From Rhizobacter sp. (lineage in GTDB: Bacteria; Pseudomonadota; Gammaproteobacteria; Burkholderiales; Burkholderiaceae_C), in the NCBI GenBank assembly GCA_017986065.1, contig JAGNWJ010000008.1, positions 1 through 51,541 on the forward strand: DNA of 51,541 nucleotides, given 5' to 3'. The position numbers and the translations under genes are program-made. Below the pieces are notes generated by a model. That model was not told the DNA's origin. It saw nothing but the letters and a program-made list of their open reading frames with translations, and ran no database searches. Numbering within the stretch: the stretch's first letter is position 1; each line of letters starts with the position of its first letter. Of this stretch, positions 1 through 51,541 are shown piece after piece.

Positions 1-1910
<1,910 letters not shown>

Positions 1911-1914
<4 letters not shown>

Positions 1915-4010
1915 AGCCGCGGTACGCCACATCAACCGGGCTGACGGCCGGACGCCCGTGGCCACTGGGAGCGCACGTCGACGAGAGCGGCGTCAACCTC
2001 GCCGTTTACTCGGCCCATGCCCAGGCGATCGAGTGGTGCGTGTTCGACCCGAGCGGTACGAAGGAAACCGCGCGCCACCCGCTGGTGCGCAGCGGCGATG
2101 TCTGGCACGCCCACCTGGCGGGTGCCGGGGCCGGTCTGGTCTACGGACTGCGCGCGCACGGCCCGTGGAGTCCGCAAGAAGGACACCGGTTCAATCCACA
2201 CAAGCTGCTGCTCGACCCCCGCGCAAGAGAGGTGGTCGGCGATTTCCAGTGGAGCGACCTGCACTTCGCCTTCGACCGTCAGCATCCATCGCGCATGGAC
2301 CACCGCGACAACGCCGGTCTGGCGCTGAAGGCGCGCGTCGTCGACGACGCCTTCGACTGGGGCGGTGACCGATCTCCGCAGATCGCGCCAGTCGACACGG
2401 TGATCTACGAGGTGCATGCCCGGGGATACAGCCGGCTGAACCCCCGGATCCCGCAACCATTGCGCGGAACCTATGCCGGACTGGCTCACGCGGTGTCGAT
2501 CGCGCATCTGCAGGCGCTCGGCGCGACGTCGCTGTGCCTGCTGCCGGTGCACCTCCATCTCGATGAGGAGCGCCTGGTCGCGATGGGTCTGCGCAACCAC
2601 TGGGGCTACAACACACTGGGCTTCTTCTGCGTCGAGCCGCGTTATGCATCGGCCGTCGGCGGGCAGTCGCCGCGCGACGAATTCAAGTCGATGGTGAAGG
2701 CGCTGCACGCCGCAGGCTTCGAGGTGCTGCTCGACGTGGTGTTCAACCACACCGCCGAATCCGACGAGTGCGGACCGAACCTGAGCTTCCGGGGTCTCGA
2801 CAACGCCAGCTACTACCGGCTGCCGCCAGAGTCCCGCGCGCACTACGAGAACCATGCCGGCTGCGGCAACACGCTGGACATCCGGCAACCCGCGGTGCTG
2901 CAACTGGTGATGGACAGCCTGCGCCATTGGGTGACCGACATGCACGTCGACGGATTCCGCTTCGATCTGGCGCCGGTGCTGGGCCGTGGCGACCACGGCT
3001 TCCACCGCGACGGCGCCTTCTTCGGTGCGGCGGCTCAGGATCCGGTGCTGTCGCGCGTCAAGATGATTGCCGAGCCATGGGACATCGGTCCGGGCGGCTA
3101 CCAGGTCGGCGCATTTCCGCGCGGGTGGCAGGAATGGAACGATCATTTCCGCGACGCGATGCGCACGTTCTGGCTGCGCACCGACATTCCGTCGAACCAC
3201 CGGGCCACGTTCGCACGCCGGCTGTGCGCATCGTCGGATCTGTTCCAGCAGCGCCGGCGCTCGCCGCTGGAATCGATCAACTACGTGGTATCGCACGACG
3301 GCTTCACGCTGCGCGACCTGGTCAGCTACGCGGAGCGCCACAACCTCGCCAATGGCGAGGGCAACCGCGATGGCCACGGACACAACCTGAGCATCAACGC
3401 CGGCGTCGAGGGCCCCTCCGACGATCCCGGCGTCAACGCGCTGCGCGGTCGGCTGCAGCGCGCGCTTCTGGCCACCACGCTGCTGGCCCAGGGCACACCG
3501 ATGCTGGCCGCAGGCGACGAGATCGGCCACACCCAGCGCGGCAACAACAACCCGTACTGCCAGGACAACGAGATCACGTGGATCGCCTGGGATCAGGCCG
3601 ATGCGGACCTGTTCGCGTTCACCGCAAGGCTGCTCGAACTGAGGCGCAACGCGTTGCCGTTCGGCGGCGACTGGTACAGCGGTCTGACCGATCCGTTCGG
3701 CCTGCACGACCTGACGTGGCTGCGCGCGAGCGGCGATGCGATGGACAGCCAGTCCTGGCACGACGATGCGAGTCGCGTTCTCGGCTGCCTCATCGGTCGC
3801 CCTGGTCGCGCCCGGGCGCCGCTGCTGCTGCTGGTCAACGGCGACACGACGCCCTGTGATTTCATGCTGCCGGCCGGCGTCTGGCAGGGACTGCTCGACA
3901 CCGCACACCCTCGCGGATCATCCCGCTGGCATGGCCAGGGTGAAGCGCCGATCCCGGTGAGCGCCCACAGCCTGATGCTGCTGGCAGCCGCCGGCGCAGG
4001 CGTGGCATGA
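1911..4010 (+). CDS. glgX: Glycogen debranching enzyme GlgX (isoamylase type)
   Basis: GlgX hydrolyses alpha-1,6 branch points of phosphorylase-trimmed glycogen. From TTG 1911 the protein has 699 residues, normal for the family. The frame is also open further upstream inside glgB, but that part is out-of-frame glgB sequence with no homology. I chose TTG 1911 because GGAG lies eight bases before it; GTG 1902 is the alternative. An N-terminal CBM48-type domain ([15 protein letters not shown]) is followed by a GH13 barrel with [21 protein letters not shown], the nucleophile motif [13 protein letters not shown], the acid/base motif [14 protein letters not shown] and the [13 protein letters not shown] motif. 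It overlaps glgB by four bases, which suggests coupled synthesis of the two branch-remodelling enzymes. It ends at a strong hairpin terminator shared with the convergent gene. Confidence 0.95.
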
Positions 4011-4030
4011 CGCGCTGCCAGCGGACGTGA

Positions 4031-4054
4031 AAAGGGCGCCTCGCGGCGCCCTTT
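4031..4054. terminator. Bidirectional terminator between glgX and the LivK-type gene
   Basis: A perfect 10-bp stem (AAAGGGCGCC / GGCGCCCTTT) with a TCGC loop lies between two convergent genes. On the minus strand it ends in CTTTTC and on the plus strand in CTTTCC, so it can serve both directions and looks stronger for the minus-strand gene. Confidence 0.85.
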
Positions 4055-4073
4055 CCTCGACGAAGCCCCGAGA

Positions 4074-5216
4074 TCAGCGAACGACGGCGATCTGCTCGCG
4101 TGCGCCGGCCTTGTAGGTGTACAGGGTCAGCGCGCCATTCTTGATGTCGCCCTTGGCATCGAACGAGATCGTGCCGGTCACTCCCTTGTAGCCTTCGGTC
4201 TTGGCCAGCACCGGCAGGTACTTGGCCGGATCGGCGGATCCGGCCTTCACCATGGCGGCTGCCATCAGGTTGACCGAGTCGTAGACGTACGGCGCATAGA
4301 GCTGGACATCGACGCCGAACTTCTTCTTGAAGGCGACGCGGAAGTCGTCCATGCCCTTCTTCTGCTCTCCTTCGACGCCGCCGGCCTCGGCGCAGACCAC
4401 CTGGCCGTCGCCCATGGCACCGGCCGACAACTTCGGCAGCTCCGCGGTGCACAGTCCATCACCGCCCATGAACTTGGCGTCGATGCCGAGCTGCTTCATC
4501 TGGCGAATCATCGGCCCACCCACCGCATCCATCCCGCCGTAGAACACGACGTCGGGCTTGCTGGCCTTGATGGAGGTCAGGATCGAGCTGAAATCGGTGG
4601 CCTTGTCGGTGGTGAACTGGCGCGCGACGACCTTGCCGCCCGAACCGTCGACGCCCTTGACGAACTCCTCTGCGACACCCTGGCCGTAGGCGGTGCGGTC
4701 ATCGATGACGGCGATCGACTTGCCTTTCAGCGTGCCGAACGCGTACTTTCCCAGCGTGCCGCCCAGATGCACATCGTCGGCCACGACACGGAAGGCGGTC
4801 TTGTAGCCCTGGCGGGTGTACTTGGGGTTGGTCGCCGAAGGCGAGATCTGCGGGATGCCGGCGTCGTTGTAGATCTTGGAGGCCGGGATCGTGGTACCCG
4901 AATTCAGGTGACCGACGACGCCGTTGACCTTGGAGTCCACCAGCTTCTGCGCGACAGCCGTGGCCTGCTTGGGATCGGCCGCATCGTCTTCGGCAAGCAA
5001 CTCGAACCGGGCCTTCTTGCCGCCGATCGACAGACCCCTTGCATTCAGTTCGTCGATCGCCATCCTCGCGGCCATCTCGTTGTCCTTGCCCAGGTGGGCG
5101 ATGCCGCCGCTGGTCGGTGCCACATGACCGATCCTGACCACCAGATCCTGCGCTGACACCGATCCGGCACACGCCGCAGCGACAGCGAACAAGCCCACGT
5201 TCAGTTTGAATTGCAT
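4074..5216 (-). CDS. Branched-chain amino acid ABC transporter substrate-binding protein (LivK type)
   Basis: This is a periplasmic type I solute-binding protein that would deliver a ligand, typically Leu/Ile/Val, to a LivHMGF-type permease. The start is ATG 5216, with CGGAG eight bases upstream; a longer open frame reaching 5312 adds a non-homologous Arg-rich stretch before the signal peptide. The N-terminus (about 23 residues, ending SVSA before QDLVVRIGHV) is a typical Sec signal. The two-lobed fold is recognisable in RIGHVAPTSGGIAHLGKD, VVGHLNSGTTIPASKIY, ISPSATNPKYT and DVVFYGGMDAVGGPMIRQM. The mature length (about 357 residues) is normal. No permease or ATPase gene is nearby, so it may work with a transporter encoded elsewhere. 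The ligand cannot be read from the sequence. Confidence 0.92.
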   Translation of the reverse strand: MQFKLNVGLFAVAAACAGSVSAQDLVVRIGHVAPTSGGIAHLGKDNEMAARMAIDELNARGLSIGGKKARFELLAEDDAADPKQATAVAQKLVDSKVNGVVGHLNSGTTIPASKIYNDAGIPQISPSATNPKYTRQGYKTAFRVVADDVHLGGTLGKYAFGTLKGKSIAVIDDRTAYGQGVAEEFVKGVDGSGGKVVARQFTTDKATDFSSILTSIKASKPDVVFYGGMDAVGGPMIRQMKQLGIDAKFMGGDGLCTAELPKLSAGAMGDGQVVCAEAGGVEGEQKKGMDDFRVAFKKKFGVDVQLYAPYVYDSVNLMAAAMVKAGSADPAKYLPVLAKTEGYKGVTGTISFDAKGDIKNGALTLYTYKAGAREQIAVVR

Positions 5217-5308
5217 ATCAAGACTCCGATTGAATGACAAGAAAGGGTGGCGAAGGACGCAATGCACGGCGAAGCAGGATCGCCGCAGCCCGCGAGGCCT
5301 GCGACGAC

Positions 5309-5839
5309 TCAATCCGGGTCGGCCCGGTCAGGCGCATGGCGGTGCTGCTCGAGTTCGTGCGACACCGCCTTGGCTACCACGTCACGCAATGTCGGGGCCA
5401 GCTCGTCGCGGGCTTCCCGCACCAGCGTGTGCATCAGCCGATCGAGCATCGGTGCCAGAGCCGCTCGCAACTGATCCTCGAGCGCCAGATCGACGCGATG
5501 CTGGAGTTCGCCGACGATGCGCCGCGTCAGCGCGGCCTCATCGATCGCCTCGGTCAGCGCCGGCGTGGTCGGAACACTGACTTCGGCTTCGGCTTCGGCT
5601 TCGGCTTCGGCTTCGGCTTCGGCTTCGGCCTCCAGCTCAATCGACGCGACGACCGGCTCGACATCGGCTTCGCCCGTGGAGGGCGCTATTTCTTGCGGCT
5701 GAACGGTCTCCGACAGCACCGGCAGCTGCTCCGCGTCCGGGGACCCGGGCACGGCGGAGCCCTCGAGCAGCGACGGCGGCCATTCGACGACCTCGGTCAG
5801 CGTCGGCACGCGCATCGGCGGCAAGGTGGTCACGCTCAT
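5309..5839 (-). CDS. Hypothetical protein with an (Ala-Glu)n tract, third gene of the pepA-holC operon
   Basis: This is a 176-residue acidic protein of unknown function. Its ATG overlaps the holC stop codon by four bases (ATGA), so it is almost certainly translated with holC. A Pro/Ser/Glu-rich N-terminal half leads into a Glu-(Ala-Glu)8 tract encoded by eight perfect copies of a hexanucleotide. The C-terminal half (about residues 95-165) is predicted helical and amphipathic, for example ALTRRIVGELQHRVDLALED and LMHTLVREARDELAPTLRD. There is no signal peptide or membrane segment. From memory, proteins of the uncharacterised DUF2486 type sit after holC in Burkholderia, and this could be one; I cannot verify that. 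The tract would change protein length without changing frame if the repeat number varies. Confidence 0.75.
   Translation of the reverse strand: MSVTTLPPMRVPTLTEVVEWPPSLLEGSAVPGSPDAEQLPVLSETVQPQEIAPSTGEADVEPVVASIELEAEAEAEAEAEAEAEAEVSVPTTPALTEAIDEAALTRRIVGELQHRVDLALEDQLRAALAPMLDRLMHTLVREARDELAPTLRDVVAKAVSHELEQHRHAPDRADPD
5582..5629. repeat. Hexanucleotide tandem repeat, eight copies of TTCGGC
   Basis: Eight uninterrupted copies of TTCGGC on the plus strand (GCCGAA on the coding strand) encode the Ala-Glu tract of the gene after holC. The six-base unit keeps the frame whatever the copy number. Confidence 0.95.
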
Positions 5840-6267
5840 GCCGTGGCCTCGTGCTTGGCAGGCGAGTACCCGCGGGCCTGGTACTCACGCCAGCGCCTGC
5901 GCCCCGCGTCCCGCTCATCGTCGTCGGCCGACACGATCTCGATCAGGCGCTCATAGGACTCGAAGCCCGCGACCACATCCGCGCCCAGATTGACGAGCAC
6001 GGATCGGTCAGCGCCCAGGTCGGCCTGCCGGACCAGCCACACCGGGGCCCGACGCTGTGCAGAAGTGAGCGACGCAGCGTCGAGCACCACCGCGTGCGGC
6101 AGGAACTCTTCGGCCTCGAAAACCCACAGCGCCCGATCCAGCTCGGCCAGCCTGGCGGGCGTCCCGGTCACAGCGACACGGGCACCCATTCGAGCCGCCT
6201 TGCGAAGCAGACGGCAGGCGTATTGCAGCGGGTCCCGCACATTGACGTGAAACTGCACCGCGGTCAT
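5836..6267 (-). CDS. holC: DNA polymerase III chi subunit HolC
   Basis: HolC links the clamp loader to single-strand-binding protein. From ATG 6267 the protein has 143 residues and aligns from its first residue with the family pattern (MTAVQFHVNV, then YACRLLRKA, GARVAVTG, LDRALWVFEAEEFLPHAVV). A GTG at 6294 that overlaps the pepA stop codon (GTGA) would add nine residues and would couple translation more tightly; neither start has a strong ribosome-binding site. The C-terminus RRRWREYQARGYSP matches the RYKAYR..GF ending of the E. coli protein. It is the middle gene of pepA-holC-hypothetical, the usual neighbourhood in proteobacteria. Confidence 0.88.
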   Translation of the reverse strand: MTAVQFHVNVRDPLQYACRLLRKAARMGARVAVTGTPARLAELDRALWVFEAEEFLPHAVVLDAASLTSAQRRAPVWLVRQADLGADRSVLVNLGADVVAGFESYERLIEIVSADDDERDAGRRRWREYQARGYSPAKHEATA

Positions 6268-6290
6268 CGAGTCGGGCGGTGTAGCGGCAA

Positions 6291-7751
6291 TCACTTGACC
6301 TGTGACAGCACGAAGTGGGTCAGCAATCCGACCGGGCGTCCGGTGCCACCCTTGGCCGCCCCCGATTTCCAGGCCGTACCGGCGATATCGAGGTGGGCCC
6401 AGCGGTACTTGGCGGTGAAACGCTTCAGGAACATCGCCGCCGTGATGGCGCCACCAGCGCGCGGGCCGACGTTGCCCATGTCGGCGAAATTGCTCTTCAG
6501 GCCTTCGTCGTATTCATCGTCCAGCGGCATGCGCCAGCATGGATCGATCGCGGCATCGCCGGCATTGAGCAGTTCGGTGGCCAGCGCGTCGTCGGCGGTG
6601 AACAGCCCCGAGCGGTGATGCCCCAGGGCGATCACGCAGGCACCGGTCAGCGTCGCGATGTCGACGACCACCGCCGGCTTGAAACGCTCGGCATACGTCA
6701 GCGCATCGCACAGGATGAGGCGTCCTTCAGCATCGGTGTTCAGGATCTCGATGGTCTGCCCCGACAGGCTCGTGACGACGTCGCCCGGCTTGACGGCGTG
6801 TCCGCTGGGCATGTTGTCGCACGACGGAATGATGCCGATCACGTTGAGCTTCGGCTTGATCTCGGCCACCGCGCGCAAGGTGCCCAGCACGCTCGCCGCA
6901 CCGCCCATGTCGTACTTCATCTCGTCCATCTCGGCCGACGGCTTGATCGAGATGCCGCCGGTGTCGAATGTGATGCCCTTGCCGACCAGCACCACCGGCG
7001 CCTGCGATTTCGCAGCACCTTCATAGCGTGCGACGATGAAACGCAAGGGCTCGCTGGAGCCCTGAGCCACGGCCAGGAATGCCCCCATGCCGAGCTTCTC
7101 GACCGCCTTGCGATCAAGCACCTCGACCTTCAGCCCGTGCTCCTTGCCAAGACGCCTGGCCTGCTCTCCGAGGAAGGTCGGCGTGCAGACGTTTCCGGGC
7201 CGGTTCGCACATTCACGCGCCAGCGTCACACCGGCTGCGATGGCTGAGCCGCGCTGCAGGCCGGCGGCGACATCGCGCGCCTGCGCCTTGGCACAGACCA
7301 GCGTGAAACGCGCCATGGCAGGAGCCTTGGGTGCGCTCGGCTTGGTGTGACGGTAGACGTAGTTCGCCTCGCTCGCGCAGGCCGCCAGGGCCTCGCCATG
7401 CAGGGCAGTCAGTGGCAACGAATCGGCCACCGCGACCACGATGTGCTTGGCACCCGTACCCTTCAGCTGACCCAGGCCGGCCGCGACTGCCGCCTTGAAC
7501 GACTTGACGCTCGCGGCTGCCGCACCGACGACCATCAGGCGAGCCGCCTTGAAGCCGACAGGCCGATGCACGTAGAGGGTTCGGCCTGCCTTGAACTGGA
7601 AGTCACCGGCCTGAACGGCCTCGTCGATGAGCGCGGCCAGAGCCGGTTCGACGCAGACATCGAGCGCGTTTCCATGGACGACCAGCAACAGCGCGTCGGC
7701 AGCAATAGTCGACAGGGTAGCGGGGGCAGCAACGAGGTGTCTGAAGTCCAT
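6291..7751 (-). CDS. pepA: Cytosol (leucyl) aminopeptidase PepA
   Basis: PepA is a hexameric M17 metallo-aminopeptidase that removes N-terminal residues, leucine preferred, in the cytoplasm. The 486-residue length is normal. The metal-binding and catalytic core is intact: VLVGKGITFDTGGISIKPS (Lys and Asp ligands), YDMGGAASVLGT, and NTDAEGRLILCDALTYA (Asp, Glu and catalytic Arg). ATG 7751 begins MDFRH, and the upstream space to the divergent lptF start is only 27 bases, so the promoters of both genes must lie partly inside the opposing coding regions. It is the first gene of an operon with holC. In E. coli PepA also binds DNA; nothing here shows whether that role is kept. Confidence 0.96.
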   Translation of the reverse strand: MDFRHLVAAPATLSTIAADALLLVVHGNALDVCVEPALAALIDEAVQAGDFQFKAGRTLYVHRPVGFKAARLMVVGAAAASVKSFKAAVAAGLGQLKGTGAKHIVVAVADSLPLTALHGEALAACASEANYVYRHTKPSAPKAPAMARFTLVCAKAQARDVAAGLQRGSAIAAGVTLARECANRPGNVCTPTFLGEQARRLGKEHGLKVEVLDRKAVEKLGMGAFLAVAQGSSEPLRFIVARYEGAAKSQAPVVLVGKGITFDTGGISIKPSAEMDEMKYDMGGAASVLGTLRAVAEIKPKLNVIGIIPSCDNMPSGHAVKPGDVVTSLSGQTIEILNTDAEGRLILCDALTYAERFKPAVVVDIATLTGACVIALGHHRSGLFTADDALATELLNAGDAAIDPCWRMPLDDEYDEGLKSNFADMGNVGPRAGGAITAAMFLKRFTAKYRWAHLDIAGTAWKSGAAKGGTGRPVGLLTHFVLSQVK

Positions 7752-7778
7752 AATGCCGACTGTTCAATTGGGCTGACG

Positions 7779-8888
7779 ATGTTATTCGATTCGACCTTGC
7801 GTCGTGACCTGGCTCGCAGCTTCGGCGCCACCTTGGTGGTCATCCTGACCATCGTTCTGACGATGATGTTGATCCGCACGCTCGGGATGGCCGCCGGCGG
7901 CAAGGTGTCACCCCAGGATGTGGTGCTTCTGCTCGGTTACACCGCACTCGCCCACCTGCCGACGATGCTCGCGCTGTCGATGTTCGTCGCGGTGGTCGGC
8001 ACGCTCGGGCGGATGTATCGCGACAGCGAAATGACAATCTGGTTTGCCAGCGGTGTGAGCCTGTCCCGCTTCGTGCGTCCGGTGTTTCGGACCACCTGGC
8101 CGGTGCTGCTGGTGGTCCTGTTGCTGGCCTTGTTCGTCTGGCCGTGGGTCAACGAGCGCAGCTCCGCATTGCGCGATCAGTTCGACCGCCGTTCGGACCT
8201 GTCGCGCGTGGCACCAGGGCAGTTCCAGTCGTCGAGCGACGGCAACCGGGTCTTCTTCATCGAGCGCGACTTGCAGGACAGCTCGAATGCTCGCAACGTC
8301 TTCATCTACGGTCGACTCAAGGGCGTCGAGTCGGTCACGACGGCGCGCACAGGCCGCGTCGATGTCGAAGACCAGAATCGCTACCTGGAGCTGGGCAACG
8401 GTCAGCGCAACGAGGTGGATCTCAAGAGTTCGGAGAAGACACTCGCGCAATTCCAGAGCTACAAGGTCGTGGTCGGCGACCGGCTCGTGAGCAGCGCGGA
8501 CAACCTGCCACCGAAGGCCCGCCCGACGAGGGAACTGTGGCGCAAGGCGACCCCTGCGTACCTCGGGGAGCTGACGTGGCGCCTGGGTCTCAGCCTGGCG
8601 GCGGCAAACATGGTCCTGCTCGCCATCGGCCTGGCGGCCATCAATCCACGCCGTGCCAGCAACTGGAACCTGCTGTTTGCGCTGCTGACCTTTGTCGTCT
8701 ACTACAACGTGATCACGCTGTCGCAGGCCTGGGTGGCCAGCGGCAAGCTGGACATGGGCACGGCGCTGATCGCAGCGCATGGCGGCGCACTGATGCTGGC
8801 GCTGGGGCTGATGTGGTGGAGAGATACCGCCACCAGCCGCCCGAACTGGATCCACGCGTCCGCCAGCCGGCGACTGGCCACAAGATGA
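7779..8888 (+). CDS. lptF: LPS export system permease LptF
   Basis: LptF is one of the two inner-membrane permeases of the LptB2FGC complex that extracts lipopolysaccharide from the inner membrane. From ATG 7779 (MLFDSTLRRDLARSFGATL) it has 369 residues. Three N-terminal membrane segments (about residues 15-35, 55-80 and 105-125) are followed by a periplasmic beta-jellyroll region (about 130-270: VFFIERDL, VFIYGRLKG, LELGNGQR) and three C-terminal segments. The open frame extends upstream on the pepA antisense side, but family alignment starts at 7779. It overlaps lptG by four bases (ATGA) and heads a five-gene operon. The Ala/Arg-rich C-terminal tail is short. Confidence 0.94.
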   Translation: MLFDSTLRRDLARSFGATLVVILTIVLTMMLIRTLGMAAGGKVSPQDVVLLLGYTALAHLPTMLALSMFVAVVGTLGRMYRDSEMTIWFASGVSLSRFVRPVFRTTWPVLLVVLLLALFVWPWVNERSSALRDQFDRRSDLSRVAPGQFQSSSDGNRVFFIERDLQDSSNARNVFIYGRLKGVESVTTARTGRVDVEDQNRYLELGNGQRNEVDLKSSEKTLAQFQSYKVVVGDRLVSSADNLPPKARPTRELWRKATPAYLGELTWRLGLSLAAANMVLLAIGLAAINPRRASNWNLLFALLTFVVYYNVITLSQAWVASGKLDMGTALIAAHGGALMLALGLMWWRDTATSRPNWIHASASRRLATR

Positions 8889-9997
8889 AGACGGTACGGC
8901 GCCTGTTCTATGTCGACATCGTCACGGCGGTGGCCTTCGTCTCGCTGGCTTTCCTGTCGCTGTTCTATTTCATCGACTTCGTGGATGCCTTGTCCGACTC
9001 TGCCAAGCGCGGCAGTTCGGTCCTGACGGCCATGGCGACATGCCTGCTCGAAGTCCCCGGGCACTTCTACGAGCTGGCACCGATCGCCGTGCTGATCGGC
9101 ACGATCTACGCGCTGTCTCGGCTCGCGCAGTCGTCGGAGTTCACGATCCTGCGCACGGGGGGCCTGGGCCCGGGCCGGGCACTGCGGCTGCTCGCCACCC
9201 TCGGACTCTCGTTCGGCGCACTGACCTTCTTCGTCGGGGACTACCTGACGCCGCTGGCGGAAAGCAGAGCCGTGCAACTGAAGGCGCTGACACGTGGAGG
9301 CATTGCACTCGGCAGATCGGGGACCTGGCTGAAGGATCGCCAGACCACGCCCGAAGGCGAGCGCTCGTACTCGATCAACGTGGCACGCACCGGCACGAAG
9401 GGCGAAATGCTGGGCATCAAGATATTCGAGTTCGACGGCGACGCTCGGCTGATCCGGCAAGTCGCGGCCGAGTCGGGCGTGGTCGAGGGGCAATCCACCT
9501 GGACGCTGTCGAATGTCACGCTCACACGCTGGATCCCCGCCGTGGCTTCGCAGCCTCCTCAGGTGAGCACCGAGAGGCTGCCGCGCTGGCAATGGAACGG
9601 CGGGCTGTCGGCCGACGTCGTCGCGTCGGCGTTGCTGCCGCTGGCCACGATGTCGACACTGGAACTCTGGCGATACATCGGCCACCTCGACACCAACGAG
9701 CAGGCAGCACAGGCCTACGAGATCCAGTTCTGGAAGCGGGCCCTCTATCCTTTCGCCTGCCTGGTGATGGTCGGATTGGCGCTGCCGTTCGCCTACCTGC
9801 ATGCGCGGGCCGGAGGCATCAGCCTCAAGGTGTTCGGCGGCATCATGCTGGGCATCGCTTTCGTGCTGCTCAACAACCTCACAGGTCACCTGGGACTGCT
9901 GCGCAACTGGACGCCCTGGATCGTTGCCGCGGCTCCGAGCGCGCTGTTCCTGCTGATGTCCATGGCCGCCTTTGCCTGGCTGGTCCGATACCGATGA
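8885..9997 (+). CDS. lptG: LPS export system permease LptG
   Basis: LptG is the partner permease of LptF in the LPS transporter. It has 370 residues from ATG 8885, which overlaps the lptF stop codon. The architecture matches LptF: three N-terminal membrane helices (VDIVTAVAFVSLAFLSLFYF; FYELAPIAVLIGTIYALSRLA; LLATLGLSFGALTFFVGDYL), a periplasmic domain (about 125-260) with the Lpt signature WLKDRQ....SYSINVAR, and three C-terminal helices. Arg/Glu positions before the second helix (RLAQSSEFTILRTGGL) fit the cytoplasmic coupling helix that contacts LptB. The stop overlaps the next start (ATGA), so translation continues straight into cbiX. Confidence 0.95.
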   Translation: MKTVRRLFYVDIVTAVAFVSLAFLSLFYFIDFVDALSDSAKRGSSVLTAMATCLLEVPGHFYELAPIAVLIGTIYALSRLAQSSEFTILRTGGLGPGRALRLLATLGLSFGALTFFVGDYLTPLAESRAVQLKALTRGGIALGRSGTWLKDRQTTPEGERSYSINVARTGTKGEMLGIKIFEFDGDARLIRQVAAESGVVEGQSTWTLSNVTLTRWIPAVASQPPQVSTERLPRWQWNGGLSADVVASALLPLATMSTLELWRYIGHLDTNEQAAQAYEIQFWKRALYPFACLVMVGLALPFAYLHARAGGISLKVFGGIMLGIAFVLLNNLTGHLGLLRNWTPWIVAAAPSALFLLMSMAAFAWLVRYR

Positions 9998-10401
9998 AGA
10001 CCGGACTGCTCCTGTTTGCCCATGGTGCGCGCGACCCCAACTGGTCGCTGCCATTCCGGGCCGTTCTCGAATCGGTGCGCAATCGCGCACCCGATGTCTG
10101 CGTCGAACTGTGCTTCCTCGAATTCATGAGCCCGAACCTGATCGATGCCGGACACGCGCTGGCCGCGGCAGGATGCACGCAGATTGCCGTGGTGCCGCTG
10201 TTCCTCGGAACCGGTGGGCACGTCCGAAAGGATCTGCCGCTGCAGGTCGAGCAACTGCGTGCAGCGCATCCACAAGCAGTCTGGACCGTGAGGGCGTCGA
10301 TCGGTGAAGCGCCCGTCGTCATCGACGCCATCGCCCAGGCCGCGCTGGCAGGCGTGTCCGGCAACGTACTCTTCAAACCCGGCCTCGTGGACTCGGCATG
10401 A
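9994..10401 (+). CDS. cbiX: Sirohydrochlorin chelatase, short CbiX type
   Basis: This is a small cytoplasmic chelatase that inserts Fe or Co into sirohydrochlorin; iron gives siroheme. At 135 residues it is a single-domain CbiX, which in known cases acts as a dimer. The metal-binding His sits in LLLFAHGARDPNW (His10), and the second conserved His is in PLFLGTGGHVRKDLP. Its ATG overlaps the lptG stop and its stop overlaps the cysB-like start. Siroheme is the cofactor of assimilatory sulfite and nitrite reductases, so its coupling to a CysB-type regulator makes functional sense. Whether the metal is iron or cobalt is inferred only from this context. Confidence 0.88.
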   Translation: MKTGLLLFAHGARDPNWSLPFRAVLESVRNRAPDVCVELCFLEFMSPNLIDAGHALAAAGCTQIAVVPLFLGTGGHVRKDLPLQVEQLRAAHPQAVWTVRASIGEAPVVIDAIAQAALAGVSGNVLFKPGLVDSA

Positions 10402-11336
10402 ACCTGCATCAATTCCGCTTCGTTCAGGAGGCCGTTCGGCAGAACCTGAACCTGACCGAGACCGCCAAGGCCCTGTTCACCTCGCAGCCCGGTGTGTCGA
10501 AGGCCATCCTCGAGCTGGAAGGCGAGCTCGGCGTCGACATCTTCGCCCGCCACGGCAAGCGCCTGCGTCGCGTCACCGAGCCTGGCCAGGAAGTGCTGAA
10601 GGCCATCGAGATCATCATGCGCGAGGTCAACAACCTCAAGCGCATCGGCGACGAGTTCTCGAACCAGGACGCAGGCACGTTGTCGATTGCCACCACGCAC
10701 ACGCAGGCGCGCTACGTGCTGCCCGAACCGGTTGCGCGGTTGCGCAAGCGCTTTCCGAAGGTCAACGTCAGCCTGCACCAGGGCAACCCGCAACAGGTGG
10801 CCCGCATGGTCATCGAGGAAGTCGCCGAGGTCGGACTGGCCACCGAATCGCTGGACCGCTACGACGAACTCGTCACCCTGCCCTGCTACGAATGGCAGCA
10901 CGTCATCGTGATGCCCGCCGGGCACCCGCTGGCACAGGTCGAACGACTCACGCTGGAGCAGCTCGCCGTCGAGCCATTGATCTCGTATCACCCGACCTTC
11001 ACCGGCCGCACCCGCATCGATCAGGCCTTCGAGTCGCGCAGGCTCCGGCCAAACGTCGTGCTCGAGGCGATCGACTCCGATGTGATCAAGACCTACGTCC
11101 GGCTCGGGCTCGGCATCGGCATCGTTGCCGAAATGGCAGTGCGCGACGATCCGCCCGGCGGGGATCTGGTGTGGCGCCCGGCCGGCCAGCTCTTCGGCCA
11201 GAACGTCGCACGCATCGCCTTCAAGCGTGGTGCCTACCTGCGCAACTTCGTCTACGTGTTCGCCGAGATGATCTCCGAGCGTCTGAGCCGCGCCCTGATC
11301 ACCCGCAGCATCAACGGCGTGCCATCGACCGAATGA
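10398..11336 (+). CDS. cysB: LysR-family sulfur-assimilation regulator, CysB type
   Basis: This is a 312-residue LysR-type regulator of the CysB/Cbl group, the activators of cysteine biosynthesis and sulfonate use. The N-terminal helix-turn-helix is MNLHQFRFVQEAVRQNLN with LTETAKALFTSQPGVSKAI. The effector domain carries the group signatures IATTHTQARYVLP (the Thr-rich inducer or sulfate pocket) and LPCYEWQHVIVMP. ATG 10398 overlaps the cbiX stop and the stop overlaps the next ATG. Autoregulation is common in LysR proteins, but any operator would lie far upstream because no gap exists here. CysB is preferred over Cbl on overall resemblance to betaproteobacterial CysB; a paralogue is possible. 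Confidence 0.88.
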   Translation: MNLHQFRFVQEAVRQNLNLTETAKALFTSQPGVSKAILELEGELGVDIFARHGKRLRRVTEPGQEVLKAIEIIMREVNNLKRIGDEFSNQDAGTLSIATTHTQARYVLPEPVARLRKRFPKVNVSLHQGNPQQVARMVIEEVAEVGLATESLDRYDELVTLPCYEWQHVIVMPAGHPLAQVERLTLEQLAVEPLISYHPTFTGRTRIDQAFESRRLRPNVVLEAIDSDVIKTYVRLGLGIGIVAEMAVRDDPPGGDLVWRPAGQLFGQNVARIAFKRGAYLRNFVYVFAEMISERLSRALITRSINGVPSTE

Positions 11337-12514
11337 GCCTGGGCACCCACGCCACGACGGCGTACCGCACGCCTCCAGTACCCAGTCGCCTGCCGCAGGT
11401 CGGCACGACGATCTTCACGGTGATGTCCGCGCTGGCACAACAGCACGGCGCCGTGAACCTGGGCCAGGGCTTTCCTGATTTCGAATGCGATCCTCGACTG
11501 CTCGATGCCGTGAATCACGCCATGCGCAGCGGCCACAACCAGTACCCACCGATGCCGGGTGTGCCTGCCCTGAGGGAAGCGATTGCCAGCAAGATCGAGT
11601 CGCTCTACGGGCGTCGATACGACCCAGCCAGCGAGATCACGGTCACCGCGGGTGCCACGCAGGCGATCCTGACCATCATGCTGGCCGTGGTTCATCCCGG
11701 CGATGAGGTGATCCTGCTCGACCCGTGCTTCGACAGCTACGAGCCGAACGTCGCCTTGGCCGGCGGAGTGGCGGTTCATGTACCGCTCACTCCAGGCAGC
11801 TTCCGGCCCGACTTCGACCGTATCGCACAGGCACTGACGCCGCGCACCCGTCTGATCGTCGTCAACACGCCGCACAACCCGAGTGCCACGGTGTGGACAG
11901 CCGCCGAAATGCAGCAGCTGACCGACATGCTGCGCCCGACCGACGTGCTCGTCATCGGCGACGAGGTCTACGAGCACATGGTCTATGACGGCATCCGCCA
12001 TGAGAGCATCGCCCGCTGGCCGGAGCTGGCGGCGCGCAGCTTCGTCGTGTCGAGCTTCGGCAAGACTTACCACGTGACTGGCTGGAAGGTCGGCTACGTG
12101 GCAGCTCCCGCCGCGTTGACCACCGAGTTCCGCAAGGTGCACCAGTTCAACGTGTTCACCGTCAACACGCCGGTGCAGCACGGCCTGGCTGCCTACATGC
12201 GAGACCCTGGGCCTCACCTCGGGCTGGCGATGTTCTACCAGCGCAAGCGTGATCTTTTCGCCGATGGCCTGCGGGCGACCCGCCTGCGGCCGCTGCCCAG
12301 CGCGGGCACGTATTTCCAGTGCGCCGACTACTCCCGCATCAGCGATGAACCCGAGCGCGCGTTCTGCGAGCGATTGACGCGCGAAACCGGCGTGGCCGCC
12401 ATTCCGATGTCGGCTTTCTATGCCGATGCGCTCGAGCAGCGGCTGATCCGTTTCTGCTTCGCCAAGCAGACCACCACGCTGGAACTTGCGCTGGAGAGAT
12501 TGCGCAGGCTCTGA
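11333..12514 (+). CDS. PLP-dependent aminotransferase, methionine/kynurenine (YbdL) type
   Basis: This is a fold type I, class I/II aminotransferase of 393 residues. The PLP lysine lies in SSFGKTYHVTGWKVGY, a signature close to E. coli YbdL, which prefers methionine. Other PLP contacts are visible: TAGATQAI, the Asn-Pro motif NTPHNPSATVW, and IGDEVYEHMVYD. NLGQGFPDFECDP near the N-terminus is the usual substrate-gate segment. ATG 11333 overlaps the cysB-like stop (ATGA), so it is the last gene of lptF-lptG-cbiX-cysB-aminotransferase. A role in methionine or 2-oxo-acid metabolism fits the sulfur context, but substrate preference cannot be read directly; kynurenine or glutamine aminotransferase are the alternatives. 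Confidence 0.88.
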   Translation: MSLGTHATTAYRTPPVPSRLPQVGTTIFTVMSALAQQHGAVNLGQGFPDFECDPRLLDAVNHAMRSGHNQYPPMPGVPALREAIASKIESLYGRRYDPASEITVTAGATQAILTIMLAVVHPGDEVILLDPCFDSYEPNVALAGGVAVHVPLTPGSFRPDFDRIAQALTPRTRLIVVNTPHNPSATVWTAAEMQQLTDMLRPTDVLVIGDEVYEHMVYDGIRHESIARWPELAARSFVVSSFGKTYHVTGWKVGYVAAPAALTTEFRKVHQFNVFTVNTPVQHGLAAYMRDPGPHLGLAMFYQRKRDLFADGLRATRLRPLPSAGTYFQCADYSRISDEPERAFCERLTRETGVAAIPMSAFYADALEQRLIRFCFAKQTTTLELALERLRRL

Positions 12515-12531
12515 CCTGCAGCGCCACGGCC

Positions 12532-14487
12532 TCAGTCCAGCGGCTTCGGGTCGTTCCGTGGCGGCAGGAAATCCAGCTCGAGGTCGATGTCAGACGGAGT
12601 CGAGAAGCCCGAATCGACCGAGGCGACCACCGACCGGTGTTCGTCTTGATGAGACAGGGGCAGCAGCAGGTCCACCGTCGACTCGGCAGAAGGCTGGTCG
12701 GGCTGATCCTCGAATTCGCGAACCGCCCGTGCAAGCAGGTAGAGGAACTGCAGATCGGTCAAGGCCGCCAGGTCGAGGGGCACCGCTGCCGGGTCGCTGC
12801 TCACGAGCAGCGACTCGATCAGCTTCATCGCCTCGGGCGGATCTGCCCAGACCGACTCGATCTGACGCATCACCGGTGACTGTCCGTCCTCGAGAACAGC
12901 GGCTGCCGTCTGGTCATCCCACTTCGGCGCTGCGGTACCGAAACGTCTTGCGTGGCGATCCCGGATCCGCTCGTATGCGTCGCGCTCTTCCCGACGTCGA
13001 TGGATTTCCAGCAGCTTCAGGTAGGGCAGCGGACTCGCTCCACCGCCTCCACGCAGGAAGGCGTTGAGCAGATCGACCGCTGAATCGTCCTGACCAAGCG
13101 CCACAAAGAACTCCGCCTGTTGTTCCAGGTCGATCAGTTCGTCGGCTGTCAGCGCGGACGCCGGTGCCACGGGCGACTCAACCGCCAGAGCCGTTCCGAC
13201 CGAGGCCACCGTGTCACCGAACACCTGCACAGGACGCAAGGGCTCGGGCAGCAGCGAATGCTCGGAGACGACGAGCGGAGCCGGGGTGGTCGGCAGCACC
13301 TCATCAGGCATCTCGATGGCTTCCGGCAGGCTCGCCAGGGCGCTCTGCACGAACGCCGGTTTGGCGGATACGCGATCCTCTGCATCGACCGGCTTCGCCG
13401 CAGCCGCATCTGCTTCGGCCTTCCACCAAGGCGTGCCGGGACGCCGTGCAGCAGCGCGGCGCCCGATCATCTGACCAAACCACAGCAGCAGCGCAGCGCC
13501 CGCCGCTGCGAGTGCATACGAAAGCCATCCTGTGGAGCGTGACGATTCAGCAGCACGCAGGCGAGACTGCAAATCGGCGATGCTCCTGCTGGACGCTTCG
13601 GACTCGGCCTGCAACTTGTCGAGTCTTTGCTGAAGCGACTGAATCGCCTCGCGCTGCAGTTCGGCCGCTGACTCGGCAGGGCTCGATGCGGCAGCACTCG
13701 CGGCGAGAGCCACCGGCAGCACACCAGCCACCGCCAGCGGAGCTGAGGCTGCAGCAGCGGCCAGTGGGCCGGCGCCGCGCTCGAGTTCAAGGCGCGGGGA
13801 AGAGCGCGCCCGTGCCTGGTTGACGGATGCTCGTCGAGCCTTGCGAGGGATGGCTGCCTGCACCCGACGGGCCGCCTTCGCCCCGCTCGCCACGCCTTTC
13901 GATGTCGATCGCGTCGCGCGACGGGCTGATGCCGGCGGCGCCGGCGCTGGCGGTGGAGCCAGCACCCCCGATCCCGCCGCCGCGTCGGAGAGGCCCTGTG
14001 CGAACCCCGGATCCGCCGGTGCTCCGACAGACACCGAAGTCGCGGGGGATGCGGGAGGCGTGGCCACAGCAGGTGGCTCAGCCGCTGCGAGTGCCGGCTC
14101 GGACGAAGTCAGAGGAGGATCGATCAGAACCACGAACTGTCGGCTGACTCGCGACGGGCACGCCGCTGCGACCGTGACCTGAACGATGGGTTCGTGGATG
14201 CGCACCGTGGTCGTCACGCGCAAGGAACGCGTACTCGCGCTGCCTGCTGGTTCGAGTCGAACCCGAACCAACGGATGCGGCAGGACACTGTCGCCAACCA
14301 CCACTTCGGCGCTCACGCAATCAGAAGTGACTTGCTCGGTGATGTCGGCGTCGAGAGCCACGCTCACATCGAGAGCTTGCCCCAGCGAGGTGGCGTTGAC
14401 CAAACGACCGAAACCCACCGCCATCAGGGGCTGCGATGACAAGGCCAGAAGCACCCCCGCGGCGACAGTCGTTATTGCTTTCAGCAT
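12532..14487 (-). CDS. FimV-like polar landmark / peptidoglycan-associated protein
   Basis: The protein has 651 residues from ATG 14487. A cleavable signal peptide (about 23 residues ending SSQPLMA) precedes a periplasmic domain resembling the FimV N-terminus (GRLVNATSLGQALDVSV ... RQFVVLIDPP). A long Ala/Pro-rich linker follows, then a coiled coil (about 270-310, QREAIQSLQQRLDKLQ), one membrane helix (about 318-337, WLSYALAAAGAALLLWF) and an acidic cytoplasmic tail. The tail holds a FimV-type TPR segment (about 440-500, ELIDLEQQAEFFVALGQDDS). FimV/HubP proteins organise the cell pole and type IV pili. The open frame extends 13 residues upstream (GTG 14526), but the signal peptide begins at 14487. 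It is convergent with the aminotransferase operon across 17 bases. Confidence 0.82.
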   Translation of the reverse strand: MLKAITTVAAGVLLALSSQPLMAVGFGRLVNATSLGQALDVSVALDADITEQVTSDCVSAEVVVGDSVLPHPLVRVRLEPAGSASTRSLRVTTTVRIHEPIVQVTVAAACPSRVSRQFVVLIDPPLTSSEPALAAAEPPAVATPPASPATSVSVGAPADPGFAQGLSDAAAGSGVLAPPPAPAPPASARRATRSTSKGVASGAKAARRVQAAIPRKARRASVNQARARSSPRLELERGAGPLAAAAASAPLAVAGVLPVALAASAAASSPAESAAELQREAIQSLQQRLDKLQAESEASSRSIADLQSRLRAAESSRSTGWLSYALAAAGAALLLWFGQMIGRRAAARRPGTPWWKAEADAAAAKPVDAEDRVSAKPAFVQSALASLPEAIEMPDEVLPTTPAPLVVSEHSLLPEPLRPVQVFGDTVASVGTALAVESPVAPASALTADELIDLEQQAEFFVALGQDDSAVDLLNAFLRGGGGASPLPYLKLLEIHRRREERDAYERIRDRHARRFGTAAPKWDDQTAAAVLEDGQSPVMRQIESVWADPPEAMKLIESLLVSSDPAAVPLDLAALTDLQFLYLLARAVREFEDQPDQPSAESTVDLLLPLSHQDEHRSVVASVDSGFSTPSDIDLELDFLPPRNDPKPLD

Positions 14488-14558
14488 GCTCGCCGTAAAG
14501 AAACGTAACGAAAATGACTCTAGCACGCACCTGCAGGCGCGGAGTCATGTGAGACACG

Positions 14559-15317
14559 TCAAAAACGTGTCGGATCCGTCGCTTCGTCGTCGGGCAGCTG
14601 GGTCTGCCAGGACGTGCTGGCAGTCGACGCCCATTCGGCGTCGTCAGGCGAGATCTGGCCAGTGATCTGCTGGACAGACCGCATGGCCGAATCGAACACC
14701 TCGAGGCACTGGGAAAGCGCATCGGGTCCTGGGTCGGCGAGCTGCATGCGCAGGTAGATCCTGCCGCGCATCGTCATCAGCACGAACGGGACATCCGGCC
14801 CGATCAGATCAGGCACCGCGCGGGCGAGTTGCGCACCGAGCGGACCGTTGATCCAGGCCAGCGCCCACGCCGGGTTCGCACCAAGTGCGCCAAAGCGCTC
14901 CCGCAAGACCGTGTCGAACGACAGATCTGCCTTCGGAAACATCGCCAGCCAGCGCATCTCTTCCGGAGTCGACATGTCGATGACGGTCTGCGCGTCCTGC
15001 GTGTAGCGCTCGAAGGTTTCGGACTCCAGCCGCTCCTTCAAGGTCAGCGTCAACACGAGCATCTGCAACGAACCGGGCAGATTCATGTCGACGCGCATGC
15101 GCAACTCGCTGTTCTCGATGTAGCTGCGTTGGGACGGCCCCCACTCCATCCGAACCACGTGTCCGCCGGATGCCGCCTCGAGCTCGAATCGCAGACCGTC
15201 CTTGGCCCTGCGAAACCGGAATCCCGAGCGATCCGCCCAGGACTCGATCGCGTCGAAGCGCGCACCTCCGGCTCGCCCGGGACCGAGCGCCCACAAGCGC
15301 TTCAATGCACCGAACAT
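14559..15317 (-). CDS. Hypothetical protein, conserved-looking, cytoplasmic
   Basis: This is a 252-residue protein that I cannot assign. The start ATG 15317 (MFGALKRLWALG) has a strong ribosome-binding site, GAGGTG seven bases upstream; the open frame extends further but adds only Arg/Pro-rich sequence. There is no signal peptide or clear membrane segment. The body alternates strands and helices (FEAIESWADRSGF-like start, HVVRMEWGPSQRSYIENSEL, MRGRIYLRMQLADPG), and the C-terminus is acidic. Its position upstream of the FimV-like gene on the same strand, 71 bases away, suggests possible co-expression but nothing about function. The upstream gap also holds the end of the tRNA-Arg region. Confidence 0.75.
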   Translation of the reverse strand: MFGALKRLWALGPGRAGGARFDAIESWADRSGFRFRRAKDGLRFELEAASGGHVVRMEWGPSQRSYIENSELRMRVDMNLPGSLQMLVLTLTLKERLESETFERYTQDAQTVIDMSTPEEMRWLAMFPKADLSFDTVLRERFGALGANPAWALAWINGPLGAQLARAVPDLIGPDVPFVLMTMRGRIYLRMQLADPGPDALSQCLEVFDSAMRSVQQITGQISPDDAEWASTASTSWQTQLPDDEATDPTRF

Positions 15318-15441
15318 GCACGCACCTCGGCGCCTGATACGGCGTGGCGAATCGGATGGGCGAAGTGGACCAGAGCTTCCATAGCCTCCCAGTGTATTCG
15401 GCGGCCTCGAAGCGAGGCGGGCGGGCACTGACGGGGCGGGG

Positions 15442-15515
15442 CGCGGCGGACAGGAATCGAACCTGTAACCCCCAGCTTAGAAGGCTGGTGCTCTATCCGG
15501 TTGAGCTACCGCCAC
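15442..15515 (-). tRNA. tRNA-Arg (anticodon TCT)
   Basis: A full cloverleaf reads on the minus strand: acceptor GTGGCGG/CCGCCGC (one G-T pair), D-arm with TAGCTC, anticodon stem CCAGC/GCTGG with loop CTTCTAA (anticodon TCT, reads AGA), T-arm ACAGG-TTCGATT-CCTGT, discriminator G. The CCA end is not encoded. It lies 104 bases downstream of tRNA-Pro and may share its transcript. Confidence 0.95.
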
Positions 15516-15619
15516 CGTTGACACCGAACTGGGCGGCTCAGAAGTTCAGACAACCAAGCCGGACCAGGAACGTGACACCGGAGAGCCCCAGCGAAGACTG
15601 CTGAGGTTGAATCTGAATA

Positions 15620-15696
15620 TGGTCGGGGCGGTGGGATTCGAACTCACGACCACCTGGTCCCAAACCAGGTGCGCTACCAGGCTGCGCTACGCCCCG
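15620..15696 (-). tRNA. tRNA-Pro (anticodon TGG)
   Basis: The minus-strand cloverleaf has acceptor CGGGGCG/CGCCCCG, D-arm TAGCGC, anticodon stem CCTGG/CCAGG with loop TTTGGGA (anticodon TGG), T-arm GTGAG-TTCGAAT-CCCAC, discriminator A, and an encoded CCA end. A TACAAT -10 element lies nine bases upstream. Confidence 0.96.
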
Positions 15697-15704
15697 AGCC
15701 TCGC

Positions 15705-15710
15705 ATTGTA
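15705..15710 (-). promoter_or_regulatory. Likely -10 element of the tRNA-Pro promoter
   Basis: TACAAT on the minus strand (five of six matches to TATAAT) would start transcription a few bases before the mature tRNA 5' end at 15696. No convincing -35 is seen 16-18 bases upstream. Confidence 0.5.
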
Positions 15711-15783
15711 TGCCGGCAAATGGTGCCTCGTCGAGGAAGCATCAATTTTCTTCGATGAGTCGCAGCGACGACATGGCCAGAGG

Positions 15784-18700
15784 TCACTGCGTCATCTGCA
15801 ACCAGGACTTCTCCAGTCGCTTCACGCTGACCGGCTGCGGTGTGCGCAGTTCCTGAGCGAACAGACTGATGCGCAGTTCTTCGAGCAACCAGCGGAACTC
15901 GTCGAGCCGCGTGTCGCGCACGCCCTTGCGCTCGATCAAGGTTCGCAGGTATCGCTGCTCGAGCGGTCGCAATTCGGCCATCCGGGATGCGTCGCGCCCG
16001 GGATCGGCACGCCACTTGTCAAGACGCATGACGATGCCTCGCAGGTAGCGCGGCAGGTGCGACAGCTGGGACCAGGGCGTCGCGCCCAGGAAGCGCTTGG
16101 GGACCAGCCTGGAAAGCTGCGCCTCGATGTCCTCCGACACCTCCTTCGGAGCGCGGGCGTCCCTGAGCTTGCGCAAGGCCGCCGCGTGTTCGACGAGCAC
16201 CGCATGCGCACTGCGCGCGATCTCGTTGGCGATCAGCGTGAGTCGGCCCCGCCCCTCTTCGACACGACGCCGGAAAGCAACCGCATCGGTTGGCAGGGGA
16301 TCGACAAGGAACGCTCGATCGATGGCGAGCGAGATGACCTGCTCGCGCAATTCGTCAGCCGTTCCGAGCGGCATGTAGAGCACCGACATCTTCTGCAGAT
16401 CGGGGATGTTCTTCTCGAGGTACTTCAGCGCATCGCGGATCTGCAAGGACACCAGCCGGCGCAGGCCCTCGCGATGACGTGCCGCAGCGGCCTCGGGTTC
16501 ATCGAATACCTCGATGGCCACTGCGCCACCACGGTCGATCAGCGCCGGGAATCCGACCATCGTCTGGTCACCCCGGCGCACCTCCAGCAATTCGGGCAGT
16601 TCCCCGAAGGTCCAGTCGGTGTACAGCTCCGCTGCACTGTCGGGTGAGACTGGAGCGCGCCCTGCCGGCGACGCAGCGGGTGCCTCGGCAACGCGTTGGG
16701 CCCCCGGTTTCCGAGAGACCGACGACGCGGTGTCGGCAGCGATCGGCCTCTCAGGCTGGACGCTCTTCAATTGAGCCAGCGCCTGGAAGGCGGAGCGCGC
16801 CTGGCTGCCGAGCTCGGCTTTCAAGGTCGACAGGTTGCGACCCATGCCCAACTGACGACCGTTCTCGTCGACGACCCTGAAGTTCATGTGCAGGTGTGGC
16901 GGCACCTGCTCCAGCTTGAAGTCGGCACGCTTCACGTCGAGTTGCGTCCTGTCGCGGACATGCTTCAGCAAGGCATCGACCAGACTGCCGCTGCCCCATC
17001 CATGGGCAGCCTCGACAGACGAAATGAAGGCAGCGGCGTACTCCGGCAACGGCACGAGACGCGAGCGCGGCCGCTGGTGCAGGCTCTTCGCGAGCGCCAG
17101 CACCTTGTCTTTCAGCATGCCGGGCACCAGCCATTCGCAGCGCTCCTCGCTGACCTGGTTCAGCGCGTAGATCGGAACCGTCACCGTCACGCCATCCTTC
17201 GCGTCGCCGGGCTCGTGCAGGTAAATCGCGCCGCAATCGACGCCGCCCATCCGCAGGGTCTTGGGGAACGCGGCGGTCGTGATGCCGGCCGCCTCGTGTC
17301 GCATCAGCTCGTCACGAGTCAGCATCAGCAGCTTCGGCTGGCGCCTGATCTCGTCGCGGTACCAGCGTTCGAGCGTCGTGCCGCTGCAGACCTCGGCCGG
17401 CAACTGCTGATCGTAGAAGGCATGGATCAGTTCATCGTCGACCAGCACGTCCTGACGACGAGACTTGTGCTCCAGTTCCTCGACCTGAGCGATCAGCTTG
17501 CGATTGGCTGCGACGAACGGCAGCCGGGTCTCCCAGTCGCCGGCGACCAGCGCCTCCCGGATGAATATCTCCCGCGCCTCGGCCGGATTGACCAGACCAA
17601 AGTTCACCCGCCGGTTGTTGTAGACGACGATGCCGTAGAGCGTGGCTCGCTCCAGAGCAATCACCTCGGCAGCCTTCTTCTCCCAGTGCGGCTCCAGCAG
17701 TTGGGTCTTGATGACATGGCCGGCGATCTGCGGCAGCCACTGCGGTTCGATCGCCGCGATGCCACGGCCATAGAGTCGCGTCGTTTCGACCAGCTCGGCC
17801 GCTACGATCCAGCGACCCGGCTTCTTCGACAGGTTGATGCCAGGATGACGGTGGAAGCGGATGCCACGCGCACCGAGGTACCAGTCTTCCTCGTCGCTCT
17901 TGACGCCGATGTTGCCGAGCAGGCCCGCCAGCAGCGAGAGGTGCAGCTGCTCATAGGTCGCTGGCGACGCATTGAGTCGCCAGCCGTGCTCGGCGACCAC
18001 GGTCAGCAGCTGCGAGTGGATGTCGCGCCATTCGCGCACACGCCGCGGCGAAATGAAGTTTTCGCGCAGCAGCTGTTCCTGCTTGCGCACGCTGAGCTTG
18101 TGTTCACGCTGTTCGGCGGTCAGGCCTGCGCCGCGCGATGCCTCCAGCCATTTCCACAGCTTCAGGTCGCCGAGGAATTCGGAGCGGTCGTCGTCGAATT
18201 TCTTGTGCGCTTCGTCGGCCGCCTGCTGCGCTTCGAGCGGGCGGTCGCGCACGTCCTGGACGCTCATCGCGCTGGCAACGATCAGCACTTCGGTAAGCGC
18301 CTGGCGACTACGCGCTTCGAGAATCATCCGGCCGACGCGCGGGTCCAGCGGCAGGCGAGCGAGCTCCTGGCCCATCGGCGTCAGTTCGTTCTGATCGTCC
18401 ACCGCGCCGAGCTCGGCCAGCAACTGGTATCCGTCGGCGATGGCGCGACGCGGCGGCGGCTCGATGAACGGGAAGTCCTCGACCAGCCCGAGCCCGAGCG
18501 CCTTCATCCGCAGGATCACGCCGGCCAGTGACGACCGCATGATTTCCGGGTCGGTGAAACGGGGGCGACCCGCAAAATCCTTCTCGTCGTAGAGCCGGAT
18601 GCAGATGCCGTTGCTGACCCGACCGCAGCGACCGGCGCGCTGGTTCGCCGCCGCCTGGCTGGTCGGCTCGATCAGCAGTTGCTCGACCTTGTTGCGGTAG

Positions 18701-19695
18701 CTGTAGCGCTTGACCCGCGCGGTGCCTGCGTCGATCACGTACTGGATGCCCGGCACCGTCAGCGACGTTTCCGCGACATTGGTGGACAGCACGATGCGGC
18801 GTGCGCTGTGCGGCTCGAAGATGCGGTCCTGCTCGGCCTGGCTGAGCCGCGCGAACAGTGGCACCACCTCGACGCCTGGCGGATGGTGGCGGCGCAGGTG
18901 GTCGGCCGCATCGCGGATCTCACGCTCGCCAGGCAGGAACACCAGGACATCGCCACCCGAGCCGGCTCCACCCGACGCCCACAGTTCGTCGACGGCATCG
19001 GCAATTGCGTGATTGAGTCCGTACTCTCGGCTGTCCTCGAAGGGTCGCCATCGCTGCTCGACCGGGAAAAGTCGGCCCGAGACCTGAATCACCGGTGCCG
19101 GTCCGTTCTTGCCGGCGAAATGCTGCGCAAATCGTTCGGCGTCGATGGTGGCCGAGGTAACGATCACCTTGAGGTCGGGCCGACGCGGCAACAACTGACG
19201 CAGGTAGCCGAGCAGGAAGTCGATGTTCAGGCTGCGCTCGTGGGCCTCGTCGATGATCAACGTGTCGTAGGCGCGCAGCAGCGGATCGGTTTGGGTTTCG
19301 GCCAGCAGGATGCCGTCGGTCATCAGCTTGACGGTGGCTCCGGGAGACAAGCGGTCCTGGAACCGGACCTTGTAGCCAACGACTTCGCCGAGCGGCGAAT
19401 TGAGCTCCTGCGCGATTCGCTTGGCCACGCTCGACGCGGCGATCCGCCGCGGCTGCGTGTGACCGATCAGGCCGCGCCCACCCGCTCCCCTCCCGCGCCC
19501 CAGCGTCAGCGCGATCTTCGGCAGCTGGGTGGTCTTGCCGGAACCGGTTTCGCCACAGACGATGACCACCTGGTGATCCCCGATGGCGGTCGCAATCTCG
19601 CCACGGCGTGCCGACACCGGCAGCGAGTCCGCGAAGGTGACGGGCGGGATGGGGTTCGCAGGGACGGGCGACCGGACTCGCGGAGCAGACGTCAT
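15784..19695 (-). CDS. hrpA: DEAH-box ATP-dependent RNA helicase HrpA
   Basis: This is a 1303-residue RNA helicase, almost the same length as E. coli HrpA (about 1300). HrpA acts in mRNA processing and rescue of stalled ribosomes. RecA domain 1 has the Walker A motif CGETGSGKTTQLP, DEAH in LIIDEAHERS and SATID; domain 2 has the ATP-sensing motif QRAGRCGRV. These are followed by the HA2/OB-fold region and the long HrpA-specific C-terminal domain (DUF3418 type), which sets it apart from the shorter HrpB. ATG 19695 (MTSAPRV) is preceded by GAAGG; an in-frame TTG lies five codons upstream. It is divergent from argA with 42 bases between starts. No terminator-like hairpin with a T-run follows it. 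Confidence 0.96.
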   Translation of the reverse strand: MTSAPRVRSPVPANPIPPVTFADSLPVSARRGEIATAIGDHQVVIVCGETGSGKTTQLPKIALTLGRGRGAGGRGLIGHTQPRRIAASSVAKRIAQELNSPLGEVVGYKVRFQDRLSPGATVKLMTDGILLAETQTDPLLRAYDTLIIDEAHERSLNIDFLLGYLRQLLPRRPDLKVIVTSATIDAERFAQHFAGKNGPAPVIQVSGRLFPVEQRWRPFEDSREYGLNHAIADAVDELWASGGAGSGGDVLVFLPGEREIRDAADHLRRHHPPGVEVVPLFARLSQAEQDRIFEPHSARRIVLSTNVAETSLTVPGIQYVIDAGTARVKRYSYRNKVEQLLIEPTSQAAANQRAGRCGRVSNGICIRLYDEKDFAGRPRFTDPEIMRSSLAGVILRMKALGLGLVEDFPFIEPPPRRAIADGYQLLAELGAVDDQNELTPMGQELARLPLDPRVGRMILEARSRQALTEVLIVASAMSVQDVRDRPLEAQQAADEAHKKFDDDRSEFLGDLKLWKWLEASRGAGLTAEQREHKLSVRKQEQLLRENFISPRRVREWRDIHSQLLTVVAEHGWRLNASPATYEQLHLSLLAGLLGNIGVKSDEEDWYLGARGIRFHRHPGINLSKKPGRWIVAAELVETTRLYGRGIAAIEPQWLPQIAGHVIKTQLLEPHWEKKAAEVIALERATLYGIVVYNNRRVNFGLVNPAEAREIFIREALVAGDWETRLPFVAANRKLIAQVEELEHKSRRQDVLVDDELIHAFYDQQLPAEVCSGTTLERWYRDEIRRQPKLLMLTRDELMRHEAAGITTAAFPKTLRMGGVDCGAIYLHEPGDAKDGVTVTVPIYALNQVSEERCEWLVPGMLKDKVLALAKSLHQRPRSRLVPLPEYAAAFISSVEAAHGWGSGSLVDALLKHVRDRTQLDVKRADFKLEQVPPHLHMNFRVVDENGRQLGMGRNLSTLKAELGSQARSAFQALAQLKSVQPERPIAADTASSVSRKPGAQRVAEAPAASPAGRAPVSPDSAAELYTDWTFGELPELLEVRRGDQTMVGFPALIDRGGAVAIEVFDEPEAAAARHREGLRRLVSLQIRDALKYLEKNIPDLQKMSVLYMPLGTADELREQVISLAIDRAFLVDPLPTDAVAFRRRVEEGRGRLTLIANEIARSAHAVLVEHAAALRKLRDARAPKEVSEDIEAQLSRLVPKRFLGATPWSQLSHLPRYLRGIVMRLDKWRADPGRDASRMAELRPLEQRYLRTLIERKGVRDTRLDEFRWLLEELRISLFAQELRTPQPVSVKRLEKSWLQMTQ

Positions 19696-19737
19696 CGGGC
19701 CTTCATGCAAAATCGAACATTATTTCAAAGCGCCGTG

Positions 19738-21078
19738 ATGAGCCTGGTCTTCCCGCACACGTTTGTCCCGTGGTTCCGTTCGGTCGCGCCGTACATCCAC
19801 GCCCACCGCAGCAAGACCTTCGTGGTCGCCATCGCCGGTGAGCTGATTGCAGCGGGGAAGCTCAGCGCCTTCGCGCAGGATCTTGCGCTGATCCACGCGA
19901 TGGGGATCAAGGTCGTGCTGGTGCACGGCTTTCGCCCGCAGGTCGAGGAGCAGCTGAAGGCCAAGGGCCATGTTTCGAAGTACAGCCACGGCATGCGCGT
20001 GACCGACGCAGTCGCACTCGACTGCGCGCAGGAAGCTGCGGGCCAGTTGCGCTACGAGATCGAAGCCGCGTTCTCGCAAGGGTTGCCGAACACACCCATG
20101 GCGGGCAGCCAGATCAGGGTGGTGTCGGGAAACTTCATCACCGCCAAGCCGGTGGGTGTCATTGATGGGGTCGACTTCATCCACACCGGCCTGGTCCGCA
20201 GAATCGATGCGGTCGGCATCCGGCAGGCCATCGACTTCGGTGCACTCGTGATGCTGTCTCCGTTCGGTTTCTCGCCAACCGGCGAGGCCTTCAACCTCAG
20301 CATGGAAGACGTGGCCGCAAGCACGGCAATTTCATTGCAGGCCGACAAGTTGATTTATCTCACCGAGGTCAGAGGCATACCTCTCGATATCTCGGATCCA
20401 GACAGCGCCATAGACCAGGAGCTCGCACTGGCCGATGCCGAGAAACTGCTGGCCTCGTTGCCGAATCCGCAGCAACCCACCGACACCGCGTTTTATCTGC
20501 AGCATGCAGTGAAAGCCAGCAAGAGCGGCGTGGACCGAGTGCACATCGTTCCATTTTCTGTCGATGGTTCGGTTCTCATCGAATCATTCACGCATGACGG
20601 CGTAGGCACGATGATCGTCGATGAAAAACTCGAGAGCCTGCGCGAAGCGACGGCCGACGATATAGGCGGCGTGCTGCAACTGATCGAGCCTTTCGAAAAC
20701 GACGGCACGCTGGTGAAAAGAGACCGAACGGAAATCGAACGTGATATCGATTTCTACACGGTGATTGAACATGACGGCGTGATATTCGGATGTGCGGCGC
20801 TATACCCTTATCCGGAAAAGCAGACGGGCGAAATGGCAGCCCTCACGGTGTCACCCGACGTGCAGGGGCAAGGTGACGGGGAACGCATCCTCAAGCGCAT
20901 CGAACAGCGCGCGCGGGCCCTCGGCCTGAAGAGCATTTTCGTGCTGACCACACGCACGATGCACTGGTTCATCAAGCGCGGATTCGAGCAGGTTGGGCCG
21001 GAATGGCTGCCAGAGGCGCGTCAGAGAAAGTACAACTGGGATCGAAGATCACAGGTTCTGGTCAAGACGCTGTCCTGA
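19738..21078 (+). CDS. argA: N-acetylglutamate synthase ArgA
   Basis: ArgA transfers acetyl from acetyl-CoA to glutamate, the first step of arginine synthesis. From ATG 19738 it has 446 residues, starting MSLVFPHTFVPWFRSVAPYI as in classical ArgA. An N-terminal amino-acid-kinase-like domain that binds arginine for feedback control (VLVHGFRPQVEEQL, RVVSGNFITAKPVG, GEAFNLSMEDVA) is followed by a GNAT domain (ATADDIGGVLQLIEPFE, GEMAALTVSPDVQGQGDG, IFVLTTRTMHWFIKRGF). ATG 19705 in the same frame would add 11 residues without family support. From about 20320 onward the gene uses ATA, AGA and CTA codons rarely seen in its first half or in neighbours. Confidence 0.95.
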   Translation: MSLVFPHTFVPWFRSVAPYIHAHRSKTFVVAIAGELIAAGKLSAFAQDLALIHAMGIKVVLVHGFRPQVEEQLKAKGHVSKYSHGMRVTDAVALDCAQEAAGQLRYEIEAAFSQGLPNTPMAGSQIRVVSGNFITAKPVGVIDGVDFIHTGLVRRIDAVGIRQAIDFGALVMLSPFGFSPTGEAFNLSMEDVAASTAISLQADKLIYLTEVRGIPLDISDPDSAIDQELALADAEKLLASLPNPQQPTDTAFYLQHAVKASKSGVDRVHIVPFSVDGSVLIESFTHDGVGTMIVDEKLESLREATADDIGGVLQLIEPFENDGTLVKRDRTEIERDIDFYTVIEHDGVIFGCAALYPYPEKQTGEMAALTVSPDVQGQGDGERILKRIEQRARALGLKSIFVLTTRTMHWFIKRGFEQVGPEWLPEARQRKYNWDRRSQVLVKTLS

Positions 21079-21140
21079 TGGAAACGCCCATCCATGACAG
21101 CACCACAGTTCGTTGAAAACATCGTTATCGGAGTTAACAC

Positions 21141-21413
21141 ATGGCACGCATCGTCACCTGCATTCACTTGAAGAAGGAAGGGGAAGGACTTGACTACGCG
21201 CCGTATCCGGGAGACCTCGGCAAGCGCATATACAACGAGGTGAGCAAGGAAGCCTGGCAGCTGTGGTTGAAACACCAGACCATGCTCGTGAACGAAAACC
21301 GACTGAATCTGGCTGACCTCCGGGCGCGGCAATATTTGGCACGTCAAATGGAGAATTTCTTTTTCGGCACCGGTGCCGAGCAACCGGCCGGTTACGTACC
21401 GCCCTCTGCATAA
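21141..21413 (+). CDS. yggX: Probable Fe(2+)-trafficking protein YggX
   Basis: This is a 90-residue cytoplasmic protein that helps protect Fe-S clusters and handle labile iron under oxidative stress. It matches the family from the first residue ([27 protein letters not shown]) and keeps the conserved Cys7, the [18 protein letters not shown] helix and MENFFFG. ATG 21141 has GGAG eight bases upstream. It follows argA after 62 bases on the same strand, a common betaproteobacterial arrangement; no terminator is seen between them, so cotranscription is possible. Confidence 0.96.
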
Positions 21414-21583
21414 CCCGATTCAAGATTTGCATTGCGGACGATGGGAATTTGTCACCGCATGTCGTTTTATGGATTAATTAACAGGTGTTCCGGGGTGAGG
21501 GTTTAACCTCCAAGTCGATTTTTGTATACTGCAACCGCTTGTCGTTATTCGACGGTTCATTAATTGACCCAAGAGGAATCCCC
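21414..21583 (+). promoter_or_regulatory. AT-rich upstream region of the H-NS-type gene
   Basis: This 170-base gap is clearly richer in A+T than its surroundings. It contains the palindrome TTAATTAA (21474-21481), a second TTAATT near 21560, and TGTCGTT repeated exactly 80 bases apart (21460 and 21540). Such sequence is the preferred target of H-NS-type proteins, so autoregulation is plausible; that is inference. Confidence 0.5.
21503..21530 (+). promoter_or_regulatory. Sigma-70-type promoter of the H-NS-type gene
   Basis: A -10 element TATACT (21525-21530) lies 16 bases after a -35-like TTAACC (21503-21508). The predicted transcript would have a leader of about 45 bases before ATG 21584. 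Confidence 0.6.
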
Positions 21584-21892
21584 ATGTCGACATTGAAAGA
21601 ATTGCTGGACCGCAAGGCAGCGTTGGACAAAGAAATCGAGTCGACCCGCAAGCAAGAGCATGCGAACGCCATCGAAAAGGTTCGTGCCTTGATGCAGGAA
21701 TACGGTCTGACCATCTCGGATATCTCCAACAAGGCGCCGGTCCGTGCCGCGAGTTCAACCAAGGGCGGCAAGGTCGCTGCCAAGTACAGGAACAAGGCGA
21801 CCGGCGAAACCTGGAGTGGCCGTGGCCTGCAACCCAAGTGGCTGAAGGCTGCCTTGTCGGCAGGTCACCAGTTGAGCGAGTTCACTGTCTGA
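21584..21892 (+). CDS. H-NS histone-family nucleoid protein
   Basis: This is a 102-residue nucleoid-structuring and gene-silencing protein. The N-terminal half (about residues 1-45, LKELLDRKAALDKEIESTRK) is a predicted coiled coil for oligomerisation. The C-terminal part (about 68-102, KYRNKATGETWSGRGLQPKW) holds the H-NS minor-groove core TWSGRGxxPxW. ATG 21584 has AGAGGA upstream at good spacing; the open frame extends further but has no homology. It has its own promoter in an AT-rich gap and its own terminator, so it is monocistronic. The short size is typical of betaproteobacterial H-NS-family proteins. Confidence 0.93.
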   Translation: MSTLKELLDRKAALDKEIESTRKQEHANAIEKVRALMQEYGLTISDISNKAPVRAASSTKGGKVAAKYRNKATGETWSGRGLQPKWLKAALSAGHQLSEFTV

Positions 21893-21915
21893 GTCTCGGC
21901 CGAGCGTCGCCGCCG

Positions 21916-21954
21916 AATGCCGCGAAGGCCTGAAAGGTCTGCGCGGCATTTTTC
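21916..21954 (+). terminator. Terminator of the H-NS-type gene
   Basis: A nine-bp stem AATGCCGCG / CGCGGCATT with a 17-base loop is followed by TTTC, 24 bases after the stop codon. Confidence 0.8.
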
Positions 21955-22014
21955 TTGGACGCATTGCAGATCTGCGGGCTCATTGACCTGGTGCCGGACC
22001 GCTAAACTGAAGGC

Positions 22015-23856
22015 GTGATATCGCCTTCGTTCATTCAGGATCTTCTCGGCCGAGTCGACATCGCGGACGTCGTCGGCCGCTACGTGAAGCTGAAGAAGTC
22101 CGGGGCGAACCACATGGGCTTGTGCCCATTCCACGGCGAAAAATCGCCCAGCTTCTCCGTCAGCCCCAGCCGCCAGACTTACCACTGCTTCGGTTGCGGT
22201 GTCCACGGTAACGCGATCGGCTTCCTGATGGAGCACTCCGGCATGGGCTTCGTCGACGCGGTGCAAGACCTCGCACAGCAGGTAGGCCTCGCCGTCCCGC
22301 AGGACGACCGCTCCCCCGAGGAGCGGGAGCGCGCGCAGAAGACCAAGGAGCGGCAAGGCACGCTGAACGATGTGCTGGCCAAGGCCGCGGACCACTACCG
22401 CAAGCAGTTGAAGAGCAGCCCGCGGGCCATCGACTATCTCAAGCAGCGCGGATTGAGCGGCGAGGTGGCGGCCCGATTCGCCATGGGCTACGCGCCCGAA
22501 GGCTGGCGCACACTGGCTGGCGCATTTCCGCGGTACGACGACCCGCTGCTCGAGGAAAGCGGTCTGGTCATCGCGCAGGACGCAGAGGCGACTCCCGGGG
22601 CCGACTCGAAGCGCTACGACCGGTTTCGTGACCGGATCATGTTTCCGATCCGATCGGTACAGGGCGAGGTGATCGGTTTCGGCGGGCGTGTGCTCGACCG
22701 CGGCGAGCCCAAGTACCTCAACTCGCCGGAAACACCCGTATTCAGCAAGGGCCGCGAGTTGTACGGCCTGTACGAAGCTCGCACCGCCATCCGGCAGCAC
22801 GGCTTCGTCCTTGTCGTCGAAGGCTACATGGACGTCGTGGCGCTCGCCCAGCTGGGTTTTCCGAACGCCGTGGCCACGCTGGGCACCGCGTGCACTGCCG
22901 AACACGTGCAGAAGCTGTTCCGCTTCACGGATTCGGTCGTCTTCAGCTTCGACGGCGATGCTGCAGGAAGGCGCGCTGCCGGCCGCGCCCTCGAGGCTGC
23001 GCTGCCTCATGCCACCGACCTGCGCAGCGTGCGATTCCTGTTTCTGCCGGCCGAGCACGATCCGGATTCGTATGTTCGCGAGCACGGCACCGAGGCTTTC
23101 GCTGCCTGCATAGGACAGGCTGTCCCCTTGTCGCGCCAGGTCGTCGCGATGGCCCAGGAAGGATGCGATCTGGCGACAGCCGAAGGCCGAGCCCGATTCC
23201 TGGCCATGGCGCGTCCCTTGTGGACGGCACTGCCGGATGGCGCTTTGAAGCGACAGCTCCTCGGAGATCTGGCCGTTGTGGCCAAGCTCGACCCGGCAGA
23301 ACTGTCCGGGATGTGGCAGGCCTCACCTCCCACACCCAGACAGCCGGCGCGCAACGAGACGCCGCCCAGGCCGCGTCTCGTTCGCGCGGCTCGCCAGGGT
23401 GCGGCCAATCAGCTCGATCGGGCGCTGTGGTTGCTGCTGCATCGCGCAGAAATGTGGTGGGATCTGGACGGCCATTGCCACGACTTGCTGGCCGACCGCG
23501 TGGCGCCCTACGCTGCGCTTTTCGGCGGTTTCGAGCGCTGCCTCCACGACCATGGGCCGCTGGCCCCGGCCCCGCTGCTGGCCGAACTGACGCAATCGGT
23601 GCACGAAGACGAGCATGCCCGAGCGGCACTGGAGCGGATCGCGCTGTTCCACGAGCCCGAGCCTCACACCGACCTGCGCCAGCAGCTCGACCTGATCCTC
23701 GATCACCTTCGGCTGCGAGACGTGGATGCCGAACTCGAGCAACTCTTCGAATCCGGTCTCATGTCACCGGACATCCAGGCTCGAAGCGCAGAACTGATGC
23801 AGAGCCGAGCCCGGTTGAAGGCGACGTTGAGCGGCCTCGCATCGTCGCCGGCTTGA
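22015..23856 (+). CDS. dnaG: DNA primase DnaG
   Basis: DnaG makes RNA primers at the replication fork, acting with the DnaB helicase (also in this window). It has 613 residues from GTG 22015; the start MISPSFIQDLLGRVDI matches the usual betaproteobacterial primase start, and GAAGG sits just before it, rather close. The zinc-binding domain has ligands at C37, H40, C58 and C61 (LCPFHGEKSPSFSVS, HCFGCGVHG). The TOPRIM core has VVEGYMDVVALAQLG and VVFSFDGDAAGRRAA. The C-terminal DnaB-interacting helical domain (about residues 460-613) is present. rpoD follows after a 346-base leader region. Confidence 0.96.
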   Translation: MISPSFIQDLLGRVDIADVVGRYVKLKKSGANHMGLCPFHGEKSPSFSVSPSRQTYHCFGCGVHGNAIGFLMEHSGMGFVDAVQDLAQQVGLAVPQDDRSPEERERAQKTKERQGTLNDVLAKAADHYRKQLKSSPRAIDYLKQRGLSGEVAARFAMGYAPEGWRTLAGAFPRYDDPLLEESGLVIAQDAEATPGADSKRYDRFRDRIMFPIRSVQGEVIGFGGRVLDRGEPKYLNSPETPVFSKGRELYGLYEARTAIRQHGFVLVVEGYMDVVALAQLGFPNAVATLGTACTAEHVQKLFRFTDSVVFSFDGDAAGRRAAGRALEAALPHATDLRSVRFLFLPAEHDPDSYVREHGTEAFAACIGQAVPLSRQVVAMAQEGCDLATAEGRARFLAMARPLWTALPDGALKRQLLGDLAVVAKLDPAELSGMWQASPPTPRQPARNETPPRPRLVRAARQGAANQLDRALWLLLHRAEMWWDLDGHCHDLLADRVAPYAALFGGFERCLHDHGPLAPAPLLAELTQSVHEDEHARAALERIALFHEPEPHTDLRQQLDLILDHLRLRDVDAELEQLFESGLMSPDIQARSAELMQSRARLKATLSGLASSPA

Positions 23857-24202
23857 CGATTGCATGCGGCCTCGCAAGCGGCTCAAAGCCTCGGTTCGCG
23901 ATGACCGGGCGGTATAATCCTCGGCTGCGCCGACTGGGTCGGCAGTGACTGCGGAGCCTTCGGTCCCCGTCTGATCCCTGATCTCGGTTGTGGCGACAGG
24001 GACATTCGAACACCGCAAGGATCACCTTTCAAACCGTCTGAGGGCCTCCGCGCCCCCTTGGCAAGCTGACTCACATGTTGAAACAGCGCTCCATCAGGAG
24101 TTGCGAACTCAACCGCCGATCCGCAACGATCTTGTGAGTCGACACCTGCGGGACCACTTGTTGAAGTACCGGCGTTGAACCGCCGACCTATTGAGGAATT
24201 GC
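23857..24202 (+). promoter_or_regulatory. rpoD: dnaG-rpoD intergenic region: rpoD promoter and long 5' leader
   Basis: This gap holds no convincing gene. It contains a perfect TATAAT (23913-23918) with no good -35, giving a predicted leader of roughly 280 bases. Stems include GCCGAC/GTCGGC (23929-23943) and, near the gene, an 8-bp pairing GACTCACA/TGTGAGTC (24068-24075 with 24133-24140). The latter encloses GTTGA/TCAAC (24077-24081 with 24109-24113) and a GCGCTCC-atca-GGAGTtGC hairpin (24086-24104). GAGGA precedes ATG 24203. The pairings are seen in the sequence; any regulatory role is inference. Confidence 0.5.
23913..23918 (+). promoter_or_regulatory. Perfect -10 element, likely rpoD promoter
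   Basis: TATAAT matches consensus exactly and lies in the gap after dnaG. The sequence 16-18 bases upstream does not resemble TTGACA, so strength may rely on other contacts or an activator. Confidence 0.65.
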
Positions 24203-26473
<2,271 letters not shown>

Positions 26474-26527
26474 CCGCGCAGGTGACAGACAGTCCGGCGC
26501 ACCCTGAGCCTTCTCGCAGTTCAATCG

Positions 26528-26554
26528 GGCCCCACCCTTGTGTGGGGCCTTTTT
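26528..26554 (+). terminator. Terminator of rpoD
   Basis: An 8-bp stem GGCCCCAC / GTGGGGCC with a six-base loop is followed by TTTTT. It ends only 19 bases before the palindrome that precedes the cyclase gene. Confidence 0.92.
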
Positions 26555-26572
26555 CATGGCTGGTTGGCGATA

Positions 26573-26594
26573 GACTGTGACGCAATTCACAGTC
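26573..26594. promoter_or_regulatory. Consensus CRP-type operator upstream of the adenylate cyclase gene
   Basis: There is a perfect inverted repeat of eight-base arms GACTGTGA and TCACAGTC separated by six bases (cgcaat). The core TGTGA-N6-TCACA is exactly the cAMP receptor protein consensus. It ends eight bases before ATG 26603 and overlaps a -10-like TAGACT (26571-26576), a position that would suit repression. As RNA the same arms could also fold into a hairpin next to the ribosome-binding region. Confidence 0.7.
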
Positions 26595-26602
26595 ACCAAG
26601 GC

Positions 26603-27547
26603 ATGACTCGAAACCTCGAACGTTGCGTGCTGTTCGCCGATCTGCGCGGAAGTACCGGGCTCTACGAAACGCTCGGCAACGCTGTCGCCACGCAGTTGGT
26701 GACCCAAAGCATCGCGATGCTCGGGCGCGTGGTAGGAGCCTGCGGCGGTACGCTGGTCAAGACACTGGGCGACGGGCTGATGGCGACCTTCATCGACGCC
26801 ACTTCGGCCGTCAAGGCCTCGATCGACATGCACGAGGCGTTGTCGCGCGGCGGGCTGGACGAGGCGGTCGGGGCAGCCGGCCGGGCCCTGCGGCTGCAGG
26901 TTGGTCTGGCTTATGGTGAAGTCGTCGAGATGGCCGGCGACTACTTCGGCGATGCGGTCAACGTCGCGGCGCGACTGCTCGAGCACTCCGGAGACAACGA
27001 GACGCTGGCCACCTCGACGGTACTGGACGAATTGGCAGCGTTCGACCGGGTCCAGTTTCGCCGCCTCGATCACCTTCAATTGCGGGGCCGCGTCGAGCCG
27101 GTCGAAGTGCATGTGCTCGAGACGCACCACTTCACGGACATGGCGGCTACCGCGTTCGGCGACATCATCATGGCGCCAGAGCCCGAAGGCGTGCGGCTCA
27201 CCTGGCTCGACGTGAACCAGGTCTTCGCCACCGATAGCATGCCTGTCGTGCTGGGACGCAGCACGCAGGCGACGTACTGCATCGACGACAACCGCGTCTC
27301 CCGCTCCCACGCGCGCATCGATTGGCACGGTGGCGCGTTCCAGCTATCAGACCTCAGCTACAACGGCACCTACGTGCGATTCACCGGCGACACCGAGGTC
27401 GTCGCCCTGCGGCGCGGCACGTGCACCTTGCACGGCAGCGGTGTGATCGGTCTCGGCACGGCGCCCTCGGACCCAACGGCGCCCTGCGTTCGCTTCGAAG
27501 TGCTGCGTTTTTCCGACACCTTGCGGCAACCGCCAGCCGAAATCTGA
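26603..27547 (+). CDS. Class III adenylate cyclase fused to an FHA domain
   Basis: This is a 314-residue cytoplasmic protein predicted to make cAMP from ATP. The cyclase domain (about residues 5-165) shows the full expected set: metal-binding Asp13 (LFADLRGSTGLY) and Asp57 (LGDGLMATF), adenine-selecting Lys53 and Asp113, and transition-state Asn120 and Arg124 (GDYFGDAVNVAARLLE). The C-terminal FHA domain (about 215-305, VLGRSTQATYCIDDNRVSRS, then LSDLSYNGTYVRF) would bind a phosphothreonine peptide and could tie activity to a Ser/Thr kinase. ATG 26603 has only AAGG immediately upstream. A perfect CRP-type site lies directly before it, after the rpoD terminator. Guanylate cyclase activity is less likely given Lys/Asp at the base-selecting positions. 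Confidence 0.88.
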   Translation: MTRNLERCVLFADLRGSTGLYETLGNAVATQLVTQSIAMLGRVVGACGGTLVKTLGDGLMATFIDATSAVKASIDMHEALSRGGLDEAVGAAGRALRLQVGLAYGEVVEMAGDYFGDAVNVAARLLEHSGDNETLATSTVLDELAAFDRVQFRRLDHLQLRGRVEPVEVHVLETHHFTDMAATAFGDIIMAPEPEGVRLTWLDVNQVFATDSMPVVLGRSTQATYCIDDNRVSRSHARIDWHGGAFQLSDLSYNGTYVRFTGDTEVVALRRGTCTLHGSGVIGLGTAPSDPTAPCVRFEVLRFSDTLRQPPAEI

Positions 27548-27596
27548 AGCGAGGCGGCACTCACCGATAATCACGGGTTAGCCCACCGGACGCCGC

Positions 27597-28694
27597 ATGC
27601 CATTCGCTCCCGAGCCTGATCACGAACATGGCAAGCCCCCTTCGCCCGACACGGCAGTTCTCCTGTGCAACCTGGGCACTCCAGACGCACCCACTGCGCA
27701 GGCGCTGCGGCGCTACCTGAAGGAGTTCCTCAGCGACCCCCGAGTCGTCGAAATTCCAAGGTTGCTGTGGTGGTTCATCCTGAATGTCGTGATCCTGCGT
27801 GTGAGGCCCAAGCAGTCTGCTGCCAAATACGCGACCGTCTGGACCGATCAGGGCTCGCCCCTCAAAGTCTGGACCGAGAAGCAGGCCGCCATGTTGCAGG
27901 GCTACCTCGGCGAGCGAGGCCATCGCGTGCTGGTGCGCCCCGCCATGCGATACGGATCCCCGGCCATCGCCAGCGTGCTCGACGAACTTCGTTCAGCAGG
28001 GGCCACACGCGTGCTTGTGCTGCCGCTTTATCCACAGTATTCGGGGCCCACCACGGCAAGCGTATGCGACGCCGTCTTCGAGTGGGGCAAGCGGGCGCGC
28101 CGACTGCCCGAGTTCCGATTCGTCAACCAGTACCACGACGACCCGGCCTACATCGGGGCACTGGCCAAGCGCGTCTCCGATCACTGGAAGCATTCCGGCC
28201 GGGCGGAGAGGCTGGTGCTGAGCTTCCACGGTGTGCCGCGCCGCACGCTGATGCTGGGCGACCCCTACCACTGCCAGTGCCTGAAGACCGCCCGCCTGCT
28301 CGGCGAGCGGCTCGGCCTCGGCAAGGACGAGTTGGTGGTGACATTCCAGAGCCGCTTTGGCAAGGCCGAATGGCTGCAGCCCTATACCGAACCCACTTTG
28401 GTCGCGCTCGCTGGTCAAGGTATCAAGCGTGTCGACATCATGTGCCCGGGATTCACCGCCGACTGCCTCGAAACCCTGGAAGAAATCGCACAGGAAGCAC
28501 GCACCGCCTTCCTCAACGCCGGGGGCACCGAGTTCCACTACCTGCCCTGCCTGAACGACCAGCACGAATGGCTGGTCGCGCTCACGGGCATCGCGATCAA
28601 CCACCTGCAGGGCTGGAACTGCACCGTCGTCGCGGATGCGACCGCGCAAGAGATGCAACGCGAACGCGCCTTGGCGCTGGGCGCGGATCGCTGA
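27597..28694 (+). CDS. hemH: Ferrochelatase HemH
   Basis: HemH inserts Fe(2+) into protoporphyrin IX, the last step of haem synthesis, at the inner face of the membrane. The 365-residue length is typical. Visible signatures are VLLCNLGTPDAPTAQALRRY, LVLPLYPQYSGPTTASV, the metal-binding His in VLSFHGVPRRTLMLGDPY, SRFGKAEWLQPYT, and the Glu-containing CPGFTADCLETLEEI. ATG 27597 lacks a strong ribosome-binding site. GATAAT (27566-27571), with no clear -35, is a possible -10 element in the 49-base gap after the cyclase gene. Hsp15 follows after 52 bases. Confidence 0.96.
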   Translation: MPFAPEPDHEHGKPPSPDTAVLLCNLGTPDAPTAQALRRYLKEFLSDPRVVEIPRLLWWFILNVVILRVRPKQSAAKYATVWTDQGSPLKVWTEKQAAMLQGYLGERGHRVLVRPAMRYGSPAIASVLDELRSAGATRVLVLPLYPQYSGPTTASVCDAVFEWGKRARRLPEFRFVNQYHDDPAYIGALAKRVSDHWKHSGRAERLVLSFHGVPRRTLMLGDPYHCQCLKTARLLGERLGLGKDELVVTFQSRFGKAEWLQPYTEPTLVALAGQGIKRVDIMCPGFTADCLETLEEIAQEARTAFLNAGGTEFHYLPCLNDQHEWLVALTGIAINHLQGWNCTVVADATAQEMQRERALALGADR

Positions 28695-28746
28695 CGAATC
28701 AGGCGTGTCGCCGCGCACCTGACCACCCGACACGCAGGGCAAGCCT

Positions 28747-29139
28747 TTGAGACTGGACAAGTGGCTCTGGGCCGCCCGCTTCTACAAGACACGAAGCCTG
28801 GCGACCGATGAAATCGGCAAGGGGCGCATCAGCGTGAATGCGCAGGCTGCCAAGCCATCGCGAGAGCTGCGCCCGGGCGACCGAATCGAGTTGCGTCAAG
28901 GAGCGGTGCTGCGCACGGTCGTCGTGGTTGCCCTGAGCGACAGCCGCGGACCGGCTCCGGCCGCCCAGGCGCTCTATGCCGAAACAGAGGAAAGCATCGC
29001 GGCGCGAGAGAAGGCAGCGCGCGAACGCCGCGAAGCCGCGGAACCGTCGCTGTCGATCGAGCAAGGTCGACCCACCAAGCGCGACCGCCGCAAGCTGGCT
29101 GACTGGAATCGCTGGAGCGCCTCTGTCGACAGCGAATGA
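28747..29139 (+). CDS. hslR: Ribosome-associated heat-shock protein Hsp15 (S4 RNA-binding)
   Basis: This is a 130-residue protein of the Hsp15 family, which in E. coli binds free 50S subunits carrying a nascent chain and recycles them. The N-terminal S4 domain (about residues 1-60) is clear: [45 protein letters not shown] basic C-terminal tail follows ([23 protein letters not shown]). The only possible start near the family start is TTG 28747, because an in-frame stop lies nine codons upstream; AGGG precedes it. It sits directly before the grpE-dnaK-dnaJ heat-shock genes. I see no sigma-32 promoter before it. Confidence 0.9.
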
Positions 29140-29179
29140 GGCTGCCGTTCGGTCACTGCCAAGGCCCTGCAAAGTCCCT

Positions 29180-29207
29180 CTTGAAAGCTGGGGGATCAGC
29201 CCCATTT
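29180..29207 (+). promoter_or_regulatory. Sigma-32 heat-shock promoter of grpE
   Basis: CTTGAAA (29180-29186), a 13-base spacer, then CCCCATTT (29200-29207) match the RpoH consensus (CTTGAAA ... CCCCATNT) completely. The start codon of grpE is 27 bases downstream. Confidence 0.88.
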
Positions 29208-29233
29208 GGGGGCTTGAAGGGAATTCAGCCGAC

Positions 29234-29764
29234 ATGAGCCAAACAGAATCTCAGACACCATCCCCCAGCGACGCCGCCGGCACGGCGGCCCCGGGCAGCG
29301 CAGCCAGCGACCCGTTATCGAAGCTCGCCGAGCTGGAAGCCAAGCACGCCGAGGTATCCGACGCCTACCTGCGAGCCAAGGCCGAAGCCGAGAACATCCG
29401 CCGACGCGCCGAGGAAGAAATCTCGAAGGCCCGCAAGTTCGCCGTAGAAGGCTTTGCGGAGAGCCTGCTCCCGGTCAAGGACAGCCTCGAGGCCGCCATC
29501 GCCATCCCGGCCGCGACTCCCGAGCAATTGCTTGAAGGCGTGCACGCCACCCTGCGCCAGTTGTCGACTGCGCTCGAACGCAATCGCGTCGTCGAGATCA
29601 GTCCCGCGGCTGGCGCCAAGTTCGACCCCCATCAGCACCAGGCCATCAGCGTCGTGCCGGCAGATCAGGAGGCCAACACCGTGGTCGCCGTGCTGCAGAA
29701 GGGCTACCTCATTTCCGACCGCGTGCTTCGCCCTGCACTGGTCACCGTCACCGCACCAAAGTAG
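29234..29764 (+). CDS. grpE: Nucleotide exchange factor GrpE
   Basis: GrpE is the ADP-release factor for DnaK. It has 176 residues from ATG 29234, with AAGGGA upstream; the longer open frame starting inside Hsp15 is a shadow. A disordered Ser/Ala/Pro-rich N-terminus (about 1-35) leads into the long dimer coiled coil ([20 protein letters not shown], then [18 protein letters not shown]) and the C-terminal beta-wing that contacts DnaK ([39 protein letters not shown]). It is driven by a consensus heat-shock promoter and followed by dnaK after 111 bases that contain a second heat-shock-like promoter. Confidence 0.96.
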
Positions 29765-29809
29765 CGGTTGCGCACAGAGGCTCCGTGCCGATTCCGGCCG
29801 GCAGCCACC

Positions 29810-29837
29810 CTTGAAAAGACGAAAGTTATCCACAACT
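29810..29837 (+). promoter_or_regulatory. Second sigma-32-like promoter, upstream of dnaK
   Basis: CTTGAAA (29810-29816), a 13-base spacer and CCACAACT (29830-29837) match the RpoH pattern with two changes in the -10 element. Spacer length is identical to the grpE promoter. It would allow dnaK to be transcribed apart from grpE. Confidence 0.6.
29826..29834 (+). promoter_or_regulatory. Perfect DnaA box (TTATCCACA)
   Basis: An exact nine-base match to the DnaA-binding consensus lies in the grpE-dnaK gap, overlapping the -10 element of the heat-shock-like promoter. It is a single box, so an origin is not implied. Confidence 0.55.
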
Positions 29838-29875
29838 CGTCATCAGGACAGTTTCAGCTCTCAGGAGAATTCGAC

Positions 29876-31825
<1,950 letters not shown>

Positions 31826-31845
31826 CACGACTTCGATAGGCCAAA

Positions 31846-31867
31846 GACGCCGGGTTCGCCCGGCGTC
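31846..31867 (+). other. Intergenic hairpin between dnaK and dnaJ
   Basis: A perfect nine-bp stem GACGCCGGG / CCCGGCGTC capped by a TTCG tetraloop starts 21 bases after dnaK. No T-run follows, so it is more likely an attenuator or message-end stabiliser than a full terminator. Confidence 0.7.
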
Positions 31868-31955
31868 CTCGCCGCGTCAGGGTGCTCGAGCGCAGGCCGA
31901 GGCCCGACGCGGCGTTCTCATTTGAACCAGACGCTGCGGCGTGACGGATGAACCG

Positions 31956-33107
31956 ATGGCAAAGCGTGATTACTACGAAACCCTGGGCGTGGCCAAGAAC
32001 GCGTCCGAGGAAGACATCAAGAAGGCCTATCGCAAGCTGGCGATGAAGCACCACCCTGACCGCAATCAGGGCGACGATGCGAAGAAGGCCGAGGAGAAAT
32101 TCAAGGAGGCCAAGGAAGCCTACGAGATGCTCTCGGACACGCAAAAGCGTGCTGCCTACGATCAATACGGCCATGCGGGCGTCGACCCGAACATGGGTGG
32201 CGCCGGATTCCGTCCCGGCGGCGAAGGCATGGGCGGGTTTGCCGAAGCCTTCGGCGACATCTTCGGCGACATCTTCGGCGGCGGCGCCGCAGGTGGTCAG
32301 CGCCGAGGAGGCGGTCAGCAGGTGTTCCGAGGCAGCGACTTGTCGTATGCCATGGAAATCACCCTGGAGGAAGCCGCGGCAGGCAAGGAAACCCAGATCC
32401 GGATTCCTGCCTACGAGACCTGCGAAACCTGCAAGGGCAGCGGCGCCAAGCCGGGCACCAGCCCGAAGGTGTGCGGCAGTTGCAACGGCTCGGGCGCGGT
32501 GACGATGCGCCAGGGATTCTTCAGCATCCAGCAGACCTGCCCGACCTGCCGCGGCGCTGGCAAGGTCATCCCGGAGCCCTGCACTGCCTGCAACGGCCAG
32601 GGGCGCATCAAGAAGACCAAGACCCTCGAAGTCAAGATTCCGGCCGGCATCAATGAAGGCATGCGCATCCGATCGGCCGGTAACGGCGAACCGGGGACCA
32701 ACGGCGGCCCGCCCGGCGACCTCTACATCGAGATCCGGGTCAAGCAGCACGAGATCTTCGAGCGTGACGGAGACGACCTGCACTGCACGGCACCCGTGAG
32801 CATGATCACGGCGGCGCTCGGAGGCCAGGTGCAAGTGCCCACGCTGACGGGCAAGGCAGAGATCGAGTTGCCCGAAGGCACGCAGCACGGCAAGACCTTC
32901 CGACTGCGTGGCAAGGGCATCAAGGGCCTGCGCTCCAGCTACCCGGGCGATCTCTATTGCCATGTCACGGTCGAGACGCCGATCAAGCTCACGGAGCACC
33001 AGCGCAAGCTGCTCAAGGAGCTCGAGGAGTCTTTCCAGAAGGGCGGCGACAAGCACTCCCCGAACTCGAAGTCCTGGTCGGACCGGGTCAAGGACCTCTT
33101 CAAGTAG
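31956..33107 (+). CDS. dnaJ: Chaperone DnaJ (Hsp40)
   Basis: DnaJ is the DnaK co-chaperone, 383 residues from ATG 31956 ([11 protein letters not shown]); GTG 31941 is an in-frame alternative without family support. The J domain has the HPD motif ([12 protein letters not shown]). The Gly/Phe-rich region ([16 protein letters not shown]) is followed by four zinc-binding repeats [24 protein letters not shown] and CTACNGQG, then the two C-terminal beta domains and dimerisation segment. All key elements of a class A DnaJ are intact. It is cotranscribed with dnaK across 130 bases and is followed by two tandem hairpins before the next gene. Confidence 0.97.
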
Positions 33108-33116
33108 CAGGCCCGC

Positions 33117-33144
33117 GCTCCGGGGCAAACCGCTTCCCCGGAGC
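33117..33144 (+). terminator. Hairpin after dnaJ (weak terminator candidate)
   Basis: A nine-bp stem GCTCCGGGG / CCCCGGAGC with a ten-base loop lies 10 bases after dnaJ. No T-run follows, so termination may need Rho. Confidence 0.5.
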
Positions 33145-33164
33145 CTCAAGCCAGCATCCAGCCG

Positions 33165-33197
33165 TCCGATATACCTGGGGTTCCCCTGGATATCGGA
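33165..33197. repeat. 33-base near-perfect palindrome before the REC-TPR gene
   Basis: Arms TCCGATAT (33165-33172) and ATATCGGA (33190-33197) enclose an almost symmetric centre CCtGGGGttCCCCtGG. It could be a protein-binding operator or, in RNA, a stable hairpin with a GTTC loop. It lies 133 bases before the next start codon. Confidence 0.75.
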
Positions 33198-33330
33198 TGT
33201 CTATGCCTGGATTGCGATCGTTACACCCGACCGATGCAGCGCCCCCGCGGCTTCGTGGACTGCGCACGGCGGCTTCTGCGCGCATCGCCAAACCTGATGT
33301 GCAGGATGTTCACCCATCGGGGGCCGCACC

Positions 33331-34959
33331 ATGAGAGTTGCCGACCCCGAGGTGCAGGCCTGCCGTGCGCTGGTGATCGACAGCAACCCGACGTCGCGCA
33401 GCACGCTCATCAACATGCTGCGCGACATCGGCGTCGGACATGTCGCGCAGTCCAGCCGCGTCGAGGACGCACGCCGCGAACTGGAGAACCGGGTGTTCGA
33501 CATCGTCGTGTGCGACTACCACTTCGACAATTCGACCATCTCCGGCCAGGAACTGCTCGACGACCTGAGGCGGGCACAGCTGCTGCCTTACTCCACGGTC
33601 TTCGTGATGGTGACGGGCGAATGCTCATACGTGAAGGTTGCTGAGGCGGCCGAGTCCGCGCTCGACAGCTACCTGATCAAGCCCCACACGTCTGCAGCGC
33701 TTGAGGAGCGGGTCCTGCAGGCCCGGTATCGCAAGAAGGTCCTCAAATCGATATTCGAAGCCATCGAAGCCAGTGATTTCGCCCTCGCCGCCCAGCTGTG
33801 CATGGCGCGCTTCGAGGCCCGCGGCGAGTTCTGGCTGTACGCGGCACGCATCGGCGCGGAGCTGTTCCTGCGCATCAACGATCACAAGTCGGCCCAAGCG
33901 TTGTACGCCGCGGTTCATGAATCCAAGGCCCTGCCCTGGGCCAAGCTGGGGCTGGCGCGATCCGAACTGGAAGCCGGTCAGATACCGAAGGCGACGCGCA
34001 TCCTCGAAAGCCTGATTGCCGAGCAACCCAGTTACGCCGACGCCTACGACGTGATGGGCCGCGTCCAGCTGGAGCAGGGCAATCTGGCGGCCGCTCTCGA
34101 CACCTATCGCGAGTCGTCGATGGTCACCCCGCAAAGCATCACACGCCTGCAGAAGCAGGGCATGCTGGCCTTCTTCATGGATCAGACAGACGAGGCGGTG
34201 AACGCGCTCGATCGCACGGTGCGCCTGGGGCTCAGCTCGAAGATGTTCGATTGCCAGAGCCTGGTGCTGCTGGCCATGCTGTATTTCGATAAACGTGACG
34301 CCAAGGAATTCAAGCGCATCTATGCGCTCATGGAACTGACCGTCGAGCGCCGGCCGGACAGCATCCGACTGCAACGCTTCCTGCGAACGGCCACCGTATT
34401 CCAGCGCCTGATCGCCCGCAAGGTCGGGGAGTGCGTGAGCGTGGCTCGCGAGCTCGCCAGCGACCTGCGGCGCGAGGACTTCGACTACGAGGCAGCCACC
34501 AACATGCTGGCCATGCTCTCACGCCTGCGCAGGACCGAGGTACAACTGCCCGATGCGGAAGCCTGGGTCAGTGCAGTGGCGCAGCGGTTCTGTGTGTCGA
34601 AGGCGTCGTGCGAAATGCTCTGCAGCGCAGCGGGCAACGATGAGGTCTATGCCGCGCTGATACGCAGTGGCCAGCACGACATCAGCACCATGGCGGAAAA
34701 AGCCATGACGCACAGCGTCACCGGCTCACCCGGTGCCGCCGTCGAAGCGCTGCTGCTCAAGGGATCCGAGACACTGAACGCGAAGCTGATCGAGTTGGCG
34801 GGAGCCGTGTTGCATCGCCACGCGGCGAAGATCGACAACAACGAGGCAATCCGGCTCAAGATCGATGACCTCAAGCGCCGGTTCTGCACCAAGGGAACTC
34901 AGGTGAGCCTGGGCCAGGGTTCCGGACGATCGGCGGGTGGGTTGACACTGCGCACCTGA
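33331..34959 (+). CDS. Response regulator receiver protein with TPR repeats
   Basis: This is a 542-residue cytoplasmic signalling protein. The receiver domain (residues 10-125) has phosphoacceptor Asp62 (FDIVVCDYHFDN), Thr95 and Lys117 (SYLIKPH), but the usual acidic pair is reduced to Asp17 followed by Ser (LVIDSNP). The rest is all-helical with TPR-like repeats (about 140-400, for example WAKLGLARSELEAGQIPKAT and YADAYDVMGRVQLEQGNLAA), suggesting a protein-protein output rather than DNA binding. ATG 33331 has a G-rich site upstream. No histidine kinase is adjacent, so the partner is unknown. Similar REC-TPR proteins occur in pseudomonads and betaproteobacteria with motility or surface roles; I cannot assign one here. 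Confidence 0.85.
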   Translation: MRVADPEVQACRALVIDSNPTSRSTLINMLRDIGVGHVAQSSRVEDARRELENRVFDIVVCDYHFDNSTISGQELLDDLRRAQLLPYSTVFVMVTGECSYVKVAEAAESALDSYLIKPHTSAALEERVLQARYRKKVLKSIFEAIEASDFALAAQLCMARFEARGEFWLYAARIGAELFLRINDHKSAQALYAAVHESKALPWAKLGLARSELEAGQIPKATRILESLIAEQPSYADAYDVMGRVQLEQGNLAAALDTYRESSMVTPQSITRLQKQGMLAFFMDQTDEAVNALDRTVRLGLSSKMFDCQSLVLLAMLYFDKRDAKEFKRIYALMELTVERRPDSIRLQRFLRTATVFQRLIARKVGECVSVARELASDLRREDFDYEAATNMLAMLSRLRRTEVQLPDAEAWVSAVAQRFCVSKASCEMLCSAAGNDEVYAALIRSGQHDISTMAEKAMTHSVTGSPGAAVEALLLKGSETLNAKLIELAGAVLHRHAAKIDNNEAIRLKIDDLKRRFCTKGTQVSLGQGSGRSAGGLTLRT

Positions 34960-34972
34960 GCGGCGCACGACA

Positions 34973-34988
34973 CGCCGGGCTGCCGGCG
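34973..34988. terminator. Short hairpin between convergent REC-TPR and dnaB genes
   Basis: CGCCGG / CCGGCG with a GCTG loop sits in the 30-base gap between two convergent genes. It lacks a T-run on either strand, so it is only a weak candidate. Confidence 0.35.
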
Positions 34989-34989
34989 A

Positions 34990-36417
<1,428 letters not shown>

Positions 36418-36450
36418 CCGAAGATCATACGAGCGCTCGGTCCGTGCGCC

Positions 36451-36459
36451 TGTGGACAA
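36451..36459 (-). promoter_or_regulatory. Near-consensus DnaA box upstream of dnaB
   Basis: TTGTCCACA on the minus strand differs by one base from TTATCCACA and lies 34 bases before the dnaB start codon. Confidence 0.35.
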
Positions 36460-36499
36460 AGCTGTGTAGATGCTGGGTAATGCCGGGGGAAATCGAATG

Positions 36500-36524
36500 A
36501 AAAAGGCCGGCAGAGCCGGCCTTT
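36500..36524 (-). terminator. Terminator of the rpsF-priB-rpsR-rplI operon
   Basis: A perfect 10-bp stem AAAGGCCGGC / GCCGGCCTTT with a three-base loop is followed on the minus strand by TTTTTC, 24 bases after rplI. Confidence 0.92.
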
Positions 36525-36548
36525 GGAAGCGAGGGACGAAGATGCGGG

Positions 36549-37001
36549 TCAGGCGGTTTCGCCCACCACCACGACCTTGACTTCGACCACCACATCGGTG
36601 TGCGGCGACACCGACACAGCGTGCTCGCCGACCGTCTTCAGCGGGCCATTCGGCAGGCGAACCTGCGACTTGACCACCTTGAAGTCGATGCGGGTCAGCG
36701 CTTCGGCAATGTCGTTGTTGGTGACCGAACCAAACAGCCGTCCATCGACACCGGCCTTCTGCGTGATGTGAACGGTGCGACCGCTCATCTTCTCGCCCAA
36801 AGCCTGTGCAGCGGCCAGCTTGTCGGCGGCAGCCTTCTCGAGTTCGGCACGCTTGACCTCGAATTCCTTGATGGCAGTCGCAGTAGCACGACGTGCGGCC
36901 CGCGAAGGGATCAGGAAGTTGCGGGCGTAGCCGTCCTTGACCTTGACGACGTCACCGAGGTCGCCCAGGTTCGCCACTTTTTCCAGCAGGATGATTTGCA
37001 T
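36549..37001 (-). CDS. rplI: 50S ribosomal protein L9
   Basis: L9 is a two-domain protein of the large subunit joined by a long helix. It has 150 residues and starts [19 protein letters not shown], the standard L9 N-terminus, with [15 protein letters not shown]. The C-terminal domain contains [22 protein letters not shown] lies upstream of ATG 37001. It is the last gene of rpsF-priB-rpsR-rplI, 13 bases after rpsR, and is followed by a strong terminator. Confidence 0.98.
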
Positions 37002-37014
37002 GATGGGTCGCTCC

Positions 37015-37305
37015 TCAGACGCGGTGCTGATCGCTGTACGGCAGCATCGCCAGGAAACGAGCCCGCTTGATGCAGGTCGTCAGCTGACGTTGGAAGAAGG
37101 CGCGGGTCCCCGTCAGGCGAGCCGGCGTGATCTTGCCGTTTTCGCCGATGAAGTCGCGCAGTGTCTCGACATCCTTGTAGTCGATCTCGGTCACACCGGT
37201 GACGGTGAAACGGCAGAAGCGCTTGCGGCGGAACAGCAGCGATTGCTGGTTGCGCTTCGGCTTGCGATCCTTGGAAAACTTACCCTTACCGCGTGGTGGT
37301 GGCAT
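37015..37305 (-). CDS. rpsR: 30S ribosomal protein S18
   Basis: S18 binds the platform of the small subunit next to S6, whose gene is in the same operon. The 96-residue sequence has the hallmarks [36 protein letters not shown] and [21 protein letters not shown] basic N-terminal extension ([19 protein letters not shown]) makes it about 20 residues longer than the E. coli protein, usual for betaproteobacteria. GAGG precedes ATG 37305 at good spacing. Confidence 0.98.
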
Positions 37306-37350
37306 ATCAAACCTCTGTCAAATTCAATTCAGATCGGGACCGTGGACCGT

Positions 37351-37632
37351 TCAGTCCAGTTCGGTCACATGGAAAACGATGCCTTTGCCGTTGCGCTGCG
37401 AACCCAGGAAGCCGGCAAAGCCGTGCGTGCTTCCGAGCTCGATGCAGTTCAACGCCTTGGTGATGTCACCCACCGCACGCGCCTTGATTTCCATCGAAAC
37501 CTGGCGCGGCATACCGTTTTGCGTCACTTGCGATTCGTGCCTGAGGCTCAAATCGAGTGCCGGCAACCCGGCGGGGGTGTAGCGCAGAGCGCCTCGCTCG
37601 ACCACTGCTGCCGTCAGAACCAGTCTGTTCAT
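37351..37632 (-). CDS. priB: Primosomal replication protein PriB
   Basis: PriB is an OB-fold single-strand-binding protein that helps PriA reload DnaB at broken forks. It has 93 residues with NRLVLTAAVVERGALRYTPA, LDLSLRHESQ and ELGSTHGFAGFL. Its place between rpsF and rpsR is diagnostic for beta- and gammaproteobacteria. The ribosome-binding site is weak. The replication partner genes dnaB and dnaG are also in the window. Confidence 0.94.
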   Translation of the reverse strand: MNRLVLTAAVVERGALRYTPAGLPALDLSLRHESQVTQNGMPRQVSMEIKARAVGDITKALNCIELGSTHGFAGFLGSQRNGKGIVFHVTELD

Positions 37633-37669
37633 CGGGCGTGTCCGGTCAAGCCGACATCACTCAAACGAC

Positions 37670-38029
37670 TCAGGCAGCGGACTCCTGCGGTGCGCGACGG
37701 TCTTCACGGTCGCTGGTCTTCATCATCACCGAAGGTGCCGTCTCGGCCTTGCTCTTGAGCACGGTCAGGTGGCGCAAAACGGCATCGTTGAAGCGGAATC
37801 CGGTTTCAAGTTCGGCCAGAACTTCCTTGCTGCACTCGATATTGATGCAGAGGTAGTGGGCCTTGGCCAGCTTCTGGATCATGTAGGCCATCTGACGACG
37901 CCCCCAGTCCTCGACCCGGTGAACCTTGCCGCCGCCGGCGGTGATCACCCCTTTGTAGCGTTCCAGCATGGCTGGAACCTGTTCGCTCTGATCCGGATGG
38001 ATCAGCAGCACGATTTCGTAGTGACGCAT
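37670..38029 (-). CDS. rpsF: 30S ribosomal protein S6
   Basis: S6 pairs with S18 on the small subunit. It has 119 residues from ATG 38029, with a very strong AAGGAG seven bases away; the longer open frame upstream is not part of the protein. Signatures are [39 protein letters not shown] and [19 protein letters not shown]. The C-terminal tail ([16 protein letters not shown]) is short and charged. It is the first gene of the operon, with a TATACT -10 element about 75 bases upstream. Confidence 0.98.
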
Positions 38030-38102
38030 TGAATCTCCTTGTGAATTCCGAAATTGGAAGCCACCCCGAGCGTCGACCTGGGTGTGGCAAGGCAAGCCCG
38101 CG

Positions 38103-38108
38103 AGTATA
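38103..38108 (-). promoter_or_regulatory. Likely -10 element of the rpsF operon promoter
   Basis: TATACT on the minus strand lies 74 bases upstream of the rpsF start codon. The sequence 15-17 bases further upstream (around CTGAAC) is only a weak -35. The leader would be about 65 bases, where S6:S18 feedback is possible by analogy with other bacteria. Confidence 0.55.
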
Positions 38109-38180
38109 TCTCGTCCGGCCAGTGTTCAGTAGCCGTGGGTCCAGCCCCTGCGGCCGCCCCTCGCAGGAGGCGGGCGACCG

Positions 38181-40262
38181 TCAGTCGGCCTTCGGGAAGC
38201 GCAGGCTGCGCGTGAACGCACGCGACTCGGACCTCGGTCTCGGTGTCAGCAGGCTGACCACCACGAGAACGGCAGCGCCCACGCTCATGCCGAAGACCCC
38301 AGCCGAGATGGGGGAGATGCCAAACCAAAGCGCTGGCGGGCTGCTGACGCCGAACAGGCTGCGCATCCACGGTTCGTTCTGCACCATGTAGTAGATGGTG
38401 ACCGCAAGACCAGCGACCATGCCGGCCAGGGCGCCCGGCTGGTTCGCGCGGCTCCAGAACACCCCGAGCACCAGCGCAGGGAAAAATGCCGCCGCCGCCA
38501 GCGAAAACGCCGCGGACACGAGAAAGACGATGTCGGCAGGGCGCTGCGCGGCCACCGCCGCCGCGCCGAGCGCCACGGCAAGCAGCGTGACCTTCGAGAG
38601 CGCGACGCGACGCGCGGCGGAGGCCCCGGGATTGACCATCTTGAAATAGAAGTCGTGCGACAGCGCGTTGGCGATCGTCAGCAGCAGGCCGTCTGCGGTG
38701 GACAGCGCGGCCGCGAGGCCGCCGGCAGCGACCATGCCGGAGATCACGTACGGCAGGCCGGCGATCTCGGGAGTCGCCAGCACGACGATGTCGCCACCGA
38801 TGCGCATCTCGCCAAGCTGAAGAATGCCGTCCTTGTTGATGTCGACGACCGAAAGCAATGAAGGGTCGACCCGCGACCAGGTCGACATCCAGGCAGGCAG
38901 CTGATCGAACCGCGTGCCGACAAGCACGTTGAAGACTTCGAACTTGACCATCACCGCGAGGGCCGGAACCGTCATGTACAGCAGGAAGATGAAGAAAAGC
39001 GCCCAGGTCACCGAACGCCTGGCCTCCCGCACCGATGGCGTGGTGTAGCAGCGCGCCAGGATGTGCGGCAAGCCCGCGGTACCGACCATCAGGCACAGCA
39101 CCAGCGCCAGGAAATTCATCCGCGAGAGACCAAAGAGTTCGCGCTCGGCCTCGCTGCCCTTCGGGTCGCCGGCAAATTGCTGGCCGTGAGGCGGCATGCC
39201 CGCCAGAGGGCGTGCCCGCGCCTCGTTGGAAGCCACGGCACGCGTCCAAGCCTCGCGTGCAGCGGCCTCGGTCTTCGGGATGCGCAGCAATTCCTTTTCA
39301 GCCGCCTGAATGTCGGCCAGCGGGGCTTTATCGGCCTTCAGGGCGGCGACCTTTTGCCGGCCGGCATCGCGCTCGGCCGCCAGGGCCTTCGGGACATCGA
39401 CCAGCCGGGCAGCGTAGTCCTCGGCACGCGCCTTGAATGCTGCGATGACTTCCGTTTCTCTCGGGTCATTCAACAACTGCTTCTCGCGTTCGGTCACCTT
39501 GGCGAGCTGAGCGCCATAGACCAGTTGCGGAATCGGCACGCCCGTCTGCTTGACCGACAGCCACATGACCGGCACCAGGAAGGCGATGATGAGGATGATG
39601 TACTGGGCCACCTGCGTCCAGGTCACCGCGCGCATGCCTCCAAGGAAAGAGCACACCAGTACGCCGCCCAGACCGAGGAAGATGCCGATCACGAAATCGA
39701 CCCCTGTGAGGCGGGCCGTGATCAGCCCGACGCCATAGATCTGGGCGACCAGGTAGACAAACGAGCAGAGCACGGCAGCAAACGCACCGACTGCACGCGG
39801 CAGATTGCCGCCGTAACGCGCCCCGAGGAAATCCGGGATCGTGAACTGGCCGAACTTGCGCAGGTACGGCGCGATCAGCAAGGCCACAAGGCAGTAGCCG
39901 CCGGTCCAGCCGAGCACGAAAGCCAGTCCGGCGTAGCCCTGGAGGTAGAGCGTTCCGGCCAGCCCGATGAACGACGCAGCAGACATCCAGTCGGCCGCAG
40001 TCGCCATGCCGTTGTAGAAGGCTGGAACGCGGCGGCCGGCGACGTAGTACTCGGTCGGGTCGGTGGTGCGACTCAGGATGCCGATACCGGCATAGAGCAG
40101 CACGGTGGACAGCAGGAACGTGACCCCGATCCAGTGCTTGGGCATGCCCATGCGCTCGAGCATCGCCAGAGCCAGCACGAACAGGATGAAACTGGCCGTA
40201 TAAGCCAGATAGATGCGGTCGAGCCGGCGCCTGAACGGCCCGCTTTCAAGCGGCTCGGCCAC
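38181..40262 (-). CDS. Sodium:solute symporter (VC_2705/acetate-permease-like) with soluble insert and EF-hand-like loop
   Basis: This is a 693-residue inner-membrane transporter of the SSS family. Core signatures are visible: YYVAGRRVPAFYNGMATAAD, WMSAASFIGLAGTLYLQGY, and AAGGLAAALSTADGLLLTIA with the Na2-site Ser/Thr. Residues 237-380 form a charged, helical, soluble insert rich in Ala/Lys/Glu (VTEREKQLLNDPRETEVIAA). Residues 474-485 (DINKDGILQLGE) match a canonical EF-hand calcium loop in an extramembrane segment. The start is GTG 40262, two bases after the rnhA stop. The substrate is unknown; acetate or another short carboxylate is a guess. The DUF4212-type small subunit that often accompanies this subfamily is not nearby. 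Confidence 0.87.
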   Translation of the reverse strand: MAEPLESGPFRRRLDRIYLAYTASFILFVLALAMLERMGMPKHWIGVTFLLSTVLLYAGIGILSRTTDPTEYYVAGRRVPAFYNGMATAADWMSAASFIGLAGTLYLQGYAGLAFVLGWTGGYCLVALLIAPYLRKFGQFTIPDFLGARYGGNLPRAVGAFAAVLCSFVYLVAQIYGVGLITARLTGVDFVIGIFLGLGGVLVCSFLGGMRAVTWTQVAQYIILIIAFLVPVMWLSVKQTGVPIPQLVYGAQLAKVTEREKQLLNDPRETEVIAAFKARAEDYAARLVDVPKALAAERDAGRQKVAALKADKAPLADIQAAEKELLRIPKTEAAAREAWTRAVASNEARARPLAGMPPHGQQFAGDPKGSEAERELFGLSRMNFLALVLCLMVGTAGLPHILARCYTTPSVREARRSVTWALFFIFLLYMTVPALAVMVKFEVFNVLVGTRFDQLPAWMSTWSRVDPSLLSVVDINKDGILQLGEMRIGGDIVVLATPEIAGLPYVISGMVAAGGLAAALSTADGLLLTIANALSHDFYFKMVNPGASAARRVALSKVTLLAVALGAAAVAAQRPADIVFLVSAAFSLAAAAFFPALVLGVFWSRANQPGALAGMVAGLAVTIYYMVQNEPWMRSLFGVSSPPALWFGISPISAGVFGMSVGAAVLVVVSLLTPRPRSESRAFTRSLRFPKAD

Positions 40263-40264
40263 GG

Positions 40265-40726
40265 TCAGGAAGCGGCCTCCACACCGCGATTGGCCAGTGC
40301 ATCGGCACGCTCATTGCCGGGGTCGCCCGAATGCCCCTTGACCCAGCGCCACTCGACGTGGTGCAGTGACCGCAACGCATCCAGTCGCTGCCACAGCTCG
40401 GCGTTCTTCACGGGTTTGCGGTCAGCGGTCTTCCAGCCCCGCTGCTTCCAGCCGTGGATCCACTCGGTGATTCCCTTGCGCACATATTCGCTATCGGTGT
40501 AGATCACGACCGAACAGGTCCGCTTGAGGGATGCCAGCGATTCGATGACGGCGGTCAGTTCCATGCGGTTGTTGGTGGTCAGCACTTCGCCGCCGAAGAG
40601 TTCCTTCTCGTGACCCTCGCTCGCCAGCCAAGCCCCCCAGCCGCCCCGCCCCGGGTTGCCCTTGCAAGCGCCATCGGTGTACACGGTGACCACGGGGCGC
40701 GTGATCTTCGGTGCTGATTCGGTCAT
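40265..40726 (-). CDS. rnhA: Ribonuclease HI
   Basis: RNase HI cleaves the RNA strand of RNA-DNA hybrids and removes R-loops and primers. It has 153 residues (E. coli 155) with all four catalytic acids: Asp18 ([12 protein letters not shown]), Glu56 (NNRMELTAV), Asp78 (IYTDSEYV) and Asp142 (GNERADALA). The basic handle [18 protein letters not shown] is present. Its ATG overlaps the stop of the upstream methyltransferase gene (ATGA), and its stop lies two bases before the symporter start, so the three form one operon. Confidence 0.97.
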
Positions 40727-41610
40727 CGAACGTCACTCGGCTCTTGCTCGCGGAAACCGTCGGAACAAGCCGGTTCGGCCCGTTCTCGGGACCATCTCGC
40801 GGTGTCCTGGAGATGCGGCTGATTCCGCGCGACGACAGCCGGTGCGGCGTGCGCCTTCGGCCGCTGTTCGCGCACCAGCCCGACCAGCCGCATGCCGCGC
40901 ACCCGCTTGACCGCGGTCAGCGCGTAGACCGCGCCGAACACCGGCCACCAGCGGGCGCCAGCCGACTCCACCCACGCGAAGCGCGACAACCACTTGTCGG
41001 ATCGCATCGGGGGCCGGTAGCAACCAAAGCGTCCAGTCTCGACCTCGAAGCTCAGCAATCGCAACCAGTCGCGCAGGCGACGGTAGGCGATCAGATCGCG
41101 CTCGCGCGACAGGAACATCGATTTGCCCAGTCCGAGCCCCAGCTGGCGCCTGGCATGGCCGGTCTGCTGGCGCATGCCCCACAGGCTGTTGGGGTTGAAT
41201 CCGATGATGACGACCCGGCCCTCGGGCATCAGCACCCGCTCGACTTCGCGCAGGGTCTGGTGGGGATCACGCGCCAGCTCGAGCGCATGAGGCAGGACCA
41301 CCAGATCGAGACTCTGGCTGTCGAAGGGCAAGGCATCGAAATCGCAGTTCAGCGCGACGCCGCGGGGCCCAGGCGGCTTGGCCGTCCCGAGGACGTCGGA
41401 GCGATGCGGCGTATCCACGGCGAGCCAGCGATGGGGCATGCGGTTTCCGCGCAAGGCGTCGAGTTGAGGCAGGCCCAGCTGCAATGCATGAAACCCGAAT
41501 ACATCGGCCACCGCCTCGTCGAGATGTCGCTGCTCCCAGTCCAGCAGATAGGCGCCGGGCGGGGTCGCGAACCAGGCCCCCAAACTTATACTCGTCGCGG
41601 TTTCCGTCAT
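40723..41610 (-). CDS. SAM-dependent methyltransferase (methyltransferase type 11-like)
   Basis: The protein has 295 residues from ATG 41610. The region around residues 85-150 ([60 protein letters not shown]) is the Methyltransf_11 pattern. The glycine-rich SAM motif I is weak ([11 protein letters not shown]), so cofactor binding needs confirmation. The gene lies between gloB and rnhA, as in many beta- and gammaproteobacteria, where this protein is annotated only as a class I methyltransferase. Its ATG shares the CATG tetranucleotide with the divergent gloB start, so its promoter and ribosome-binding site lie inside gloB; no Shine-Dalgarno sequence is visible. The substrate is unknown. Confidence 0.82.
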
Positions 41611-42397
41611 GAATTTAATTGCACTGCCCGCGTTCACCGACAACTACATCTGGCTGCTTCACGATGGCATCGACGCCGTCGTGATCGACCCGGGAGATTG
41701 TGCGCCGGTGCTTGCGGCCCTCGACCGCCTGAGGCTCCGGCTCGAAGCAATTCTAGTGACGCACCATCACGACGATCACGTGGGTGGGGTGACGGGCCTG
41801 CGGTCGCGCCTTCAGGGCTGCGTGTACGGTCCCGCCTTCGAGACGATGCCCGAGCCATGCACCCGCCTTCGTGGCGGCGAGACGGTGCGGGTGCTCGGAC
41901 TCGACTTCGATGTGATCGACGTGCCCGGGCACACTTCAGGCCACATTGCCTACTTCCACCAACCGAAGTCGCAGCCTGAGCCGCCCATTGAAGCGCCGCT
42001 GCTTTTCTGCGGTGACACGCTGTTTTCTGGGGGTTGCGGACGCCTCTTCGAAGGCACGCCAGCGCAGATGCACCACTCGCTGAGCGCGCTGGCGGCCCTG
42101 CCTGGCGACACGCGCGTGTGCTGCGCCCACGAGTACACGCTGGCCAACCTGAAGTTTGCCCAAGCGGTCGAGCCCGACAATGGTGATCTCGACCGATACA
42201 CCCGGTGGTGCGAACATCAGCGCGCTGCCGGCCTGCCCACCCTCCCCGGCCGCGTGGCCGATGAGCGTGCCATCAATCCCTTCCTGCGATGCGATGTGCC
42301 TGCGGTGATCGATGCGGCATGCCGACATGGCGCGCGAAGCGATCGACCGGCGGATGTGTTCGCGGCGCTGCGACTCTGGAAGAACGAATTCCGATGA
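41609..42397 (+). CDS. gloB: Hydroxyacylglutathione hydrolase (glyoxalase II)
   Basis: GloB hydrolyses S-lactoylglutathione to lactate and glutathione, the second step of methylglyoxal detoxification. The 262-residue metallo-beta-lactamase-fold protein starts [20 protein letters not shown] as in the family. The metal-binding motif THHHDDHVGG (residues 51-60) is intact, with VIDVPGHTSGHIAY, LLFCGDTLFSGGCGRLFEG and CCAHEYTLANLKFA. ATG 41609 overlaps the divergent methyltransferase start. TATACT (41587-41592) is a possible -10, leaving a very short leader. Its stop overlaps the mltD start (ATGA). Confidence 0.96.
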   Translation: MNLIALPAFTDNYIWLLHDGIDAVVIDPGDCAPVLAALDRLRLRLEAILVTHHHDDHVGGVTGLRSRLQGCVYGPAFETMPEPCTRLRGGETVRVLGLDFDVIDVPGHTSGHIAYFHQPKSQPEPPIEAPLLFCGDTLFSGGCGRLFEGTPAQMHHSLSALAALPGDTRVCCAHEYTLANLKFAQAVEPDNGDLDRYTRWCEHQRAAGLPTLPGRVADERAINPFLRCDVPAVIDAACRHGARSDRPADVFAALRLWKNEFR

Positions 42398-44028
42398 CCT
42401 GCAAGAACTTGCTTGCGCCCGCTGCGCGCAGGCTCACACTGGGCTTCGCGCTCGCGCTTGCCGGGTGGTGCGCCGGATCAGGCTGCGCCACGCACCCGGC
42501 AGGCCCTGCCTCGACAACCACCGCGGGCTCCGCTGGCACAGCGCCAGCGCCCGAGCTGCCGGCTCAACAGGCATCCGCCGCGGGTCAGGAAGCCGCGCCT
42601 CCCTCCTCACTGGCCGATGAGTCACCGCCGGCCGCGGCGGTTGACCCGATGCGTCCGGACATCAGCGTGAACCTTGACGATGCTGCCGCCCGGACCGACC
42701 TCTGGGCGCGAGTCCGTCGCGGCTTCGGCATGTCCGATCTGGACAACGATCTCGTGCGCGACAGGGAGCGCTGGTACGCCAGCCGGCCCGACTATGTCGA
42801 CCGCATGACGACGCGCGGCAGCCGCTACCTCTTCCACATCGTCGAGGAGCTGGAGTCACGCGGCATGCCCACGGAGTTGGCGCTGCTTCCATTCATCGAA
42901 AGCGCGTTCAACCCGCAGGCCATGTCGTCGGCCAAGGCTTCTGGCATGTGGCAGTTCATGCCTGCCACCGGTCGGGACTTCGCGCTCAAGCAGAACGTCT
43001 TTCGCGACGACCGGCGCGATGTGCTGGCCTCGACGCGCGCCGCCCTCGATTACCTGCAGCGTCTGCACGGCATGTTCGGCGACTGGCACCTGGCACTGGC
43101 CGCCTACAACTGGGGCGAAGGCAACGTGCAGCGCGCGATCGCCCGCAACGAGAAGGCCGGACGCCCCACCGACTATGCGAGCCTGAAGATGCCGGAGGAG
43201 ACGCGCTTCTACGTGCCCAAGCTTCAGGCCGTCAAGAACATCGTCTTGAATCCTCAGGCCTACTCGCTGACGCTGCCCGCGTTGGCCAACCACCCGTATT
43301 TTCTGGGTGTGGCGATCAAGCGCGACATTGACGTCGAACTGGCAGCACGTCTCGCGGGCATGTCGCTCGAAGACTTCAAGACGCTGAACCCGCAGATGAA
43401 CAAGCCGGTGATCCTGGCTGCCGGGACACCTCAGGTTCTGCTGCCGTACGACAACGCCAGTTCCTTCGTGCGCAAGCTCTCGGAGCACCGCGCACCGCTG
43501 GCGACCTGGACCGCCTGGGTCGCACCCAGGACGATGCGCCCGGAAGATGCCGCACGTCTGGTCGGCATGAGCGAATCGCAGCTTCGTGAGATCAACCGCA
43601 TCCCGCCGCGCATGCTGGTCAAGGCGGGATCGACCTTGCTCGTGCCGCGCAGCGAGCAGCGCCATGCCGATGTGGCTGGGCATGTCGCAGACAACGCGAC
43701 GATGCTGCTGGCACCAGACGTGCCGCCGCTGCGTCGCGTGGTCCTGAAGGCAGGCAAGGCCGATTCGGTAGCGAGTATCGCGAGGCGGTACCGAGTCGGG
43801 GCGGCGCAGGTCGCCCGATGGAACTCCGTGGGCACAGGCACGCGCTTCAAGCCCGGGGCGACGATCGTCGTCTACGAGGCCAGGCGCAACGCCGCTTCCT
43901 TGCGAGCAGCTACAGGGGGCAAGGCGAAGAAACCTGTATCGGTGACTGCTGCGGCCAAGAAGAAGTCCAGCAGGGTGGCACAGAAGAAGACCTCGACCCG
44001 CAAGGCAGTGCGGCTGGCCGCGGACTGA
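42394..44028 (+). CDS. mltD: Membrane-bound lytic murein transglycosylase D
   Basis: MltD cleaves peptidoglycan glycan strands, forming anhydromuramic ends. It has 544 residues from ATG 42394, which overlaps the gloB stop. A secretion signal (about 1-31) ends at a possible but non-canonical lipobox (GSGC, Cys31). A Pro/Ala-rich linker follows. The SLT domain has catalytic Glu169 (LALLPFIESAFNPQAMSS), ASGMWQFMPATGRDFAL and LALAAYNWGEGNVQRAI. Two LysM-like modules lie near the C-terminus (about 415-455 and 485-530), then a Lys/Ser/Thr-rich tail. The tail and linker make it longer than the E. coli protein (452). It ends base-to-base against the convergent MAPEG gene. Confidence 0.94.
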   Translation: MTCKNLLAPAARRLTLGFALALAGWCAGSGCATHPAGPASTTTAGSAGTAPAPELPAQQASAAGQEAAPPSSLADESPPAAAVDPMRPDISVNLDDAAARTDLWARVRRGFGMSDLDNDLVRDRERWYASRPDYVDRMTTRGSRYLFHIVEELESRGMPTELALLPFIESAFNPQAMSSAKASGMWQFMPATGRDFALKQNVFRDDRRDVLASTRAALDYLQRLHGMFGDWHLALAAYNWGEGNVQRAIARNEKAGRPTDYASLKMPEETRFYVPKLQAVKNIVLNPQAYSLTLPALANHPYFLGVAIKRDIDVELAARLAGMSLEDFKTLNPQMNKPVILAAGTPQVLLPYDNASSFVRKLSEHRAPLATWTAWVAPRTMRPEDAARLVGMSESQLREINRIPPRMLVKAGSTLLVPRSEQRHADVAGHVADNATMLLAPDVPPLRRVVLKAGKADSVASIARRYRVGAAQVARWNSVGTGTRFKPGATIVVYEARRNAASLRAATGGKAKKPVSVTAAAKKKSSRVAQKKTSTRKAVRLAAD

Positions 44029-44427
44029 TCAGACGCCCGAGAACAACAGCGCCACGTTGACGGCCAGCGCCGCAATCCATACCAGGCTGCGCAGCCCGGC
44101 GCGGTCGAGCACGTAGAGGGCCACGTAGGCGCTTCGAAGCAGGATGAAGCTCACCGCCAGCAGGTCCACGCGTTGCTGGGGCGCGCCGATCTGCTGTGCC
44201 CACAAGAGCGCGCCGATGAAGAAGGGCAGCGCCTCGAAACAGTTGGCCTGCGCCGCATTGGCGCGCTGGCGCCAGCCCTGCTGACGTGCGATCCATTCGC
44301 GCGGGTGACGGTTGTCGAAGCCGCCCTCGGACGGCGGCTTCGAGAACGTCCCCCACTTGGCGATGCCGGCAGACACGAGCGGCATCAGGGCCGCGACGAG
44401 GATGCACCAGGTGCTGACGTTCTTCAT
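44029..44427 (-). CDS. MAPEG-family membrane protein
   Basis: This is a 132-residue four-helix membrane protein of the MAPEG superfamily (eicosanoid and glutathione-metabolism-like proteins). The conserved stretch ARQQGWRQRANAAQANCFEA with PFFIGALLWAQ matches bacterial MAPEG members. Hydrophobic segments lie at about 5-25, 65-82, 88-106 and 112-130. It follows recR after 25 bases and is the last gene of dnaX-ybaB-recR-MAPEG. Its stop codon abuts the mltD stop (TGATCA covers both). Enzymatic activity is not established for most bacterial members. Confidence 0.88.
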   Translation of the reverse strand: MKNVSTWCILVAALMPLVSAGIAKWGTFSKPPSEGGFDNRHPREWIARQQGWRQRANAAQANCFEALPFFIGALLWAQQIGAPQQRVDLLAVSFILLRSAYVALYVLDRAGLRSLVWIAALAVNVALLFSGV

Positions 44428-44452
44428 GGCAGGTTGTTTCCCACGAACGGTT

Positions 44453-45040
44453 TCAACGGCGATCGATCAGCGCGTGCGCGATCGTGCCCAGGTCGACGTA
44501 CTCGAGTTCACTGCCCACTGGTACGCCGCGCGACAGCCTGGTCACCAGCAGACCCCGAGACTTCAGAATCTCGCTGACCGCATGCGCGGTGGCTTCACCT
44601 TCGGCGGTGAAATTGGTGGCGACGATCACCTCCTCGACGCCCCCTTCGGCAGCGCGGGTCAGCAGCGCCTGCAAGCCGATATCGCGCACGCCGATGCCGT
44701 CGAGCGGACTCAACCTGCCCATCAGCACGAAGTAGAAGCCGTCGTAGCTGCCGGTGCGCTCCATGGCAGCCTGATCGGCCGGCGTCTCGACCACGCACAG
44801 CAACCGGGCGTTGCGCCCGGTGTCGGCACAGATACCGCAGATCTCGCTTTCGGTAAAGGTGTGACAACGCGCGCAATGCCGGACATTCGCGACTGCAGCC
44901 TGCAGCGCCATCGCCAGGCGCTGGGCACCGGCTCGATCGTGCTGCAGCAGGTGCAACGCCATGCGTCGCGCCGACTTGTCGCCAACACCCGGCAACCGAC
45001 GCAACGCGTCGATCAGCGCAGCGAGCGCAGGCTCAGACAC
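44453..45040 (-). CDS. recR: Recombination mediator RecR
   Basis: RecR works with RecF and RecO to load RecA at gaps. It has 195 residues from GTG 45040 ([20 protein letters not shown]). An N-terminal helix-hairpin-helix ([17 protein letters not shown]) is followed by a four-Cys zinc finger ([18 protein letters not shown]), a TOPRIM domain ([38 protein letters not shown]) and the Walker-B-like ending ([19 protein letters not shown]). No strong ribosome-binding site is seen. It lies 39 bases after ybaB in the classical dnaX-ybaB-recR order. Confidence 0.97.
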
Positions 45041-45079
45041 GCGCAGTCAGAAGCTGTGACGACACGCCCGAGGCATGGC

Positions 45080-45406
45080 TCAAAACGGGAACTTCATGCC
45101 GGGAGGCAGCGGCATGCCGGCGGTGAGCTTGCCCATCTTTTCCTGCGAGACCTCCTCGGCGCGTCGCAGACCATCGTTGAAGGCCGCAGCGACCAGGTCC
45201 TCGAGCATGTCCTTGTCATCGGCGAGCAGGCTGGGGTCGATCACGATGCGCTTCACGTCGTGCTTGCAGGTCATCGTGACCTTGACCAGGCCGGCGCCCG
45301 ACTGGCCCTCGACCTCGATCGTCGCGAGTTCTTCCTGAGCCTTCTTCAGGTTGTCCTGCATTGCCTGGGCCTGCTTCATCAAGCCGGCCAGTTGACCCTT
45401 CATCAT
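45080..45406 (-). CDS. ybaB: Nucleoid-associated protein YbaB/EbfC
   Basis: This is a 108-residue dimeric DNA-binding protein between dnaX and recR, as in most bacteria. It shows [20 protein letters not shown], the glycine-containing [20 protein letters not shown] strand pair, and [20 protein letters not shown]. Two adjacent ATG codons (45406 and 45403) can start it; the AAGGAG seven bases before 45406 favours the first. The Pro/Gly/Met-rich C-terminus ([11 protein letters not shown]) is typical. Confidence 0.95.
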
Positions 45407-45449
45407 GGTGTTGTCTCCTTGGTGGAATTCGGTAGGGGTTCAGGTTGGT

Positions 45450-47342
45450 TCATTGGTAGCGAACCGAGCCCGGCACGATGCGCGCGCCGGCGTACTGCGT
45501 CATCAAAGCGCGCACGATCGGGTCGTCCTGGATGATCTGTTCGGCTTCGCGCTGGCGGCGCTCTCGTTCGGCCGTCATGCGCGACGCGGGCGTGTCGACC
45601 GCGGGTCCGGCCAGCACTTCGATGCGAACCGTCGTGCCGAGGTGCAGAGCCAGCGCAGCTTCGAGCTTTTCGCGCTGAGCAGCCGAACGCAAGGTCTCGC
45701 GCTCGACCTGCAGCACCCAGGTGGCAGGAGACTCGGTTTCGTCAATGCGCATGCACTGCGACTGCAGCGCCAGTTCGCGGGCCAACGCGACGATGCTGCC
45801 CGACTGAGACAGGGCCTGCACCACTTCGCTCCAGCGGTCGCCAAGATGCGCGTTGACCGGCACATCAGAAGGTGAAGTGCCGGACATGGCATCTGCCGGC
45901 AAGGCGGGCGCCTCGGTGGGCACATCGGAGATCGGCGCAGCGGCGGCTCCCGAAGCTGGCTCGACGGGGGGTGCTGCAACGCTGTCATCCCCCCACTCTG
46001 CATCGACCCAGGGCGGCGGGGTCGGCTCGGCAGCAACGGAGGTTGCGGCAGCAGCCGACGGGGTCGAACTGGAGTGAGCCGTTGCCACGGCGACAGAACG
46101 CGATTCGTGGCGCAGATCGCTGCGGCCAGAAGACGTGCTCGAGCTCGCGGCAGGCAACTCGCGTCGTGCTGAAGCCGCTGGCGCCGCAACTGCGGCCGCC
46201 GGCTGGTCACCTTCGTGCGTCGGGCGAACAGCGCGAGATCCGGAAGGTGGGCAGAACGCCAGCATGCGCAGCAGCACCATCACCAGACCGCTGTGCTCGT
46301 CGGGCGCCAGTTCCAGTTCGGCACGGCCGTGCAGCGCCATGCTGTAGAGCACCTGCGTCTCGTCGGCCGCCAGGCGCGGCGCCAGCCGGGTTGCAGCGAC
46401 AGCGTCGGCCTCGCTGGTATCGAGCGCATCCGGAACGGCCTGTGCCACCGCCATCTGCTGCAGCAGATCTGCCACCTCCGCGAGGGTGCCGGTCGCTGAC
46501 AAGCCCAGGCCGCGTAACGCGTCGGCCTGCGCCAGCAGTGCCGCACCATCGTGTTCCGCCAGCGCTTCGATCAGGCGGATCGCGTGGCTGCGGTCGACCG
46601 CACCCAGCATGTCGCGCACACCAGCTTCAAGCAGCGCGCCGCCGCCGAACGCGATGGCCTGATCGGTGACAGACAGCGCATCGCGCATCGAGCCGCGCGC
46701 CGCGCGGGCCAGCAGGCGCAGCGCACCGGGCTCGGCGGCGATACCTTCGGCAGCCAGCACTTTGGCGAGATGGTCTCGCAGGGTGCTCATGCCCATCGGA
46801 CGCAGATTGAACTGCAGGCAGCGTGACAACACCGTGGCCGGCACCTTCTGCGGGTCGGTGGTTGCCAGCACGAACTTCAGGTACTCGGGCGGCTCCTCCA
46901 GCGTCTTCAGCATCGCGTTGAACGCGGTGTTGGACAGCATGTGCACTTCGTCGATCATGTAGACCTTGAAGCGACCCACCACCGGTTTGTAGACGGCCTG
47001 ATCAAGCAGCGGCGTGATCTCCTCGACGCTGCGGTTGGAAGCGGCATCGAGTTCCATGTAGTCGACGAAGCGGCCTGCATCGATGTCACGGCAGGCACTG
47101 CAGACCCCACACGGGCTCGCGGTGATACCGCCGCGCCCGTCCGCGCCGGTGCAGTTGAGCGATTTGGCCAGGATGCGCGACACCGTCGTCTTGCCGACAC
47201 CGCGGGTGCCGGTGAACAGGTAGGCGTGGTGCAAACGGCCCTGCGTCAAAGCGTTCGAGAGCGCCTGCACCACGTGTTCCTGACCCACCAGGGCATCGAA
47301 ACTTCGTGGTCGGTATTTGCGGGCCAGCACCAGGTAACTCAT
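45450..47342 (-). CDS. dnaX: DNA polymerase III subunits tau/gamma DnaX
   Basis: DnaX is the clamp-loader ATPase that ties polymerase cores to the helicase. It has 630 residues. The AAA+ module has QEHVVQALSNAL, Walker A FTGTRGVGKTTVSRILAK, the zinc-binding cysteines (SPCGVCSACRDI), Walker B VYMIDEVHMLSN and sensor 1 FVLATTDPQKVPATVLSRC. A long Ala/Ser/Pro linker (about 380-480) leads to the tau-specific C-terminal domain (WSEVVQALSQSGSIVALARE). I see no run of A residues resembling the E. coli frameshift site, so a gamma form, if made, would need another mechanism. It is the first gene of dnaX-ybaB-recR-MAPEG and divergent from the PurM-like gene. Confidence 0.96.
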   Translation of the reverse strand: MSYLVLARKYRPRSFDALVGQEHVVQALSNALTQGRLHHAYLFTGTRGVGKTTVSRILAKSLNCTGADGRGGITASPCGVCSACRDIDAGRFVDYMELDAASNRSVEEITPLLDQAVYKPVVGRFKVYMIDEVHMLSNTAFNAMLKTLEEPPEYLKFVLATTDPQKVPATVLSRCLQFNLRPMGMSTLRDHLAKVLAAEGIAAEPGALRLLARAARGSMRDALSVTDQAIAFGGGALLEAGVRDMLGAVDRSHAIRLIEALAEHDGAALLAQADALRGLGLSATGTLAEVADLLQQMAVAQAVPDALDTSEADAVAATRLAPRLAADETQVLYSMALHGRAELELAPDEHSGLVMVLLRMLAFCPPSGSRAVRPTHEGDQPAAAVAAPAASARRELPAASSSTSSGRSDLRHESRSVAVATAHSSSTPSAAAATSVAAEPTPPPWVDAEWGDDSVAAPPVEPASGAAAAPISDVPTEAPALPADAMSGTSPSDVPVNAHLGDRWSEVVQALSQSGSIVALARELALQSQCMRIDETESPATWVLQVERETLRSAAQREKLEAALALHLGTTVRIEVLAGPAVDTPASRMTAERERRQREAEQIIQDDPIVRALMTQYAGARIVPGSVRYQ

Positions 47343-47395
47343 CGAACGATTCTAGTTGCCGGCCACCTTTCGGCCGCGTCGAGCGAGGGCTGCCG

Positions 47396-47401
47396 GATAA
47401 T
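47396..47401 (+). promoter_or_regulatory. Possible -10 element of the PurM-like gene
   Basis: GATAAT (five of six to TATAAT) lies 41 bases before ATG 47443 in the 100-base gap between divergent dnaX and this gene. No -35 is evident. Confidence 0.35.
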
Positions 47402-47442
47402 CGCAGCGCACTCACAGCCTCGCCAGCCGCGGCCCATCCCGA

Positions 47443-48582
47443 ATGTCCACGCCCACCTCCTCAGCGCCCGACCAGGGCACGCTCAGCTACGAACAATCGG
47501 GGGTCAACTACGACCTGATCGATCCCTTGAAGGTCACCGCACAGCGCGCCGCCGCCGCCACCGGCGCCCACCTGGCGGCACACGGATTCAGCGAGGTGAC
47601 CGCGTCGCGGGGCGAGTCGGCGTACGTGGTCGACGTCGGCCCGTTCTACCTGGCCAGCATCGTCGAATGTCTCGGCTCGAAGGCCCTGGTGGCCGACGAG
47701 ATGCAGCGGCTCACCGGCAAGAGCTACTACGACGCGATCGCGCAGGACACCATCGCGATGGCAATCAACGACCTGATCACCGTCGGTGCCACACCGCTGG
47801 TCGTGCAGGCTTACTGGGCAGCCGGCGGTTCCGACTGGTTCGCCGATGCGCAGCGGGCGCAGGCACTGGTGACGGGCTGGAAGGCCGCCTGCGATCGCTG
47901 CGGCGTGGCCTGGGGAGGCGGCGAAACGCCAGCACTGGCAGGCATCGTGGAAGCTGGCCGCATCGACCTCGCCGCCTCGTGCACCGGGCTGATCAAGCCG
48001 AAGGAACGACTGTCGGTCGGCGATCGCCTGGCACCGGGCGACGCGATCGTGCTGCTGGCCTCGAGCGGGATCCATGCCAATGGCCTGAGCCTCGCACGCA
48101 AGCTGGTCGAGCGACTGCCGCAGGGCTATCTGACACCGGTCGAGCCCGGGGTCTCCGCGCTGAGCTACGGCGATGCGCTGCTGGCGCCGACGGTTCTGTA
48201 CTCCCCGGTCACGGAGGCCTTGTACCGCGCCGGCATCACGCCGCGCTACTGCGCCAACATCACAGGCCACGGTTGGCGCAAGCTGTTGCGGCACCCAGCG
48301 CTGCACACCTACCGCATCCACTGCGTTCCAGACGTGCCGCCGGTTCTGAAATTCATCCAGCAGCACGCGCGACAGGACGACCTGGAGGCCTACAGCACCT
48401 TGAACATGGGCGCAGGATTCGCCCTTTTCGTTGCAGCCGATCAGGCCGAGCGCACCGTCGAGGTGGCCGAAGCCGAGGGCGTGCGCGCCTGGGTTGCCGG
48501 ACAGGTCGAAGCGGGACCGAAGCGACTGCTGATCGAGCCGCTCGGTCTCGAGTTCGGCGACGACGCGTTGCAGCTGCGCTGA
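47443..48582 (+). CDS. AIR synthase (PurM)-like protein with a degenerate signature
   Basis: This is a 379-residue member of the PurM/AIR synthase ATP-binding superfamily. True PurM makes aminoimidazole ribotide in purine synthesis. Family features include LSYEQSGVNYDLIDP, QDTIAMAINDLITVGATPLV, CGVAWGGGETPALAGIV, VLLASSGIHANGLSLARKLV, ITGHGWRKLLRHP and STLNMGAGFALFVA. The hallmark DGVGTK of canonical PurM is replaced by ECLGSK (residues 75-80). That fits a divergent PurM subfamily or a paralogue with another substrate. No other purine gene is in the window, and the next element is the SRP RNA. ATG 47443 lacks a ribosome-binding site. A standard purM elsewhere in the genome would argue for a different role. 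Confidence 0.8.
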   Translation: MSTPTSSAPDQGTLSYEQSGVNYDLIDPLKVTAQRAAAATGAHLAAHGFSEVTASRGESAYVVDVGPFYLASIVECLGSKALVADEMQRLTGKSYYDAIAQDTIAMAINDLITVGATPLVVQAYWAAGGSDWFADAQRAQALVTGWKAACDRCGVAWGGGETPALAGIVEAGRIDLAASCTGLIKPKERLSVGDRLAPGDAIVLLASSGIHANGLSLARKLVERLPQGYLTPVEPGVSALSYGDALLAPTVLYSPVTEALYRAGITPRYCANITGHGWRKLLRHPALHTYRIHCVPDVPPVLKFIQQHARQDDLEAYSTLNMGAGFALFVAADQAERTVEVAEAEGVRAWVAGQVEAGPKRLLIEPLGLEFGDDALQLR

Positions 48583-48614
48583 CCCTCCTGCCCGCCGGAC
48601 CAGCACCCGTCACC

Positions 48615-48620
48615 TACAAT
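48615..48620 (+). promoter_or_regulatory. -10 element of the SRP RNA promoter
   Basis: TACAAT lies eight bases before the predicted 5' end of the SRP RNA at 48628. No clear -35 is seen. Confidence 0.55.
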
Positions 48621-48627
48621 CGTCGTC

Positions 48628-48721
48628 GACGGGCCTCCCCGCATGGAAGCGCGGCCAACCGGGTCAGGTCGGGAACGAAGCAGCCCCAACCGTTGTGACC
48701 AGTGCCGGGGTCAGGCTCGTC
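48628..48721 (+). ncRNA. ffs: Signal recognition particle RNA (4.5S type)
   Basis: This is the RNA scaffold of SRP that binds Ffh and targets membrane proteins. The universally conserved tip is present: GGTCAGGTCGGGAACGAAGC followed by AGC and, on the other side, AGTGCCGGGGTC. The ends GACGGGCCT (48628-48636) and AGGCTCGTC (48713-48721) pair over nine bases with one G-U, setting the boundaries at about 94 bases. It lacks the Alu domain, as expected for a proteobacterium. It lies 45 bases after the PurM-like gene with its own -10 element and converges on the kinase gene. Confidence 0.95.
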
Positions 48722-48746
48722 ACCCCCGCGGGAATTCATGCCCCGC

Positions 48747-51209
48747 TCAGCTCGCCTGCTTGAACGCCATCACCGCCTGGTTGCGCAGGGTGCGCAGCAG
48801 CGACAACTCCTTCTCGTCGAGCTCGATGCCACCCGGCTGGGCCTGGTCGGCGTAGATCATTGCGAACGGCGAGCCCTTCATCATCAGGGGCAGCAGCAGG
48901 AACGACGGGGCGTTGACCGTCTTTCGATACCAACTTGGCAAGCGCTCGGCCATGGCCGCCTCGGTGGCGTCGCGTATCAGCGTGTCGGCACCTTTCAGGC
49001 AGACCGCGGCGAACAGGTCGGTTCCGCCTTTCAGAGGCACCTTGAACAAGGCTGCCGCTGCATCACCACCCTCTCCGAGACCGAAGCGTCCGGTCAGCGT
49101 TTCGGTCTTGGGGTCACGCAGGCAGAACAGCACGCGGCGAAAGCCGAGGGCTCTGAACATGGTCTCGAGAATCATGCGCAACACCTCGTTGAGCTTGAAG
49201 CTGTCGACCATCGAATTGGTGATGTCCTGGATGCCTGCGGCAAGCACTTCGGCGGCCCTGCCCGGGGTTCCCATCGGTGCCGCCGCAGCGTCGTCGGCTG
49301 CAGAGGTACACAGCAGCGAAGTGGCATGCAGCTCGTGGGGCGACAGCGAATCGGTGTTGGGCTGAGTGGCTTCGTCCAGCAGGCCCGAGGAAGCCGCGCC
49401 GGGCGCTGGCGCCATGAGCCGAGCAGCCAGCGAGTTCTTGCCGACCACCAGATTCATCGCCCGCGCCGATTCGGCCAGCTTGGTCCGCGCCACGGCAGTG
49501 GCTTCGCAGATGTGCTTCGCGCTGACTCCGAGGACACGGGCGTAGCGCTCTGCGGCGTCTGCAAGCGCGTTCGCCGATGCCGCAGCATCGGAGCGCATCA
49601 GCGTGTCGGTCAAGTCGTTGGCAGCCATCGCAAGCCAGCGCAGCCGCTCCGCAGCGGCATCGGGCGGACGCGACGGGGGCTCGCCGCCTGGCTTGCGCAT
49701 GCAACGCTGCAAGCTGTCGGGCAGTCCCCAGGATTTGGCAACGCCGACGCCCAGGTCCTCGAAGCTCAGGCCCAGCACCTGGATGGCAACCGAGTTCTCT
49801 GCCCCCGGCTTCGGCGCATCGCCGGGTGCCGCCCCACGGCTGAGCAAGCTGCGGACCTGGCGTGCTTCCTCTGGAAAGTAGTACTGGGTCAGCAGTCGGC
49901 CGAGGTTCTGGAACATCGAGCCGATGAAAGCCTCCTCGCTGTCACGCCCCGTCCTGCAGAGCTCGCCCGCCAGGGTTCCCGCCATCAAAGAACGCAGGAA
50001 CTCTTCCTTGAGCAGGTTCGCATGTCCCTTGTCCTGCATGTGTTCCAGCAGCACAAGGCTCAGCGCCATGTTCCGGATGCCGGCAAATCCGATCAGCGCA
50101 GCGGCCCGCGAGACCGTGCTGATGGAGCCGCCGCCGGCATGGCGATAGCTTGCGGTGTTGACCAGTCGCAGCAGCTTGTTGGTCAGCGCGACGTCCTTCA
50201 GGATCTCGTTGGCCAGGCTGTTCAGGCTTTCGGTTTCGGAGTTGGCCACGCGCTGGATGCACGACACGGCACTCGAGAGCGCCGGGAAATCGCTCTTGTG
50301 GCGCATCCGTCGCAGCAGGAAATCAAGCGTTCCGTTGGTGGCCGCGGCTCCGGTCGCAGCGGCCTCGGATTCATTCGCCACGGGATTCATCCAGGCTTGC
50401 AAGGCGTCGCCGAAGGCTTCGGCACCGACATATCGGCGTGCGGGATCGCGCGACATCGCGCGAAGCACGATCGCGCGCAACGCATCATCGACTTCAGCGC
50501 CGACACCGTCCGGCAGCGCCAGATCCTCATGGGCGGCGCGGTAGATCGCTCGGTAGGGATCCTTCTCGGAAATCACCGCCTTGCCGGCCAGCAATTCGGC
50601 CAGCACCAGTCCGGCCGAGAAGACATCCATCGCCGGAGTCGGCGACAGGCCTTCCGCGGCCTCTGGCGAGAGGTAACCGGGCGTGCCGACGATCTGGTTC
50701 TTCTGAGTGGTGTCGTTCGTCTTGACCGCGATCCCGAAGTCCATCACGCGAGCCCGCCCGCCGATGTCGATGAGGACGTTCGAGGGCTTCAGGTCACGGT
50801 GCACGATTCCAGTCTCGTGGGCTGCCCGCAGCGCGCTCAGGATGTCCAGGACGATGCCCACTGCGGCCTGCGGCGCAAACGCGCCTTTCGCGCGAAGCAC
50901 TTCGGTCAGCGTGTGGCCCGCCACGTACTCGAAGACGAGAAACGGTTGCCCCTCGTGCACATCCGCCTCGAACACCGGAACGATGTTCGGATGGGTCAGG
51001 CGGCTGACGCTTCGAGCTTCCTGCAGCCACTGGCTGGCATCTCCCGCGGCGACGCCGCTGCCGTTGCGGATGATCTTGACCGCGACCTCGCGCTCGAGAT
51101 GCGTGTCGAAACCCAGCCAGACGTTGGCCTGGGCCCCCTTGCCCAGCAGTCGCCTCAACTCGAAGCGGCCCAGGCGCTGGACAGCCGGCGGCGCGGCAAG
51201 GCTCGCCAT
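48747..51209 (-). CDS. Ser/Thr protein kinase-HDOD-GAF signalling protein
   Basis: This is an 820-residue soluble multidomain protein. The Hanks-type kinase (about 15-275) is complete: glycine loop LLGKGAQANVWLG, Lys45 (EVAVKII), catalytic Asp139 (VHRDLKPSNVL), Asp157 (VMDFGI) and YLSPEA. An HDOD domain follows (about 300-500: FPALSSAVSCIQRVANSETE, LVNTASYR, FAGIRNMALSLVLLEHMQDK, GSMFQNLGRLL). The C-terminal part (about 665-815) is GAF-like (AAGIQDITNSMVDSFKLNEV, LRMILETMFRALGFRRVLF, SPFAMIYADQAQPGGIELDE). No membrane segment is seen, so it is a cytoplasmic kinase, unlike PknB types. ATG 51209 lies eight bases after the stop of an upstream gene, so they are probably cotranscribed. Substrates and ligand are unknown. 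Confidence 0.88.
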   Translation of the reverse strand: MASLAAPPAVQRLGRFELRRLLGKGAQANVWLGFDTHLEREVAVKIIRNGSGVAAGDASQWLQEARSVSRLTHPNIVPVFEADVHEGQPFLVFEYVAGHTLTEVLRAKGAFAPQAAVGIVLDILSALRAAHETGIVHRDLKPSNVLIDIGGRARVMDFGIAVKTNDTTQKNQIVGTPGYLSPEAAEGLSPTPAMDVFSAGLVLAELLAGKAVISEKDPYRAIYRAAHEDLALPDGVGAEVDDALRAIVLRAMSRDPARRYVGAEAFGDALQAWMNPVANESEAAATGAAATNGTLDFLLRRMRHKSDFPALSSAVSCIQRVANSETESLNSLANEILKDVALTNKLLRLVNTASYRHAGGGSISTVSRAAALIGFAGIRNMALSLVLLEHMQDKGHANLLKEEFLRSLMAGTLAGELCRTGRDSEEAFIGSMFQNLGRLLTQYYFPEEARQVRSLLSRGAAPGDAPKPGAENSVAIQVLGLSFEDLGVGVAKSWGLPDSLQRCMRKPGGEPPSRPPDAAAERLRWLAMAANDLTDTLMRSDAAASANALADAAERYARVLGVSAKHICEATAVARTKLAESARAMNLVVGKNSLAARLMAPAPGAASSGLLDEATQPNTDSLSPHELHATSLLCTSAADDAAAAPMGTPGRAAEVLAAGIQDITNSMVDSFKLNEVLRMILETMFRALGFRRVLFCLRDPKTETLTGRFGLGEGGDAAAALFKVPLKGGTDLFAAVCLKGADTLIRDATEAAMAERLPSWYRKTVNAPSFLLLPLMMKGSPFAMIYADQAQPGGIELDEKELSLLRTLRNQAVMAFKQAS

Positions 51210-51217
51210 GGTCGGGA

Positions 51218-51541
51218 TCAGTTCGCGGCCACGGCGGCCTGCTCGGCGGCTGGGGCATCTTCGACGCGCGAAGCACTGGTCTGGACCGGCTCTCCGGTGC
51301 GCAGGGCCTGGCGTGCAGCAGCCAGTGACTCCTGCACGATGCGCGGGGTCAGGCCGAGGCTGCGCGCGTAGCGCTGTGCGACGGACGTGCGGGGCCCGGC
51401 GCCGCGGGATCCCTTGGCAGAGCCGGACGGCATGGCGCTGCCATCGGCAACCACCTCTGCCGTCGCTGCAGAGGACCGGGGCGCTGCGGCAGGCATCAGG
51501 GATGCATCGACGGCTTCGTTGGCTGCGCTGGCGGTGATGCG
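51218..51541 (-). CDS. C-terminal part of an unknown protein (5' end outside window)
   Basis: The frame is open to the window edge, so only the last 107 codons are present. The visible protein is Ala/Ser/Pro-rich, with one more ordered helical stretch (SVAQRYARSLGLTPRIVQES, then LAAARQALRTGEPVQ) and a low-complexity end (DAPAAEQAAVAAN). I cannot assign a function. It lies eight bases upstream of the kinase-HDOD-GAF gene on the same strand and is probably its operon partner, which makes it a candidate kinase substrate or regulator. Confidence 0.7.
   Translation of the reverse strand, partial: RITASAANEAVDASLMPAAAPRSSAATAEVVADGSAMPSGSAKGSRGAGPRTSVAQRYARSLGLTPRIVQESLAAARQALRTGEPVQTSASRVEDAPAAEQAAVAAN

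Follow-up and report, generated by a model that had tools for sequence, protein, structure and literature searches.

In E. coli, control of the adenylate cyclase gene by CRP is a textbook example of a regulatory loop. The enzyme there, CyaA, is a class I cyclase, and the S. meliloti regulator Clr works with class III cyclases. The E. coli cyaA promoter is repressed by cAMP-CRP, as stated in the accessible part of PMC12237405. Clr is also a CRP-family regulator. According to the accessible part of PMC10127613, its ligand contacts are Arg95, Ser96, Thr140 and Thr141, and in CAP the residues through which cAMP acts are Thr127 and Ser128. The equivalence of the four Clr residues to CRP positions 82, 83, 127 and 128 comes partly from that text and is partly our own assignment. 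In B. cenocepacia, the CRP/FNR protein Bcam1349 together with c-di-GMP raises exopolysaccharide gene transcription (PMC3584217, accessible part). For GlxR and cyaB, autoregulation is not mentioned in the accessible part of PMC7026483.

The window analysed here is a stretch of 51,541 nucleotides from Rhizobacter sp. (contig JAGNWJ010000008.1), and it carries a CRP-type palindrome between rpoD and a cyclase gene (Table 1). The likeness to E. coli cyaA lies in an adenylate cyclase gene whose promoter is under CRP-type control, with repression shown in E. coli and expected here. The differences are that this cyclase is a class III enzyme with an FHA domain, that the candidate regulator has changed cAMP contacts, and that the system here is known from sequence alone. 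The locus would thus place an operator of E. coli design at an unrelated cyclase class in the Burkholderiales. Among the entries listed by our literature searches there was no paper on the cyclase or its regulator, and we do not claim that none is in print.

Table 1. Coordinates of the features discussed; positions are those of the window unless another contig or locus is named.
Feature	Location	Strand	Basis or remark
rpoD (sigma-70), upstream gene	24191..26473	+	six sigma-70 Pfam families; start as given by the ORF tool
Intrinsic terminator after rpoD	26527..26550	+	one hit in a terminator scan, against a mean of 0.2 in shuffles
-10-like TAGACT	26571..26576	+	overlaps left palindrome arm
Palindrome, arms 26573-26580 and 26587-26594	26573..26594		eight-base arms around a six-base spacer
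CRP-type core TGTGACGCAATTCACA	26576..26591		centre 26583.5, at about +1 of the inferred transcript
Class III adenylate cyclase with FHA domain, 314 aa	26603..27547	+	ORF, Pfam
Cyclase catalytic domain, residues 8-173	26624..27121	+	PF00211
FHA domain, residues 215-260	27245..27382	+	PF00498
hemH (ferrochelatase), next gene downstream	27597..28694	+	PF00762
Ser/Thr kinase with C-terminal cNMP-binding domain	own genome, contig C67, L074 121-1854		PF00069 and PF00027
134-aa membrane ORF	L148 1151-1555		orthologues L210-L219

The palindrome and the cyclase promoter

The preliminary description reported a perfect palindrome in front of a class III, FHA-linked cyclase gene, and this holds in each part. 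The eight-base arms, GACTGTGA on the left and TCACAGTC on the right, are 100% complementary around the six-base spacer CGCAAT and contain TGTGA-N6-TCACA. The ATG at 26603 follows the right arm after eight intervening bases (26595-26602), and the overlap with TAGACT agrees with the coordinates. The gene assignment is borne out by matches to PF00211 (E 2.8e-11; 43.8 bits against a cut-off of 21.9) and PF00498 (E 4.3e-11), and this protein is the sole PF00211 match in its own genome, a 3.0-Mb draft of 155 contigs that is 84% complete. In alignments, D13, K53, D57 and R124 match both Ma1120 and 3mr7, and D117 and N120 match 3mr7 only, not Ma1120. We take these six to be the metal, adenine-specifying and transition-state residues of a class III cyclase; their presence in the predicted enzyme is supported by these alignments.

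The exact site is rare. TGTGA-N6-TCACA has its sole 10/10 match in the draft genome here, with none for the reversed pattern as a control. When the 80 bp preceding the cyclase ATG were dinucleotide-shuffled 3000 times, 2 of the shuffles contained a 10/10 match. Matches with up to two mismatches number eight in the window, below the shuffle mean of 15.6; since these looser matches are rarer than in shuffles, the single palindromic site alone stands out.

A box of the form TANA(C/A)T, a pattern picked after inspection of the sequences, is found no more than 40 bp from the ATG in 33 of 41 cyclase orthologues, against a mean of 1.3 and a maximum of 6 in 200 shuffled sets. At standard spacing from the TAGACT box, the transcript would start near 26583, at the centre of the palindrome. 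The position of the box thus puts the site over the start point, which is the position of a repressor. A full sigma-70 scan found no promoter and no -35 element, and this counts against an operator. Read by eye, the T-run of the terminator falls at about the expected -35 position. The earlier claim that the site overlaps the cyclase promoter therefore stands as to position, with the promoter drawn from a -10-like box and no -35 found. Class II activation was rejected as an alternative arrangement, because a centre at -41.5 would, by geometry, place the start inside the coding region.

Among the 41 orthologues, 13 have the first base of TANA(C/A)T 12 to 14 bases ahead of the ATG, an arrangement that would give a leaderless message. 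In orthologues such as L046, L053 and L055, a TAAACT box stands 6 to 8 bases ahead of the ATG of the cyclase and suggests leaderless messages.

The explanation we favour is that the palindrome is a CRP-family operator from which the cyclase gene is repressed at its own promoter, with a protein encoded on contig C85 (L034) as the regulator. Taken whole, this is fairly probable. Of its parts, a CRP-family operator at the cyclase promoter is very likely, and the C85 protein is likely to be its regulator. The -10 box at 26571-26576 would direct a start on which the site is centred, a dimer of the C85 regulator would bind the palindrome, and the bound dimer would block RNA polymerase and so repress the cyclase gene; the start point, the binding and the repression by this regulator are what we infer from the arrangement. 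Its place over the likely start and its retention in close relatives make it probable that the palindrome is a genuine off-switch.

Conservation of the site among relatives

The upstream regions of the cyclase gene were read from orthologues in whole genomes and named contigs, with several genomes entered under two numbers. The cyclase was found in 12 of 15 genus genomes, the own genome included, and not in G001, G005 and G012 (genus genomes 74-88% complete). In one sequence, L006, the contig end falls inside the site. Throughout clade A, which comprises eight sequences with that of the window, TGTGA-N6-TCACR stands exactly at -27 from the ATG, and the spacer and flanks drift. Between -80 and -1 of these eight sequences, nine of the ten core columns are invariant, as against one of the six spacer columns and 21 of all 70 non-core columns (Fisher p 4.5e-4 for core versus non-core, a generous value in that the sequences are related). 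The fork leading to clade A has support of only 85/81 in the protein tree.

Across clade A, the three outermost bases on each arm differ between sequences, a pattern that favours a TGTGA half-site over an RNA stem. This bears on the possibility that the palindrome is an RNA hairpin near the start codon, serving as an attenuator or in translation control. A full 8-bp stem does form in the minimum-energy fold of the read-through transcript, but the z-score of that fold is only -1.74, with 12 of 200 shuffles equally good. The outer three base pairs are not kept: all eight pairs are present in two of the eight sequences, seven in one and five in five. A transcript beginning at the inferred +1 is without the left arm, and in its fold the stem does not form. 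We rejected the hairpin on account of its unconserved outer pairs and the arm missing from such a transcript, and regard it as very improbable.

Beyond clade A the record is different. The other clade of the genus, clade B (L011-L013), has no 9/10 site before the cyclase. Two genomes of this clade, G009 and G011, have the regulator and no site at the cyclase, and this is a point against the operator; in G002, neither the regulator nor a site at the cyclase was found. Among 33 orthologue upstream regions outside clade A, which may include duplicates across two collections, a 9/10 site occurs in two (L042 and L015), compared with an average of 0.007 in 300 shuffled sets, and the other 31 have none. 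The site of L042 lies just before the -10 box, and those of clade A overlap the end of the box. On a protein tree of 29 rows, the 10 site-bearing rows require three changes, so sites have been gained repeatedly or lost often. Conservation across relatives, in sum, favours the site within clade A, where core and distance are kept, and goes against it in clade B and in nearly all of the regions outside.

Such a distribution would suit a chance palindrome without function, as would a short motif in single copy. A chance origin does not sit well with a core conserved above its surroundings, nor with the presence of the site in two other lineages, and we consider it quite improbable.

The candidate regulator and its ligand

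The own genome yielded three Crp/Fnr proteins. Only the C85 protein has the CRP recognition helix (SREMVSR), in which R180, E181 and R185 of E. coli CRP are kept; the other two have their best scores with the FNR and FtrB models, below cut-off. The CRP homologue presupposed by the earlier proposal is thus at hand, with a helix of the type that reads TGTGA. Its best PDB match is Vfr of Pseudomonas aeruginosa (E 1.7e-31), with SREMV identical in the recognition helix. The two differ in the pocket, which has Arg-Ser and Thr-Thr in Vfr and His-Ser and Ala-Asp in the C85 protein. Within the genus, a match to the regulator with E below 1e-36 is present in 14 of 15 genomes. The next best CRP-model score among the genus matches listed is 74 bits, for a long frame of G011 that matches a cNMP domain, and among these matches there is no second strong CRP in the genus genomes, near-complete ones included. 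Autoregulation was considered and rejected, as no site of at least 8/10 occurs in 20 regions upstream of the regulator, which represent 19 genes with the own one entered twice and extend to at most 400 bp, or 49 bp in one truncated case. The lack of such a site at the regulator's own gene also weighs against the operator.

The pocket of the C85 protein is altered relative to E. coli CRP. Arg82 is replaced by His, Thr127 by Ala and Ser128 by Asp, and Glu72 and Ser83 are kept, so that one of the four cAMP contacts at 82, 83, 127 and 128 remains. Residues were read at the best 30 CRP-like loci, giving 29 proteins (L101 excepted); lower-scoring paralogues of other genera fall outside this set and may differ. 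Position 82 is His in 21 and Pro in one of the 22 proteins from the window's family, and Arg in none; it is Arg in all seven CRP-like proteins from other families of the order. Thr127 is absent from all 29, in both groups. With the pocket altered in 22 of 22 family proteins, this may be a CRP circuit that now answers a different ligand or none.

The preliminary description had proposed a complete loop, in which cAMP made by the cyclase activates the regulator, here the C85 protein, and the regulator shuts down the cyclase gene as at E. coli cyaA. Much of this fits: the operator and its position, the catalytic residues of the cyclase, the retained Glu72 and Ser83, a strong cNMP domain in the regulator (PF00027, E 3.2e-22), and the E. 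coli precedent described in the accessible part of PMC12237405. The part that does not stand is the sensing of cAMP. The replacement of Arg82, Thr127 and Ser128 makes cAMP less likely as the signal than in E. coli, and product feedback is accordingly only a possibility. Clr, by the accessible part of PMC10127613, has Arg, Ser, Thr and Thr at its contacts, and only the Ser is kept in the C85 protein. Against CRP proper (NCBIfam NF008732) the C85 protein scores 132.3 bits, under the curated cut-off of 266 bits; none of 60 genomes, the own included, passes this cut-off, which is itself narrow, with 1 of 14 control genomes passing. The cAMP feedback loop is unproven, and from these residues we judge it unlikely.

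The same pocket changes would agree with a regulator that answers another ligand, for example c-di-GMP, or none, in which case the circuit would be one of cross-talk and not of product feedback. A precedent for a non-cAMP ligand in a CRP/FNR-family regulator of the Burkholderiales is Bcam1349, which responds to c-di-GMP (PMC3584217, accessible part), but it is likened to the C85 protein by description and not by sequence similarity. We would put this possibility a little short of an even chance. It and the cAMP loop are both sub-cases of the operator explanation.

A kinase with a cNMP-binding domain and other sites

The case of the cyclase operator points to a Ser/Thr kinase, the fourth cNMP-domain protein of the own genome, as a possible cAMP reader. 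In the kinase orthologues aligned, of which L209 is incomplete, the pocket retains GEM and an Arg. A loss of Arg82, where the alignment has His, was entertained and dropped, since there is a conserved Arg two residues earlier. Of 120 family genomes sampled, 46 have a close orthologue of the kinase and 46 one of the cyclase, and 43 have both, by thresholds set by eye at the identity gap and with partial copies counted; shared descent explains much of this co-occurrence. Outside the family, the kinase is present in six of seven genomes with an FHA-cyclase, compared with 11 of 24 overall (p 0.02). No site of at least 9/10 was seen before the kinase gene in 23 regions, for which gene starts are approximate.

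Judging from its domains, the kinase may read cAMP instead of the regulator. A more elaborate arrangement, which we offer as a doubtful suggestion, would split the circuit: a cAMP-blind CRP-family repressor would act on the cyclase gene, the kinase would read cAMP, and phosphorylation may return through the FHA domain of the cyclase. If true, the split circuit would be a bacterial counterpart of the cAMP-kinase loop.

FHA-cyclase-like and Ser/Thr kinase genes are also found near each other in two other genomes. They adjoin in G016 (contig 14, 237667-239451), with 87 bases between them, and lie about 1.4 kb apart in G020 (contig 8, 58399-61433).

Across the 15 related genus genomes, TGTGA-N6-TCACR occurs 68 times versus 22 for the reversed control, palindromic matches being counted twice; this excess favours the operator model. 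At least 24 of 50 sites other than those at the cyclase fall within genes predicted by an ad hoc gene caller, which tells against the operator model; the L138 site is a 25th.

A second candidate target is a membrane ORF of 134 residues lying between amidase-like and dsbD-like genes (all three descriptions by eye), with no family above cut-off. It was found in 11 of the 15 genus genomes and not in G002, G005, G009 and G011, whose kinase sequences are clade-B-like. In clade-A-like genomes the site is conserved: 9 of the 11 orthologues have one of at least 9/10 roughly 100 bases ahead of the start codon, which favours the operator model, and over ten ORF loci a score of 9/10 is reached at 10 of 33721 positions. 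The own genome has only an 8/10 site in the same place, again a point against the operator model, and the copy in G008 is weak, with two internal stops and no site. By eye, the centre of this second site is near -71.5 of a plausible promoter, and -71.5 is a class I activator distance.

Another recurrent site, GTGAACTGGTTCAC, lies downstream of a yceI-like gene in each of four genomes (L142, L146, L172 and L176), and a variant of it is found beside other genes in L134.
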